Shown here piece by piece: positions 1 through 64,000 of a DNA stretch of 64,000 nt. Source of the DNA: Methanosphaera sp. ISO3-F5. GTDB lineage: Archaea > Methanobacteriota > Methanobacteria > Methanobacteriales > Methanobacteriaceae. A model generated the notes under the pieces. That model saw only the letters and a program-made list of their open reading frames with translations. It did no database searches and had not been told where the DNA came from. Positions within the stretch are counted from its first letter, which is position 1. Each line of letters opens with the position of its first letter. Where the stretch lies: contig NZ_CP118753.2 in NCBI RefSeq assembly GCF_034480035.2, positions 248,001 through 312,000 on the forward strand, read 5' to 3'. The translations under genes were made by a program, and so were the position numbers.

Positions 1-621
1 AACAGTTGCTAATAACTCTGCTTTTTTACCCTTTTTTTCTGTTGCATCAATAATACCATCAACTAAACCTTCTATTGCATCGCCCCTAGTTGCTCCACGT
101 TCATCTTGATCATTACGTAGGAAACTTAAAGAATCTGATGTTACTTCTTGTCCATTTGAATATACTGGACCTACAGTATTAATCATTGCATCAATTGCAT
201 CTGGATTTACAACCACAGTTATATCAGTAGTTAAATTTGTATTATACTTAATAATTTGTTTTGCTCGTTTAACTCCTTCATTTAAATCCGAAGTCCATAA
301 CGAATCATGTAAATACCATTGATTGGTTCCTTCACTACGTAAATCTGCAGGTGGTGTTAATGAAGGATCATACATACCTCCAGGGTATATGGGAGTTGTT
401 TTACTTAATTTTCCCTTATTTAATTCTAACATAAATGCCATATCAACGGCGCCAACACCTTGCCTTTGTTCAGTAGGGTCAGTACATAATACTAAAATAT
501 TATGTTTTCCGCGAAAACTTCCTTTTCCTCCGATATTTGAAAAAATAATTATTCCAACTGTAAGGATGAATATGATTATAATAATTACTATAACAAGTTG
601 TATCTTTTTTTCCAAAAACAA
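1..621 (-). CDS. DUF4012-family membrane-anchored protein (N-terminal part; runs off the window)
   Basis: The minus strand is open from a TTG at 621 to the window edge, giving about 207 residues. The protein starts with a short charged stretch, then one hydrophobic segment (about residues 7-30), then an outside-facing domain that opens with GKHNILVLCTDPTEQRQG. This is the layout of DUF4012 proteins of Methanobacteriales, which are anchored extracellular proteins of unknown function often found in surface-glycan loci. An AGGAAG ribosome binding site lies 4 nt before the TTG at 621 and 10 nt before a second TTG at 615, so either may be the start. There is no ATG nearby in this frame. It is divergent from the glycosyltransferase gene at 744. 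The plus-strand reading at 323-766 is only its shadow. The C-terminus lies outside the window. Confidence 0.72.
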   Translation of the reverse strand, partial: MFLEKKIQLVIVIIIIIFILTVGIIIFSNIGGKGSFRGKHNILVLCTDPTEQRQGVGAVDMAFMLELNKGKLSKTTPIYPGGMYDPSLTPPADLRSEGTNQWYLHDSLWTSDLNEGVKRAKQIIKYNTNLTTDITVVVNPDAIDAMINTVGPVYSNGQEVTSDSLSFLRNDQDERGATRGDAIEGLVDGIIDATEKKGKKAELLATV

Positions 622-743
622 TTTACTTCCTTCTTTGCATATAAAGTTTGTCTTTACTAATTGGGTATATATTTTAAGATATTTAATGATACTTTTTTTA
701 GTTAGGAAATATAATATAATAATTAGTAATAAAGGGGATTTAA

Positions 744-3605
744 ATGAGAATACCAGAAAATATTAGAAACACTAAAGAATTTCATAAAGTAAGATTAATT
801 AAACATAAACTAGTCGATTCAAAGAATATTTACACAGATAAAGTAAAATATAATGTTAAAGAATTTTTTAGAAAAAAAAGGCATCTAAGTGAAGAACAAA
901 AAAAAGAAATAACATTATTAATTAATAAGGATAACTCAGAAAATACAATCCCTCTTTTTGATAATATTCCTTTAGTATCTATAATAATAGTTAACCATAA
1001 TGGCGCTTCTCATTTAACAAGATTATTGAAAGTAATCGATGAAACAATACATTTAAAATATGAATTAATTATAGTTGACAATGCTTCTAATGATAATTCT
1101 CTAGACATTATAGATCAATATAAACAGTTACCCATTACTTTAATAAAAAACAGAAAGAATGAATCATTTTCATATGCAAATAATCAGGGAGTAAAAATAG
1201 CAAAAGGAGACTACTTGTTATTTTTAAATAATGATACTGAACCATTAGATGGATGGCTTAATTATTTAATGAAAACAATGTTATCTAATGAAAATGTAGG
1301 TGCAGTAGGTTCAAAATTAATATATCCTGATTGTGATTCATCAAAAATCAATAAAGAGAAATCATATACAATACAACATGCGGGAATCATATTCAAAGAA
1401 GGGGATGGTTACATTAAACCATTCAATAGAAATAACTCATCAGAATATGAGGATACTAGAAACAATACAGAAGATGAAGAAATAATAGCAGTAACTGCAG
1501 CCTGTTTACTCATAAAAAAATCAGTATATCTTGAAGTTGACGGATTTGACAATCAATACCTTTATGGATATGAAGATGTAGACTTATGTTTAAAATTACA
1601 TAAAGCAGGATATAAAAACATTTACAATCCAAAATCAGTATTGTACCATTATGAATTTGGTACACAAGAAAAAAACAATAAAACAGAAGTACGTAATAGA
1701 AGATTAAGTAATCAGAAAATATTCATAAAACGATGGAATAAATGGTTACGTAAAGAATTAATGAAAAACCTTTTTAACAATGAAGGTATTTTCACGGATA
1801 AACCTCTAACAGTTTCATTTGTAGTAACTCAATCAGATGAAAACACAACTGCTGGAGATTATTTCACAGCATTAACATTAGCAAAGCAATTAGAAAAGTT
1901 TGGATGGAAAATAAAGTATCAATCAAGATTCAAATCAGATAAACAACGGGACTGGTATTATGTGGATGAGGATGTGGATGTTTTAATATCCATGTTGGAT
2001 GCATATGATTTATCAAAAGTTCAATGTAAGAATGGATTGCTTGTTAAAATTGCTTGGTTACGTAATTGGTTTGAACGTTGGGTTGAAAATCCATCTTTTT
2101 CTAAATATGATATAGTGCTAGCTAGCAGTCAAATAGCTTGTGATTATATTAAAAAAACAACTAGAAAAAATGCGATACTCTTCCCATTAGCATCTGATAC
2201 GGAAATGTTTAATGAAAATATTCAAAGCAATGAAATTTATGAATGTGATTATTGTTTCACGGGCAGTTACTGGGATGCAAAAAGAGAAATCATAAATTAC
2301 TTAAATCCGGACTCAATAGATTATAAATTTAATTTATATGGAGCAAATTGGGATAAAATTCCAAAATTCTCACAATATCATAAAGGGTTTGTTAAATATG
2401 GGGACATGCCTGAAGTATATTCATCAACAAAACTTGTTATTGATGATGCAAATCATGTAACAAAAGAATGGGGTTCTGTAAATAGCCGTGTATTTGACAG
2501 TTTAGCAGCAGGAAAACTGATAATTACAAATGGTTCAAAGGGTAATGAAGAAATATTTGATGGTAAGTTGCCTGAATATCACTCAGAAAAGGAGTTAACT
2601 GATTTAATTAATTATTATTTGTCTAACCCTGATAAAAAAGAAGAAAAAATAAAAGAATTAAGAAAAATTGTTCTAGATAATCATACTTATTATCATAGGG
2701 CTGTTACATTAAGGGAAATTATTAAAAATTATTATCAAAGACCTAAAATAGCAATAAAAACTCCAGTACCTTCATGGAAAGAAATATATAAATGGGGAGA
2801 TTATTATGTTGCAGAAGGGCTTGCTGAAGAATTTGAAAAATTAGGTTATTTGGTAAAAATTCAAATGTTATCTGAATGGAATGATTCTTCTGATTCTGAT
2901 GTTGATACTGTAATAGTTTTAAGAGGTCTTTCACGTTATACTCCTAAAATTCAACATTATAATATTATGTGGAATATTTCTCATTCAGATTTAGTGTCAT
3001 TAAACGAGTATGAACAGTATGATTATGTATTTGTTGCATCAAAACATTGGACTGAACAATTAAAACCAAGAGTTAATGTGCCTGTGGAATGTATGTGGCA
3101 ATGTACAAACATTAATAAGTTCTATCCGGAATATAATGAAAAGTATAAATCTGAATTATTATTTGTTGGAAATTCAAGGAAGGTGTATCGTAAAATATTG
3201 AAGGATTTACTTCCTACAAAACATGATTTATCAGTATATGGTGCAGATTGGGATGGAATTATTGATCAAAAATATATTAAAGGTGAACACATTTCTAATA
3301 AGGAATTGCATCAGGCTTATTCCTCTTGTACTATCTTGCTTAATGATCATTGGGAAGATATGCGTGAAAAAGGATTTATATCTAACCGAATTTTTGATGG
3401 TATAGCCTGTGGGGCAAGAATACTTTCAGATCCTGTGGAAGGGTTAGATGAGTTATTCCATGGTATTGTTTATGTATATCATAATAAACAAGAATTAAAC
3501 GATTTAATAGAGGAAATCACTGCTAATCCAAAAGAGATAGTGTTTGATATTCATGAACATACATATGAAAGCAGAGTTAACCAGTTTATAAAGGTAATTG
3601 AATAA
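744..3605 (+). CDS. Three-domain glycosyltransferase: GT2 plus two CgeB/GT1-like domains
   Basis: This is a 953-residue cytoplasmic enzyme predicted to build surface polysaccharide. After a basic N-terminus, a GT2 domain (about residues 75-330) starts with SIIIVNHNGA, has the nucleotide-binding VDNASNDNS motif and an NNDTEP motif in the DxD position, and ends with the GYEDVDLCLK acceptor-site motif. Two related CgeB-type domains follow (about 355-660 and 665-953). Each begins with a 'sugar-nucleotide, go round the cell wall' type Rossmann half and contains a matching pair of motifs: LYGANWDKIPK and SVYGADWDGI, then SRVFDSLAAGK and NRIFDGIACGA. The repeat suggests internal duplication. The start has GGGGA 5 nt upstream. 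The exact sugar and linkage cannot be read from the sequence. It heads the glycan locus and is followed after 100 bp by the exporter genes. Confidence 0.85.
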   Translation: MRIPENIRNTKEFHKVRLIKHKLVDSKNIYTDKVKYNVKEFFRKKRHLSEEQKKEITLLINKDNSENTIPLFDNIPLVSIIIVNHNGASHLTRLLKVIDETIHLKYELIIVDNASNDNSLDIIDQYKQLPITLIKNRKNESFSYANNQGVKIAKGDYLLFLNNDTEPLDGWLNYLMKTMLSNENVGAVGSKLIYPDCDSSKINKEKSYTIQHAGIIFKEGDGYIKPFNRNNSSEYEDTRNNTEDEEIIAVTAACLLIKKSVYLEVDGFDNQYLYGYEDVDLCLKLHKAGYKNIYNPKSVLYHYEFGTQEKNNKTEVRNRRLSNQKIFIKRWNKWLRKELMKNLFNNEGIFTDKPLTVSFVVTQSDENTTAGDYFTALTLAKQLEKFGWKIKYQSRFKSDKQRDWYYVDEDVDVLISMLDAYDLSKVQCKNGLLVKIAWLRNWFERWVENPSFSKYDIVLASSQIACDYIKKTTRKNAILFPLASDTEMFNENIQSNEIYECDYCFTGSYWDAKREIINYLNPDSIDYKFNLYGANWDKIPKFSQYHKGFVKYGDMPEVYSSTKLVIDDANHVTKEWGSVNSRVFDSLAAGKLIITNGSKGNEEIFDGKLPEYHSEKELTDLINYYLSNPDKKEEKIKELRKIVLDNHTYYHRAVTLREIIKNYYQRPKIAIKTPVPSWKEIYKWGDYYVAEGLAEEFEKLGYLVKIQMLSEWNDSSDSDVDTVIVLRGLSRYTPKIQHYNIMWNISHSDLVSLNEYEQYDYVFVASKHWTEQLKPRVNVPVECMWQCTNINKFYPEYNEKYKSELLFVGNSRKVYRKILKDLLPTKHDLSVYGADWDGIIDQKYIKGEHISNKELHQAYSSCTILLNDHWEDMREKGFISNRIFDGIACGARILSDPVEGLDELFHGIVYVYHNKQELNDLIEEITANPKEIVFDIHEHTYESRVNQFIKVIE

Positions 3606-3708
3606 TTATAAAATAGTAATATATAAAAATATTGTAAAATAAAGATTTTATTAATAGATGTTTATTATAATATGTTATATATTATTTTAAATCAAAGAGG
3701 ATTAAATT

Positions 3709-4494
3709 ATGAATCAAATTCAAATAGAAGAATTAAATACTTTCAGTAAATACAAATCCTTATTAAGTGAATTGGTTAGGAGAGATATCCGAAACAAATA
3801 CCGTAATTCAGTATTGGGTGTATTGTGGAGTTTATTAGATCCATTATTATCCATGATTGTATTAACAATAGTATTCTCCGCTCTTTTCCATAGAGTACAT
3901 GATTATCCAGTTTATTATCTTTCAGGACAATTGGTGTATACTTTATTTAGGGGTGGTTCTACACAAGCTATGAGTAGTTTAATCGGTTCGGCAAATATTT
4001 GGAAATCAATATATGTTCCAAAATATTTATATGCTCTTTCAGCAGTTTTATCAAACTTTGTAACATTTGTATTTTCATTAGTGGTCTTATTTGCAATAAT
4101 GTTAGTTTTACGTGTTGAATTTACAGTTTATATAATATTTGCAAGTTTACCGGTATTTATTATATTGGTCATGGCATTTGGTGTAGGTTTGATACTTGGA
4201 ACATTAAACGTATTTTTCAGAGATGTGGAACATTTATATTCCGTATTTTGTTTAATGTTAATGTATGCAATGCCAATATTTTATCCTGCAGAGATATTGC
4301 CACCACAATTTAAATTTATACAAACATACAATCCATTATACTATTTACTAACTTGTGTAAGGGATTGTTTCTATTATGGTAAGTTATATAGTTTGCCTGA
4401 AATAATAATTCCAACAATAGCAGCTTTCATATTATTGGGTATAGGTATATTCATGTTAAGAAGATATCAAGACAGATTCATATTATACGTATAA
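3709..4494 (+). CDS. Polysaccharide ABC exporter, permease subunit (Wzm/TagG type)
   Basis: The 261-residue product is an ABC-2 permease that would move lipid-linked glycan or teichoic-acid-like polymer across the membrane. The N-terminal amphipathic part (RRDIRNKYRNSVLGVLWSLL) is the hallmark of the Wzm/TagG family, and about six hydrophobic segments follow. A conserved FFRDVEHLYSV motif sits near residue 170. GAGG lies 8 nt before the ATG. The ATPase gene starts 14 bp downstream, so the two form one transporter operon. The length matches the family. Substrate is inferred only from the neighbouring glycosyltransferases. Confidence 0.9.
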   Translation: MNQIQIEELNTFSKYKSLLSELVRRDIRNKYRNSVLGVLWSLLDPLLSMIVLTIVFSALFHRVHDYPVYYLSGQLVYTLFRGGSTQAMSSLIGSANIWKSIYVPKYLYALSAVLSNFVTFVFSLVVLFAIMLVLRVEFTVYIIFASLPVFIILVMAFGVGLILGTLNVFFRDVEHLYSVFCLMLMYAMPIFYPAEILPPQFKFIQTYNPLYYLLTCVRDCFYYGKLYSLPEIIIPTIAAFILLGIGIFMLRRYQDRFILYV

Positions 4495-4507
4495 GGAATG
4501 GGAAAAT

Positions 4508-5251
4508 ATGTCTAATGAAACGATTATTGAAGTAAATGATGTTAGTATGGAGTTTAATTTAAGTGAACAAAAAACTGACAATCTTAAAGAATTTGTTATT
4601 AAATTTCTTAAAAGAGAACTCCACTTCCAATCTTTTTGGGCTTTAAAAAATATTTCATTAAAAATTAATAAAGGAGATAAAATAGGTTTTTTAGGATTAA
4701 ATGGTGCTGGTAAAAGTACATTGCTTAAAATTATCTCAGGAGTATTGAAGCCAACAAAAGGTGAAGTAAAAATTTATGGTACTATGGCACCACTTCTCGC
4801 ATTAGGTGCTGGTTTTGATCCAAACTTCAGTGGAAAAGATAATATATTCTTAAATGGTGCAGTTTTAGGTCATTCAAGAGCTGAAATGAATAAAAAATAT
4901 GATGATATTGTTGATTTTGCAGAGTTAAATGATTTTATAGATGTCCCTGTTAAAAATTACTCTTCAGGTATGAAATCACGTTTAGCTTTTGCTATAGCAA
5001 CTTCCGTTAATCCAGATATATTAATTCTTGATGAAGTTTTGTCAGTAGGAGATATGTCTTTCCAAAGAAAAAGTAAAGATAGAATGAATAATGTAATGTC
5101 TGATGCAACTTTATTGTTTGTTTCACATTCTGTTTCTCAGGTAAGAAATTTATGTGACAAGGCTATATGGTTACATAAAGGTTCAATTATTGCTGCTGGA
5201 GAGGTTAATGAAATTTGTGACCAGTATGAAACTTATGTGAAGAATTTATAA
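4508..5251 (+). CDS. Polysaccharide ABC exporter, ATPase subunit (Wzt/TagH type)
   Basis: The product has 247 residues and is the nucleotide-binding partner of the permease just upstream. Walker A is GLNGAGKST (about residue 65), the signature is YSSGMKSRLAFA, Walker B is ILILDEVLSVGD, and the switch His is in LFVSHS. The TMAPLLALGAGFDPNFSG stretch is typical of O-antigen/teichoic-acid export ATPases. The protein stops soon after the ATPase core, so it lacks the C-terminal carbohydrate-binding domain of some Wzt proteins. This suggests chain length is not read through Wzt here. The operon continues into two GT2 genes. Confidence 0.92.
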   Translation: MSNETIIEVNDVSMEFNLSEQKTDNLKEFVIKFLKRELHFQSFWALKNISLKINKGDKIGFLGLNGAGKSTLLKIISGVLKPTKGEVKIYGTMAPLLALGAGFDPNFSGKDNIFLNGAVLGHSRAEMNKKYDDIVDFAELNDFIDVPVKNYSSGMKSRLAFAIATSVNPDILILDEVLSVGDMSFQRKSKDRMNNVMSDATLLFVSHSVSQVRNLCDKAIWLHKGSIIAAGEVNEICDQYETYVKNL

Positions 5252-5292
5252 TTTCTTTTTTTTTAAACTATTTTTAATGGATGTTTTTTCTC

Positions 5293-6249
5293 ATGAATTT
5301 TGATGTTAATTCTTTAGTAACAGTTGCAATTCCTAATTATAACAATAAAGAATTATTAAACAATTTACTATTATCTTTAAAAAAATCAATATCATTGTCT
5401 CAAGTAATAATAGTTGATAATGCTTCTCAGGATGGGAGTGTTGATTTAATTAAAGAAAAATTTCCTGAAATTAATTTAATTGAGAACAATGTCAATAAAG
5501 GTTTTGCATGTGCGGTTAATCAAGCAATACATTTAGTTGAAACAGAATATGTATTCTTATTGAATAATGATACGGTTATTGAGAAAGATACAATACCTAG
5601 TTTACTAGAAACTATCCAAAAATCTGATGATATTTTTTCAGTTTCTTCTAAAATGATTCAATATTATAATAAAGACTTATTGGATGATGTTGGTGATGAG
5701 TATACTCTTATGGGATGGAGTAAACGAAGAGGATATGGAAAAAATATTTCCGAGTATCCTATAGATGAAGAAGTATTCAGTGCTTGTGCAGGAGCAGCAT
5801 TATTCCGTATGAATGTCTTCTCAGAGATAGGTTATTTTGATGAAAACTTTGAAAGTTATGTTGAAGACATGGATTTAAGTTTTAGGGCAAGATTGTATGG
5901 ATATAAATCTTATTATTCTGCAAATGCAGTAGTATATCATGTAGGTAGTGCTGCAACAGGATCTCGTTATAATAAGTTTAAAGTTAAAATATCTGCAAGA
6001 AACAATATTTATCTGATTTATAAAAATATGCCTTCGTGGATGAAACTATTAAATGGATTATTTATTATCATTGGAATTTTTATTAAATATCTGTTTTTTT
6101 ATAGAAAAGGTATGGGTGAAGATTATCTTGAAGGGATTAAAGAAGGACTCAGTACGAAAAACAAATTAGTAAAAACTAATTCTTCATTAAGTAATTTATT
6201 GAAAATAGAATATTTATTAATTAAAAATACTATAACTTTTTTGAAATAG
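5293..6249 (+). CDS. GT2 family glycosyltransferase (rhamnosyltransferase-like)
   Basis: It transfers a sugar from a nucleotide donor to a surface-glycan intermediate. The GT2 fold begins with TVAIPNYNNKELL, followed by IIVDNASQDGS, the DxD-like LLNNDTVIE and the late YVEDMDLSFRARLYGYK motif. A C-terminal hydrophobic segment (about residues 250-275) probably tethers it to the membrane. I chose the ATG at 5293 because a GGATG element lies 9 nt upstream; the in-frame ATG at 5281 would add four residues. The gene lies 41 bp after the exporter ATPase and 9 bp before the next GT2 gene. Donor and acceptor are unknown. Confidence 0.87.
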   Translation: MNFDVNSLVTVAIPNYNNKELLNNLLLSLKKSISLSQVIIVDNASQDGSVDLIKEKFPEINLIENNVNKGFACAVNQAIHLVETEYVFLLNNDTVIEKDTIPSLLETIQKSDDIFSVSSKMIQYYNKDLLDDVGDEYTLMGWSKRRGYGKNISEYPIDEEVFSACAGAALFRMNVFSEIGYFDENFESYVEDMDLSFRARLYGYKSYYSANAVVYHVGSAATGSRYNKFKVKISARNNIYLIYKNMPSWMKLLNGLFIIIGIFIKYLFFYRKGMGEDYLEGIKEGLSTKNKLVKTNSSLSNLLKIEYLLIKNTITFLK

Positions 6250-6258
6250 GTGTGTCTT

Positions 6259-7128
6259 ATGGATTTATCAATAATAATTGTTAATTATCGTACTTATGAA
6301 TTAACTAAACAAACTATTAATTCAGTTATTGAAACTGTTATCGATTTAGATTATGAAATTATTGTTGTGGATAATGCATCATGTGATGGTAGTTTAGAAA
6401 AATTAATTGAAGATTTTGAATCTTTCAATAATATTACATTTTTAGCAAATAAAACTAATGATGGTTTTGCCGTTGCAAATAACTTAGCATTAAAAGAATC
6501 TGTTGGAGATTATGTGCTATTGTTAAATAGTGATGTTATAGTTAAAGAAAATACAATTAATAAATCTTTAAATTTCATAAAAAATAATTCAAATATTGGT
6601 ATTCTTGGTTGTAAAGTTGTTTTACCTGATGGTACTCTAGATAAAGCATGTAGACGTTCTTTTCCAACTTTTGAAGTTTCATTTTATAGAATGTCTGGTT
6701 TATCAAAAATTTTTCCAAACAGTAAAAGATTTAATAGGTATAACCTTTCTTATTTGGATGAAAATGGAACATATCCTGTGGACTGTGTAGTTGGAGCATT
6801 TATGCTCATTCGCTCAAATTTGTTAAAAGAATGTAATGGTTTGGATGAATCATTTTTTATGTATGGCGAAGATATTGATATATGTTATCGAATCAAGCAG
6901 ATGGGATATGAAGTATATTACTATGGTGAATATGAAATTATTCATTATAAGGGAGCTAGTGGTAAAAATAAGAAGTTACTATATGAATTTCATAATTCCA
7001 TGGAAATATTTTATAATAAACATTATAAAAAACAAGATTCTTTTTTAATAAATGCCCTAACTTATATTAGTATTTGGACTTTATATTATCTAAAATTGTT
7101 AGTTTTATCTTTGAAAACTATTTTTTAA
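6259..7128 (+). CDS. GT2 family glycosyltransferase
   Basis: This is a second small GT2 enzyme (289 residues from this start), related to its upstream neighbour. Visible motifs are LSIIIVNYRTYEL at the N-terminus, IIVVDNASCDGS, LLLNSDVIV as the DxD site, and FMYGEDIDICYRIKQMGY near residue 200. A hydrophobic C-terminus follows. The AGGTG at 6248-6252 overlaps the stop codon of the previous gene and sits 6 nt before the ATG at 6259, which points to translational coupling. The alternative GTG at 6250 has no such site. It is the last intact gene before a disturbed 546-bp stretch. The acceptor is unknown. Confidence 0.87.
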   Translation: MDLSIIIVNYRTYELTKQTINSVIETVIDLDYEIIVVDNASCDGSLEKLIEDFESFNNITFLANKTNDGFAVANNLALKESVGDYVLLLNSDVIVKENTINKSLNFIKNNSNIGILGCKVVLPDGTLDKACRRSFPTFEVSFYRMSGLSKIFPNSKRFNRYNLSYLDENGTYPVDCVVGAFMLIRSNLLKECNGLDESFFMYGEDIDICYRIKQMGYEVYYYGEYEIIHYKGASGKNKKLLYEFHNSMEIFYNKHYKKQDSFLINALTYISIWTLYYLKLLVLSLKTIF

Positions 7129-7287
7129 CATTTCTTTTTTTTCAAACAGAGTGTTGGCATAAATTCGTTTTTGTAATACTCTTTATCTGGATGAAACTTT
7201 TTTTAGTATGCTTGTTGCTTATGTATATCTAATTATGTGAAAAATTTCTTACTAAAACCTCCTACTGAGTGCTTACCAGATGCTCTT

Positions 7288-7403
7288 AGATTAAATTTAA
7301 TAAAAGTAAGCGAATTAAAAGATGACTCTATAAAACAAGCAATGGATCATTAATAAATGCCGATATAAATGCAGCATGCAATATTATACCTAAAAGTAAG
7401 TAG
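7288..7403 (+). pseudogene. Decayed 3' end of an IS200/IS605-type tnpB gene
   Basis: In one plus-strand frame the end of the stretch reads LYKTSNGSLINADINAACNI followed by IPKSK and a stop at 7401-7403. The NADINAACNI part matches the last RuvC motif (NADxNGAxNI) of TnpB, the RNA-guided nuclease of IS200/IS605 elements. Just upstream, KSKRIKR is followed by TGA at 7323-7325 where TnpB proteins usually have Gly, so a GGA to TGA mutation has broken it. The rest of the gene is missing. Similarity may continue in a shifted frame to about 7490. No intact transposase lies nearby. Confidence 0.7.
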
Positions 7404-7513
7404 AAATTCCCTAAATAACGACTGTATAAGTGGGCACGGACTGCACCAGGGAAAATCAAAAAAATACAAGACCATTCTAAAAAATAAACAATAAAAGAAA
7501 TGAATTTCTTACA

Positions 7514-7625
7514 TTTGATTTGAACAAAGACATAAATTTGAGTATTATTTTTTTGAAAAAAAAGGTTAATCTTTTTTAGACTAATACTTTTTTTCTCTTG
7601 AAACTAATTTGTGCTAAGTCTCAAA
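7514..7625 (+). repeat. Three-block noncoding module, copy 1
   Basis: Three short blocks occur in the same order and at similar spacing here and at 41431-41530: TTTGATTTGAACAAAG, then TAATACTTTTTT, then a TGCYAAGTMTC block. Here the blocks start at about 7514, 7582 and 7612. The module ends 50 bp before the sugar-transferase gene. It may be a shared promoter or leader region or the worn end of a mobile element. Confidence 0.4.
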
Positions 7626-7674
7626 CATTTTTATTAAATAGGAACTACATAACTAACTATTATTAAGTGGTAAT

Positions 7675-9069
7675 ATGATTAGGGAAAACCAACAATTATT
7701 TAATGTATTAAATGTTTTATTTGATATTCTTGTACTAATTGCTTCAACTTTATTTTTAAATTCAAGTATTGCAACAAGAATTATTGGATTTAATTTCAAA
7801 TTCAATTTTGAAACATTTTTAACATTTTTAATAATTTTAATTCCTACATATATCTCATTGTATTATGTATTCTCATTATATACACCACAAAGAACAAACA
7901 AGTCCATTTTTTCAGAAGCTTCAACTATTGGGCAAGTAAATCTTATAGAATTTGTTATATTGTCTGCAGTAACGTTCACTGAAATTTTAGTGTTACCAGA
8001 GAATTTTTTAATATTTTTCTTTGTATTAAATTTTTTATTTGCAGTAATTGAACGTGCAATTATACGTTATTTCCTGCGATTAATGAGATCTCGTGGTTTT
8101 AACATTAAATATGTACTGATTATTGGTGCAGGAGAAGTAGGTGAAAAATTAGTGGATACTATTAATCAAAATTCTTATCTGGGTTATAAGGTAATAGGAT
8201 TTTTGGATGATAATATTAAAGAACCAGTAAATGATGTTGAAATAATTGGTACCGTAAATGATTTGGAAAAAATTCTTACATCAAATCAAATTATTGATAG
8301 GGTAATTCTTAGTATAGCTCCAAGACATTACAAAACAATTGAATCTTTAATGTTTACTTGTGAAAAAAACGGTGTTAGAGCAGATATTGTTCCAGATTAT
8401 TATAGATATCTTACAACTCATCCAAATATTGAATTATTGGATGATATTCCATTAATAAGTGCTAGGTACTTGCCTTTGGATATTTTCTATAACAGTCTCA
8501 TTAAACGAATATTTGATGTTATATTTGTTATCTGTGTTTCCATTGTTATTTCCCCTCTACTCTTCGTTGTAGCAATTATAATAAAAACAACATCTCCTGG
8601 ACCTATTATATATAAACAGGAGCGTGTGGGTGAAGGAGGAAAAGTGTTTGAAATATACAAATTCAGGAGTATGTATTCTGATAATGAGTATATTGATGAT
8701 AAACATTGGACTAAGAAAAATGATCCTAGAATAACTCCTGTTGGAAAAATTATAAGAAAATTCAGTATTGATGAGTTACCTCAATTTTACAACATATTGA
8801 AAGGAGATATGAGTCTTATAGGTCCAAGACCTGAACGTCCATATTTGGTGAATAAATTTAAGGAATCTGTTCCAAAATACATGATTAAACATCATGTCCG
8901 TCCGGGAATGACGGGTTGGGCACAAATTAATGGATATCGGGGTAATACTTCTATTGTTAAAAGGATAGAATATGATATTTATTATGTTGAAAATTGGACT
9001 ATGTTTTTAGATATAAGAATATTCTTTAAAACATTACCCGCATTAATAAATGATAAAAACGCGTATTAG
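7675..9069 (+). CDS. Polyprenyl-phosphate sugar-1-phosphate transferase (WbaP/WcaJ type)
   Basis: The 464-residue membrane enzyme starts glycan assembly by moving a sugar-1-phosphate from a nucleotide sugar to a polyprenyl phosphate. Four or five hydrophobic segments fill residues 10-130. A CoA-binding-like Rossmann domain follows (VLIIGAGEVGEKL, about 143), then another membrane segment near 280 and the catalytic bacterial-sugar-transferase domain with KQERVGEGGKVFEIYKFRSM, DELPQFYNILKGDMSLIGPRP and MTGWAQINGYRG. All key motifs are intact and the length matches the family. GTGGT lies just before the ATG. The next gene starts 10 bp downstream. Which sugar is used cannot be told. Confidence 0.92.
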   Translation: MIRENQQLFNVLNVLFDILVLIASTLFLNSSIATRIIGFNFKFNFETFLTFLIILIPTYISLYYVFSLYTPQRTNKSIFSEASTIGQVNLIEFVILSAVTFTEILVLPENFLIFFFVLNFLFAVIERAIIRYFLRLMRSRGFNIKYVLIIGAGEVGEKLVDTINQNSYLGYKVIGFLDDNIKEPVNDVEIIGTVNDLEKILTSNQIIDRVILSIAPRHYKTIESLMFTCEKNGVRADIVPDYYRYLTTHPNIELLDDIPLISARYLPLDIFYNSLIKRIFDVIFVICVSIVISPLLFVVAIIIKTTSPGPIIYKQERVGEGGKVFEIYKFRSMYSDNEYIDDKHWTKKNDPRITPVGKIIRKFSIDELPQFYNILKGDMSLIGPRPERPYLVNKFKESVPKYMIKHHVRPGMTGWAQINGYRGNTSIVKRIEYDIYYVENWTMFLDIRIFFKTLPALINDKNAY

Positions 9070-9079
9070 GTGATTAATT

Positions 9080-10657
9080 ATGAATATTAATTTAAGAGGA
9101 AAAGGCATAATATTTGTTCCGGTTATATTGTCATTAATTATTGCATTAATTGTAACTTTAATAAATCAATTTCCATTAAGCTGGGACATTTATACTCATA
9201 TTAATTATGCATTGGCTTACTTACAGAATGGTATAACTAACACGGATTACTTTTTAAACGCACCTGCAGGAAAAAGTATAGGTTATCCTCCATTGTTCCA
9301 TATACTTTTAATAATTGTTTCATTCGTAACTGGTTCAGGTTTAGTGGGTGGAGCAAAATTATTACAAATAATATTGGTTGTCGTCAATGTTTTAACAATA
9401 ACCTATGTTGCATCAGATTTGTATGATGGAAAAACTGGGTTATTTGCTGGTTTGATTTTAATTTCAAGTTTCATGTTTACCCGGTTATTTTTACCGATTC
9501 CTGAAACTCTTGCCATGATTTTTTTCACTTTGGCAGTTTATATGTATTATAAGGCTACTATAGAATCAAAAGGAATTTATGCAATATTTACAGCTTGTCT
9601 TGCTTTATTAACGTTATTAACACATTTTTCATCTTTTGTATATTTGATGATTTTGTTGGTTGTTTTAATGTTAATTCAATCAGTTACTTTGGGCAATTTT
9701 GATGGAATAAAATATTACGTTTATGTTATGATACCAATATTTGCATTGGGATTTGTTGGTTTAATATTTTTATTCTTGTTTAGTCCTGATCATTTTACTC
9801 AAGTATTGTCTGGTGTTGTATCAATTATCAACAATCCTTTTGATTTATTTATGGGTCAAGTTGCAATGGGGTTAGAAAGGTATGTTAAGTGTGTAGGAGT
9901 GTTATCTTTAATTTTTGCTATTATAGGTTTGTATTTTTCTTTTAAAAAGAAAGAATTTTATTTTGTATCTCTATGGGCTTTGGTAGCATTTTTATTTACT
10001 AATTTGCATTGGTTTGGAATACCTGTATATACATTTAGGTTATTATTATACCTTATTATACCTATGGTAATTCTTGGTGGTTATGGTTTATCTAATTTAT
10101 TGGATTCTGTAAAAACTTCAGACAAAAGGCTTCCTATAATATTGGTTTTAGCTTTAATAATTTTATCAGTAGGTTTATGTATTGTCCATATAAACGATCC
10201 TTCTGTAACAATTTTCAGTGCAAACACAGAACAATCAACTTTTCAGATAGCACCACCTACATTAGAAGAACAAGAATTAATAAATTATTTCAAAAACGAA
10301 GAACACAACAATAAATCCATATTAATAAATAACTTATACTTTGGAACAGTACTCTCAAGTATGGATGAAATACCTATACATTATCAATTCGATGTTTACA
10401 CAAACAAATCACTATCAAAATCATCATCAACATCATTAAACGAAGAAAAAATAGGATACATAGTCTATGATAAGAAGTTAATAATGAATAACACATCTGA
10501 TTATGAATCATTAGATGTAATGTATGTGAATGGTAGTTTTTACCCATCATATTATTTCACCAAAGAAATAACCGAGGATAATTTCCAAAATATAAAATTA
10601 CCATCAACAGAGAAAACATTTGAAAACAATCGGTTTATAGTATGTAAAGTATATTAG
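9080..10657 (+). CDS. Multi-spanning membrane protein, GT-C glycosyltransferase-like
   Basis: The protein has 525 residues with about 11 hydrophobic segments up to residue 370, then a 150-residue hydrophilic tail that is probably outside. The first loop carries SWDIYTHINYALAYLQNG and GYPPLFHILL. An acidic residue in the first outer loop is typical of GT-C enzymes, which use lipid-linked sugars outside the membrane. The same two motifs recur in the 511-residue protein at 52041, so these are paralogues. The GGTGAT ribosome site lies 5 nt before the ATG, and UDP-glucose dehydrogenase follows after 11 bp. The GT-C assignment is inferred from topology and motif, not from a proven family match. Confidence 0.6.
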   Translation: MNINLRGKGIIFVPVILSLIIALIVTLINQFPLSWDIYTHINYALAYLQNGITNTDYFLNAPAGKSIGYPPLFHILLIIVSFVTGSGLVGGAKLLQIILVVVNVLTITYVASDLYDGKTGLFAGLILISSFMFTRLFLPIPETLAMIFFTLAVYMYYKATIESKGIYAIFTACLALLTLLTHFSSFVYLMILLVVLMLIQSVTLGNFDGIKYYVYVMIPIFALGFVGLIFLFLFSPDHFTQVLSGVVSIINNPFDLFMGQVAMGLERYVKCVGVLSLIFAIIGLYFSFKKKEFYFVSLWALVAFLFTNLHWFGIPVYTFRLLLYLIIPMVILGGYGLSNLLDSVKTSDKRLPIILVLALIILSVGLCIVHINDPSVTIFSANTEQSTFQIAPPTLEEQELINYFKNEEHNNKSILINNLYFGTVLSSMDEIPIHYQFDVYTNKSLSKSSSTSLNEEKIGYIVYDKKLIMNNTSDYESLDVMYVNGSFYPSYYFTKEITEDNFQNIKLPSTEKTFENNRFIVCKVY

Positions 10658-10668
10658 GAGAAAAAAAT

Positions 10669-11988
10669 ATGAATATTACAATAATAGGAACAGGATATGT
10701 GGGACTTGTTACTGGTACATGTTTCTCCGATATGGGGAATGAAGTATATTGTGTAGATGTACTGGAAGAAAAAATACAATCATTAAAAGAAGGAAAAATT
10801 CCAATATATGAACCAGGATTAGAAGAATTAATTAAACGAAATTATGGGCGAGGAAATCTACATTTTACAACAAACCTTAAAGAAGGATTAGATAATTCCG
10901 AGCTATGTTTTATAGCGGTAGGAACCCCTATGGGTGAAGATGGAAGTGCAGATTTACAATATGTTAGACAAGTAGCTCAACAAATAGGAGAAACAATTAT
11001 TCATGATATGATAGTTGTTGACAAGTCAACAGTACCTGTAGGTACTGCAGATGAAGTTAAAACTATCATTAATGAACAACTAGAAAAAAGAGGAGAATCA
11101 TACTCAATATCAATAGTGTCTAATCCAGAATTTTTAAAAGAAGGAAATGCAGTAAATGACTTTATGCACCCAGATAGGATAGTTGTTGGGGCAGATGATG
11201 AAAATGCTATAGAAGTTATGAAACTATTATATGATCCATTTACAAAAAATCATGAACGAATGATAATAATGGATATTAAAAGTGCAGAAATGACAAAATA
11301 TGCATCAAATTCCATGTTAGCTAATAGAATTTCATTCATGAATGAAATGGCAAATATCTGTGACAAAATAGGGGCAAATATAGATAATGTAAGAAAGGGT
11401 ATGGGAAGTGACTCCAGAATAGGATCAAGCTTTTTATATCCTGGTTGTGGATATGGTGGAAGTTGTTTCCCAAAAGATGTAACTGCACTAATAAAAACTG
11501 CAACCGATTCGGGATATGAGCCAAAATTACTAAAAAGTGTTGAAGAAGTAAACAATCAACAAAAATCCTATTTGGTAAATAAGATAAAAAAAGTTCTAGG
11601 GGAAGATCTCACTGGTTTAACTTTTGCAATATGGGGATTAGCATTCAAACCTGAAACAGATGACATGAGAGAAGCACCATCAATAACTATAATAAGAGAA
11701 TTGTTAGATGCGGGTGCAACAATAAATGCATATGATCCAAAAGCAATGGATGTTGCAAAAGAATTTTACTTTAAAGATTGGGATATTAACTATTTTAATG
11801 ATAAATATTCCACAATAAAAAATGCTGATATCTTAATTATAATAACAGAATGGAAAGAATTTCGAAGTCCAGACTTCAATAAAATAAAAAGTAATCTGTC
11901 TAAAAATATGATATTTGATGGTAGAAATCAATTTAAAAATAGTACAATGCAAAAATTAGGTTTAAAATATTATGCAGTGGGAAAATAG
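10669..11988 (+). CDS. UDP-glucose 6-dehydrogenase (UDP-glucose/GDP-mannose dehydrogenase family)
   Basis: The enzyme oxidises a UDP-sugar at C6 to the uronic acid using two NAD+, supplying charged sugars for the surface glycan. The N-terminal NAD fold reads IIGTGYVGLVTG. FLKEGNAVNDFMHPDRIVVG and the catalytic-Cys motif GCGYGGSCFPKDV (about residue 262) are intact, and WGLAFKPETDDMREAP marks the C-terminal UDP-binding domain. Length (439) is normal. GGAG sits 8 nt before the ATG. The specificity (UDP-glucose versus UDP-N-acetyl sugar) cannot be settled; UDP-glucose is the usual assignment. The gene ends the plus-strand glycan operon, converging on the DUF1616 gene. Confidence 0.9.
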   Translation: MNITIIGTGYVGLVTGTCFSDMGNEVYCVDVLEEKIQSLKEGKIPIYEPGLEELIKRNYGRGNLHFTTNLKEGLDNSELCFIAVGTPMGEDGSADLQYVRQVAQQIGETIIHDMIVVDKSTVPVGTADEVKTIINEQLEKRGESYSISIVSNPEFLKEGNAVNDFMHPDRIVVGADDENAIEVMKLLYDPFTKNHERMIIMDIKSAEMTKYASNSMLANRISFMNEMANICDKIGANIDNVRKGMGSDSRIGSSFLYPGCGYGGSCFPKDVTALIKTATDSGYEPKLLKSVEEVNNQQKSYLVNKIKKVLGEDLTGLTFAIWGLAFKPETDDMREAPSITIIRELLDAGATINAYDPKAMDVAKEFYFKDWDINYFNDKYSTIKNADILIIITEWKEFRSPDFNKIKSNLSKNMIFDGRNQFKNSTMQKLGLKYYAVGK

Positions 11989-12005
11989 TTCCCATCTGCC
12001 TTTTT

Positions 12006-13253
12006 TTATGTTTGTTCTCCACTTTCAGTATAAGTATTATTTTCGTTTACATTCACATATAAGTGACGTATTTTATATGGTTGGTTGTTACTATCATATA
12101 ATGTGAATTTAATATCTTTTTTACCACTAGTCATTGTAATGTTAGTTTTAATATTTTTACGTCCATTATTTTTAACTTTAACTTTTTCTTCTTGTAATGT
12201 GACGTTATTGGTTTCATTAGTAACTTCTACTTTTACAGTATATTCCATGTCTCTATGTTCATTGTTAACAATGGACATTGTTAAATTTAATACTTCTCCA
12301 TTTGTAAAATTATAATATCCTTTTTCATCGGGAGTATTGTGTATACCAGAAACTTTAAATGTTGTATTTCCCTGGAATAATGCACTAGGGCTATTTTCAC
12401 TCCAATTACCTGAAGTAACTAATGCTGCTGATGCTAACACTGCAATTATTGCGACAACAGTAATTAATGTAAACAATCTGTTTATCCGGTAATCATTAAA
12501 TAACTCATGAGTATTTTTTTCTTTAACTTTTATGTAATACAATGGTAACAATATAATTAATGTAATTACAACAAGCACTAAAGAAACATGTCTCATATTA
12601 AGCATATGTTCTATTTGAACTATAATTAATCCAATGATTGATGTAAAAACTAAACTAGCAAATATTGAAATTCCTAAACGTTCACCTAAACGAATTGCAT
12701 CCTTATATGGATTAAGAATATTTAATAGGAGATATCCAGGTAATAACATGATAAATGGAATACATAAACCGAACCATAATGGTATGACACTAAATGGTGG
12801 TACTTCCATTCCAATATAAGAAACGATACAGAATATCACTAACATGTAAATTATACGTTTCAAATGTTTTTCCGCATATTCCTTTGGATTTTCTATTTTA
12901 CTAATATTGCTTTGTGTTCTTAATCCTGAAGTAATTATTAAAATTATTGCGATTAAAGATAAAAACAATAATATACTACTTGCAGTCATTTTAAAATAAT
13001 AAACAATTCCTGCACTTATCAACGAAAACAGTAAACCTAGAGGTATGATTAAGGTTACTTTTCGTAAAACTTCTTTAATATCTAATAAGGGATACTTTAA
13101 TTTTGTTGCTGCAATTCCAACAATGAGGAAGTCTACAGCAAATAACCCTACGAACAAATAAGTATTATTCACTAAATTCAATAAACTTAGAATAAGTGGT
13201 ATTAGTGTTAATATAAATAAAACAACCAAACTTTTGGATGTTGAATTAGCTAT
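12006..13253 (-). CDS. DUF1616 family membrane protein
   Basis: It has about 8 hydrophobic segments, including the DUF1616-type stretch PGYLLLNILNPYKDAIRLGE, and a C-terminal domain of about 140 residues outside the membrane that looks beta-rich (TFKVSGIHNTPDEKGYY onward). Function is unknown; such proteins are common in archaeal surface-glycan loci. The start is odd. GGAGG at 13261-13265 lies exactly 7 nt before an ATA codon at 13251-13253, in frame and followed by ANSTSKSLVVL, which looks like a natural N-terminus. The first normal start in frame, TTG at 13229, has no ribosome site. I therefore favour the ATA start; if it is not used, the gene begins at 13229. Confidence 0.78.
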   Translation of the reverse strand: MANSTSKSLVVLFILTLIPLILSLLNLVNNTYLFVGLFAVDFLIVGIAATKLKYPLLDIKEVLRKVTLIIPLGLLFSLISAGIVYYFKMTASSILLFLSLIAIILIITSGLRTQSNISKIENPKEYAEKHLKRIIYMLVIFCIVSYIGMEVPPFSVIPLWFGLCIPFIMLLPGYLLLNILNPYKDAIRLGERLGISIFASLVFTSIIGLIIVQIEHMLNMRHVSLVLVVITLIILLPLYYIKVKEKNTHELFNDYRINRLFTLITVVAIIAVLASAALVTSGNWSENSPSALFQGNTTFKVSGIHNTPDEKGYYNFTNGEVLNLTMSIVNNEHRDMEYTVKVEVTNETNNVTLQEEKVKVKNNGRKNIKTNITMTSGKKDIKFTLYDSNNQPYKIRHLYVNVNENNTYTESGEQT

Positions 13254-13257
13254 TTTT

Positions 13258-13265
13258 CTCCCTCC
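13258..13265 (-). promoter_or_regulatory. Strong Shine-Dalgarno before an ATA codon
   Basis: The minus-strand sequence GGAGGGAG is the best ribosome site near the DUF1616 gene. The spacing of 7 nt to ATA equals the spacing seen at normal ATG starts in this window, for example Sec61 beta (19679) and the PolD large subunit (48339). Confidence 0.6.
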
Positions 13266-13552
13266 ATGAAATCATAATATATTATAATATATTTATTTAA
13301 ATTCTAATTTTTAAACTTTGTTATTATTTTAATCATATTTTTAAGTCATAAAATTTTTTCATTTAAAAATTAATAATTCTAAATATACTTATTTATAACA
13401 GATAAATCATATAATAATATAATTATTTGATAATAAAGGAAAATATTACTTTTTATTTAATCTTAATCTTTAATAATTTTAACTCTTATTTCTATTCTAA
13501 TAATTACTTATTAATCAAATGATTAAAATTATAAAAAAGAGGATGAAAATTA
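13266..13552. other. AT-rich divergent intergenic region
   Basis: This region of nearly 300 bp separates the minus-strand DUF1616 gene from truD. It must contain promoters for both, but the sequence is so AT-rich that no single TATA box stands out. I see no RNA gene. Confidence 0.4.
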
Positions 13553-14803
13553 ATGTTAAATGTTGAAACGTTTATCACAGAGAATAAGGGAACAAATGGA
13601 ATCATAAGACAAAGCAATGAAGATTTCTATGTTGATGAAGTCCCATTACAATTACCTTCCGGAGAAGGACCTAATACATGGTTACACATAGAAAAAAATG
13701 GAAGAACAACATTGGATGTAGTATTGGACATTGCACGTGAATTACATCTCAGCCGAAAAAGAACAGGATTTGCAGGAATGAAGGACCGTTCTGCAATAAC
13801 CAGACAATGGTTATGTATTTCAAATATCACTCCACAAGAATTACCTGACTTTAATGAAATATTACACAACGTAAAAATACTTGAAATAAAACAAAATCAG
13901 AAAAAATTAAGAATGGGCCAGTTAAAAGGAAATAAATTCAAAATTAACATCCGAAATACCAATAATCCATCTGAAGATAAACATATAGCAGAAGAAGTCT
14001 TAGAATCATTAAAAAAAACTGGTGTACCCAATTATTATGGATATCAGCGTTTCGGCGAAGTAAGATCTACAACACATTTAGTGGGAAAATGTCTTGTAGA
14101 AGGTGACATAAAAAAAGCAGTAGATACTTATATTGGACATCCTAACGAAGAAGAACATAATCAGCCATATGAAGCAAGAAAATTATATGATGAAGGAAAA
14201 CTTGAAGAAGCATATAATATAATGCCAAAAAGTATGAGATACGAAAAATCAATGATTCGTGAATTAATGATTTCAAAAGATAAACATGGAGAATTAGTAG
14301 AAAAAGATTATATACGAGCCATAGAATCATTACCAAAACCATTAAAAAGAATGTTCGTTAACGCATATGAATCATACTTATTCAACAAAATAATTAATGA
14401 ACGAGCAAAAATAGGTATTGACAAATACTTAGAAGGAGATATAATAATCGACTCCGAAGAACGTTGGGTGCATGAAATTAACAAAGAAACAATACAAGAT
14501 GATATGGATAAGTTTATACTAAACCCAACAGCACCACTACTCGGATCAAAAGTGCCACTAGCAGAAGGTATTCAAGGCAAAATAGAAGAAAAAGTAATTC
14601 ATGATGAAAACATTCTTAAAGAATCATTTGCATGCCCAAAAACACCAAAATTAGGTAGTCATGGCATAAGAAGAAGTATTCGATTTAAAATAGAAGATAC
14701 ACATGTTGAAGAAATAAATGATGGAATTTCAGTCGAATTCTTCATACCAAGAGGATGTTATGCAACTGCAGTACTACGAGAAATAATGAAAAAAAATGTA
14801 TAA
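13553..14803 (+). CDS. truD: tRNA pseudouridine synthase D
   Basis: The 416-residue TruD-family enzyme makes pseudouridine at position 13 of tRNA. The active-site stretch is FAGMKDRSAITRQW (about residue 78), with the catalytic Asp in KDR. YYGYQRFG (about 162), the TruD insertion region, and the C-terminal LGSHGIRRSIRF are also present. The N-terminus (FITENKGTNGIIRQSNEDFYVDE) matches the archaeal group. GAGG lies 10 nt before the ATG. It is monocistronic and converges on the copper ATPase gene. Confidence 0.93.
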   Translation: MLNVETFITENKGTNGIIRQSNEDFYVDEVPLQLPSGEGPNTWLHIEKNGRTTLDVVLDIARELHLSRKRTGFAGMKDRSAITRQWLCISNITPQELPDFNEILHNVKILEIKQNQKKLRMGQLKGNKFKINIRNTNNPSEDKHIAEEVLESLKKTGVPNYYGYQRFGEVRSTTHLVGKCLVEGDIKKAVDTYIGHPNEEEHNQPYEARKLYDEGKLEEAYNIMPKSMRYEKSMIRELMISKDKHGELVEKDYIRAIESLPKPLKRMFVNAYESYLFNKIINERAKIGIDKYLEGDIIIDSEERWVHEINKETIQDDMDKFILNPTAPLLGSKVPLAEGIQGKIEEKVIHDENILKESFACPKTPKLGSHGIRRSIRFKIEDTHVEEINDGISVEFFIPRGCYATAVLREIMKKNV

Positions 14804-14823
14804 AAAAAAGTTGGGATGAATAA

Positions 14824-17022
14824 CTATTCATCCTTTAAAATTTCCGGAACATAACCCTTTAAAAGTAAAGATAATGTGATTATAGTCACAGAACTTAAAG
14901 CCATAGCAAAAGCACTGAATTCAGGTCTGAAAAAGATATTAAATGGAATTAAGATTCCTGCAGCAACAGGAATTAATATGATATTATACGCAAATGCCCA
15001 GAATAAATTAAGTTTAACCCTCGACATAGTCTTTCTACTAATTTGAATACTAGCAACAGCATTCAATAAATCTCCATTAATTAAAATCACATCTCCTGAC
15101 TCTATGGCAACATCAGTTCCCGTACCCATAGCAACCCCAACATCTGATTTAGTTAAACTAGGAGCATCATTAATTCCATCACCAATGAAAGAAACTATCT
15201 TATTCTCATTTTGTAATTGTTTAACATAATCTAATTTTCCTTGTGGTAAAACTTCCGAAACAACATTACTGATTCCAACTTTTTCAGCAATTTTCTCACA
15301 AGTATTCCTATTATCACCACTAACCATCGAAGTTTCAATATCCATGGAATGAAGAGTTTCAATAGCATTAATACTATTTTCTTTAATCTTGTCTTCAACA
15401 GATATTATTGCCAAAATATTATTTTCATCAGCTAAAATAACACTAGTTTTCAAATCAAGTTCTTCTTTTTCTAAATCCTCAAGGATACTTCCAGGTAAAT
15501 CAATGTCATATGTATTCATTAACTTTTTATTACCCACATAATATTGAATATCATCTATACTTCCTATAACTCCTTTACCTGTGATATTTTCAAAGTTATC
15601 AACATCATATAATTCATATCCCTGTTTATCTTCATTATTAAATAAAGCACTAGATATTGGATGTTGTGAGAACTGTTCTATTGAACGAACAATACATAAA
15701 ATTTCATCATCACTTTTTTCTGAATAATTAATAATAGTACTAAGAGTAGGTTGACCTACAGTAATTGTACCAGTTTTATCAAGCAACACATGGTTTATTT
15801 TATCTGAAACTTCTAAAGTTTCCCCATCTTTAATAAGAATTCCATACTTAGCTGCTAAACCAACACCTACAGTTAAAGCTGTAGGAATTGCAAGACCTAA
15901 AGCACATGGGCAAGCCACAACAACTACTGAAATAAAAATACTTAAACTGAATAAAAATGCTTGCCTAAAAATCACATACCATACAATAAAGGAAACTAGG
16001 GCAATTAATAAAATTGCAGGAATAAAATATTTAATTATTTTATCAGCTAATTTCTGTATAGGAGGACTTGAATTTTGAGCTTCTTGTACCATTGAAATAA
16101 TCTGTGACAAAACAGTTTTTTCACTAGTATTTGTGACTTTGAATTTAAATGTTCCTTCCTTGTTTATGGAACCACCTATAACATTTGAACCCACTTCTTT
16201 ATGGATTGGTTTTGATTCACCAGTTACTAAAGATTCATCAACATAACTGTTTCCATCTATAATTTTTCCATCAAGAGGTATTTTTTCTCCAGGTTTTACT
16301 ATTATAATATTTCCTTTCAAAACTTCATTGATAGGCATTTTCTCTTGAATTACCTTATTTTCAATATATTTCTCAACAGTAGCCTCTGTTGCTTTAAGTT
16401 GTACTAATTTTTTTATAGAATCTGAAGTTTTTCCTTTAGCTCGGTCTTCTAAATATTTACCTAGCATTAAAAATGATCCTAACATAATACTTGTATCATA
16501 TAACATGAATTCATTAGTTCCTAATAAACCGAATGTACTTATTAAACTAGCTAAAAAAGACACACTTATTCCTAATGAATACATTACATCCATATTTAAA
16601 TTTTTATGTCTTATAGAAGTTAATCCAGATTTTAGGATAGGATATGATACATAAATGAATGGTAAAATTGATATAGCTAACATTATGTATGATGCATTTG
16701 GACCTAAATTAAAGTTTCCAAACATCAATATCATTAATATTGCTGAAAAGAAGAATCCAACAACAATTCGGTATAATTTTCTTTTTTGATTTTCTTCATG
16801 TTTTTTCTCAATTACGTCATTGTTAATGGAGCTATTATCATGAATGCCCATGTATTCGTAACCAATATTGTTAATTCTTTCTCCTACATCTTCAATAGTA
16901 ACTACTTCTGGGTTAAACAGTACATCTGCAGTTTCAGAGACAAGATTAACATGGGTTGAATATACTCCGGGCATTTTTGATACTGCGGAGGTCACGGCTC
17001 TTGAACACATTACACAGGTCAT
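14824..17022 (-). CDS. copA: Copper-translocating P1B-type ATPase
   Basis: The membrane pump exports Cu(I) with ATP. From the ATG at 17022 it has 732 residues and all core motifs: TGES in the actuator, CPC in the ion-path helix (VVVACPCALGLAIP), the phosphorylation site DKTGT, and GDGINDAP. An N-terminal metal-binding domain opens with MTCVMCSRAV, but starting at 17022 removes the first beta strand of that domain. The missing strand is encoded upstream in the same frame (KKTINVAG), with no normal start codon before a TAA at 17047-17049. Read together with the 75-residue ORF just upstream through a -1 shift at the A9 tract, the protein becomes a standard CopA with two metal-binding domains. 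See the finding on 17030-17060. Confidence 0.92.
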   Translation of the reverse strand: MTCVMCSRAVTSAVSKMPGVYSTHVNLVSETADVLFNPEVVTIEDVGERINNIGYEYMGIHDNSSINNDVIEKKHEENQKRKLYRIVVGFFFSAILMILMFGNFNLGPNASYIMLAISILPFIYVSYPILKSGLTSIRHKNLNMDVMYSLGISVSFLASLISTFGLLGTNEFMLYDTSIMLGSFLMLGKYLEDRAKGKTSDSIKKLVQLKATEATVEKYIENKVIQEKMPINEVLKGNIIIVKPGEKIPLDGKIIDGNSYVDESLVTGESKPIHKEVGSNVIGGSINKEGTFKFKVTNTSEKTVLSQIISMVQEAQNSSPPIQKLADKIIKYFIPAILLIALVSFIVWYVIFRQAFLFSLSIFISVVVVACPCALGLAIPTALTVGVGLAAKYGILIKDGETLEVSDKINHVLLDKTGTITVGQPTLSTIINYSEKSDDEILCIVRSIEQFSQHPISSALFNNEDKQGYELYDVDNFENITGKGVIGSIDDIQYYVGNKKLMNTYDIDLPGSILEDLEKEELDLKTSVILADENNILAIISVEDKIKENSINAIETLHSMDIETSMVSGDNRNTCEKIAEKVGISNVVSEVLPQGKLDYVKQLQNENKIVSFIGDGINDAPSLTKSDVGVAMGTGTDVAIESGDVILINGDLLNAVASIQISRKTMSRVKLNLFWAFAYNIILIPVAAGILIPFNIFFRPEFSAFAMALSSVTIITLSLLLKGYVPEILKDE

Positions 17023-17033
17023 TCCTGCTACAT

Positions 17034-17261
17034 TTATTGTTTTTTTTTAATAGTTGCAGGAAAACCTATGGTATCTAAAGAACTTAAAATTTCTTCAACA
17101 TCAAACTTTTCATCATCATATTTAACTTTAACTTCTTTGGTTTCAAGATTTGCATCAACATTTGTTACTGCTTCATTTGAAGTTAATGTTTTAGTAATTG
17201 TATTAACACAAGCATTACAATGCATATCTTCAACTACAAAAGTATCTTCTTTGTCACTCAT
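17034..17261 (-). CDS. CopZ-like heavy-metal-associated domain ORF
   Basis: This 75-residue protein is one complete heavy-metal-associated domain with DMHCNACVNTI as the CxxC metal site (about residues 13-18) and DTIGFPATI at its end. It could act as a free Cu(I) chaperone that hands copper to the ATPase. GGAGG lies 8 nt before the ATG. It ends KKKQ-stop immediately at a run of nine A residues. The copper ATPase frame lies -1 relative to it and overlaps the end. It is either an independent chaperone gene, or the first domain of the ATPase that is joined by slippage, or the product of a frameshift mutation. No copper regulator is visible next to it. Confidence 0.82.
   Translation of the reverse strand: MSDKEDTFVVEDMHCNACVNTITKTLTSNEAVTNVDANLETKEVKVKYDDEKFDVEEILSSLDTIGFPATIKKKQ
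17040..17048 (-). promoter_or_regulatory. A9 slippery tract between metal-binding ORF and copper ATPase
   Basis: Nine A residues on the minus strand, read AAA AAA AAA in the upstream frame, lie two codons before that frame's TAA stop (17034-17036). A -1 shift here continues in the ATPase frame. Runs of this length are known to promote both ribosomal and transcriptional slippage. Confidence 0.5.
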
Positions 17262-17440
17262 TTGTTCTTCCTCCTTTATTTTTTATTGAAAAATTTTTTT
17301 TAGTCTATACTAAATTTATACTAGGAAGTTTTATAAATATTTATCTAAAAATAAAATAATCTTATTTCTTCATCAAAACAATAATAAACATTGAGTTAAC
17401 AGGATAAATTAATAAAATAAAAAAAATATATTAAAAAAAG

Positions 17441-17845
17441 TTAATTTAAGGAAATTAAAGAGTTATCCGCATCTACAGTAATAATTTCATCAGTTTTTAA
17501 ATAAGTAGTAACATCAACTTCTGGATTATCGACCATAGGAATTTTAGATATTATTGCACCAATAGCAATTATAGGCTCAGCATTCTGACAAATAATTGCT
17601 TTAGGAGCAGTTTTATTCTTAGCCATTTGATAAATTACATAAGAACCTACAGTAGATCCTTTACCTGAAGGAATAACTAATATCTTATCAGTAATGCATT
17701 GATCATATAATTCATGTTTTTTATCAATCACTAATCCCGTATTTGGATCAACTCCTCCTAAAAAACTAATAGGATCTTTTGTAACTAATAATTCACCAGT
17801 ATCTTTTCCTTTTGAAATCATTCTACATTTGATGTGTTCGGACAT
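17441..17845 (-). CDS. Aconitase X swivel-domain (small) subunit; likely phosphomevalonate dehydratase small subunit
   Basis: The 134-residue DUF126 protein is the swivelling small subunit of aconitase X. In archaea this enzyme is known to dehydrate mevalonate 5-phosphate in the archaeal mevalonate route to isoprenoid lipids. Family motifs are [11 protein letters not shown] (about residue 28), [15 protein letters not shown] (about 59) with the key Ser/Lys region, and [14 protein letters not shown]. The large iron-sulfur subunit is not in this window, which is common. GGGAG lies 10 nt before the ATG. The gene is 16 bp after the repeat-protein gene and probably shares its transcript. The role follows from the family, not from context here. 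Confidence 0.85.
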
Positions 17846-17861
17846 GGTTGGAATACTCCCT

Positions 17862-19202
17862 TTATAATAAACCTTCTGAACGTATTAAATCCATAAATGT
17901 TTTTACATCATCATTTGTTGTTTCTGTTTGTTCGGTTTTTGTTTCTTTTGGTGTTTGTTTTTGTTCTTGTTTTGGTGTTTCTTGTGGTTGTGTTTCTGTT
18001 TGTATTAGTCCTTGTTCTCTTAGTGTTTGTGTGAATGATTTTCCGTCATTTGTAATTTTTGTTTGTTCGGTTTTTGTTTCTTTTGGTGTTTGTTTTTGTT
18101 CTTGTTTTGGTGTTTCTTGTGGTTGTGTTTCTGTTTGTATTAGTCCTTGTTCTCTTAGTGTTTGTGTGAATGATTTTCCGTCACTTGTTGTTTCTGTTTG
18201 TTCGGTTTTTGTTTCTTTTGGTGTTTGTTTTTGTTCTTGTTTTGGTGTTTCTTGTGGTTGTGTTTCTGTTTGTATTAGTCCTTGTTCTCTTAGTGTTTGT
18301 GTGAATGATTTTCCGTCACTTGTTGTTTCTGTTTGTTCGGTTTTTGTTTCAACTTTTTCTTTTGTTTCTTTTACTGCTTGTTCTACTTTTGGTTTTGTTT
18401 CTTCAATTTTTTCGGATATTTTTTGAGCTTGTATTAGTCCTTGTTCTCTTAGTGTTTGTGTGAATGATTTTCCGTCACTTGTAGTTTTTGTTTCTTCTAT
18501 TTTGGTTCCGATTTTTTCTTTTGTTTCTTTTACTGCTTGTTCTACTTTTGGTTTTGTTTCTTCAATTTTTTCGGATATTTTTTGAGCTTGTATTAGTCCT
18601 TGTTCTCTTAGTGTTTGTGTGAATGACTTTTCATTACTATTTTCTTCTATTTTAGCTTCTACTTTTTCTTTTACCTGAGAAACAACCTCTTTTGCATCTT
18701 CTTTAATTTTTTCAGTAATGTTCACTTTTTCTTCTTCAGGTTCTGGTTTTTCCACGACTTCTTCCACGGTTTTATTATCTTCTTGAGGTGCAGCACGTGT
18801 TTCTATTTTTTGTTCTTGTTTTTCGATTTCTTTTTCAACTTTTTCTTTTAGTTCAGCTTCTTTTTCTGCTTCTTCTTTTGCTTTTGCTTGAGCTGCAGCT
18901 GCTGCTTTTGCTTCCTCTTTTTTTCTTTTTTCTTCATTTTTTCTGATAATAATTTCTGAAATTCCTGGTGCTACACGTCTTTTAAGTTGCATTTTTGCTT
19001 TTTGAACAAGGTATGATGTTTTAGTTTTATATGCATTTTTTTCATTTTCAATAATTTCAATTTTTATCTCTTTATCTTGAGATTTTGGTTTTACCTGTGC
19101 TTTATGTAAGTTTTGCACTGATCTTGGATTTTTTCCAGAAATATTGTGTGGTTTTTGATTTTCTGGGTTTGCATCCCTAAAATTAGCTTTATTTTCACTC
19201 AT
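17862..19202 (-). CDS. Tandem-repeat, Glu/Lys-rich coiled-coil-like protein of unknown function
   Basis: I do not recognise this 446-residue protein. It has no signal peptide and no membrane segment, so it is likely cytoplasmic. Residues about 1-70 are polar. About 70-190 are Ala/Glu/Lys-rich and should form a coiled coil. The rest has five near-identical modules [16 protein letters not shown] separated by two kinds of linker: a charged one ([18 protein letters not shown]) after modules 1-2 and a Gln/Thr/Pro-rich one ([18 protein letters not shown]) after modules 3-5. A sixth, degenerate module ([14 protein letters not shown]) forms the very C-terminus. GGGAT lies before the ATG. The repeats could be multivalent docking helices for one partner; this is inference. 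The aconitase X subunit follows after 16 bp. Confidence 0.82.
17916..18640 (-). repeat. In-frame tandem repeats, 135 bp (3 units) and 159 bp (2 units)
   Basis: The same CTTGTTCTCT string (plus strand) recurs at 18011, 18146, 18281, 18440 and 18599, giving periods of 135, 135, 159 and 159 bp. TTCGG recurs at 17931, 18066, 18201 and 18336, each 135 bp apart. Both periods are multiples of three, so unit gain or loss keeps the frame. The units are almost identical in DNA, suggesting recent or ongoing expansion. Confidence 0.9.
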
Positions 19203-19508
19203 TTTTATCCCATTCCATATTTTTTCAATATAACTCTTGTACTAATCCTAAAATATAAATAATTCAGTGTTTTTCAGTTTTTTCTTATAAAAATTCCATC
19301 TTTTTTTATAATTAAACACTTTATACTTAATTTATTATATGTTATCATGGTTAATTAATTTTCTTATAATTTTTTTCCATGAGAAGTAAAGTATCATTTA
19401 TTAAAGATATTGTTCATTATTAATAATTATGATTTAATTTCTTTAATAATCTTTCTAAATTGGGATGTGTTATAGTAAATTTTTAAAAAAATAGTTTGTT
19501 TGAAGGTG
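19203..19508. other. AT-rich intergenic region
   Basis: This 306-bp stretch lies upstream of the repeat-protein gene and downstream of the Sec61 beta gene, both on the minus strand. It should hold the repeat-gene promoter. I see no ORF or RNA structure in it. Confidence 0.4.
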
Positions 19509-19679
19509 TTAATAACCTACATATGTTGTAAATCTTAATGCGATACAAATTAATGCAATGATTACTGCTCCAATAATTACTTGGTTAGGAGAGAGTTTTA
19601 TTCCTGAAGTTTCATCATCGAAGTATCTGACTATACCTGCCCCACTTGCAGGTAATGTTTTTTTATTTTTTCGTGCCAT
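19509..19679 (-). CDS. Preprotein translocase Sec61 beta subunit
   Basis: A 56-residue protein reads MARKNKKTLPASGAGIVRYF, then DDETSGIKLSPNQVI and a single C-terminal membrane helix (about residues 34-50). This is the archaeal Sec61 beta (SecG-type) tail-anchored subunit of the SecYEbeta channel. The conserved LPASGAGIVRYF and Lys-x-x-Pro motifs are exact for the family, and so is the length. A full AGGAGGT site lies 7 nt before the ATG. The gene is easily missed because it is short. Confidence 0.93.
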   Translation of the reverse strand: MARKNKKTLPASGAGIVRYFDDETSGIKLSPNQVIIGAVIIALICIALRFTTYVGY

Positions 19680-19760
19680 TTGTTTACCTCCTATTGTCTT
19701 TGCTTACCTCTGTGAATATTTATAGTATATTATATCTTTTATTATATTATTAATTTTGTG

Positions 19761-21041
19761 TTATTTTTTCTCATATTCTTTAACCATTTTTATTGCACAA
19801 AAGTCTCCACACATACTACACATTTCATCGTCACTTGTTTTTGCACTTTCGTAATATTCACGGGCGGTTTCTCCATCAATGGCTAATTCAAACTGTTTAT
19901 TCCAATCAAAGTTTTCTCGTGCTATGGCCATTTCTTTTTCTTTTCTCATAGTGCTTGGAATTTCTTTAGCAACATCTGCTACTTCTGCAGCTATTTTTGA
20001 TGCTATTACTCCTTGTTTTACATGTTCTACTGTAGGTATACAAAGATGTTCTGCGGGAGTTACATAACATAAAAAGTCTGCTCCACTTGATCCTGCAATA
20101 CTTCCTCCTATGGCAGCAGTTATATGGTCGTAACCTGGGGCTATATCTGTAACTAGGGGTCCTAGAACGTAGAATGGTGCATTATCACATATTGTTTTTT
20201 GTATTTGCATGTTGGCTTTTATTTGTTTGATAGGTACATGGCCTGGGCCTTCTACCATTACTTGTACGTCATTTTCTTTTGAGCGTTTCACTAATTTTCC
20301 TAGTGTGGTTAATTCTCTTATTTGTGCTATGTCTGTTGCATCATGGATACATCCTGGTCTTAATCCATCTCCTAGGGATAGTGTAACATCATATTCTTTA
20401 CATATCTCTAACAGGTAATCGAAATTTTTGTATAATGGATTTTCTTTTTCGTTGTGCATTATCCAAGCAGCGGTTAATGCTCCTCCTCTACTTACTATTC
20501 CCATCAGTCTTTTTGAATCTTTTACAGATTCTATTGAATCTTTATTAATTCCACAGTGTACTGTTATAAAATCTACGCCTTCTTTTGCTTGGTTGGTGAT
20601 GGTATTAAAGATTGTGTCTTCATCCATTTCAACTATTGCTTTTCCGATATTGGTTGTATCGGCTCCTGCTTCGTAAATTGGGACTGTTCCTAATGGTATG
20701 TTTGTATGTTCTCTTATTGTTTTTCTTATTTCATGTAATTTAGGGCCGGTACTTAAATCCATTACAGCATCTGCACCATATTTTATCAATACTTCTAATT
20801 TTTCAAGTTCTATTTCTATATCTTCCATTTCTGTTGAGGAACCTATGTTAGCATTTATTTTTGTACGTAAATTTTTTCCTATACCTGTTGGTATGGTGTT
20901 GTTTCTATTGTTTTTTGGAATTACTATTTGTCCTTTAGCAATAAGTTTTCGTAATTTTTCTTCACTTATTTCTTCTTGTTTAGCTACATATTTCATTTCA
21001 GGAGTTATATTTCCCTTTTTTGCTTCTTCTAGTTGTGTCAT
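19761..21041 (-). CDS. thiC: Phosphomethylpyrimidine synthase ThiC, copy 1
   Basis: The 426-residue radical-SAM enzyme turns aminoimidazole ribotide into the thiamine pyrimidine. Core motifs are GKNLRTKINANIGSS, the GTVPIYEAG and HCGINKDSI regions, SRGGALTAAWM-like substrate loop, and PGYDHITAAIGG. The C-terminal cluster site reads CSMCGDFC, a C-x2-C-x3-C spacing. GGGG lies 7 nt before the ATG. A second copy lies at 38851-40152. The two differ clearly along their length, so this is an old duplication. One copy may have a different job, but the sequence does not say which. Confidence 0.92.
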   Translation of the reverse strand: MTQLEEAKKGNITPEMKYVAKQEEISEEKLRKLIAKGQIVIPKNNRNNTIPTGIGKNLRTKINANIGSSTEMEDIEIELEKLEVLIKYGADAVMDLSTGPKLHEIRKTIREHTNIPLGTVPIYEAGADTTNIGKAIVEMDEDTIFNTITNQAKEGVDFITVHCGINKDSIESVKDSKRLMGIVSRGGALTAAWIMHNEKENPLYKNFDYLLEICKEYDVTLSLGDGLRPGCIHDATDIAQIRELTTLGKLVKRSKENDVQVMVEGPGHVPIKQIKANMQIQKTICDNAPFYVLGPLVTDIAPGYDHITAAIGGSIAGSSGADFLCYVTPAEHLCIPTVEHVKQGVIASKIAAEVADVAKEIPSTMRKEKEMAIARENFDWNKQFELAIDGETAREYYESAKTSDDEMCSMCGDFCAIKMVKEYEKK

Positions 21042-21155
21042 TTAGAAACCCCTATTGATATGTTTTTTTTTTATTTTTATTTTCTTTATTTTTCATATCT
21101 ATTGTTTTTTCTTTTTGTTTATTTTCTTATTTATTTTATTCTTTTATCATTTTTT

Positions 21156-21174
21156 ACCGTAAAGTATATATATT
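21156..21174 (+). promoter_or_regulatory. tRNA-Met promoter (BRE and TATA box)
   Basis: ACCGTAAAGTATATATATT lies about 30-48 nt before the tRNA. An almost identical element, ACCTTAAAGTATATATACT, occurs upstream of the tRNA array at about 62858. The purine-rich BRE and the TATATATA core fit an archaeal promoter with a start site near 21193. Confidence 0.65.
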
Positions 21175-21203
21175 ATATTACACATAAATTGTTATGTGCC
21201 ACT

Positions 21204-21369
<166 letters not shown>

Positions 21370-21394
21370 TTTTTACTGTTTTTTTTATATTTTT

Positions 21395-23468
21395 GAGAGT
21401 GTGCAACAATTATTGTGTTTTAGGATAATTGTTATGGGCACTTATATTCAATTTTAATTTTATATTCTATTTTTTAATTTAGATTTATTGTCTTTTTATT
21501 GTTTGTTAGTTCTTTTTGTTCTATGTTATGTATTTTTACTATGTTTTGTGCTGTGGCCATGAGTGTTTGTTGCATTTTTGCGTTGTTTACTCCTAGTAGG
21601 TGGTATTGTCTGTATTTTAGTGTGTATTTGTTGTATGCGAATCGTGGTTCGACCATTGGCATTCTCTTCTTGTATTGTGCTTGTCCGTTTGGTGTTTCGA
21701 ATTTATAAGCCAGTAGTTCTTTGGCATCGCTTGTGTAATCGGTTATTACTTTACCTGTCATCTTGTTGGTTAAGCAGATCTTTTTGGATGGGCATTTGCT
21801 GCATTCACTGGTGTAATATATTATTCTGTCCGTGTATTTTCCAGGGTAAACTTGTTTAACGGGTAGTATTTTGTTTTCTGGACAGATGTATGCGTAGTTT
21901 TCTTCGTCTTTTATCATGTTGTGTTTTCCGTATCCGTCTTTTTTGTTATTGTTGGTTTTTCTTTGGCTGTTTCGTCTTAGACAATCTTTTTGTTTGCCTG
22001 CTTGTTCTCTATTTGGCATTAATATTGAGTATTTTCCTTCTTCGTAGATATCGTGTACTGTTTGGTTGGTGTAGTATCCGTTATCGGCTAGTATATCTAT
22101 GTTTTGCATTATTTGTTCTGATTCTTCATTTGTTAGGTTTAGGGCGTTTTGTAGGTTTGTTTGTGTCTGGTTTATCATTGGTATTAGTTGTTTTTGGTCG
22201 TTTCCATCTGTGGTTACGTCTACTGCTATTATTAGTCCGTTTTTGTTGTCTACTACTATTTGTTCGTTGTATCCGGTTTGTGTTATTCCTTCTTTGTTGG
22301 GACTTTTACGTGCTTCTGGATCTGTATAATTAACGGTATTTTTACCACTCTTTTCTAGTTCTGTTTTGCATTTTTCTAGTTTTTTTATTTGTTTGTATGC
22401 TGTTTCTGGGTGTTCTATGGCTTGTTTTAGTATTTGTTTTCCACAGAAGTTTAAATCATTTTCATCGATGAGTTCATACATTTCTTCGTCAAATTTGCTC
22501 TCATCATGCTCCATACTGTTTTTCATCGGTTTATTGCGGTAAGTATCTAATGTTTGTTGTTCTTCATCCACTTCATCTTGTGATTCTTCGTGTTTTATTT
22601 TCTTTATTGTTTTTGGTTTTTCATCTGGTTTAACTTTGATATTACGTGCTTCTCGTAGTGCTTCTTTGATTTGTTCTTTGGTATTGTTTGTATTTTGTAC
22701 TGTTTTGTTTTCTCGGTTTTCTAATGCTTTATTTTCTTCCATATCAGTAATAATGCCTTTACGGATGATATGTAAAAGTTTTAGTACATCTTCATTGGTT
22801 AAATTATTATATTTATTGGCATATGCTCGTGTTTTACTTCCATCGATACTAATGCTGTCTAAATCAATTAAATTTTTGTTATGTCCATAATTGATTGTTT
22901 CAAGAAAAATTTTTTCTATAATCTCCTTGTGTTCGCGTTTAAAAGCTGCGATAGTGCTGAAAACAGGGGTTTGAAATCCAGCCAAATACATAAACACGAT
23001 ATTCTCACGAACAATACGTTCCAACTTACGACTACTATGAATAGAATAAATAGTACCCAAAATGATGATACGAACCAACATGGCCGCATGATAAGCCTTC
23101 TGACCAGGAGTATCAACATACTGAAAATCAATCTCACTAAAATCCACACAATTCACAAGTTTTTCAATAAAAAAACAAACATGATCATCAGGAATCATAG
23201 TACGTATATCCTTAGGTAACAAAAATGTCTGACCAATAGTATCTTCTTGTAAAACCATAAATAACAAAACCATTAAATTCAATTCTCTATATAATATATT
23301 TATACAACCTTATATATAAATATACCTAAAAAACACAATTAATAAGTAAAATAAAAATTAATACGAAAAATTTATAAAAAAATAATTAAAATCAATGAAT
23401 TATAATAAAAATAGAAAGATTTAAATTATAAAAAAATTAGTTATGTCTGAGAGTTGTCGCACACCCTC
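21395..23468 (-). mobile_element. IS1182-like insertion sequence
   Basis: The element of about 2.07 kb has imperfect terminal inverted repeats: GAGAGTGTGCAACAA at 21395-21409 and its partner TTGTCGCACACCCTC at 23454-23468 (13 of 15 match). A run of five T flanks both ends and could be a target duplication, though T runs are common here. It holds a single intact transposase gene on the minus strand. It sits 82 bp after tRNA-Met and 114 bp before the ThiF-family gene, disrupting neither. Confidence 0.75.
21474..23282 (-). CDS. IS1182-like DDE transposase
   Basis: The protein has up to 602 residues and moves the surrounding insertion sequence. The N-terminal domain (DIRTMIPDDHVCFFIEKLV, about residues 25-45) is the DUF772 type. 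Catalytic-core motifs are ISIDGSKTRAYANK, ADNGYYTNQTVHDIY and the late RQYHLLGVNNAKMQQTLMATA. A four-Cys cluster (YTSECSKCPSKKICL) lies before the C-terminus. A charged insert of about 100 residues (about 190-290) separates the first motif from the core. The frame is intact, so the element may be active. Starts are possible at the TTG at 23282 or the ATGs at 23273 and 23258; the last puts translation just before QEDTIGQTF, where the family similarity begins. Confidence 0.9.
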   Translation of the reverse strand: MNLMVLLFMVLQEDTIGQTFLLPKDIRTMIPDDHVCFFIEKLVNCVDFSEIDFQYVDTPGQKAYHAAMLVRIIILGTIYSIHSSRKLERIVRENIVFMYLAGFQTPVFSTIAAFKREHKEIIEKIFLETINYGHNKNLIDLDSISIDGSKTRAYANKYNNLTNEDVLKLLHIIRKGIITDMEENKALENRENKTVQNTNNTKEQIKEALREARNIKVKPDEKPKTIKKIKHEESQDEVDEEQQTLDTYRNKPMKNSMEHDESKFDEEMYELIDENDLNFCGKQILKQAIEHPETAYKQIKKLEKCKTELEKSGKNTVNYTDPEARKSPNKEGITQTGYNEQIVVDNKNGLIIAVDVTTDGNDQKQLIPMINQTQTNLQNALNLTNEESEQIMQNIDILADNGYYTNQTVHDIYEEGKYSILMPNREQAGKQKDCLRRNSQRKTNNNKKDGYGKHNMIKDEENYAYICPENKILPVKQVYPGKYTDRIIYYTSECSKCPSKKICLTNKMTGKVITDYTSDAKELLAYKFETPNGQAQYKKRMPMVEPRFAYNKYTLKYRQYHLLGVNNAKMQQTLMATAQNIVKIHNIEQKELTNNKKTINLN

Positions 23469-23581
23469 TTTTTGTGATTGTTGCTTGTATTTTTATGTTT
23501 TTTATTACATTTTATAACAATTGTTATATAATATATCTTATAAACATATATATAATAAATCTAAACTATTGGAGATATTTC

Positions 23582-24316
23582 ATGACAAAATTGTATGAAG
23601 ACTTGATTTCAAGACAAATTGAAATTTTTACACAAGAAGAACAAGAAAAATTAAGAACAACTCCTATTGTTGTAGTAGGAACTGGTGGATTAGGTGGCAT
23701 AATAGTAGAACAATTTGTTCGTGCAGGTTTCGAAACATTAACTATCATCGATCAAGACGTGTTTGATAAAACAAATTTAAACAGACAATTAAGAAGTAAT
23801 TTAGAAACAATAGGCAAATCAAAAGTAAAAGTAACAAAAGAAGCTGCAGAAAAAATAAATCCAAATGTAAACATTACTGCTTATGATTTAACAATAAATC
23901 AACACAATATTTCAGAGATTTTCAAAGGAAATGAAATATTAGTTGATGCAGTTGATAATGTATATACAAGAGTAATGATTTCAAGAGAAGCAAAAAAACA
24001 AGGAATGACTTTTGTACACAGTGCTGTTGATAAAACATTAGGTCAATTATCAGTTTTTGAACCGAAATCTCCTACATATGAAGAAGTATTTAAATTAAAA
24101 TCATTAGGTTATGAATTAGATCAAGTTAAAGATTATTTGTTAAGTTTAAGCATTAAAAAACCGCAAGTTCTCGGAATAACTCCTGCAATTTTTGGTTCTT
24201 TAGAAGTTAATGAAACAATAAAATACATATTAGGAAAGGAAAATATTGTTTTAGCTCCTAAAGTGTTACAATGGGATATTTTTGATATTTCTTCATTTAG
24301 GATAATTGATTTTTAA
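23582..24316 (+). CDS. ThiF/MoeB/HesA-family E1-like adenylating enzyme
   Basis: The 244-residue enzyme is expected to adenylate the C-terminus of a small ubiquitin-like sulfur carrier for thiamine, molybdopterin or tRNA thiolation, or for protein conjugation. The nucleotide loop is VVGTGGLGGIIVEQFVRAGF (about residue 30), followed by IIDQDVFDKTNLNRQL with the N-x-x-R-Q motif. I see neither a zinc CxxC pair nor a rhodanese domain, so sulfur would come from elsewhere. The ATG at 23582 follows GGAGAT at 7 nt; the longer open frame from 23474 only adds a hydrophobic non-conserved stretch. The downstream flank of the insertion sequence lies 114 bp away. Confidence 0.85.
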   Translation: MTKLYEDLISRQIEIFTQEEQEKLRTTPIVVVGTGGLGGIIVEQFVRAGFETLTIIDQDVFDKTNLNRQLRSNLETIGKSKVKVTKEAAEKINPNVNITAYDLTINQHNISEIFKGNEILVDAVDNVYTRVMISREAKKQGMTFVHSAVDKTLGQLSVFEPKSPTYEEVFKLKSLGYELDQVKDYLLSLSIKKPQVLGITPAIFGSLEVNETIKYILGKENIVLAPKVLQWDIFDISSFRIIDF

Positions 24317-24349
24317 TATTACTTTTATAAAAATTTTTTTTTGATGATT

Positions 24350-24373
24350 TTACACTTAGATTTATTTGAGTGT
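24350..24373 (+). terminator. Small inverted repeat after the ThiF-family gene
   Basis: TACACT pairs with AGTGTA around a 12-nt loop, 34 nt after the stop codon and just after a T run. It may mark the 3' end of the transcript. It is short and could be chance. Confidence 0.25.
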
Positions 24374-24582
24374 AGGCGACTAGTATTAGTACTAAACTTT
24401 CTATTTAACATTTTAATCCGTTTTTAATTTTTTTTTATAAAAATTCTTTAAAATTAGACTAATAACTACACAATTTCAAAAGTATTTTTTTTAAACAATC
24501 AATTAAATGAAAAAAAATTAATACTAAGATAATTATAAAATTTATTAAAGTTTCATTAATAAAAATATTAAGGTGAATATTT

Positions 24583-25920
24583 ATGTCTGAACGAGATGAC
24601 AAAATAGACCAAATAATTAAACAGATAGATGAATATGGCTCTAAATTTTTAAGATTACAGTTTTCTGATATTCATGGTATTCCTAAAAGTATGGCGGTAT
24701 CACTTAAAAAACCAGATGATGCCGAAGATATAATTAATGATGGGTTATTATTTGATGGATCATCCGTACCCGGTTTTGTTGATATTAATGACAGTGACTT
24801 AGCATTAAAGCCAGACATTAATACTTTTTCAACATTACCATGGAGGCCTGAAGATAAAGGAACGGGCCGGTTTATTTGTGATATCTACAATACAGATGGT
24901 AGTAATTTTGAAGGTGATCCGAGGGGAGTTCTTAAAAAATCTTTGAAAAAAGCAGATGAAAGAGGATATCAATTTAATATGGGTCCTGAACCTGAATTTT
25001 TCATTATTGAACGTGATGAAAATGGAGAGTTCAAGCCTTCAGATGATGCATTTTACTTTGATGTTGAACCACTGGATAAAGGAACCGATTTGAGAAGAGA
25101 AATAGTATTAGGATTAGAAAAATTGGACTTTCATATTGAACTTAGTCATCATGAAGCTGCACCAGGACAACACGAAATCGATTTCAGATTTGCTGATGCA
25201 ATGAAAACTGCTGATGCAGTAATTACTTTCAAACAGGCTATTAAAGCTTTGGTAAGTAATTTAGGATATGATGTTACATTTATGCCTAAACCTTTCTTTG
25301 GTGTTAATGGTAGTGGTATGCATTGTAATCAGAGTTTATTTAAGGATGGAAAAAATATTTTTTATGACCCTAATACAGAAACTGGTTTGTCACAGGAAGC
25401 TCTTTATTTCATTGGTGGGTTATTAAAACATGCTAAAGCATTGTCTGCTATTTTATCTCCTACTGTTAATTCATATAAACGTTTAGTTCCGGGTTATGAA
25501 GCTCCTTGTTATATTGCATATGGACTTAGGAATAGATCTACTCTTTTAAGAATTCCGGCATCAAGAGGTCTTGGTACAAGAATAGAGTGCAGATCACCGG
25601 ATCCTTCATGTAATCCTTATTTGGCCTTTGCAGTATTGCTTGAAGCCGGATTGGATGGTATGGATAATAAAATTGATCCTGGAGAACCTACAGAATTTAA
25701 TGCATTTGAATTTACTCCGGAAGAATTGTTAGAAAAAGGTATTGATACTTTACCTACCAGTCTTTGGGAAGCTTATCATTCATTGGAAAAAGATGAAGTT
25801 GTCATTAATGCATTAGGGGATTATGTTTATAATCAGTTTTATAACATTAAACGTCAGGAATGGGATGATTATAGGGTTCAAGTATTTGATTATGAACGTG
25901 ACAGATACTTAAATGTATAA
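24583..25920 (+). CDS. glnA: Glutamine synthetase, type I
   Basis: The 445-residue enzyme joins ammonia to glutamate and is the main ammonia-assimilation step. Motifs in order: [11 protein letters not shown] (about 60), the MGPEPEFFI metal site (about 138), [13 protein letters not shown] (about 199), [12 protein letters not shown] (about 246), the ATP-site region [17 protein letters not shown] (about 300), and [18 protein letters not shown]. The adenylylation-site region of bacterial type I-beta enzymes is absent, as expected for the alpha subtype. AGGTG lies 7 nt before the ATG. The nitrogen repressor gene nrpR follows, but I could not find its GGAA-N6-TTCC operator upstream of glnA. Confidence 0.96.
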
Positions 25921-26302
25921 TTTTATTTATTTCCTTTTTTTTTTAACAATTTGTTGATATACGGAATGTTCACTTTTCACAGATGTTATCTACTGTAATA
26001 AACATTTCAAAATAAATAAAATGAATATAGTTACAAATAAAATATTAAAATATAACTTAATTATTCTAACATTTAAAAGTGAAGATTCAATAATATCTAA
26101 TCTATAATTTTTTTTACGAGTGATTGTTAGAATAAAACTTAATTAACACAAAATTATTTAATATTAATGACTCTGAGAATACTTTAAAATTTTGATTAAT
26201 AATGCAACAATTCATACTCTATCTACATATGGAACCACGAATTAAAAAAATAATTTATTATTTATTGACTAATACAATAATATTCTATTAGGATGTGATA
26301 CT
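25921..26302. other. AT-rich region between glnA and nrpR
   Basis: About 380 bp with a T run after glnA that could end transcription and no ORF. A single GGAATGTTCAC stretch at about 25960 resembles half of an NrpR site, but no full palindrome was found. I see no RNA gene. Confidence 0.35.
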
Positions 26303-26326
26303 ATCACAGTACAACAAGAAACCGAT

Positions 26327-27991
26327 ATGAAAATGATGGAAATTTTAAGAATATTATACAATGAAAATGAAATTTTGGGTGCTAAAGTAATTTCTGAAGA
26401 ATTAAATAATAGAGGATATTCTTTAGGGGAAAGAGCAGTAAGATATCATATGCATATTCTTGATGAAAAAGGTTTGACAGAAAAAATTGGATATAAAGGT
26501 CGAAAAATAACATCTAAAGGAATAGATGAACTTAAAAAAGGATTAATATATGATCAAGTGGATTTCACATATTCTCGTTTTCAAGAAAAAATGTATAATG
26601 TATCCTTAGATTACAATACTTCAAAAGGATTAGTTATAGTAAATTTGTCTAGTATTAATGAAGTTGATTCAAAAGATATTATAGATGAATTCTTTAAAAA
26701 TGGGCTGGCAGTAAGTCAAAAATATAATTTTTACGAACAAAATAATGAAACTTATATTGAAACAGTATGTGGAACAACAATTGATGGTGTCTTCCAAAAA
26801 AATGGAATAGTTACTAAACCATTATATGGTGGATTATTAAAAGTTGAAGATTATACTCCTATTAATTTCATAGAACAGATATCTTATGAAAAAACATCTA
26901 TCACTCCTCTTGAAGCATTCACAAGTCATGATAACACGTCAGTATTGGATGTTGCTAATGATGGAACCGGTGTAATTCCCGCAAATTTCAGAATCATTCC
27001 AGCGTCTAAACGTGATGATGCAATAAAAATCATTAATAAATTATCTAAAATAGGTGTTGGTGGAGTAATACATGTTGGTGAAGCAGGTAAATCTGTATTG
27101 GGAATTCCAGTTCCAGAAAACATGATTGGAATAGTGATTATAGGTGGAGTAGCTCCTTTATGTGCTGCCCAGGAAAGTGGTTATGATTTAAATATCAAAC
27201 TTGCTGATAGTTTTGCCGAATATAGTCAAATGTCATTAGTTCATAAGAATGTTAAATTACCTCTAAAAAAATGTTCTAAAAAATCTAAACAGAATGTTTC
27301 ATTTGTTTTAAATAAAATATATAATTTAATATCTAATGTGGATTATGATATTGAATCTTTTACCGGAAATGTTATTTCAAACATATCTTATATTGAAAAA
27401 ACATTTGTGGATGATGCTATTGAAATATTGGATAATTTATATAAAAATAAACAGGAATACTGTATGGGGAATAATTATGCTCTTGTTGATGAAAAAGATG
27501 ATAAAATAGGTATAGCTACTATTTGTAGTTTAACTATTGATGGAATTTTAACTAATTATGGAATTAATGTTAATCCAGTTTATAGTGGTATTCTTGATAT
27601 TTATAAGAAGAACAGACGCTTTATAGAACTTGTATCTTATAAAGGTTCTTCTGTAGATCCTCATGAAATTTTTATCAAAAAAAATATGCATGATATAAAT
27701 GGTTCTTTATCTAATGATGGTAAGATATTGGCAAGTGTGCATACAGTTCCTTATGTTTCTCGTGATGCAAGTAAAGATATTTTGGATATTATAAAAAAAT
27801 CTGGTTTCGATGTACTTAAACTTGGTCAAACTAATGAATATATGTATAATGCAAAAATAGAAAAATATCATTTTGGTTATGTTGTACCTGGCGGTTTAAA
27901 TCCTATAGCTGCTATTAAAGAAGAGGGGATACCTGTTGATGTAAAATCTATAGAAAGGATTATGGATTATTCTTCTTTTGAAGAGTTATAA
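26327..27991 (+). CDS. nrpR: Nitrogen repressor NrpR (winged helix plus two NrpR domains)
   Basis: The 554-residue repressor blocks nif and glnA genes when nitrogen is plentiful and is released by 2-oxoglutarate. A winged-helix domain (about residues 1-75, with GERAVRYHMHILDEKGLT) is followed by two related effector domains (about 85-310 and 330-554). Each has a GTTIDGVFQKNGIV/SLTIDGILTNYGIN motif and ends in a glycine-rich strand (GIVIIGGVAPLCAAQESG and GYVVPGGLNPIAAIKEEG). A double-domain protein is the single-polypeptide version of the repressor. A near-complete ribosome site (GGATGTGAT) lies 7 nt before an in-frame ATC at 26303, not before the ATG used here, so the protein may be eight residues longer (xTVQQETD). 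Confidence 0.93.
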   Translation: MKMMEILRILYNENEILGAKVISEELNNRGYSLGERAVRYHMHILDEKGLTEKIGYKGRKITSKGIDELKKGLIYDQVDFTYSRFQEKMYNVSLDYNTSKGLVIVNLSSINEVDSKDIIDEFFKNGLAVSQKYNFYEQNNETYIETVCGTTIDGVFQKNGIVTKPLYGGLLKVEDYTPINFIEQISYEKTSITPLEAFTSHDNTSVLDVANDGTGVIPANFRIIPASKRDDAIKIINKLSKIGVGGVIHVGEAGKSVLGIPVPENMIGIVIIGGVAPLCAAQESGYDLNIKLADSFAEYSQMSLVHKNVKLPLKKCSKKSKQNVSFVLNKIYNLISNVDYDIESFTGNVISNISYIEKTFVDDAIEILDNLYKNKQEYCMGNNYALVDEKDDKIGIATICSLTIDGILTNYGINVNPVYSGILDIYKKNRRFIELVSYKGSSVDPHEIFIKKNMHDINGSLSNDGKILASVHTVPYVSRDASKDILDIIKKSGFDVLKLGQTNEYMYNAKIEKYHFGYVVPGGLNPIAAIKEEGIPVDVKSIERIMDYSSFEEL

Positions 27992-28205
27992 TTCATTTTA
28001 TATTTCTTATTTTTCCATAGTTTGTTATTATTTTTAATTGTTTTTGTCTCTTTATTGCTGTTTTATATTTTTCCAAGTAATTTTTAAGTATTCCTAAAAA
28101 TCAATTGATTTAAATACTTTTTTTAATAGAGTTACAGTTATACAATGGTAGGTATTGTTTAAGGAGTAAAATAAAACTTATTATTTGTATAATTGGTGAT
28201 TTAAT

Positions 28206-28256
28206 ATGGTTAATCAAGTTTTGAATAACTTGGTAAATAAAATAAGAGTGATTTAA
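28206..28256 (+). CDS. Possible 16-codon leader ORF before the ferredoxin gene
   Basis: An ATG at 28206 opens MVNQVLNNLVNKIRVI and stops at 28254-28256, one base before the ferredoxin ATG. Its ribosome site and start (GTGATTTAATATGG) are repeated exactly at the ferredoxin start, so the two sites look duplicated. It may couple or attenuate translation, or be a fossil of the duplication. I have no evidence that the peptide is made. Confidence 0.3.
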   Translation: MVNQVLNNLVNKIRVI

Positions 28257-28257
28257 T

Positions 28258-28449
28258 ATGGCAATAATTATTGATACAAGTATATGTCAAGGAGTAGATG
28301 CATGTCCAGAACACGGATTATGTATAGAAATATGTGCATTAAATGCATTAGATAATGTTGATGGTAGACCAGTAGTTAATGAGGATGCATGTCCGGAATG
28401 TGGTCTGTGCATTATGAATTGTCCAAAAGAAGCTATTTCTAAACCATAA
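28258..28449 (+). CDS. Small 2[4Fe-4S] ferredoxin
   Basis: A 63-residue electron carrier. The second cluster motif is regular (CPECGLCIMNCPKEAI). The first is stretched, reading CQGVDACPEHGLCIEIC, with extra residues between the first Cys and the CxxC part. This pattern is seen in a group of small archaeal ferredoxins. GTGAT lies before the ATG. It stands alone between nrpR and the convergent purP gene, so its partner enzyme is unknown. It is separate from the Fwd ferredoxin at 29845. Confidence 0.85.
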   Translation: MAIIIDTSICQGVDACPEHGLCIEICALNALDNVDGRPVVNEDACPECGLCIMNCPKEAISKP

Positions 28450-28542
28450 GTTTTATATTTATATTTTTTTATTCTATTTTTAATTTTTATTAATTCATTT
28501 TTTTTTTTAAAAAAAGGGGAATTTAAGGGGATTAATTAAGAT

Positions 28543-29634
28543 TTATGTTATTATAACATCTAGTTTATCATCTTTTATAGCGTTTTTAATTTCTCTTGAA
28601 ATTCTACGACCCATACTCATAACTTCACCAAATTGGATGTATGAGTAAGCTGAACCATTCATGAATGTGTTTGTACCACCATCAATACGAGCACTCATTT
28701 CAAATATAACAATTTCACGATCATCATTTACTAGGCATTGTAGACAAAATGGACCGTTCATACCAGGTTTAACTAATTCTTTTGCTGTTTCAACGAGTTT
28801 ATCACCGTTTTCAAATACTTGTGGTAATAAGGATTCTCTGATTACAACAGGATGGTTTCCACTAACAACATATGATGGACTTAGATTTGCTTCAATTTGT
28901 TCTTGGGCTGGAATTCTTACAATTCCATCAATGTTTGTTTCATATCTACTATCCATACCTAGAACTTCTACTTCATCTTTTAAAGCAGAGTAGAAATAAT
29001 GAATACAGAAGTTTGTTCCACATACATATTCTTCTATATGTGCATCTTTAACATCTTCATCAGTTATCCATCCTCTTGATTTCATTTCATCAATTTTTTC
29101 TTGGAATTCATCATAACTTGAGCAGATAAAGTATCCTTGTCCTCCTCTTGCCCCAGGGAATTTGACCATAACTGCTTTATCAATATCTTCAGGATTTTCG
29201 TATTTATTTGGCATTCTGATACCTGATTCGGTAATCATTTTTCTTTCTTTATCTCTTTCTGCTTCCCATCTTAGGATGTCACGGTTTCCAAACATAGGTA
29301 CATTGAATTTGTCTTCAACATTGCTTAAACCAGCATAAGCAACAAATGATCCATGAGGTACAACAATAGCATTCATTGCTTTTAGTTGTTCTTGAACTTC
29401 TTCATTTACTATGTCTTTATATTCATCGACAAATATAAATTCATCAGCCACTCCAAATCTTTGGTATGGTACTTCTTTTCCTTTTTCACATACTACTGCT
29501 GTTCTGAATCCTTCTTGTTTTGCTCCTCTAAGAATATGTAAAGCTGTGTGACTACCAAGTGTAGCTATTGTAATATTTTCTTTATCATATCCTTCAAGTA
29601 TTTTATTTATGTCTTCTTTTTTTACTTTTCCCAT
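28543..29634 (-). CDS. purP: FAICAR synthetase PurP (formate-dependent)
   Basis: The 363-residue ATP-grasp enzyme forms FAICAR from AICAR, formate and ATP, the archaeal replacement for a PurH step in purine synthesis. Family motifs are ATLGSHTALHILRGAKQEGF near the N-terminus, VMVKFPGARGGQGYFI (ATP-grasp lid, about 150), EYVCGTNFCIHYFYS (about 207) and EMSARIDGGTNTFMNGS (about 315). GGTG lies 6 nt before the ATG. The divergent fwd operon starts 210 bp away. Confidence 0.94.
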   Translation of the reverse strand: MGKVKKEDINKILEGYDKENITIATLGSHTALHILRGAKQEGFRTAVVCEKGKEVPYQRFGVADEFIFVDEYKDIVNEEVQEQLKAMNAIVVPHGSFVAYAGLSNVEDKFNVPMFGNRDILRWEAERDKERKMITESGIRMPNKYENPEDIDKAVMVKFPGARGGQGYFICSSYDEFQEKIDEMKSRGWITDEDVKDAHIEEYVCGTNFCIHYFYSALKDEVEVLGMDSRYETNIDGIVRIPAQEQIEANLSPSYVVSGNHPVVIRESLLPQVFENGDKLVETAKELVKPGMNGPFCLQCLVNDDREIVIFEMSARIDGGTNTFMNGSAYSYIQFGEVMSMGRRISREIKNAIKDDKLDVIIT

Positions 29635-29775
29635 TTTTTACACCATATATATCATGAATATTAATGATAATTTATATTCATATTTTTGTATATTCTTATT
29701 AAAATAGTAATTTATATTTAATTTTATGATTAAAATTTCTGCTTTTAAACAACTAGAAAAATACTAAAAATTTGA

Positions 29776-29790
29776 ATTATATAAATATAT
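29776..29790 (+). promoter_or_regulatory. Probable promoter of the fwd operon
   Basis: ATTATATAAATATA at this site has the form of an archaeal TATA box, lies about 60 bp before the first fwd gene, and is preceded by an A-rich BRE-like run. The background is AT-rich, so this is the best of several candidates. Confidence 0.35.
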
Positions 29791-29844
29791 TCAAGTTTGA
29801 AAATAATGACATAATCAAATTAATTATTTAGTAAGGAGTTTAAC

Positions 29845-30075
29845 ATGTTAAAGGTAAATCAAGATCATTGTTTGGGGTGTGGTGCATGTATAATAGTGTG
29901 TCCAGTAAACCAGAAAATATGTCCGGAGGTAATTGGAGGAAATGGTCCGGATACAACTGATGTAATTATGTTAGTAGAAAATGGGATTATAAAATTGTTT
30001 CACCCCGAAAAATGTATAGGCTGTAGAAGCTGTACAAATACTTGTCCAACTAAGTCAATATATCATGGAGAATAA
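29845..30075 (+). CDS. fwdG: Formylmethanofuran dehydrogenase ferredoxin subunit FwdG
   Basis: This 76-residue 2[4Fe-4S] protein brings electrons to the tungsten/molybdenum formylmethanofuran dehydrogenase, the first enzyme of CO2 reduction to methane. Cluster motifs are CLGCGACIIVCPVNQKIC (about 9-26) and CIGCRSCTNTCPTKSI (about 56-71). GGAG lies 6 nt before the ATG. The operon order is fwdG-D-B-A-C. FwdF and FwdH are not in this window. Confidence 0.9.
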   Translation: MLKVNQDHCLGCGACIIVCPVNQKICPEVIGGNGPDTTDVIMLVENGIIKLFHPEKCIGCRSCTNTCPTKSIYHGE

Positions 30076-30079
30076 AAAT

Positions 30080-30523
30080 ATGGAAGTAATAATAAACACA
30101 GGAACAAGTATCATACAAGCTTTTTATGAGAAAAAAGGTTCAACACTAAAAGATGAGTATAGACAATCTACTGCAGTAGCCTTTATGGATGTAAAGGATA
30201 TGGAAAAAATGTCACTAAAACCAAGGGATAAAATCAAAGTTCAGACAGATTGGGGCGAAGTTGTATTATTTGTGGATAAATCCCATGATTCTCCTCATGA
30301 AGGAATGATTTTTATACCAAAAGGACCTTGGGCAAACATTGTAATCAGTCCCGAAACTTACTGTTGTAACATCCCTACTTACAAGGGTATACCGGCATCT
30401 ATAACAAAAACAGATGAAGACGTCTTATTAGTTTCACAATTAATGAATAAAACATATAACAAATACAATTTAAGTCCAGAAAACTTATCGGATAAACCAA
30501 TTTATAAGAAAAAGGAGGATTAA
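30080..30523 (+). CDS. fwdD: Formylmethanofuran dehydrogenase subunit D (pterin-binding)
   Basis: The 147-residue subunit binds part of the molybdopterin dinucleotide and matches the C-terminal lobe of molybdopterin oxidoreductases. The fold is visible as [30 protein letters not shown], and the [17 protein letters not shown] motif with [11 protein letters not shown]-like end. I use the ATG at 30080, with GGAG 9 nt upstream. The ATG at 30065 overlaps the fwdG stop and adds five residues. fwdB starts 4 bp after it. Confidence 0.92.
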
Positions 30524-30527
30524 ATTC

Positions 30528-31865
30528 ATGGAAACACCAATAACCGATTATGATGAAGAAGTAAAAAATTGTTCTTGTTCTTATTGTGGAAACAATTGTG
30601 ATGACATAACATATCTGTTAAAAAATAATAACATTGTTGGAGTTCGACATGCATGTCGTATAGGCGCAAGTAAAATAATAAACGATCAAGATCAAAGATT
30701 ACTAAATCCTATGGTAAGAAATGAAGAAGGACTCCTTGAAGAAACAACATGGGATGAAGCATTAGATAAAACAGCCAAATTATTATATGAAAGCACAAGA
30801 CCTGTATTATATGGGTGGGGAGAAACATCTGTAGAAGCAATAAAGAAAGGAATAAAAATTGCAGAATTATCAGGCTCAGTTATAGATAATCAATCAACGA
30901 TATGTCATGGTTCCACAATTCAAGCATTTCAAAATGTAGGACACCCTGTGATGACATTAGGTGAAGTAAAAAACAGGGCAGATGTAATAATATATGTTGG
31001 AACAAATCCGATGGATGATCATCCAAGACATTTATCTAGGTACACAACATTTCCTGAGGGATTTTTCAGAAGAAATGGAAGAAATGACCGGACAGTAATA
31101 ACATTGGATCCTAAATTTACAAATACTGCAAAAGTATCTGATGAATGGATACAATTCAATATGAATGAAGATTATTTATTATTCAATGCATTAAGAACTA
31201 TTCTTAGGGGAGAAACAATAGAAGAAAATGAAATAGCAGGAGTACCAGTGGAACAATTAAACAAGTTAATAAACATAATGAAAAACGCAGAATATGGCGC
31301 ATTATTTTTTGGATTAGGCGTATCTCAGACACTAGCAAAACAGAAAAATGTGGATGTTTTAATTCAATTAATAGAAGATTTAAACAGATATTCTAAATGG
31401 TCTATGTTACCTATGAGAGGATTCTTTAATGTAAGTGGATTTAATATTGCATTAACCTCTGAAACAGGGTATCCTTATGGAGTGGATTTTTCAAGAGGAT
31501 ATCCTAGATTTATGGTGGGTGAAACAACAACTATTGACTTATTAAATAGAAGGGAACCTGATTTTTTCATGGCGATTTCAGCAGATCCTGGTGTTCAATT
31601 TCCAGGATATTCAATACAACACTTAACTCAAATTCCTACAGTACAAATTGATACGCATTGGGGACCATACACGGAATTATCGGATATTGTTCTGCCAAGT
31701 ACTAGAGTTGGCGTGGAAACAGAAGGAACAGCTTATCGTATGGATTCAATTCCACTGTTCATGAAAAAAGTAATAGATAAACCTGAAAACTGTCATTCAG
31801 ATGAATGGATTTTAACAGAATTATATAAAAGAGTAGAAACACTAAAAAATGGGGATGAAAACTAA
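30528..31865 (+). CDS. fwdB: Formylmethanofuran dehydrogenase catalytic subunit B
   Basis: The 445-residue subunit carries the metal-pterin active site. It starts with a 4Fe-4S binding motif (CSYCGNNC and the later HACR, about residues 17-43). The metal ligand is Cys126 in QSTICHGST, where some methanogens have selenocysteine, so this is the Cys form. [12 protein letters not shown] and the late [18 protein letters not shown] are typical. The stop codon overlaps the fwdA start by one base (TAATG). GGAGG lies 9 nt before the ATG. The metal (W or Mo) cannot be told from the sequence. Confidence 0.95.
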
Positions 31866-33604
31866 TGGAATATGTTCTAAAAAATGGAATAGTATATGAT
31901 CCAAAAAATAATATTGATGGAGAACAAATGGACATATTCATCAAAGACAATAAAATAGTGGATAAGGTATCAAATAATGCAAAAATACTTGATATAACTG
32001 GTAAGTTGGTTATGCCAGGGGGAGTAGACTTACATTCTCATATAGCAGGTCCAAAATTGTCTATAGGCAGATTATATCGGCCTGAAGATATTAGGCGAGG
32101 AATCAAACCAGCAACCAAAAATGATATTTCCGGTTTTGAAGCAGGATTCTCATTACCTACTTGTCCAACAATAGGATATCGTTACACAAAAATGGGTTAT
32201 ACTACAGTTACAGAAGCAGCTGTTCCCCCATTAGAAGCAAAACATGCTCATGAAGAAATAAACAGTATTCCTAATTTGGATATTCCTACACTAACATTAT
32301 TCGGAAACAATTGGTTCATGCTAAAATATGTGAAAGAGAACAGGTTGGATGATTTAACATACTTTATATCCAAATGGTTAAAACTAGCTAAGGGTTATGG
32401 TATAAAAATTGTAAACCCCTGTGGAAGTGAAGCATGGGGTTGGGGAAAGAATGTTGACGGACTAGATGATCCTGAACCTCATTGGGGAGTTACTGGACGT
32501 GAAGTAATAACATCACTAACAAAAGTCAATGAACGATTGGGACTTCCACATTCAGTTCATGTACATACAAATGATTTAGGACATCCAGGAAATTATCTAA
32601 CCACATTAGAAACATTTGATTGTGTGAAAGACATAAAAAAGAATAAAAATGTGGATAGAAATCAAGTAATGCATTGTACACATATCCAATTCCACGCCTA
32701 TAAAGGAACATCATGGAGAGATGTGAGTTCTGGTGCTACAGAATTAATAAATTATATAAATAAGAATGAACACTTGACCTGTGACATAGGACAAATAACT
32801 TTTGATGAAACTACTACAATGACAGCAGATGCACCAATGGAATATGATTTATTCAGATTAACCGGACTTAAATGGGCTAATAAGGACATAGAAGTGGAAA
32901 CCTCTTCCGGCTTAATTCCATCAATATATTCCAAACATGCTCCTGTAAGTGTATTACAATGGGCTGTTGGTTTAGAATTTTTCATGGGAGTGAAAAATCC
33001 ATGGAAAATAGTGTTAACAACTGATTCACCTAATGCAGGACCATTTATCAGGTATCCTAAAATAATTTCCTGGATTATGAGTCAAGAAAAATTACAGGAT
33101 ATGTTGGATAATGAAGTCCATAATTGGGCAACAAAAAGAACAGACCTGGGCACTTATGACAGAGAATATTCTTGGAATGATATAGCTATAATTACAAGGG
33201 CAAGTCCGGCAAAAATACTTGGATTGAATGATAGAGGGCATTTGGGAGTAGGTGCTAAAGCAGATATTTCTGTATATGATATTGATGTAGATAATTTTGA
33301 TCCAACATTAAAATCCAATTCAGAAACCCTTGAAAATAAATTATTAAACAGTATGTATACTATTAAAGATGGAGAAATATTGGTTAAAGATGGAAACATT
33401 GTTAAATTAGTTAAAAGTAATCATATATGGTGTAATATTAATGGTTTAGAAAAAGAAGAAGAACAATTAATTAATAGAATAAAACCGGAGTTCAACAAGT
33501 ATTATACAATAAAATATGAAAATTATGGGGTTAATGATCATTATATTAAACCAGAAACAAGATTGAATATTAATTATGGTGGTGTCTCCAATGAAAATAA
33601 TTAA
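31865..33604 (+). CDS. fwdA: Formylmethanofuran dehydrogenase subunit A (amidohydrolase-type)
   Basis: This 579-residue subunit joins formate and methanofuran in a dinuclear metal site of the amidohydrolase fold. Metal ligands are visible in DLHSHIAGP (about residues 54-62), [12 protein letters not shown] (about 236) and [11 protein letters not shown] (about 268). Asp is likely in [12 protein letters not shown] (about 384). The protein ends within the start region of fwdC, so the two overlap by 14 bp. The full length matches the family. Confidence 0.95.
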
Positions 33605-34379
33605 TCTGAAAAAGACTGTATCAACAAAAATATCCATAGAATTTGATAATGTTCTTCCGGAATTAATATATGATAAATCTGAAAAAGAAATTGAATCAGT
33701 TATAGTTTATTATGGAAACAAGGAAAAAAAATTATCTGACTTCTTTGATATAATAGTGGAAGGAACTTGTGATAATTCTAATGATTGTAAAATAATTATT
33801 GACGGTGATTTATCTAGGATAAAGCGAATTGGATATAACATGTCCTCTGGAATTATTGTTGCAAATGGTAATGTTGATTTTCATGTAGGTGCTCTCATGT
33901 CTGGAGGTCATATTATAGTAAATGGTAATGCGGAAAGTTATGCTGGTCGAGAAATGTCTGGGGGACTATTGGAAATCAATGGTGATGTTAAAGAATTCTG
34001 TGGCTCATCATATGCTGGTGATTGGAGAGGAATGTCTGGAGGAAAAATTGTTGTCAGGGGTAATGCCGGAAAACAGTTAGCAGAGTATATGATGGGTGGT
34101 GAAATAATTGTTGAAGGAAATTGTGATATTTTAGCAGGAGTTCACATGTCTGGTGGTTTAATATCTATTGGTGGCAATGTTAACCAATGGGTGGGTGGAC
34201 AAATGAAAAAAGGAACTATTATAGTTCAGGGTAATCTAGAGAAAATTCTTCCATCATTCAAGTTACAGGAGATAATTCATAATCCTAAAATTAATGGAAA
34301 TTACTTTATTGGAAAATATGAATTATATTCTGGAGATAATAGTGTGAAAGGTAAAGGTCAGTTATGGCTTAAAAAATAG
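33591..34379 (+). CDS. fwdC: Formylmethanofuran dehydrogenase subunit C (beta-helix)
   Basis: The 262-residue subunit has the repeated Gly-rich beta-helix of the glutamate-synthase C-terminal domain. Repeats of the form xxMSGGxIxVxGN are obvious from about residue 90 to 215 ([64 protein letters not shown]). I place the start at the ATG at 33591, with GGTGGT upstream; the open frame extends to 33576. It overlaps the end of fwdA, which implies translational coupling. Confidence 0.94.
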
Positions 34380-34385
34380 GATATT

Positions 34386-34661
34386 ATGAAAGTTGAATCA
34401 ATAATATTAAAAGAGAATCAGTTAACTGAATATGTAGTAAATAATTTTGAGGAAGGAGCTATAGTTGAAATTTCATATAATAGAGTGTTTGTTCCCGGAA
34501 AAATTGTGCACGTTTATGATGATGCTACAGTTACTATTCAATTAATGGGTGAATTATTAAATCAAAGGGTGGATATTGATTTTAATGAAGTTAAACACGA
34601 GTTATTAGAAATAGTTTATACTTTTAAAGATAAGTCTGTTACATTAATTCTGGAAGATTAA
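34386..34661 (+). CDS. Small DUF2097-like protein at the end of the fwd operon
   Basis: The 91-residue soluble protein has no catalytic motif that I recognise. It looks like the DUF2097 group found in methanogens (SYNRVFVPGKIVHVYDDATV near residue 32), probably a small beta-rich fold. It starts 7 bp after fwdC with AGGAT upstream and is almost certainly co-transcribed. It could be an assembly or stability factor for the enzyme; this is inferred only from position. Confidence 0.65.
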   Translation: MKVESIILKENQLTEYVVNNFEEGAIVEISYNRVFVPGKIVHVYDDATVTIQLMGELLNQRVDIDFNEVKHELLEIVYTFKDKSVTLILED

Positions 34662-34688
34662 AAAAAAGTTTTAATTGGAAGATTTTGT

Positions 34689-35273
34689 TTATTCAAGTAC
34701 TGTATGTCTTGCTTTTAAATCTTCCTCTGTCTGTCCTAAGTTATGCATCATTTGGGCAATTGTTGAATCTAAAAATATTAATGCGCTAATTTCAAAGATA
34801 GTTCCCATAGGGGATAATGTTTGATGTTGCCCACTTATTTGACGACGAATATAGTTTGGTTCATCATCTATTTTGGTTCTTCCCTGAAGTTGTACAATAA
34901 GATCTGATTCTTTAGCTAAAGTACTGTCTGTGTATGAGGTGATTGCAATTATTTTTGCACCTATACTTTTTGCAATTCCTGTAGTACTTACTATATAACT
35001 TGTTTCACCAGAACCTGATATTGCAATTAAACAATCTTTGTCTGTAATTGCAGGGGTTATTGTTTCTCCTACAATGTATACGTTTAGTCCTAAGTGCATT
35101 AATCTCATACCGAAGGCTTTAGCAACTAAACCTGAACGTCCAAGTCCCATAATAAAGACATTGTCAACTTCTGAAATCATGTTGGTCATTTTAGTTATTT
35201 CTTCTGAACTAACTGATTTTGTGATTTTTGAAACATTTTCAATTATATCATTTAGTGCATCATCATAAATCAT
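34689..35273 (-). CDS. 6-phospho-3-hexuloisomerase
   Basis: This 194-residue SIS-domain isomerase interconverts hexulose 6-phosphate and fructose 6-phosphate. In archaea the reverse ribulose monophosphate route uses it to make ribose phosphate. The SIS core reads FIMGLGRSGLVAKAFGMRL (about 39), ISGSGETSYIV (about 84) and IIAITSYTDSTLAKESD (about 107). The C-terminal SPMGTIFEISALIFLD motif is also typical. AGGT lies 7 nt before the ATG. The synthase partner is not in this window. The gene converges on the fwd operon. Confidence 0.92.
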   Translation of the reverse strand: MIYDDALNDIIENVSKITKSVSSEEITKMTNMISEVDNVFIMGLGRSGLVAKAFGMRLMHLGLNVYIVGETITPAITDKDCLIAISGSGETSYIVSTTGIAKSIGAKIIAITSYTDSTLAKESDLIVQLQGRTKIDDEPNYIRRQISGQHQTLSPMGTIFEISALIFLDSTIAQMMHNLGQTEEDLKARHTVLE

Positions 35274-35417
35274 GTTTTTACCTACAATAATTAACTTTTC
35301 AATTTAACAGATAATGAATATTTTAATTTTATTATCATTAAATTATATGTAAACATTTATATTTACATTTTACTAATCTAATTTTATAACAAGTATATTT
35401 GTTGTGTGGTTGATTTT

Positions 35418-36293
35418 ATGGTTGGTAATAAGAAATTAAATCTTGAAATTAATAATGTTCTTTATGATTATAAATTATTTGATACATTAAAATCCGTAAA
35501 ATTAAATAAATCTCAACGTAAAGCTGCTAAGGATTTGGGTATATCACATACGGTTTTAAATCGTAGAATTATTAATGCTGAGAAGTTGTTGTCTGAGAAG
35601 TTGGTGGTTGTTTCAAATAGTGGTTCTCATTTAACAGCGTTTGCATTGAATTTACTTGATGAATATGAATCTTATGAGCGAAGATTGGTTGATGACAATG
35701 TTTGGACGATGGCGGGTGGTTTTGTTTCTTGTGAATTTATTCGAGAATTAGCTAAAGCTTATCATTTGGATGATATAAAAATTATTCAAACTGATTTAGA
35801 AACATCATTGGATTTGGCACGTAAGGGTATTGTGGATATTGTTGGTTTTGACGATCCGGTACAAGCATATATTCGGAATTTGGAACCTGTTGCTTTGGGT
35901 AGGGATAAGTTGATGTTATTGACTCATGATGGTGATGAGTTTAATGATTTGTCTGATTTAAATGGTTTGAAATTTGTTGAGGTTGAGGGTTCTGCTCAAA
36001 GACTTGCCTGGACTACTCTTGCTAACTATGATTTGGATTTTGATATAGTTACTTCTGTTGATTCATTCCATGAAGCTATTTGTATGGTTGAACAAGATTC
36101 TACCCTATATACTTTTATAAATAACAGTCTGTCATATACATATCTTAATACAAATGATATATTATCCGAAGATACTCGTCATATAATAAGCGCTTTGAAT
36201 GTTAAAAATAGTGTTGAAGTAGAAAGTTTCCTTAATTTTGCATCACATAATGCACAAAAATTAACTTCTAAATTTGGTTTCGAACCATTATAA
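35418..36293 (+). CDS. ModE/LysR-like regulator with ligand-binding domain
   Basis: The 291-residue protein has an N-terminal helix-turn-helix (about residues 20-85: SQRKAAKDLGISHTVLNRRI) of the ModE/LysR type, and then a periplasmic-binding-protein-like domain (about 95-290) that opens VWTMAGGFVSCEFIREL. Such proteins sense oxyanions such as molybdate or tungstate, or small metabolites, and control nearby genes. It lies about 750 bp from the metal-dependent fwd operon, which makes a Mo/W link attractive but unproven. I chose the ATG at 35418, since GGTTGAT sits just upstream of it; the frame opens at GTG 35406. It is divergent from the hexuloisomerase gene. Confidence 0.75.
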   Translation: MVGNKKLNLEINNVLYDYKLFDTLKSVKLNKSQRKAAKDLGISHTVLNRRIINAEKLLSEKLVVVSNSGSHLTAFALNLLDEYESYERRLVDDNVWTMAGGFVSCEFIRELAKAYHLDDIKIIQTDLETSLDLARKGIVDIVGFDDPVQAYIRNLEPVALGRDKLMLLTHDGDEFNDLSDLNGLKFVEVEGSAQRLAWTTLANYDLDFDIVTSVDSFHEAICMVEQDSTLYTFINNSLSYTYLNTNDILSEDTRHIISALNVKNSVEVESFLNFASHNAQKLTSKFGFEPL

Positions 36294-36312
36294 AAAAAAA
36301 TTTGAAGAAATA

Positions 36313-37902
36313 TTATTCTTCAAGTCTGAACCTTTTAATTGCAAAATCCTTATCTAAAGATAATACAAATGAAGCTGCACGAGGACCCTGTTTTTTACCC
36401 AAAATTGTTTTATAAATAGCTTGGAAAGCTTTTTGAGGCTTCATACCCAGAGCTTCAAGAACTTCATACATACGATCATGGAATTCAACATCATTATCAA
36501 AAGTTTCATTTTCTAAAACATCAGCCAACTGTCTTAAAAACTCTTTTTGTTCATCATTAATTTCAATACGAGGTAATTTCTTCATAACTTGGAATTTAAC
36601 AAATTTAGGAGCATAAATCTCTAACCAATTGTTAACATATTCTAACCTTTGTAAAAATGTATTTTTATCCCATTCACTTAAATTATCATAACTCACATCT
36701 TCTAATCTTGAAGGTAACTGATGATTATTTTTAAGAATTTCATAAATCTTATCGGATTTACCACTAGCAACTTGATAAGCTACTGTTAAGAATCTGTATG
36801 CTGGTTGGAATGGCATTTCATCAGGTAATTCATTAATTTGGGATATTTCATATATTTTAGTAAGTTTTTCTTTTTCTTTTTCATTACTTGCTTCTTCTAT
36901 TCCATATGCAATTCTTTCTACTCTATCATACTGATCCATCAAATCTAAAAATCCCATTTTAGGTGAAAAATCTTTAGGTTTCAATGGTTTATTTCTGAAT
37001 ATGAAATAATTTAAAGTTTCAGGTTTTCCTATTTTCAGCCAAGCCTCTGGACTAAAGAACACACCTTTTGATTTGCTCATAGCATCACCATCAAGTGTTA
37101 TCCATTCATATGGTACTGGATATGGTGCAGGATAATCAAATATCTCCTCGGATATGATTTTACTAACATCATATGATCCACCACTAGCTGCATGGTCTTT
37201 ACCGAATGGTTCACAGGTAATATTTAATATTTTCCATCTTGCAGCCCATTCTACTCTCCATGTTAATTTACCTTTACCTGTAGTATAATCCATTTCTCCT
37301 TCATGACCACATTCACATTTATATTTTATGGTAGTTCCATCATAGTCATAAGCTTCTGTAGTATTAACTCTTCCACATTCACTACAAATAGGATTATATG
37401 GTAACCAATTATCTTTAAGTGGATGTTCACGATATTGATTGAATATTTCTCTAATACGTTCTGCATTTTCTAATGCAATTTTTGTAGCTTCAGTATAAAA
37501 TCCATTTTTATACATATATGCTCCACTTTTAATTTCAAGATCTTGAATATCAAAAGATTCTAAAGCAGAAGTAAATGGTTTTTGGAAATGTTCAACAAAA
37601 TTGTCACAACAACCTTCAGGACATGGAATTTCATAGTAAGGTTGTCCGAGGTATTTGTCATATGATTCTGGTAAAGGGTAAGGTACTTTTCTTAGAGGAT
37701 CATAATCATCAGCTATCCACAGTGTTCTTGCATTTTCACCTAATTTTCTTAATTCTTTACTTACAGCATTTGCAATGAACACGTCACAACTATTACCTAT
37801 ATGTACTGACCCAGATATTGAAGTTCCACTTCCAATTACGTATTCATCTCTTCCTTCTTTACTTAATTCTTCAGCAATTCTTTCAGTCCAATGTTTACTC
37901 AT
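36313..37902 (-). CDS. lysS: Lysyl-tRNA synthetase, class I
   Basis: The 529-residue enzyme charges tRNA-Lys. The class I signature motifs are intact: HIGN ([11 protein letters not shown], about residue 30) and MSKSKG (about 277). A zinc region with CSECGRVN and CECGHEG (about 172-202) is typical of this archaeal and spirochaete enzyme. The start has GTGAT 4 nt before the ATG. It is unlinked to other translation genes here and is convergent with the regulator upstream. Confidence 0.96.
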
Positions 37903-38118
37903 CTATATCACAATAATTCCTTTTTTATAAAATTTAAAGTTAACTAATAAATTAAAATAATTTTTAAATAAAAATAATCTATTTTTCATTATATGAAAAA
38001 ATCATTAATAATATATCTATGTAATTTCTAGTTTATAATTTTATCATAAATAGTCACTTTTTTTAATATTAAAAATATAACTATATAATATATAAAATTT
38101 TTAGTAATGTGAATAAAC

Positions 38119-38772
38119 ATGTATGTAATAATAGTAGGTGCAGGAAGAGTAGGGCTAAATCTTGCAGAATCATTAATACATGAAGGGTTAAGTGTAACAA
38201 TAATTGAAAATGATTCTACAATATCCGAAGAAGTAGCAGAGGAAACTAAAGCAATGGTAATTAATGGTGATGCAACAAGTGTACAAATATTAGAAGATGC
38301 AGATATATCTGATGCTGATGTTTTTGTAGCTGCAACTGGTGATGATAAGGTTAATCTTTTAGCAGCAGTACTTAGTCAAAGTTATAGTAATATTCAAAAA
38401 AGAATTGTCAGAGTAAATGATTTGGAACACGAAAAGGCATTCAAAAATGTTGGAATAGATATTACAGTAAGTCCTGAAGCAGCAGTAGCAAGATACTTGG
38501 AAAGAATAATTACTCGACCAAAAATAGCTGATTTAATAGTTTTAGGAAGAGGTTCAACAGAATTACTTGAATTAAACTTAGAAAATAAGAAGTTATTTGG
38601 AAAAAAAGTTCTGGATTATAGTCCGACTGAAAATTTTATTGTATGTGCTGTTTATGATGATAATGAACTTGTTATTCCTCAACAAGACACATTATTCAAA
38701 GAAAATCAGAAAATATCTGTTATCACAAAATCAAATTATATTCAAGAAGTTACAAAGTTTTTTGCACCATAA
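38119..38772 (+). CDS. trkA: TrkA-type K+ channel regulatory protein
   Basis: The 217-residue cytoplasmic protein gates a potassium transporter according to NAD(H) binding. The NAD-binding domain is IIVGAGRVGLNLAESL (about 3-18) with VINGDATS and AATGDDKVNLLAAVLSQ. The C-terminal TrkA-C domain (about 140-217) reads ADLIVLGRGSTELLELNLENK at its start. The transporter (TrkH) is not adjacent. No clear Shine-Dalgarno precedes the ATG, so translation may start close to the mRNA 5' end. Confidence 0.9.
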   Translation: MYVIIVGAGRVGLNLAESLIHEGLSVTIIENDSTISEEVAEETKAMVINGDATSVQILEDADISDADVFVAATGDDKVNLLAAVLSQSYSNIQKRIVRVNDLEHEKAFKNVGIDITVSPEAAVARYLERIITRPKIADLIVLGRGSTELLELNLENKKLFGKKVLDYSPTENFIVCAVYDDNELVIPQQDTLFKENQKISVITKSNYIQEVTKFFAP

Positions 38773-38850
38773 TCTTTTATTATAAGAGAATGGATTAATA
38801 GGAATAATTCCTATTACTTCTCTGCCTATAGGAGGACAGTACTTTTTTTT

Positions 38851-40152
38851 TTAGTCAAACACTGTTTTTTCAGCTTTATCTAGCCAATTATTAACTATTT
38901 TTATTGCACAATAATTACCACACATGGTACATGTGTCATCAGCTTCTGGTGGTCTTTTGTCTCTGATTGCCTTAGCATCATTAGGCCACATTGCATGTTC
39001 ATATTGTTCTGTCCAATTTAAAGATTTTCTTGCATCAGCCATTTTAATATCTTCTTCTCCAAATCTTTCAAGATCTATTGCAAGGTCTCCTGCATGGGCA
39101 CCTATTCTTGTAGCTATTACTCCTTCACGTACATCTTCTTTATCTGGTAATGCAAGATGTTCTGCTGGTGTAACATAACATATGAAATCTGCACCATATC
39201 TTGCACATTGTGCTGCACCTATTGCGGATACAATATGATCATATGCTGGTGCAATATCGGTTACAATTGGTCCTAGCATATAAAATGGCGCATTTTTACA
39301 CATTTTCTTTTGTATGTTTATGTTAGTTTCAATTTCATTGATTGGTATGTGTCCTGGTCCTTCTACTATTGTTTGCACTCCTCTTTCTCTTGCCCTGTCA
39401 ACAAGTTCTCCTAAAACTATTAGTTCTTGTATTTGTGCACGGTCTGTTGAATCAGTTAATGCTCCTGCTCTCATAGCATTTGCCATACTTAAACATACAT
39501 CATATTCTTCTACTATGTCTAATATTTGATCATAGTTTTCATATAATGGGTTTTCAGCATCGTTGTGCACCATCCATGATGATATGAATGAACCTCCTCT
39601 ACTGACTAATCCTCCTTTTCTTCCTTCTCTTTTTAATCTTTTTAGTGTTTCTCGATTTACTGAACAATGGATTGCCATGAAGTCTATACCATCTTTTGCT
39701 TGTTTTTCAATATTTTTTATCATATCGTCAGGGTCCATGTTTATTGCTGCACCATCATTTTCGATTGCTTCTACGGCAGTTTGGTAAATAGGCACACTTC
39801 CGACAGGTTTGTTGGTATTTTTAAGAACAGTTCTTCTGATATGGTCTAAGTCTCCTCCAATACTTAGTTCCATTAGCGTGTCACAACCTGCTTCTTCGGC
39901 TACTTTTGCTTTTTCTAATTCTTCGTCTAAGTTGCAGATGTCTGTTGATGTTCCTATTGTAGCATTAACTTTTGTTCTTAAATTTTTACCAATACCTACT
40001 GCTACTGTTTCTCTTTGATTATTGTCTGGTATTGCTATGTATCCTTTTGCCACCATTTTTCTTATATATTCAGGATTTAATTTTTCATCTTTTGCAACTT
40101 GTTTCATTGCTTCAGTAATGTTACCGTTTCTTGCTTCGGTCATTTGTGTCAT
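38851..40152 (-). CDS. thiC: Phosphomethylpyrimidine synthase ThiC, copy 2
   Basis: This 433-residue homologue shares the ThiC layout with the copy at 19761. It has [71 protein letters not shown] and [14 protein letters not shown], and ends with the cluster site CTMCGNYC (C-x2-C-x3-C). GGGAG lies 9 nt before the ATG. Two ThiC copies are not needed for one pathway, so one may use a different substrate or be expressed under other conditions. The flanking genes are a TrkA protein and a PfkB kinase, neither linked to thiamine. Confidence 0.92.
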
Positions 40153-40420
40153 TTTTATATACTCCCTTAAATTGTAATTAATTGTGTTCTACACTAAGTT
40201 ATTATGGCCATAATGAACTATTATTAACTTAGTTTATAGGAGTATTTAAAGTTTTTAAGAGTTTTATTTTAAAATTTAAGTTTAATTTACAAATTAAACA
40301 GTTTATTAATTAAATTTTATTGGTGTTTTTCATTTTAATTTATTGAATGGGATATTTTTAAATTAATTTTGAATGTAAAAAAATTAGTTGATAGGGGGAG
40401 GTTAAAAGAAAAATTTTTCT
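40153..40420. other. Intergenic region between thiC copy 2 and the PfkB kinase
   Basis: An AT-rich stretch of 268 bp. TTATTATGGCCATAATGAA at about 40200 contains the palindrome TTATGGCCATAA and lies about 50 bp upstream of the thiC start, so it may be an operator. Nothing else is recognised. Confidence 0.35.
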
Positions 40421-41350
40421 TTAATAATCTGTTTCTGACCATATGTCATTCATTTTATCAAAAGCTTGGTCAGCAGTAGGAATGTTTGTCTGAGTACCTT
40501 GTGTTTCCACGATGTATGATGAAACGGTACTTGCAAATCTTCCACAAGTTTTCAAATCATTATCTCTTAGGTATAAACTTAAGAAAGCTGCCCTGTAAGA
40601 ATCACCCGCACCTGTTGGATCAACTGCTTTTGTTGGAACAACTTCAATATTTATTGGGTCTTCATTTTTAGCATAAATAATACTACCTTTATCTCCAAGG
40701 GTTTGAATTACCATATTAATATCTTCTTCAAGTAAATCTTCAACAGATTTTTCTAGTAAATCACATATATGATCTATTTCATGCTCATTTCCAAAGAGTA
40801 TGTTACAGTTTTTTATCATTTCTTCAAGATTTTTAGTTGTATACAAGTGTAAATCTTGTCCTGGATCAAATGATACTAATTTATTTGATTCATAAGCATA
40901 TTTTCCCGCTTTAATATTGTATTCTGGATCTCCTGTTGCTAAATGAACAGCACGTGCTTGGTCAATGGCAGCTTTAGGAACAGGGCTTGTTTCATATTCC
41001 TTTGCAGCACCCCAATAAAAATAAAACATCTGTTCATCTTCAGGGTTTGTTAATACAAAAGCTGTAGGCGTATTTGCATCTTCTGAAACTATCATATCAG
41101 AAATATCAATACCTTCTTCTATCATTTCTTGTTCGTACTCACTATCCTTAAAGTCTTTACCTATGCATGATATTAAACCAACATCTAACCCCATTTTGCT
41201 CGCGACAACTGCAACATTACCTGCAGCACCACCATGTAATTTTTCCATTTTATCTACAATAGCGGATGTGTTTATTTTTGAAAATTCTTTAACTTCCATA
41301 ATATAATCAAAAGCTGTGTGTCCTAAAACTAGTAAATCCACGTTTTTCAT
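40421..41350 (-). CDS. PfkB-family sugar/nucleoside kinase
   Basis: The 309-residue ribokinase-type enzyme phosphorylates a sugar or nucleoside with ATP. The fold opens VDLLVLGHTAFDYI, has the ribokinase-family motif GGAAGNVAVVASKMG (about residue 40) and the catalytic-site DPTGAGDSYRAAFLSL (about 246). It resembles the archaeal nucleoside kinase branch (MJ0406-like), but substrate cannot be read from the sequence. GGAGG lies 5 nt before the ATG. It is alone, with a shared noncoding module between it and the next gene. Confidence 0.85.
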   Translation of the reverse strand: MKNVDLLVLGHTAFDYIMEVKEFSKINTSAIVDKMEKLHGGAAGNVAVVASKMGLDVGLISCIGKDFKDSEYEQEMIEEGIDISDMIVSEDANTPTAFVLTNPEDEQMFYFYWGAAKEYETSPVPKAAIDQARAVHLATGDPEYNIKAGKYAYESNKLVSFDPGQDLHLYTTKNLEEMIKNCNILFGNEHEIDHICDLLEKSVEDLLEEDINMVIQTLGDKGSIIYAKNEDPINIEVVPTKAVDPTGAGDSYRAAFLSLYLRDNDLKTCGRFASTVSSYIVETQGTQTNIPTADQAFDKMNDIWSETDY

Positions 41351-41430
41351 GTTATCCTCCGAAATACTCTTTAATATGGTTTCTTTTTAAGCGTGTTAAA
41401 ATAAATTGTAATTAACATTGTGTTTATTAT

Positions 41431-41530
41431 TTTGATTTGAACAAAGGCAGAATATTGTTGATAATGAAAAAATATTCTAATTTTTTGTAGTAATACTTTT
41501 TTCTATCTAAAATAATTATGCCAAGTATCC
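41431..41530 (+). repeat. Three-block noncoding module, copy 2
   Basis: The blocks TTTGATTTGAACAAAG (41431), TAATACTTTTTT (41491) and ATGCCAAGTATCC (41518) repeat the order and spacing seen at 7514-7625, about 34 kb away. The module ends 90 bp before the next gene. Confidence 0.4.
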
Positions 41531-41619
41531 TATAATTATTATGTAATTACATAATTATACTATTTGTCATGGAAAAAAATTATTATTAAAAGCTTCAAAA
41601 ATAAGATTAGGTTTTTCAA

Positions 41620-42441
41620 ATGTTTGAACATAAAATATTTACTTATGATAATTTATTATTGGGATTATCCATTTTTTCAGGGTTACTGGTTGGAAGTATA
41701 ATAACCGGTATTTGCATATATTACCATTTAGTAATTTTTGGAGTAAATATTGATGTTTTTATTGCCCCTGTTGTTGCAGGTTTTGTTGAAACATTTGTTT
41801 CAATGTACCTTAGAAAAAAATCTTCCGGAGCAATAAGTGCTATAATTTTGTTCTTCTTAACAAATGGTATAGGCTGGCTTTTCCCATCACAACCTTTAAC
41901 ATTTAATATATTTACTGTTGGAGGTTTTTTATTGATGTTACAGGCAGCATTTCCTTTGTTAATAAATTATTTAATAATTGGGATATTTTTAGCATTCACT
42001 TATTTATTGGGCCTTGGTGGTAGTTTTATTGGTTCAAAGTTTAAAAATCAAAATGATTCTCAGTTAACCTTTAGCGATATTGAAGATACTGCACAATTAA
42101 AATTGCCTATATTAAATTCGAAACCTAATGTTCCTATAGCAAAGTATCATGGTTTGATTTGTGTAGAGGATGTAATAGAATTTGAAGAAAAGAATAGAAA
42201 AGAACAGATTAAATATATAGGATCTAATGTTGAAAATAAAAATATATTGAAGCTTAACGATTATGCAATGTCACGTAAATATATATTACATCTTCTTGAA
42301 GAACAGGCACTTAAATTAAATGCTAATGCAATAATTGAAGTTGAATTTGAATACACAAATTATAATCAGCAAATACCTCCAGACATAATAATAGCTGCAT
42401 ATGGTACCGCAGTAACTATTGATGAACAATACCTTGATTAA
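41620..42441 (+). CDS. Membrane protein with C-terminal YbjQ-like (DUF74) domain
   Basis: The product has 273 residues. Four hydrophobic segments (about 10-45, 45-70, 75-90 and 105-145) make up the first half. The soluble C-terminal half has KYHGLICVEDVIE, ALKLNANAIIEVEFEY and AYGTAVTI, which resemble the YbjQ/DUF74 domain, once called heavy-metal-binding but of unproven function. AGG lies 8 nt before the ATG. It is single and divergent from the kinase upstream and convergent with nrdD. I cannot assign a role. Confidence 0.65.
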   Translation: MFEHKIFTYDNLLLGLSIFSGLLVGSIITGICIYYHLVIFGVNIDVFIAPVVAGFVETFVSMYLRKKSSGAISAIILFFLTNGIGWLFPSQPLTFNIFTVGGFLLMLQAAFPLLINYLIIGIFLAFTYLLGLGGSFIGSKFKNQNDSQLTFSDIEDTAQLKLPILNSKPNVPIAKYHGLICVEDVIEFEEKNRKEQIKYIGSNVENKNILKLNDYAMSRKYILHLLEEQALKLNANAIIEVEFEYTNYNQQIPPDIIIAAYGTAVTIDEQYLD

Positions 42442-42523
42442 ATTATTATTAATTTTAAATTTTTTTCTATTAAAAATGAGTTATTTTAAAAAAGGGGATT
42501 AAAATGATGAGATTCTTTTTTGA

Positions 42524-44839
42524 TTATTGTTCCCATCGTTTTCTGTCAATTAATTCTTGTTTTTTACCAGCATTCCATCCACCGGATGCACTTTCTGAAT
42601 GTCCTACTTGCTGTACATATCCTGTTATACGGTCATACCATTCAACATTTTTTGTTTCTCCACAATGTGTACATGTTGACTGTAATCCTTTCATTAATGT
42701 TTTACAGTTTATACAGAAACTAAGTGCACTACTGTATGCCCAGAATCCGATATCTGTTTTTCTTGCAATTTTGTTTGTTAAGCTCATTAAACTATCTGGG
42801 TCACTGTAACTTTCTCCCATAAATGCGTGGAAGATATGTCCTCCTTGTGTTAATGGATGGTATTCTGATTCAATTTTTATTTTTTCAGGTAGGCTCATAG
42901 GTGTATCTACTGGAACGTGGCTACTGTTTGTGTAGTAAGATGCATTGCTGTCTCCGTTACATATTACTTGGTCTGGATATTTTTCTCTGTCCATGGTTGC
43001 AAATCTGTATGCGGTACTTTCTGCAGGTGTCTGGATTACTCCCCATCTTAGGCCGGTTTCACTTTTAAGTTGGTCTGCCCTATCATTTATGTGTTGTATT
43101 ATTTTATGTCCTAATTTGTTTGATTCCGGATCTTCTAGACCTGCACCTGTTTGTGCTAGTAACATTTCATTTAAACCTACAAATCCGAATGATAATGTAC
43201 TGTTGTCTACTTGGTAGTATGGGTCTTCGCCCATTTTTTGTGTTAGGAATGGTAGTAATTTGTAATCATTTAAGCATTTTAGTGCTCTTTCTCTTCTTAT
43301 TAAAAGTACTTCTTCTACGATTTTCATGTAGTCATCTAGGTAGTCGAAGATTTCGTTTTCGTCTCTTGCATTGTATCCGATACGTGGTAGGTTCATGGTT
43401 ACATATGCTAGGTTTCCTGTTCTAAGACAGTCTTTTTCCCAGTCTCCTGTCCAGTTGTCGGATAATCTGGTTCTGCATCCCATATAGTTTGCATGGTTTC
43501 CCATGTATTTTGGTAACATGTTGATGAAATATGCGGTTCCGAACTTAGCGGATAAGTAGTGTACTCTGTCAATGTCTTCTTGGAATTCTGGTGTTAAGCA
43601 TTCTTTTCTTAGGTAGTATATTGTGTTTGGGAAGAGGTGTGGTTTTCCTTCTGAGTCTCCTTTGATTAGTGCTTCTGTGAATGCTCTTTGTAAAAGTCTT
43701 ACTTCTTTTTCATAGTCTCCGTATACTCCTACTACTTTTCCTCCTGGTCCATATGCTGGTTCGTTTTTCAGGAAGTCTGGGACTGTGAATTCTAATCCTA
43801 CGCTTGTGAATGGTACTTGTCCTCCACGTGCTGCGTATGCCATGTTGAGGTTGAATATTAGCATTTCGACGGATTGTTTGATTTTATCATATGGGAGTCC
43901 TGCTGCAAATGGTGCTACAAATACATTCCATAGACTCATTGCTTGTCCACCACTCATGTTTTGTTGTGCTGCTAGCATTATTTCTCCTGAGTGGTTCATG
44001 AGTGTTTCTATGTGATTTGGTGATCCTGCTACGCTTGTATGGTCTCCTGTTCCATCTACTTTTAGTCCGTATCTTATGAATTGTCTTAAGTCGTGTTGTA
44101 AACAGTTTATTGGTCTTCCTGCGAAGAATTCTAGGTCGTGTATGTGTACTGTTCCGTTCATGTGTGCATCGGCTAGGTGGTGTGGTAGTATGTTTAGGAG
44201 TGTGTATTGTTTTAGGGATTCGTCTGCTACGTATTTGTGTATTGTTTCTGGGTTGTGCATCATGTTTGCATTATCTTTGTTTCCGTTTTCTATTAGGCTT
44301 GTTATGTTGTATACTGGCATTCCTAGTCTTGTGTATTTTCTTCTTAGGGATTCTAGTCCGTTTTCTGTTAGTTTGGTGTTTACCATTTCTCTTATGATTG
44401 GTGCTGTTAGGTAGTCTAGTTGAAGTTTTTTGAGTTCTTTGTATACTTCGTTTGCTATTTTGTTTGCGAGTTTTGGTGTTGTTTGTGTTTCTTGTATTAA
44501 TGTATTTGCTATTTTGGTTTTGTCGAATGCTTCTATTGTGTCTCTTCCTGTTCTTACTCGGAGTGTGTTATTATTGTAGTATTTGTCTGCTAGTTTGGTA
44601 TTTTCTTTTTTTAGTAGTTTATATATGAGATTTTTTATTTCTTTTGTTGTTATGTTGTCATGTGCTTCTTTGGATACTTTATAGGCTATTTTTTCTGCTA
44701 GGCCTAGTGGTATGTTTATCATTATGCATGATTTTATTAGTTTTTCGTAGCTGAATTTTTCTTTTATTCCATCGTTTTTTATTACGTGGATTTCGTTTAA
44801 GTTGTATGTGTCTTGTATTGTTTCAGGATCTTTCATCAT
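42524..44839 (-). CDS. nrdD: Anaerobic ribonucleoside-triphosphate reductase
   Basis: The glycyl-radical enzyme of about 771 residues makes dNTPs without oxygen. An ATP-cone domain fills about residues 15-105 (VIKNDGIKEKFSYEKLIKSC). Catalytic-core stretches include HDLEFFAGRPINCLQHDLRQ and SVAGSPNHIETLMNHSGEI. A four-Cys zinc site (CINCKTLMKGLQSTCTHC) and the glycyl-radical region RITGYVQQVGHS with GGWNAGKKQEL lie at the C-terminus. The open frame starts at a GTG at 44848, but GTGAT there looks like the ribosome site for the ATGs at 44839 or 44836. The activase NrdG is not in this window. Confidence 0.94.
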   Translation of the reverse strand: MMKDPETIQDTYNLNEIHVIKNDGIKEKFSYEKLIKSCIMINIPLGLAEKIAYKVSKEAHDNITTKEIKNLIYKLLKKENTKLADKYYNNNTLRVRTGRDTIEAFDKTKIANTLIQETQTTPKLANKIANEVYKELKKLQLDYLTAPIIREMVNTKLTENGLESLRRKYTRLGMPVYNITSLIENGNKDNANMMHNPETIHKYVADESLKQYTLLNILPHHLADAHMNGTVHIHDLEFFAGRPINCLQHDLRQFIRYGLKVDGTGDHTSVAGSPNHIETLMNHSGEIMLAAQQNMSGGQAMSLWNVFVAPFAAGLPYDKIKQSVEMLIFNLNMAYAARGGQVPFTSVGLEFTVPDFLKNEPAYGPGGKVVGVYGDYEKEVRLLQRAFTEALIKGDSEGKPHLFPNTIYYLRKECLTPEFQEDIDRVHYLSAKFGTAYFINMLPKYMGNHANYMGCRTRLSDNWTGDWEKDCLRTGNLAYVTMNLPRIGYNARDENEIFDYLDDYMKIVEEVLLIRRERALKCLNDYKLLPFLTQKMGEDPYYQVDNSTLSFGFVGLNEMLLAQTGAGLEDPESNKLGHKIIQHINDRADQLKSETGLRWGVIQTPAESTAYRFATMDREKYPDQVICNGDSNASYYTNSSHVPVDTPMSLPEKIKIESEYHPLTQGGHIFHAFMGESYSDPDSLMSLTNKIARKTDIGFWAYSSALSFCINCKTLMKGLQSTCTHCGETKNVEWYDRITGYVQQVGHSESASGGWNAGKKQELIDRKRWEQ

Positions 44840-44976
44840 TTTAATCACATGTTTTTTTTTCTAATATTATTTTTAGTTTTTGTTAATATATAAAAATTAG
44901 TATTTTTAGTTCGTATCTATTCAAATAGTTCGTATTAAAAAGAAATAAAATGTGGGGTGGTTATTAAATAATTCAT

Positions 44977-47900
44977 TTAGAAGAATATGTCTAATGAACT
45001 TTGTTTAGATTTGTCACTTTCAAATAAAGAATTAATAGCAGTCTCTAAAATATCAATACGCTCCACTACATAAGGACTGATAGGATAACGATGAGCTAAA
45101 TCCTTTGAAATATCCAAATACTTAAGAACAGAACCTTTGGAAATACTTAAAATTAAATCATTACCACAAGTACACTGTCCTGATAATGGAATACGCCTAT
45201 ACTTAGCTCCACACTTCGTACAACGTACCTTCTGTCTTGAAAATGCCCTAATATTTCCTGCCATATCTGGTAAGAAGTGAGAATTAATAACACCCTCAAC
45301 AACACCTTTTTGGTCAACGGATCTTAATATTTCAGCAAGACCAATTTGACTCTCAACCTTCTCAGTCATAGTCTGTAAAGTTTTATACAAACAAACTTTT
45401 GGTCCGCTATGAATCGAACTAGTTGGATGGGAATACATAATACCACTATACTGTGCATCAGTACCTAACCTACCCTCAACATTATCCACTAAATTATTAA
45501 CATCAGAAGGTTTAACACCTCCCTCCTCTGTTTTATGATAAATTTCCAAAGGAATACGTTTCATACAATCAATATTATGTGATTCATCATCTATTTCCTC
45601 AGGATCAATACGAATACTTAAAACCAAAGGAGCATCCATACTACCCCCACGAGTACTAGGAAGGTATGTTTTACCAAAATTCAACAAAGCATCTAACAAC
45701 AACATAACCGCATCTTCATCACTATCACAATTACGTCTTTTAGCTGAATGGAAATAAGGATGAGCATAACAACCTGAAGCTTTAGTATAACCAACAATAC
45801 GACCTAAAACACCAGCTGAAGTGTGAGGAGCAAGACCTGCAACTAATTCACCAATCAAATCAGTACGTGTCTCAGCATTATAAAATGGTTCCATATCATA
45901 ATATTTGATAAGCAAATCATCAATAAACTGTGAAACCTTTAACAAATAATCCCCACAACTTTCACTAACAACAATATCCTGAATTTTAATTTCAACAATT
46001 TGATTCTCATCTGTAATAGGCTTACCATAAATATCCTCAGTATAACCCATCTCCAATATTTTATCCACACTAACACTAATTTCCCTAGGAATAAAATGTG
46101 TTAACGGAAGATCAGTAGAATCATGTCTGATAGTACCATCACGATAAGTATAAACATCATGTAATGCTCTAAGAATACCCTTTTCTAATGGTTCTGGATA
46201 TTTATCTTCAGAAATCAATCCTTTAACACCTTTAACAGTGTCTAAACGCCGAACTTTCACACTATCAAAAGCATCATTTAACAATTTTCCTAATTTAATA
46301 TTCTTAGCAGCTGATGATTCTAACTCCGTACGAGAACCACAAACAGGACATATTGACTTGAATGAAGTAACTTTACAAGTAGGATTAGTACATTTACATT
46401 TAGCAAGCGTAACTTTAATCGTACCTTTCTTTGCAGCTTCCACGATATTACGGATATTTCCAGCATAATTTCCTATAGGGAATAATGAATGTGGAGCAGG
46501 TCTCATAAGTCTCTCCTTAGTTTTTTCAGGACGACCAACACGACCACCTATATAAGTAGGTGCTTTTGCTTTAATACTAATCTCATTAATTTGGTTTATT
46601 GCTTCTATACTTTTTGTATCTTCATCTGGAGTCAAATGTTTATTTAAAGTTTTCATTAAAGCATAAAGATTATCATTAGATATAATTAATGAATTATTAT
46701 TAACATGGTGTGGAACACCAAGTACTTCCAGTATTCTTTTATGATAATCAATAGGAATACGATTAATATCTACATTGAACACTTTATCCGGACTTTCAAT
46801 ATATTCATAAATATAATCATGAAGTGAATTCAATTCTTCTTTGGACACATCATGATAATAAAAGGTATACTTTGGATGAAGAGGAGTTTTTGTTTTTTCG
46901 GCAATTTCAAATGCTTTTTCTGCAGAAATATCTAATTTAAGCAAATCATTTAATTCAAGTTCTTCCTTAAATCCTATACCAAAATCGTCATGAGTTTCTT
47001 TAAAATAATCAGAAACTTCAACTTCCTGTGCCCACCATTCTTCACACCATGCTGAAACATCAAGAGGAATGTTTCCCCTGAGATACTCACCAAAAGCAAC
47101 TAACATATCTCCAAGGAATAAAATCTCAGAAACATCCCTTCTAATCTTGATAGCCTGTGAAACATTATTAACTTGTACAACATCACCATTTTTTAATTTA
47201 ACAATAGGACCCTCAACTGAATCACACGGCACAACACAATTTCCTTTTCCAGGTTTTTCAATTTTCATCTGTGTACCAATAGCTAGAAATTCTACAATTT
47301 CCATCGTAGCAGGATGTATTGCCATTGAAGCTAAACCACTATCACGTGTCCTACCATATCTTAATCTAAAACCACCTTTAGCACCAGGATAAGACATTAC
47401 AGGTCTTCCTCCAATAATATCTTCCATATATTTTGCTTTTTTCTTAGGTTTTTTAACATTTTTTTCTTTAATTTCTTCTTCTTTTTTTTCTTCCTTTTTA
47501 TCAGCTTTAGGGGCTGTGAAATATTCAAGCCAACTCCAACCATCAATACCTAAAGTATTTGCATATTTAACAATTTTTCTAGATTTTTGGATAACTCCTT
47601 CAGCTATAGCGAGTAAAGCTCCTCCACGAATATGGTTGGTTTCTACGCGGGGCAAATCCCTATTTTGCACTTCAATAGCATCTGTTTGTTCACCAGTAAC
47701 TTCAACAGGAATGCTACGAACAGCTTTTCTTACTTCTTCGGGAGTAGGAGAATATTGGAGGTTTGTAACTTCAGATTCATATAATTCGACTTCTTCCACA
47801 TACCTTTCAATTTCATCATCAGTAGGTTTGTACCTATCATGTCCTTGAGCAATACGTATGTAATCCCCTATTAATACAGCTAATGCAGCAGCTGTACCTC

Positions 47901-48339
47901 CAGCACTACGAATAGGTCCAGCGAAGTAAACACCAAAACATTTTGTTCCATCAGGATTATCTTTAATTTTTACTTTAGCAATACCCTCTAAAGGTGCTGC
48001 TACAACTCCTTCCGTAAGTATTGCAAGAGCAGTACGTATTGCACTATCTGCATTTTCCTCTTGAATTTCATAATTATTTTTTTCACCAAGAACATCATCT
48101 TTTGTTGCAATTTCTTTAGCTATTTGGAATGCTACTTCTTCCCTAGACATAGTTTCTTCTAATTTTTTTATTCTTTTTGCAACTCCTTCCGGACCTACAA
48201 GCCCTTCAACACGTTCGGCAAGGTCCTTTGCTAATGGTATTTCAGGTACTAATTCCAAGTCTTTTCCTTGTTTTCTAGCTTCTCGTGCAATATCATAAAG
48301 TTCTTCTGTTTTATCTTCAAGCATTTTAAAGTAATCCAT
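44977..48339 (-). CDS. polC: DNA polymerase D large subunit (DP2)
   Basis: The 1120-residue catalytic subunit of the archaeal replicative D-family polymerase. Zinc-binding clusters are seen at about residue 650-675 (CKCTNPTCKV and CPVCG) and near the C-terminus (CTKCGAKYRRIPLSGQCTCG). The catalytic region includes AGLAPHTSAGVLGRIVGYT and CDSDEDAVMLLLDALLNF with acidic residues. The extreme C-terminus, QSSLDIFF, is a good PIP box for binding the PCNA clamp. There is no intein. GGAGG lies 7 nt before the ATG. The small subunit DP1 is not in this window. Confidence 0.96.
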   Translation of the reverse strand: MDYFKMLEDKTEELYDIAREARKQGKDLELVPEIPLAKDLAERVEGLVGPEGVAKRIKKLEETMSREEVAFQIAKEIATKDDVLGEKNNYEIQEENADSAIRTALAILTEGVVAAPLEGIAKVKIKDNPDGTKCFGVYFAGPIRSAGGTAAALAVLIGDYIRIAQGHDRYKPTDDEIERYVEEVELYESEVTNLQYSPTPEEVRKAVRSIPVEVTGEQTDAIEVQNRDLPRVETNHIRGGALLAIAEGVIQKSRKIVKYANTLGIDGWSWLEYFTAPKADKKEEKKEEEIKEKNVKKPKKKAKYMEDIIGGRPVMSYPGAKGGFRLRYGRTRDSGLASMAIHPATMEIVEFLAIGTQMKIEKPGKGNCVVPCDSVEGPIVKLKNGDVVQVNNVSQAIKIRRDVSEILFLGDMLVAFGEYLRGNIPLDVSAWCEEWWAQEVEVSDYFKETHDDFGIGFKEELELNDLLKLDISAEKAFEIAEKTKTPLHPKYTFYYHDVSKEELNSLHDYIYEYIESPDKVFNVDINRIPIDYHKRILEVLGVPHHVNNNSLIISNDNLYALMKTLNKHLTPDEDTKSIEAINQINEISIKAKAPTYIGGRVGRPEKTKERLMRPAPHSLFPIGNYAGNIRNIVEAAKKGTIKVTLAKCKCTNPTCKVTSFKSICPVCGSRTELESSAAKNIKLGKLLNDAFDSVKVRRLDTVKGVKGLISEDKYPEPLEKGILRALHDVYTYRDGTIRHDSTDLPLTHFIPREISVSVDKILEMGYTEDIYGKPITDENQIVEIKIQDIVVSESCGDYLLKVSQFIDDLLIKYYDMEPFYNAETRTDLIGELVAGLAPHTSAGVLGRIVGYTKASGCYAHPYFHSAKRRNCDSDEDAVMLLLDALLNFGKTYLPSTRGGSMDAPLVLSIRIDPEEIDDESHNIDCMKRIPLEIYHKTEEGGVKPSDVNNLVDNVEGRLGTDAQYSGIMYSHPTSSIHSGPKVCLYKTLQTMTEKVESQIGLAEILRSVDQKGVVEGVINSHFLPDMAGNIRAFSRQKVRCTKCGAKYRRIPLSGQCTCGNDLILSISKGSVLKYLDISKDLAHRYPISPYVVERIDILETAINSLFESDKSKQSSLDIFF

Positions 48340-48525
48340 TTTTTTACCTCCTTCTTTTCAATGTTTATGCTGGCGATATTTTTTTGCTAATAATAATATA
48401 TGTGAAATATTTCTCTTATCTATTTTTGTATTACTATATTATTCTCAAAAATTTTTAGTAGAAACAAATTCATATATTATAATAATAGATAAATTTTTAG
48501 ACAATAAAAAATTAGGATTGGTTCA

Positions 48526-49734
48526 ATGTTAGATAATTCACTAAATAAACAATGGAAAATAGACTTTTTTAAGGTTTTTGCAACAGAATATGATAATATT
48601 CAAGTATTTGAAAAAGCAGACAAAAAAAAGTTCGAACATTTTCCTCCTGTCATAGGAAATTTCTATGAAAAAACAGTAAGTCCTGAAGAATTAAAAAATA
48701 TTTGTGAAGGAAAGCTAAAAATAAAAAAGGCTAAACTGGATGAAAATTATAATGATATAGTTAAGATAGATTACTTGAAAAATATTAAAAGTCAGCTAAA
48801 CAATGTAATGCATCAACAAATAATGAATCTTCAACAAGAAGATCCAACATTTCTCTCAGAAGAGGAAAAAGAAATTATTGAAAATGCAGATTTTCCATTT
48901 GCAAAACTTATGACTGTTGTATTCTCTAAGGATACTGATGAGATGACAGTTGAAGATCAACAAGAATGGAAAACTAACATGAACCAATTTATTAACCAAC
49001 AATTCATATCTGGTATAATAAACATATATTTCACGATGAAGTTATACAAGGATAATAATTATGTGCGTTTATTCCAAACACCATATAATAAAAAAGAATT
49101 ATGGGATGAATATGCAGGTAATCATAAAGGATTTTGTGTTGCTTATGACTTCAAACAAATAAAAAGAACTAACGCAATGAATCTTAACAGATTGTTCCCT
49201 GTATTATATGTTAAAGAAAAAATATCTGAAGATGAACTGGATTATGATGTATATAATTATCATTGTGCAAGTATTATGAAAGTAAGAAATGAAGTAACAG
49301 ATTATGATAATGAATGGATGTTCATATACAATCATCATTACACTGAAACAGAATACCGAATGTTAGATAATCTTCTTGAACCAATATATCATAAAACAAT
49401 GAATAATCCTAAAATTCAACAGATAACATTTAAAAACTATTTAAAAGAAGAAAATGATGAATTAATTTATAAACATGAAGATATAATAAATGACATCCTT
49501 AAAATATTAGAATCTGAAGAATTCGATAGTCAAATACATGATGAATTTGAAGAAGTACTTAAAATTACGGATGATGAAATCATGTTTGATTACATGAAAC
49601 CAGAAGCAATATATCTTGGAATAAAATTCCCTGAAGAAAAAATTGAAAGCTACAAAAACATAGTGGAAAGTACTGGCACAAGAATATTTCAAATCAAAGA
49701 AAAAGATGGAAAAATATTTAAATCAATAATATAG
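48526..49734 (+). CDS. DUF2971-like protein
   Basis: The 402-residue soluble protein is built around a DUF2971-type block at about 170-230 (LFQTPYNKKELWDEYAGNHK then GFCVAYDF), in which a W-x-x-Y-x-x-x-H-x-G-F-C pattern is typical. DUF2971 proteins are uncharacterised and often accessory, sometimes in defence or mobile regions. The N-terminal 150 residues and C-terminal 120 are acidic, helix-rich and without known motifs. GGATTG lies before the ATG. The stop overlaps the GTG of the DNA ligase frame, so the two are in one transcript unit. Its role in replication is unknown. Confidence 0.6.
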   Translation: MLDNSLNKQWKIDFFKVFATEYDNIQVFEKADKKKFEHFPPVIGNFYEKTVSPEELKNICEGKLKIKKAKLDENYNDIVKIDYLKNIKSQLNNVMHQQIMNLQQEDPTFLSEEEKEIIENADFPFAKLMTVVFSKDTDEMTVEDQQEWKTNMNQFINQQFISGIINIYFTMKLYKDNNYVRLFQTPYNKKELWDEYAGNHKGFCVAYDFKQIKRTNAMNLNRLFPVLYVKEKISEDELDYDVYNYHCASIMKVRNEVTDYDNEWMFIYNHHYTETEYRMLDNLLEPIYHKTMNNPKIQQITFKNYLKEENDELIYKHEDIINDILKILESEEFDSQIHDEFEEVLKITDDEIMFDYMKPEAIYLGIKFPEEKIESYKNIVESTGTRIFQIKEKDGKIFKSII

Positions 49735-49742
49735 TGATAAAT

Positions 49743-51419
49743 ATGTCAGGAATATTATACGAAGAATTAGTGGACGTATATGAAAAAATAGGAAGTACAA
49801 CTCGAAGATTAGAAAAAGAGGAAATAATAGCCAACTTCCTTAAAACAATAAAACATAAAAGTCCAGAAACAACATATGATGTGACATTATTACTTCAGGG
49901 GAAAATATTTCCACCATGGAGTGATAAGGAAATGGGAGTTTCCACACAATTAATCATCAAAGCCTTATCCAAAATGCTTGGAGAAAACACTAAATCCATA
50001 GAAAATAAGTTAGCATCAGTAGGGGATATGGGTGAGATAACAGAAGAACTGGTATCAAATAACAAGCAAGTCACTTTCTTCAAAGTTCCTCTAACAATAA
50101 CAAAGGTAATAAACAATCTTAGAAAAACTGAGTCTATCACGGGAAGTAATTCACAAAACAAAAAATTAAACCTCATACTGGAATTATACAGTTCTGCTTC
50201 ACCATTAGAAGCAAAATATATAACACGTACAATAACAGAAAAACTGAGAATAGGTGTTGGGGAAGGAACGCTTGTGGATGCAATAAGTGATGCATACGGT
50301 ATAGATAAAGAAATAATTGATAGGGCATACATGTTATCTAATGATCTTGGGGAAGTAGCCACAAGAGCACAAGAATCTATTGGTGCTGTTAAAGAATTAT
50401 CAATTACTCCCGGAAAACCTATAAAGCCAATGCTTGCCCAATTAAGTCCGGGTATACGGGAAAGTATTGAGGAAATGGGTGAGGTTGTCTGTGAAACTAA
50501 ATATGATGGGATACGTGTTCAAATCCATAAAATTGGTGATGAAATAAAAATTTTCACTAGACGTTTAGAAAATGTAACTCAAGCATTACCTGAAATAGTG
50601 GAATACATAAGAGAAGCATTACCTGATGAAGATTATATAATTGAGGGAGAAGTAATAGCAACAAGAGATAACAAGCCAATATCTTTCCAGTATATTCTTC
50701 AAAGAGTTAAACGAAAATATGATGTTGAAAAAATGAGGGAAAAAATTCCTCTGAAAATATTCTTATTTGATGTATTATATTATAAAGAACCTGTGGCAGA
50801 ACAACCGATTGGTCAGAGAAGGCAATTACTTGAAGAGATAGTGCACACATCAGATGATGTTGAGTTAAGTACTATGAAAGTAGTGTCTTCGGATAATGTG
50901 GGTGATGCTGAAGAATTATTTAACTGGTCTATAGATAATGGGCATGAGGGGATTATGTTTAAAGATGTATCAAGTCCTTATTCTCCGGGTAAACGTGGAA
51001 AGAATATGTTAAAATTCAAACCAGTTAGGGAAACTTTGGATTGTGTTATAACTGGTGGATTGTATGGTAAGGGAAAAAGAGCTAAATTCTTTGGTTCTTA
51101 TTTATTATCATTACTTGATAGTCAAACTGGTGAATATAAAACTCTTGTTCATGCTGCAACGGGGATGGATGATGAAATGTTGGCTTCATTAACGGATCGT
51201 ATGCAACAGTATATCTTATCTACTAATGAACAAATTGTAACATTTAAACCGGCAGTTATTCTTGAAGTAGCGTATAGTGAAATTGTTGAAAGTAATGAGT
51301 ACGAGGCAGGGTATTCTTTACGTTTTCCAGCTATTAAAAGAGTGAGGGATGATATTGGTTTGGATCAGGTGGATACTTTGGATAAATTAAAACAAATGAT
51401 TGACTTACAAAATAATTAA
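49743..51419 (+). CDS. lig: ATP-dependent DNA ligase (archaeal)
   Basis: The 558-residue enzyme seals nicks in DNA. The catalytic lysine is in CETKYDGIRVQIHK (about residue 246), followed by FTRRLENVTQALPE (motif III), DYIIEGEVIA (motif IIIa) and the motif IV/V stretch GHEGIMFKD and GKRGKNMLKFKP. The DNA-binding domain makes up the first 200 residues and the OB domain the last 140. I start at the ATG at 49743, with GTGAT 4 nt upstream; the frame opens at GTG 49734 inside the previous gene's stop. It is the second gene of a pair with the DUF2971-like gene. Confidence 0.95.
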   Translation: MSGILYEELVDVYEKIGSTTRRLEKEEIIANFLKTIKHKSPETTYDVTLLLQGKIFPPWSDKEMGVSTQLIIKALSKMLGENTKSIENKLASVGDMGEITEELVSNNKQVTFFKVPLTITKVINNLRKTESITGSNSQNKKLNLILELYSSASPLEAKYITRTITEKLRIGVGEGTLVDAISDAYGIDKEIIDRAYMLSNDLGEVATRAQESIGAVKELSITPGKPIKPMLAQLSPGIRESIEEMGEVVCETKYDGIRVQIHKIGDEIKIFTRRLENVTQALPEIVEYIREALPDEDYIIEGEVIATRDNKPISFQYILQRVKRKYDVEKMREKIPLKIFLFDVLYYKEPVAEQPIGQRRQLLEEIVHTSDDVELSTMKVVSSDNVGDAEELFNWSIDNGHEGIMFKDVSSPYSPGKRGKNMLKFKPVRETLDCVITGGLYGKGKRAKFFGSYLLSLLDSQTGEYKTLVHAATGMDDEMLASLTDRMQQYILSTNEQIVTFKPAVILEVAYSEIVESNEYEAGYSLRFPAIKRVRDDIGLDQVDTLDKLKQMIDLQNN

Positions 51420-51487
51420 TTTATAATATTGGTATAAAAATAATAAACATTATCTATAATAAAGACATATATATTATTATAATTATT

Positions 51488-51853
51488 ATGAATGACAAGA
51501 AAATATTTAAAATATCATTAATAACATTAATTATAGGATTGATGGGTATAATATTATTATCAGGATATGTAAACCCTGAAAAACTAACAATAAAACAAAT
51601 AAACAAATCAAAAATAGACAATCAAATCGAATTAGATGCAAACATAGAATCAATCATCAAAACAAAATCAAATACTCAAATAATAAAATTAAAAGATCAA
51701 ACCGGAAATATTAATTTAATAATTTTTCCCTCAACAAATCTAAAAACTAAATTAATCAAAAACCAGAAAATAACCGTTATAGGAAGGGTTACACAATATA
51801 ATGGGGAATTAGAATTAATACTGGAAGAATCCAAAAATATTAAAATAGGATAA
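51488..51853 (+). CDS. Membrane-anchored OB-fold protein
   Basis: The 121-residue product has one N-terminal hydrophobic segment (about 9-27), then an OB-fold of the tRNA-anticodon/RecJ-YhcR type (IKLKDQTGNINLIIFPSTN, KNQKITVIGRVTQYNGELEL). The domain probably lies outside the cell and might bind nucleic acid or a polysaccharide. There is no Shine-Dalgarno; a TATA-like run ends close to the ATG, so the mRNA may be leaderless. It starts 68 bp after the ligase gene. No substrate can be inferred. Confidence 0.65.
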   Translation: MNDKKIFKISLITLIIGLMGIILLSGYVNPEKLTIKQINKSKIDNQIELDANIESIIKTKSNTQIIKLKDQTGNINLIIFPSTNLKTKLIKNQKITVIGRVTQYNGELELILEESKNIKIG

Positions 51854-52040
51854 CTCTATTGTAAACTATTCTAATTTTTAACCTCTTTTTTTCATTAAAT
51901 AACTTAATTACAATATAAGACATTACAAATTATAATGAATTTATAATATCTTAGAACAATTTGTTAAATTAATAATTATAACATTTATCAATGATGAATG
52001 GAATATCTTAAATTAAATAAGATGAAGGTTGTAATTTTAA

Positions 52041-53576
52041 ATGAATCTATTTTTAAAAGAAGATAAAAAATTATTAGTATTACCAGCAATCCTATCATTT
52101 ATTTTAACATTACTCTTATTATACAAATATTCCTTCCCTATTTCATGGGATGTTTATTATCATATACATATGATTAATTTGTATGCTAATAATGGACTTG
52201 TTTTTTGGGATAATCTCACCGTTGCTCCCAAAGGTAGACTAATAATGTATCCACCATTATTCCATCTGGTATTCGCAGGCATTAGTAAAACCTTAAATAT
52301 TTCATCAATAGAGTTATGCAGGTGTGCACAACCATTATTTTCAGCTTACCTTATAGGCATAATTACATTTACAACATATAAAATAACAAATGTCAGAACT
52401 TCATTTTTAACAGGATTTCTGGCAATGTTCTGTTTCATAACATTTAACAGATCCGTTATTTGCACACCCGCAACAATTGCAATAGGATTATTTTTAATAG
52501 CTATTGTCTATTGTTATAATGGTATCATCAAAGAAAATTATAAAGAAATCATAATATCCGCAATTTCACTTGCTTTAATATGGAATTTACATATGGCAAC
52601 AGCTATACTAACAAGTGGCGTTATCGGATTATACATTTTAATACAATTGTTGAAAAAGCATATTAATTTGAAAATAATACTATGTTACTGTCTGATAGTA
52701 CTATGTTTAGGTTTACCTTGGTGGATTTACATAGCAATAAATTATACTTTAGTATTTAATTCAATTTCAGGCACAGATACTATAATAACCAATTTCTTCT
52801 TCAAATACTTTGGAGTTATTACAACAATACTCCTATTAATTGGATATTATGTGTTGTTTAAAAAGAAAACAAAATTATCAATATTCCTATTATCAAGTTC
52901 ATTATCATTAATATTATTAAGTCAGATAAAATATCTTGGATTTAACACAGTTTCGATAAGAATATTAGAAGTTGCATCCTATGTTCTCATAATTATTTCA
53001 GGTATTGGATTAAACTATATTTATGATAATAAAATAACTCAGATACAATACAAGAACCTTTTTGTGGCACTGGTAATATTATTATCCGTATCATCAGCAT
53101 TATTATATGAAGACAGTTATACTCCTGATCTAATGGGAAATCATGATGTAAATAACACAATTATTGATGAACATATTCATTTAATTGTTAATCCTGTTGT
53201 AACATTATTTAAGCCAACAGTCATTTCTTCAAGATTCGCAGACAATAATCTAGCCCATAATCGTTATGAAATCATGAAATATTTTGAAGAAAATACTCCT
53301 AATGGAATGTTAATATCTGAAGATGCAATCATGGATACAATAATTGTTTCAACAAGTAGTACTCCAGTAGCTTACGGAGGTTTCACAGAATCTATACCAG
53401 ATTATGTTACAGATCCCGTCCACATAATTAAAGGATGGTCCAATAAGAATGAAATACACCAACTCAATATTAGTCACATTCTATTGAAGAAGGATACAGC
53501 AGTACCATATTATGCAGAAATAGTAAAAGAAAATGATAATTATAAAATATGCAAAATAAGACAAGAATACAGGTAA
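52041..53576 (+). CDS. Multi-spanning membrane protein, GT-C glycosyltransferase-like (paralogue of 9080)
   Basis: This 511-residue protein has about 11 hydrophobic segments and then an outer tail of about 130 residues. The first loop carries SWDVYYHIHMINLYANNG and MYPPLFHLVF, matching the motifs in the 525-residue protein at 9080. Both likely add or transfer a sugar from a lipid carrier on the outer face. An Asp in the first outer loop would be the catalytic metal ligand. It precedes a cell-wall-type secreted protein by 5 bp, which suggests they are made together. Fold and activity are inferred from topology. Confidence 0.6.
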   Translation: MNLFLKEDKKLLVLPAILSFILTLLLLYKYSFPISWDVYYHIHMINLYANNGLVFWDNLTVAPKGRLIMYPPLFHLVFAGISKTLNISSIELCRCAQPLFSAYLIGIITFTTYKITNVRTSFLTGFLAMFCFITFNRSVICTPATIAIGLFLIAIVYCYNGIIKENYKEIIISAISLALIWNLHMATAILTSGVIGLYILIQLLKKHINLKIILCYCLIVLCLGLPWWIYIAINYTLVFNSISGTDTIITNFFFKYFGVITTILLLIGYYVLFKKKTKLSIFLLSSSLSLILLSQIKYLGFNTVSIRILEVASYVLIIISGIGLNYIYDNKITQIQYKNLFVALVILLSVSSALLYEDSYTPDLMGNHDVNNTIIDEHIHLIVNPVVTLFKPTVISSRFADNNLAHNRYEIMKYFEENTPNGMLISEDAIMDTIIVSTSSTPVAYGGFTESIPDYVTDPVHIIKGWSNKNEIHQLNISHILLKKDTAVPYYAEIVKENDNYKICKIRQEYR

Positions 53577-53581
53577 TTATT

Positions 53582-55063
53582 ATGAAAACAACTCATAAAA
53601 TAATGAGCATAATTATAATTGGAATACTGATAACATTATTCTTTATAAGCACATTATATACTGATACCATTGAATGTGATAATCAAACATTAATAATATC
53701 AGTATGCACAGGAGAAATGAGAGCATTAGAAACAGGAATAGCAGTATATGCAGGAATAGAAGAAGCACCATTAATCCTCTCAGATAAAACATTACCCGAC
53801 CAATTAAACACATGGCTACCATCATACATAGAAAAAAACAACATAACAAAAATAATAATCGTAGGACCAGTAACGCCACAACAAATAATTGAATTCATGA
53901 AACTCAGAGTCACAATAAAACAAATAAATGGAGATAATATAGCAGATATCCTAACAAAAATAACAGAAAACAACAAAAACATAAACAAAAATGAAATAAT
54001 AATAACCTCCTCTGATCCATTAGCAGGAATATTAGGAGCATACACAAAAACACCAGTATTCATAACAGCAACAAATAGCACATACCAATCAGCTAACACA
54101 TTAAGTAAAGAATACAAAGAATACATAACAAAACACAACATAAAAAAGGCAACAATCATAGGAAACACACCACAAAACATAAAAGACGAACTAAAAAATC
54201 ACAATATTCAAATAGAAGAAATAAGCGGAGAAACATCATTAGACGTAAGTAATAACTTAAACAATAAACTAAAACAAGAAGGATATCTCAAAAATACAAA
54301 CACAGCATTTTATGGATTTTATGGAGAAATACCTACAATAATACCAACAGTAATAAAAGAAAATGCAATACTAATAGAAGACTCATCAAACAAAGGAAAT
54401 ATTATTCCATACTTACAAGAAAACAATATAACAACAGTATACATCTTAAGAAACACAGAATCACAATACATACAGATGGAAGAAACAGACTACATATCAA
54501 CAGATGTAATAAACAATCTACAAAACAATAATATAACCATCAAATACCTAACAAAACCAAGAACACTAGATGAAGCAACAGGACTATACGACATGAAAAT
54601 ACTAACTGCAGAACACATGGAAAACACCACAGCCCCAACTATAAAAGAAGAAAAAACATCCCACATAAAAACACAACCACCATTAATAGCAATACTAGAA
54701 AAACAGAAAATAAAAGATTCAAACAACATAACTGCAACAATAACAAAACAAAACAACACAAAATACATACTAAAATGGGACACCATCCACCCATACACAT
54801 ATAATAAAATTAACGAAAACACTTATCATATAACCTCAAACACGGGCTACGAATACATATGGAAAAAACAACAAAACATGTGGAAAGAACAATACATATA
54901 CAATAACACCACCTACTACAACATAACATGGACAGAAAACAAAGACAATACCTGGACCGAAACACATGAAAAACAAGAATACACCTGGAACTTTAACGGA
55001 CAAAAATGGGTATGTTACAACCAACAACAAGAACCAATATACTATATTCAAAACATAACTTAA
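53582..55063 (+). CDS. Secreted protein with CWB2-like repeats and a Trp/Tyr-rich tail
   Basis: The 493-residue protein has a hydrophobic N-terminal signal or anchor (about 7-25). Three CWB2-type repeats follow (about 30-130, 130-240, 245-325). In the first, EEAPLILSDKTLPDQL then TKIIIVGPVTPQQI then VTIKQINGDNIADIL follow the pattern 'allotted resource, identity strand, RixG-x-x-x-x-A' of CWB2 modules that attach bacterial proteins to cell-wall polymers. The last 100 residues are rich in Trp, Tyr, Asn and Thr. Many N-x-S/T sites suggest N-glycosylation. AGGTAAT lies before the ATG. It may be fixed to the pseudomurein wall. The repeat assignment is by eye. Confidence 0.55.
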   Translation: MKTTHKIMSIIIIGILITLFFISTLYTDTIECDNQTLIISVCTGEMRALETGIAVYAGIEEAPLILSDKTLPDQLNTWLPSYIEKNNITKIIIVGPVTPQQIIEFMKLRVTIKQINGDNIADILTKITENNKNINKNEIIITSSDPLAGILGAYTKTPVFITATNSTYQSANTLSKEYKEYITKHNIKKATIIGNTPQNIKDELKNHNIQIEEISGETSLDVSNNLNNKLKQEGYLKNTNTAFYGFYGEIPTIIPTVIKENAILIEDSSNKGNIIPYLQENNITTVYILRNTESQYIQMEETDYISTDVINNLQNNNITIKYLTKPRTLDEATGLYDMKILTAEHMENTTAPTIKEEKTSHIKTQPPLIAILEKQKIKDSNNITATITKQNNTKYILKWDTIHPYTYNKINENTYHITSNTGYEYIWKKQQNMWKEQYIYNNTTYYNITWTENKDNTWTETHEKQEYTWNFNGQKWVCYNQQQEPIYYIQNIT

Positions 55064-55175
55064 CAAAAATGTATAACTCATTAAAAACATAAAATAATAC
55101 AATAAAAGATAACATCAACATTTATCATTTTTTTTTATAAAAAATAATTCTTAAATAAGGCATGGGAGAATTGAT

Positions 55176-56519
55176 ATGAAACAATTATTTGGAACATTTG
55201 GAGTAAGAAGAATAGCAAACACAGTACTCACACCAGAATTTGCATCAAAAATAGCAGCAGCATATGGAACAAAAGTAAAAGGAACAATAGCTATAGGTTC
55301 AGACCCAAGAACATCCTCAGAAATGATTAAACATGCAGTAACTGCAGGACTATTATCTGCAGGATGTAATGTAGTGGACTTGGGAATGTTACCAACACCA
55401 GCAGTACAATATGCAGTAAGAAAATATTATGACGGTGGAATAATGATAACTGCATCACACAATCCACCAAAATACAATGGACTAAAACTATTAGATTCTG
55501 ATGGAATAGGAACACCTGATGATTTAGAAGAAGAAATTGAAGACATATACTTCAACGACAAACAAGAAAGAGTCACATGGGATAAAATAGGAAAAGCATA
55601 CAAACAAGACATCATAGATGAATACTGCGAAGAAGTAATAAAACGAGTAGATGCAGATAAAATCAGACAAGCAAAACTAAAAGTAGTACTTGACTGTGGA
55701 TCAGGAGCAGCATGTGGAACCACACCATTTATTATAAGAAAACTTGGATGTGAAATCACAACACTAAACTGCCAACCAGATGGAGCATTTCCTGGAAGAA
55801 ATCCAGAACCAACAGAAGACAACTTACAGGACCTGATAAAAGTAGTTAAAGCAACAGGAGCAGACATAGGAATAGCACATGATGGAGATGCTGACAGAAC
55901 AATATGCATAGACGAAAAAGGACAATTTGTATTTGGAGACAAATCATTCGCACTAGTAGAAAAATCAATGCTAGAAAAAAATAATGGTGGAAAAATAGTA
56001 ACAACAGTAGCTACAAGTAATGCTATTCGAGACATAGCATTAGAAAATAATGGTGAAATCATTCTAACAAGAGTGGGTGATTTAGTAGTAGCAAGAAAAC
56101 TCCAAGAAGTTGATGGACTATTTGGAGGAGAAGAAAATGGTGGACTAATATTCCCTGACTTTGTATATGGAAGAGACTCCGGATTAGCAACAGCAATGTT
56201 ACTAGAAATATTAGCAACAACAAAAAAACCATTATCTGAATTAATAAATGAACTACCAACATATTACTCTGAAAAAAGAAAAGTAGAATGTCCTGATGAT
56301 AAAAAACAATTCGTTGCAGAAAGTATAATAAATGACACAACAGAATATGAAGTAGACACAACAGATGGAGTAAAAGTAATTACAGATGAAGGATGGGTAA
56401 TTATAAGACCATCAGGAACAGAACCAATATACAGATGTTTCTCAGAAGCAAAAACTCCAGAAAAAGCAGCAGAACTAGCAGACTGGGGAATGACTTTAAT
56501 CGAAAAATATTTAGATTAG
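55176..56519 (+). CDS. glmM: Phosphoglucosamine mutase/phosphomannomutase family
   Basis: The 447-residue enzyme moves phosphate between C6 and C1 of a hexose (amine) phosphate to feed UDP-sugar synthesis. The active-site serine lies in MITASHNPPKYNGLKL (about residue 88), the metal loop is HDGDADRTIC (about 233), the sugar-specificity loop GGEENGGLIFPDF is near 315 and the phosphate loop RPSGTEPIYRCFSEAK near 412. The GEENGG motif favours glucosamine/glucose over mannose, but specificity is not certain. GGGAG lies 7 nt before the ATG. Confidence 0.88.
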   Translation: MKQLFGTFGVRRIANTVLTPEFASKIAAAYGTKVKGTIAIGSDPRTSSEMIKHAVTAGLLSAGCNVVDLGMLPTPAVQYAVRKYYDGGIMITASHNPPKYNGLKLLDSDGIGTPDDLEEEIEDIYFNDKQERVTWDKIGKAYKQDIIDEYCEEVIKRVDADKIRQAKLKVVLDCGSGAACGTTPFIIRKLGCEITTLNCQPDGAFPGRNPEPTEDNLQDLIKVVKATGADIGIAHDGDADRTICIDEKGQFVFGDKSFALVEKSMLEKNNGGKIVTTVATSNAIRDIALENNGEIILTRVGDLVVARKLQEVDGLFGGEENGGLIFPDFVYGRDSGLATAMLLEILATTKKPLSELINELPTYYSEKRKVECPDDKKQFVAESIINDTTEYEVDTTDGVKVITDEGWVIIRPSGTEPIYRCFSEAKTPEKAAELADWGMTLIEKYLD

Positions 56520-56669
56520 AAAAAATGATTAAATACCTTTCATCCCTTTAAAACTTTTTTTTAAATAAAACCACTTATAAAACTAGTTCACTCTTTTTAA
56601 AATTTATTATCAACACATAACAAAATTATATATTAGATAAGAAAACAAATAATAGGAGAATAAAAAAAA

Positions 56670-57233
56670 ATGTCAGACATAAAAAAGGAAATAGCCAGCA
56701 GAGTAAAAGATATGCGAGAAGTATGTGAAATAAGCATACAAGAAATGGCAGAAAAACTAGATCTACCAATAAAAACATACGAATCATATGAAACAGGAAA
56801 TGTAGACATACCTGCAAGTATACTATATGAAGCATCACAAATATTCAATGTAGATACAAGTCTCTTACTAACAGGAGAAGACACAAGAATGAGTGTATTC
56901 GCAGTAACACGAAAAGACAAAGGAGTAAGAATAAACAGGAGAGAAGCATATGATTATGAAAACTTGGCATCAAGCTTCACACACAAAACAATAGAACCAT
57001 TCATAGTAACAGTAATGCCAAGAGAAGATAATTACATACCTGAACCAAACTATCATAAAGGATATGAATTTGTATATGTACTCGAAGGAAAATTAAGATT
57101 ATACATCAAAGACAATATCCTAGACTTAAATGAAGGAGACTCAGTATACTTCGACTCACAACATAAACATTCAATGATAGCATTAGAAAACAAAGCAGTA
57201 AAATTCCTAGATGTACTAAACAATAATGAGTAG
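56670..57233 (+). CDS. XRE-family regulator with cupin sensor domain
   Basis: The 187-residue protein has a helix-turn-helix (about residues 10-65: [18 protein letters not shown] and [19 protein letters not shown]) and a cupin domain (about 115-185: [31 protein letters not shown]) that could bind a small metabolite. GGAG lies before the ATG. It starts just before the CoA synthetase gene (8 bp gap), with which it almost certainly forms an operon. It likely controls that gene in response to a carboxylic acid or thioester. Confidence 0.85.
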
Positions 57234-57241
57234 GTGAAGAA

Positions 57242-58918
57242 ATGGTTTCATTACTAAACAAATACATAAACAGGGATGACTTCACATCATATGAAGATTT
57301 CAACCAAAATTTTAAAATTAACGTACCAGAAGACTTTAACTTTGCATATGACATAGTAGATACCTATGCAAGAGAATGTCCTGATAAAGTAGCATTATCC
57401 TGGTGTGATGACAATGAAGATAAAGTATTCACATTCAAAGACTTAAAAACATTAAGTGACAAAGCAGCAAACTTTTTCACATCACTAGGAATAACAAAAG
57501 GAGACAGAGTACTGCTTACACTAAAAAGCAGATACGACTTCTGGTACTGTATGCTTGCACTACATAAAATAAAAGCAATAGCCGTACCTGCAACACACAT
57601 GCTAAAACCTGAAGATATAGAATATAGGATAACTTCTGGTGGAATAAAAACAGTAATAGTAATTAGAGAGGATGGTGTTCCTGAAAACTATGCTGAAGTA
57701 GAAGAAACACTGGGAATAACACTCAATAAAATATTTGTAGGAACACAACCAAAAGAAGGATGGTATGATCTACGAGAAGAAGTAAAAAAAGCATCATCAA
57801 ACTTCCCAAGACCAACCTATGAAGATGACTCTGTAGAAGACACATCAGTATTGTTCTTTTCATCAGGATCAACAGGACAGCCTAAAATGATAAAACACAG
57901 TTTTGGTTACCCACTAGCACACATAGTAACATCACACTACTGGCATCAAGTAGTAGAAGGTGGATTACACTATACAATAGCAGATACAGGATGGGGAAAA
58001 GCATTATGGGGAGAAATATATGGACCATGGATATCTGGATCAGGAATATACATCTATGACTATGACCGATTCCATCCTTATGAAGTATTATCAAAAGCAT
58101 TAGACCACAAAATAACAACACTATGTTGTCCACCAACAATGTACAGATTCTTCATTAAAGAAAACATAGACCAACTGGACTTTTCCTCATTACAACATGT
58201 AACAACTGCTGGTGAACCATTAAATGATGAAGTATTTTATAAATTCCAAGAATTAACTGGATTAAGCATAAGAGAATCTTTTGGACAAACAGAAACTGTG
58301 GCAACAATAGCAAACTTCCCTTGGCTAGATATAAAACTGGGATCAATGGGGAAACCAGCACCACTATTTGATATTAAATTATTAAACCCTGAAGGACAAG
58401 AGTGTGATGTTGGAGAAGAAGGTGAGATAGTATTTGATATATCTGATGGATATCCATTAGGACTTTTTAAAGGATACTATAATAATGAAGAAAAAACTAA
58501 TGAAACAATCTATGGTGGATACTACCATACTGGGGATTCCGCATGGAAAGATGAGGATGGTTACTACTGGTATAAAGGTAGAATTGATGATATAATTAAA
58601 AGTTCCGGTTACAAAATAGGACCTTATGAAGTAGAAAGTGCATTACTGTCTCATAGTGCAGTACTTGACTGTGCAGTAACAGGAATACCACATCCAATAA
58701 GAGGTCAAATAGTAAAGGCAACAATAGTTTTATCAGAAGGATACACACCATCGGAAGAATTAACAAAAGATATACAAAACCATGTTAAACATGTAACAGC
58801 ACCTTACAAGTATCCAAGAGCAATAGAGTATGTTGATGAATTACCTAAAACTATTAGTGGAAAAATAATGAGAAAACAGATAAGAGTAGCTGACGAAGAA
58901 AAATATAAAAACGAATAA
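57242..58918 (+). CDS. AMP-forming acyl/acetyl-CoA synthetase
   Basis: The 558-residue enzyme activates a carboxylic acid with ATP and CoA. The P-loop is [15 protein letters not shown] (about 202), the A5-type motif [12 protein letters not shown] (about 342), the hinge [22 protein letters not shown] (in two parts, about 425-450) and the catalytic Lys lies in [14 protein letters not shown] (about 540). It belongs to the medium-chain/acetyl synthetase group of AMP-forming enzymes. In an acetate-dependent methanogen, acetate is the most likely substrate, but that is inference. AGGTG lies 6 nt before the ATG. Confidence 0.86.
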
Positions 58919-59081
58919 CTAACTTTTTTTTATTATACCTTTTTTTTGGATTTGGACAGATACAGTAGAATGTTCTGGAATAAATCATTTTTTTTTAGTA
59001 GTATCTATGTTTAATTATTAGAATAATTTGTTTATTATTAAAAAAGAGTGTTGTTTGGGGATTAGAGTAAGTTTAGTTTTT

Positions 59082-59375
59082 TTATTTGTGTCTTTGTATA
59101 AGTTCTTCAAATAAGTCATCTAGGGGTATTCCTTTGTATGCTAAGTTTAATATTGTGAAAAATATTAAGTCTGCTGATTCATGCACCAAGTCTTCATTAT
59201 TTTTACTTGCAAGTATGACTTCGGTAGCTTCTTCACCTAACTTTTCAAGTATTTTATCTTCGGCTTTTTTTTCTGAGTCTTGCATTAGTTGTGATGTATA
59301 TGAATCGGTTGGATTATTCTTTCTATCTATTAGTGTATCATACACTTCTCTTATAATATTATCTTTCATAATCAT
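59082..59375 (-). CDS. hisE: Phosphoribosyl-ATP pyrophosphohydrolase
   Basis: This 97-residue enzyme cleaves phosphoribosyl-ATP to phosphoribosyl-AMP in histidine synthesis. The helical family motifs are [18 protein letters not shown] (about residue 37) and [19 protein letters not shown] (about 64). The ATG at 59375 follows the stop codon of the CBS gene directly (TGAATG); the in-frame ATG at 59369 is an alternative. HisI and other his genes are not in this window. Confidence 0.92.
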
Positions 59376-60182
59376 TCACTTCTTAATTGTCGTATTTTTA
59401 TCCCTTAAACTACCCGTTATTGCGATTAATGGATGTTGCGCATCATTAATTATCTCAATATCCTCAATTGTATGAATGCCATTCTTTTCAGCAGTCTTTT
59501 CTATTCCTAATTTTATAGGTTTATCTATTGTTATTACATATGCTAATATTTCATCATTACCCATTTGTGTTGATGCAACTAATCTATGATGTCCATCTAT
59601 TACAAGATATTTATGTTCATCTACTTTCACGGACATTATTGGCTCTGCTAATCCTTTTTCTATTTCATAAGTTCTTCCCTGCAATTCATCTGCATAAACT
59701 TTGTCCTGTGTTGGTTTTAAATATGATACATTAATTTTTTCTTTAGTTAGTTCTGTTTTAACATCATATAATTGTTCTAGTGTTTGTCTATACTGACTTA
59801 CTTTTTCAGGTGTTGATCGTTCTATGTGTGATCGAAGAATGTCTGTGTTTGTTATTATTCCTAATACTTTTTTCTTTTCATTTGTCACAGGTAATCTAGA
59901 TATTCCCATCCTGAACATTACTCGTGCTGCATCATTGATTGATAATTCTTCGTTTGCTATTACTATGTCGTCTGACATCATTCCTCTAACAGTTGGTTTT
60001 GAATCTCTGATAAGAAGGTCGGATGCAGTGATTATGCCTACGATTTGGTTATCTTTTTCTACTGGGAATCCATCGTGTCCTGTGTTTTTTATGATTTTCT
60101 TAATTTCTGGTATTGGCATATCTGGATCTACTGTAATTACATTTCTTGTCATGTAATCTTTAACTTTTTTGTAATCACTCAT
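59376..60182 (-). CDS. CBS-domain protein fused to a ParB/Srx-like domain
   Basis: The 268-residue protein has two CBS domains (about residues 5-120; YMTRNVITVDPDMPI and MMSDDIVIANEELSIN), which bind adenine nucleotides, and then a ParB/sulfiredoxin-like domain (about 140-268) with PTQDKVYADEL, GLAEPIMSVKV and VIDGHHRLVAS. The DGHHR motif is also found in archaeal free-serine kinases (SerK) of the same fold, so a kinase role is possible and is better supported than DNA segregation. I start at the ATG at 60182, where GGAGAG lies 5 nt upstream; the frame opens at 60200. It is directly coupled to hisE. Confidence 0.8.
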   Translation of the reverse strand: MSDYKKVKDYMTRNVITVDPDMPIPEIKKIIKNTGHDGFPVEKDNQIVGIITASDLLIRDSKPTVRGMMSDDIVIANEELSINDAARVMFRMGISRLPVTNEKKKVLGIITNTDILRSHIERSTPEKVSQYRQTLEQLYDVKTELTKEKINVSYLKPTQDKVYADELQGRTYEIEKGLAEPIMSVKVDEHKYLVIDGHHRLVASTQMGNDEILAYVITIDKPIKLGIEKTAEKNGIHTIEDIEIINDAQHPLIAITGSLRDKNTTIKK

Positions 60183-60224
60183 CAAATCTCTCCATTTCAT
60201 TGTTAATGGGGGGGATAAATTAAA

Positions 60225-61583
60225 TTATAAAGAATCTAATTTATCTTTTATTATTTTGTTTGCTTCTCCGGCATTTGCTTTTCCACGGGTTAATCTCATT
60301 ACTTGTCCTACTAGGAAGTTTACTGCATTTTCTTTTCCATTTTTGTAATCAGTTACTGCTTGTGGATTTTCTTCTATTGCTTGTTCTACTGCTTTTATTA
60401 CAGCATCATCCTCTACTACTCCGATAATGTCCATTTCTTTTCCTATTTCTGTAGGTGTTTTATCGTTTCCAGGCATTTGTTCTATCAGTTTGTGTGCTGC
60501 TTCAGGTGTTACTTGTTTCGTGTTTATTAGTTCTATTAGTTCGATGATATCCTCTGGTGTTATTTTACTTTCAGTGTATTCAATTTTGTTGTAATGTAAT
60601 ACACGTTTGAGTTCATCTCTCATTAATCTTGTTGCTACATTAGCATCTACTTTTTTACATACTTCTTCGAATGCATCTGCTAGTTCTAATTCTGATGTTA
60701 ATACTTTAGCATCTGCTTCGTCTATACCATATTGTTCTACAAATCTTGCACTTTTAAGGTGTGCTGGTTCTGGCATTACTTCTCTGATTTCTTCTACATG
60801 GTTTGGGTCAATTTGTAATGGTGGTAAATCTGGGTCTGGGATGTATCGGTAATCATCAGCGTCTTCTTTTGATCTCATAGGTACTGTTATCATTTGTGAT
60901 TCGAGGAATGCTCTTGTTTCTTGTTGAACTTCTCCACCACGACGTAATATGTTTTTTTGTCTTATTAATTCGAATTTAAGTACTTTGTATGCACCACGGA
61001 TTGAGTTAACGTTTTTAACTTCAGCTCTTTTTCCTCCTTCAATGGAGATGTTTACGTCAGCTCTCATAGTTCCTTCTCCACGAGTACATCCACTGTAGTT
61101 TAATACACGTACTAATTCGTTTAGGAAGTTTCTGGCTTCTTCAGGTGATTTCATGTCTGGTTCTGTTACGATTTCTATTAGTGGAATTCCTGATCTATTA
61201 AAGTCAACTGTTCCTCTGTCTGGTTTATATTGTCCTGGATCTTCTTCCACGTGTATTTCATGGATTCTTACACCATTTAATTCACCATTTATTCCAACAG
61301 GTACGGATGTTCTCTGGTATCCACTGGATAAATCAGGATAATCGTAGTGTTTTCTCATAAAGTATATGATTTCGTCAGAGATGTCACATCCTAACATTAA
61401 TGCTACTTTTATTGCTTTGTCTAATACACTTTGGTTTGGTGGGTATGGTTTTGCTCCTGGTTGGTTTAAACATACATGGCATATGTTTGTGTTGTTAGGG
61501 GCTGATTGGTAGTTTGTTGGACAACTACAAAATAGTTTTGAATTTGTATCTAATTGAACGTGGATTTCAAGACCACACATCAT
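60225..61583 (-). CDS. gatB: Aspartyl/glutamyl-tRNA amidotransferase subunit B
   Basis: The 452-residue subunit of the amidotransferase converts Asp-tRNA(Asn) to Asn-tRNA(Asn), and possibly Glu to Gln. It begins MMCGLEIHVQL and has LFCSCPTNY (zinc-type region), YPDLSSGYQRTS, NRSGIPLIEIVTEPDM and ADVNISIEGGKRAEVKNVNS, which are diagnostic. The C-terminal helical and YqeY domains are present. A strong GGAGG at 61600-61604 is 16 nt before the ATG used here but 7 nt before an in-frame ATT at 61592, so the real N-terminus may be ITD longer. GatA and GatC are not in this window. Confidence 0.95.
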   Translation of the reverse strand: MMCGLEIHVQLDTNSKLFCSCPTNYQSAPNNTNICHVCLNQPGAKPYPPNQSVLDKAIKVALMLGCDISDEIIYFMRKHYDYPDLSSGYQRTSVPVGINGELNGVRIHEIHVEEDPGQYKPDRGTVDFNRSGIPLIEIVTEPDMKSPEEARNFLNELVRVLNYSGCTRGEGTMRADVNISIEGGKRAEVKNVNSIRGAYKVLKFELIRQKNILRRGGEVQQETRAFLESQMITVPMRSKEDADDYRYIPDPDLPPLQIDPNHVEEIREVMPEPAHLKSARFVEQYGIDEADAKVLTSELELADAFEEVCKKVDANVATRLMRDELKRVLHYNKIEYTESKITPEDIIELIELINTKQVTPEAAHKLIEQMPGNDKTPTEIGKEMDIIGVVEDDAVIKAVEQAIEENPQAVTDYKNGKENAVNFLVGQVMRLTRGKANAGEANKIIKDKLDSL

Positions 61584-61716
61584 GTCTGTAATAATTATTC
61601 CTCCAATTCCGATTTTTTATTTTTTTATAGAAAGATAATATTATATTATATATTTATATTTTGATTTTCAATTAATTTAAATTTTTATATTTTTTTCTTT
61701 GGTTATGTTTTTTAAT

Positions 61717-62727
61717 TTAAATTCTTTTAATATCTAAGTTATCATAACACATATCAATATATCTCTGGATGTAAGGTTCTAGTTCTGGTCTAAGGTTGTT
61801 TCCTTTCTTTAATAAGTTCATGTTCGAAAAACTTCCTTTTAATTCACGATCTGCCCAATATACTTCTTCTTCAACTCTTTTTCCAAATCGGTTTCCGTAC
61901 ATTTTAAACAAAGGAAATTTTGTTAATCCATTACTTCCTGCTTTAAGCAGTACTCCCATATTTGCAAGGTTGTCTGTCCAGGTTCCTGTAATTATTTCTA
62001 TGTTTGGGAATCTAATTCTTGTACTTGCAACTATGCTTGCATAATATAATGATGCAGGTTGTGGTGTTAAATGATATGCTGTATCAGGATGCGGATTTAA
62101 TGAATAAAATATTATACGATCTATTTCTAGTTCTTCAATTAGATCAAATAAATCATTAATATGTTCTATTTCTTCGCCTAATCCTATTATGATTGTTATT
62201 GCTTTTTTATATCCCAGTTCTCCGGCAGTTTTTAGCATATTTTTGATATCGGGTATGGATTTACTTGGACATATTTCATCATGAAATTTGGGGTTAGCTG
62301 TTTCTACGGCACCTGTGACTCCTATTATTTCATCACCATATTGGTCTAATTCATCTGTTATACCTATATTTAACCAAACAGGATTGTCTGTAATGTCATA
62401 TATTGTTTCGGATATTTCTTTTATTTCTTGGGTGGTGTATATTCCATATCCTCCGGATAAAAATTCTATATTCCAACCCATTCTTTTTGTTAATTCAGCT
62501 TCGGCATATATTCCCTTTACATGACGTTTTGCTTTGTCTGGATTATTTATTCTATCTTTTTGTGATGACATATAACAGAATTTACAGTCTCCTTTTTCAC
62601 ACCACCATGAAAGGAATATTGCTCGTTCTAATGTCACTTTTTTTCCATGAGTTTTGCGTGTTATTTTATCTGCTTCGATAAGTAAATCAAATATTTCTTT
62701 ATTTTTGATTTTTCCTATTAAATCCAT
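61717..62727 (-). CDS. Radical SAM protein, BioB-like, with C-x4-C-x2-C motif
   Basis: The 336-residue radical-SAM enzyme opens with an unusual cluster site: CEKGDCKFCYMSS, i.e. C-x4-C-x2-C, rather than the canonical C-x3-C-x2-C. The (beta/alpha)6 barrel follows with GGYGIYTTQEIKEI, VTGAVETANPKFHDEICPSK, ITIIIGLGEE and NPHPDTAYHLTPQPAS. The last matches a biotin-synthase-like tail. In methanogens such non-canonical spacing is known in cofactor enzymes of the Hmd set, but I cannot assign this one. GGAG lies 10 nt before the ATG. It is the first gene of the minus-strand run ending in hisE. Confidence 0.8.
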   Translation of the reverse strand: MDLIGKIKNKEIFDLLIEADKITRKTHGKKVTLERAIFLSWWCEKGDCKFCYMSSQKDRINNPDKAKRHVKGIYAEAELTKRMGWNIEFLSGGYGIYTTQEIKEISETIYDITDNPVWLNIGITDELDQYGDEIIGVTGAVETANPKFHDEICPSKSIPDIKNMLKTAGELGYKKAITIIIGLGEEIEHINDLFDLIEELEIDRIIFYSLNPHPDTAYHLTPQPASLYYASIVASTRIRFPNIEIITGTWTDNLANMGVLLKAGSNGLTKFPLFKMYGNRFGKRVEEEVYWADRELKGSFSNMNLLKKGNNLRPELEPYIQRYIDMCYDNLDIKRI

Positions 62728-62857
62728 TTTTTTTGGACTCCTTTTTTAGATATCTTATTATAGTTTTTAATTTTTATTCTATTAATTATTTAACACTTTT
62801 TTAGTACTTATTTTTATTGTTTTATTATTTTATTTTTCTTTTTTTATTTTTCGTTTT

Positions 62858-62878
62858 ACCTTAAAGTATATATACTAT
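62858..62878 (+). promoter_or_regulatory. Upstream promoter of the tRNA array
   Basis: ACCTTAAAGTATATATACT matches the tRNA-Met promoter at 21156 at 16 of 19 positions. It is 100 bp before the first tRNA, further away than normal, so a short RNA or a leader would be made before the tRNA. Confidence 0.5.
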
Positions 62879-62908
62879 GAAAACAAATATTATATTGTAC
62901 TGAAACTG

Positions 62909-62928
62909 TTAAGCTATATTTAGCTTAA
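62909..62928 (+). promoter_or_regulatory. Perfect 8-bp hairpin between two tRNA promoters
   Basis: TTAAGCTA and TAGCTTAA pair perfectly around TATT. It lies between the distal promoter (62858) and the proximal one (62931). It might terminate or process the distal transcript or be an operator. Confidence 0.4.
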
Positions 62929-62930
62929 TG

Positions 62931-62947
62931 GGAAAGTTTATATATAA
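62931..62947 (+). promoter_or_regulatory. Proximal promoter of the tRNA array
   Basis: GGAAAGTTTATATATAA ends 33 nt before tRNA-Asn. The purine-rich BRE and TTTATATA box are in normal archaeal position, giving a start near 62967. Confidence 0.5.
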
Positions 62948-62980
62948 TTATTTATAAATAAACTATTGTAAGATGGAAGT

Positions 62981-63053
<73 letters not shown>

Positions 63054-63064
63054 CTATATTACTT

Positions 63065-63141
<77 letters not shown>

Positions 63142-63160
63142 TACAAAAATTTAGTATATT

Positions 63161-63235
63161 GCTCCGATAGTGTAGTCCGGCCAATCATTTCGGCCTTTCG
63201 AGCCGAAGACTCGGGTTCGAATCCCGGTCGGAGCA
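63161..63235 (+). tRNA. tRNA-Glu (TTC), copy 1
   Basis: Acceptor GCTCCGA/TCGGAGC with discriminator A. The anticodon stem TCGGC/GCCGA holds the loop CTTTCGA, which gives TTC. It is identical over all 75 nt to the copy at 63570. The loop insert gives a longer D arm, as is normal for archaeal Glu tRNAs. Confidence 0.95.
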
Positions 63236-63306
63236 TTTCTAGAACTTTTTATTTTATATAATATTTATTCATGTTTTTAGTTTCTAGAACAATAGTAAGC
63301 GTAACA

Positions 63307-63319
63307 TTCCTATATAAAG
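63307..63319 (+). promoter_or_regulatory. TATA box upstream of tRNA-Leu
   Basis: TTCCTATATAAAG lies 27-39 nt before the tRNA-Leu gene and fits an archaeal TATA box, so Leu probably begins a second transcript within the array. Confidence 0.45.
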
Positions 63320-63345
63320 TATGCGGAAAAAACAATATTTTATAT

Positions 63346-63429
<84 letters not shown>

Positions 63430-63456
63430 CTCTAGAAGGAATATGTAATATGTTAT

Positions 63457-63528
63457 GCCGGAGTAGGATAGTGGTTATTCTTCAGGACTGTGGATCCTGT
63501 GACTCGGGTTCGATTCTCGGCTCCGGCC
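63457..63528 (+). tRNA. tRNA-His (GTG) without an encoded G-1
   Basis: Acceptor GCCGGAG/CTCCGGC with discriminator C at 63528. The anticodon stem CAGGA/TCCTG holds CTGTGGA, giving GTG. The base before the first acceptor position is T (63456), so the extra G-1 needed by HisRS is not in the gene and must be added after transcription. Confidence 0.93.
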
Positions 63529-63569
63529 CCATTTTAAAAATAAATTAAATTAATTTATTTAAGTAAGTA

Positions 63570-63644
63570 GCTCCGATAGTGTAGTCCGGCCAATCATTTC
63601 GGCCTTTCGAGCCGAAGACTCGGGTTCGAATCCCGGTCGGAGCA
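63570..63644 (+). tRNA. tRNA-Glu (TTC), copy 2
   Basis: Identical in all 75 nt to the copy at 63161. Flanking bases differ on both sides, so the duplication is old or the copies are kept identical by gene conversion. Confidence 0.95.
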
Positions 63645-63711
63645 TTTACCAATTTACTCATTTTATAAAAAATTTTATCATAATCTATAGAAAAAAAAAT
63701 AGAAAATAAAA

Positions 63712-64000
63712 TTAGATTTGTTTCATAAACCTGTTCTTTATTTTAGATGGTGATAAATCAATTATAGGTGCATCACTATTTCCAGGATTAACCTTAATAT
63801 GAACAAAAATAGGACCATTTCTATCAACATAATTGCTCATATCAATATCTTCCACACTTTTTCTAGCATCAACGAAGAACACTTCCTTAAATCCAATACT
63901 ATTTGCAATATCTGATAAGTTAATCTTTGAACTATACGTTTCCTGTGAACCAGTTGAACCATAAGCCTCATTATCAATCAAAGCAATAATTAAATTTCTA
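63712..64000 (-). CDS. comE: Sulfopyruvate decarboxylase beta-subunit type protein (C-terminal part)
   Basis: Only about the last 95 residues are in the window. They include LIDNEAYGSTGSQETYSSKI, a thiamine-diphosphate-binding stretch typical of ComE and related phosphonopyruvate decarboxylases, and PGNSDAPIIDLSPSKIKNRF at the end. ComDE makes sulfoacetaldehyde in coenzyme M synthesis. The frame is open past 64000, so the start lies outside. It is convergent with the tRNA array. A related decarboxylase cannot be excluded from this fragment. Confidence 0.75.
   Translation of the reverse strand, partial: RNLIIALIDNEAYGSTGSQETYSSKINLSDIANSIGFKEVFFVDARKSVEDIDMSNYVDRNGPIFVHIKVNPGNSDAPIIDLSPSKIKNRFMKQI

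Follow-up and report, generated by a model that had tools for sequence, protein, structure and literature searches.

The window analysed here, a stretch of 64,000 nucleotides from the sheep-rumen methanogen Methanosphaera sp. ISO3-F5 (PMC11008217), carries on its minus strand two adjoining frames. The upstream frame, ORF1 (17034..17261), encodes in its unshifted form a 75-aa CopZ-like protein with an HMA domain (PF00403, 58.4 bits, residues 7-67), the motif MHCNAC and matches among CopZ and CopA domain structures, and is preceded by a strong Shine-Dalgarno (SD) sequence, AAAGGAGGAA, at 17268..17277 (anti-SD duplex of -10.0 kcal/mol). Its C-terminus reads ...TIGFPATIKKKQ before the stop, and its 3' end is ATT AAA AAA AAA CAA TAA: a run of nine A (A9; 17040..17048, T9 on the plus strand) that is read as AAA AAA AAA, then a single codon, then the stop TAA (17034..17036). 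Downstream lies a copper-translocating P1B-type ATPase, CopA (14824..17022), with 732 aa from GMTCVMC and a TIGR01511 score of 582.6 bits against a cut-off of 397. The ATPase ORF also matches PF00122, PF00702 and an HMA profile beginning at position 7, and contains the CPC motif of Cu(I)-exporting P1B-1 ATPases (ACPCAL).

The ATPase frame is -1 relative to ORF1 and reads TAA AAA AAA ACA ATA AAT GTA GCA GGA ATG ACC TGT. The 5' end of the tract gives this frame a TAA codon (17047..17049), which blocks in-frame starts farther upstream in ISO3-F5. From there the frame is open, continues as KKTINVAG and reaches its first ATG at 17022, 11 nt from the stop of ORF1; between that TAA and this ATG the window holds no ATG, GTG or TTG. 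The six codons ACA ATA AAT GTA GCA GGA (TINVAG, 17023..17040) encode the first strand of the second HMA domain (HMA2). Placed in front of the ATPase ORF, they supply profile positions 1-6, complete the domain and raise its score from 43.8 to 58.6 bits. A preliminary description of this DNA had placed the end of a 75-residue metal-binding ORF at A9 with the ATPase frame at exactly -1, and had seen in KKTINVAG a missing first HMA strand encoded ahead of MTCVMC without a start codon; the minus-strand sequence and the profile scores agree with it on each of these points.

Averaged over the genus, pairing with the 16S tail is -9.2 kcal/mol at the ORF1 start versus -0.5 kcal/mol at the ATPase ATG, the latter no better than at internal ATG codons (-1.6 +/- 2.3). 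By sequence, the locus thus has the single-start layout of an E. coli-type copA gene, with one SD-preceded start at ORF1 and none for the ATPase frame. Initiation at the ATPase ATG, whether independent or coupled, appears poorly supported; a start there could nevertheless give some pump, minus one beta strand.

We read out the junction in 20 Methanosphaera genomes and found exactly A9 with the same frame offset in 18 of them. These 18 all carry KKK before the junction and a stop one codon past the tract, with no A8 or A11 among them, while their ATPases range from 54 to 100% identity to the protein of the window. They include a second, independent genome of ISO3-F5's own species, which agrees with the first, and the most distant and first-branching genome in the tree (G013). 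The tree requires a minimum of three changes, which fits one gain with two losses but may also reflect two gains with one loss. The preliminary description had looked to relatives for a verdict and held the loss of one A, natural or in sequencing, to be the main alternative; that alternative fails, because the relatives keep both the tract and the offset.

Across the genomes with A9, the six -1-frame codons that follow the tract have changed 7 times at their first, 2 times at their second and 23 times at their third position (permutation p = 0.006), and the encoded residues stay T-[IL]-N-[VI]-[AG]-G. This pattern makes it most likely that the stretch is translated in the -1 frame, although it has no possible start. 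An independent start in the ATPase frame was considered and rejected: none of the A9 genomes has an ATG, GTG or TTG upstream of GMTC in this frame, and a lone CTG occurs in G006. One genome (G011) additionally carries a partial tandem copy of the 5' part of copA and its neighbours (L095, G011:C117:7000-12500), with a second A9 junction.

Runs of this kind are avoided elsewhere in the ISO3-F5 genome. In a sample of 286 ORFs (368 kb of coding sequence), with expectations drawn from within-gene synonymous shuffles, runs of at least nine A were seen 3 times versus 54 +/- 7 expected, and among the other Lys-Lys-Lys triplets of the sample 1 of 39 is written AAA AAA AAA where about 21 would be expected. 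The ratio of observed to expected falls with run length, from 0.53 for A8 to 0.13 for A9 and 0 for A10 and longer. Every phase shows the avoidance, that of the ribosomal heptamer slightly more so (0.82 for A7, versus 0.95-0.99 in the others), and the likely cause is slippage or indel mutation at the runs. Because A9 is avoided elsewhere, its retention at one place in 18 genomes calls for an explanation. In 464 kb (400 kb of genome stretches plus the window) there are 1,429 homopolymers, of which only the copA tract links a short ORF with a frame of over 200 codons downstream of it.

The two remaining Methanosphaera genomes have a continuous frame at this place. In G016 the tract is A10 and the gene forms one frame of 810 codons, without a separate copZ. 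In G018 the tract is lost, GAA AAA CAA ACA standing in its place within a continuous frame of 816 codons; the first HMA domain has no cysteines (MSDKSS), and a separate HMA protein with CxxC (copZ) is encoded just upstream of the fused gene. In the Methanosphaera genomes other than G018, the only HMA domains are the two encoded here, barring the partial copy in G011. The exceptions fit, since the sole species without any tract is also the sole one with a separate chaperone gene. Other genera examined in the family (Methanobacteriaceae) have a fused copA, with a separate copZ beside it in most of those sampled; a separate small HMA protein accompanies it in g6, g9 and g10, and a separate copZ is lacking in g8, g15 and g17, so that a chaperone is no requirement in the family. 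Ten copA linkers read from other genera contain no A tract; the loci read from g15 and g17 (L051-L053) and the g8 genomes show a two-HMA fused copA with neither copZ nor a linker tract. Among the 80 loci listed in a contig scan, one (L161) has an off-frame HMA domain upstream of copA, and was rejected as a second case: it consists of a normal, free-standing copZ and, after it, a copA that starts at an ATG of its own.

We consider it very probable that the A9 junction is a programmed recoding site from which one mRNA yields two proteins, a free chaperone and the full CopA. Most messages or ribosomes would pass A9 unslipped, and their product, ending after KKK-X, would be a free copper chaperone of 73-75 aa that would deliver Cu(I) to the pump. 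A fraction would slip by one, joining KKK to TINVAG and MTCVMC in a copper-export ATPase with two HMA domains, for which the tryptic peptide expected to cover the residues before the ATG is TINVAGMTCVMCSR. The idea of an E. coli-like copA logic with inverted roles, raised in the preliminary description, gains strength because, apart from the species that lost the slip site, the genus has no further copZ-like domain. Of the programmed -1 frameshift suggested there, the programmed slip is supported, with A9 conserved; slippage of RNA polymerase is at least as likely as a ribosomal slip.

Two routes can be envisaged. RNA polymerase may lengthen the transcript by one A; alternatively, the ribosome may re-pair at A_AAA_AAA. 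The tract holds this heptamer in slippery phase, in keeping with the X_XXY_YYZ pattern, and the only tRNA-Lys found is of the UUU type, in two copies (among the tRNA genes located, fewer than the 40 published), which together suit ribosomal slippage. The homopolymer length associated with transcriptional realignment, about nine or more A or T, is present as A9 in 18 genomes and as A10 in one, the A10 species being counted as suiting RNA-polymerase slippage. A conserved downstream hairpin was rejected as stimulator: RNAalifold, which is blind to pseudoknots, finds no shared pairs over 16 genomes, and single-genome folds have z-scores mostly near 0, with G002 as the exception (z -2.4). We slightly favour RNA-polymerase over ribosomal slippage, by a narrow margin, because the run length of nine is conserved where the heptamer alone needs seven, because length governs most of the A-run avoidance and phase little of it, and because no conserved stimulatory structure was found. 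Frameshifting reached 40% in A9 cassettes of a magnesium chelatase gene (PMC3711429), and by this analogy it is plausible that slippage at A9 would supply a large share of full pump.

Three other readings of the junction were weighed. It is quite improbable that these are two translationally coupled genes, with copZ ending, translation restarting at the ATG of MTCVMC and A9 being incidental. HMA domains are often dispensable for transport. The 11 nt between stop and ATG also fall inside the within-20-nt coupling class of Antonov 2013 (PMC3711429). Yet the ATPase ATG lacks the SD that a restart would call for, HMA2 would miss profile positions 1-6 (43.8 versus 58.6 bits), selection acts on the -1-frame reading of the six codons that precede the ATG, A9 is kept here in spite of its genome-wide avoidance, and the frame is continuous at this point in both exceptional species and in other genera.

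Phase variation at the DNA level, in which the run would gain or lose a base in replication and toggle the full pump between cells, has a similarly slim chance. Homopolymers are classic contingency sites, a G11 tract in another ISO3-F5 gene looks like one, and G016 combines A10 with an in-frame gene; but a switch should give a mixture of lengths, whereas the 18 genomes are uniformly A9 and both genomes of the window's species agree, with lengths read from assemblies and nearly always from one genome per species (A9 in 18 of 20, A10 in one). A housekeeping metal pump would moreover be an unusual target. The G11 tract lies at about base 5593 of L110, inside a long ORF where an alternative frame is also open, which makes the gene a candidate for phase variation. 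In favour of a pseudogene or an error of sequencing is that the ISO3-F5 assembly was built solely from PacBio continuous long reads, which handle homopolymers poorly (PMC11008217). Next to no likelihood is left to this reading, since A9 recurs in an independent conspecific genome and in 16 others, where the frames to either side are open and encode conserved proteins, and independent errors would be needed in 18 assemblies. To judge from the sequences, the A9 junction looks like a built-in switch, not a mistake.

In E. coli copA, the frameshifting signal includes a downstream stimulatory RNA structure, and the zero frame gives the pump while the slip gives the chaperone; the Methanosphaera zero frame, in contrast, stops after KKK-X, the slip site has a different sequence, and no conserved downstream structure appears by RNAalifold, pseudoknots aside. 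Programmed -1 frameshifting of the E. coli gene (Meydan 2017, as summarised in PMC5009743 and PMC9548414) is otherwise reminiscent of what we propose: one copper-ATPase gene giving a free N-terminal HMA chaperone (70 aa in E. coli) and a full pump, in a genome without a separate copZ. The Methanosphaera system differs in being archaeal and, so far, in being limited to a single genus. In Thermus thermophilus dnaX the unslipped frame gives the long product, again the opposite of Methanosphaera copA. That gene also yields two products from a nine-A slip site, at which slippage occurs in transcription (cited in PMC3711429); the genes are unrelated, and RNA slippage is demonstrated for dnaX, whereas for Methanosphaera copA it is proposed. 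Magnesium chelatase, whose -1 frameshifting extends to Methanocaldococcus and Methanococcus (PMC3711429, PMC5009743), has a conserved A_AAA_AAR site in methanogens and slips more in cassettes with longer A runs, but is a different gene with no chaperone/pump split. Saccharolobus solfataricus fucA1, which undergoes -1 frameshifting (PMC8211752), is likewise archaeal and is split at a slip site rich in A; its split occurs in S. solfataricus strains only, in contrast to one spanning nearly the whole genus.

A 2021 review lists a single reported archaeal case of programmed -1 frameshifting (PMC8211752); Methanosphaera copA would be a second archaeal candidate, genus-wide and with a clear function. 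Our literature search found no paper on a frameshift in Methanosphaera copA, and the main text of Antonov 2013 (PMC3711429) does not mention copper. The gene would be a convergent copy of the E. coli solution, with another slip site and the frames reversed, and annotations of Methanosphaera genomes are likely to show it as a pair of genes or as a shortened pump. A fuller scenario, which we rate a little short of an even chance, is that the genus swapped its copper-chaperone gene for an A9 site slipping mainly via RNA polymerase, an independent invention of the one-gene chaperone and pump in which the frames are the reverse of those in E. coli; relatives regaining copZ would drop the site, and the A10 lineage would make both proteins by the opposite slip. 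Natural controls are at hand for a test of archaeal RNA-polymerase and ribosome slippage on A9, in the form of A9, A10 and a lost tract with separate copZ.

Two further features surround the gene. A palindrome-like box at 17299-17314 (minus strand, TTTAGTATAGACTAAA) resembles a DtxR/MntR-type operator; this box upstream of ORF1 recurs in many loci of the genus, with the forms TTTAGGTAAGACTAAA and GTTAGGTTAGACTAAA in relatives. At 17862-19202, a repeat-rich protein of 446 aa adjoins copA, and similar proteins are encoded near copA in G011 and G016.
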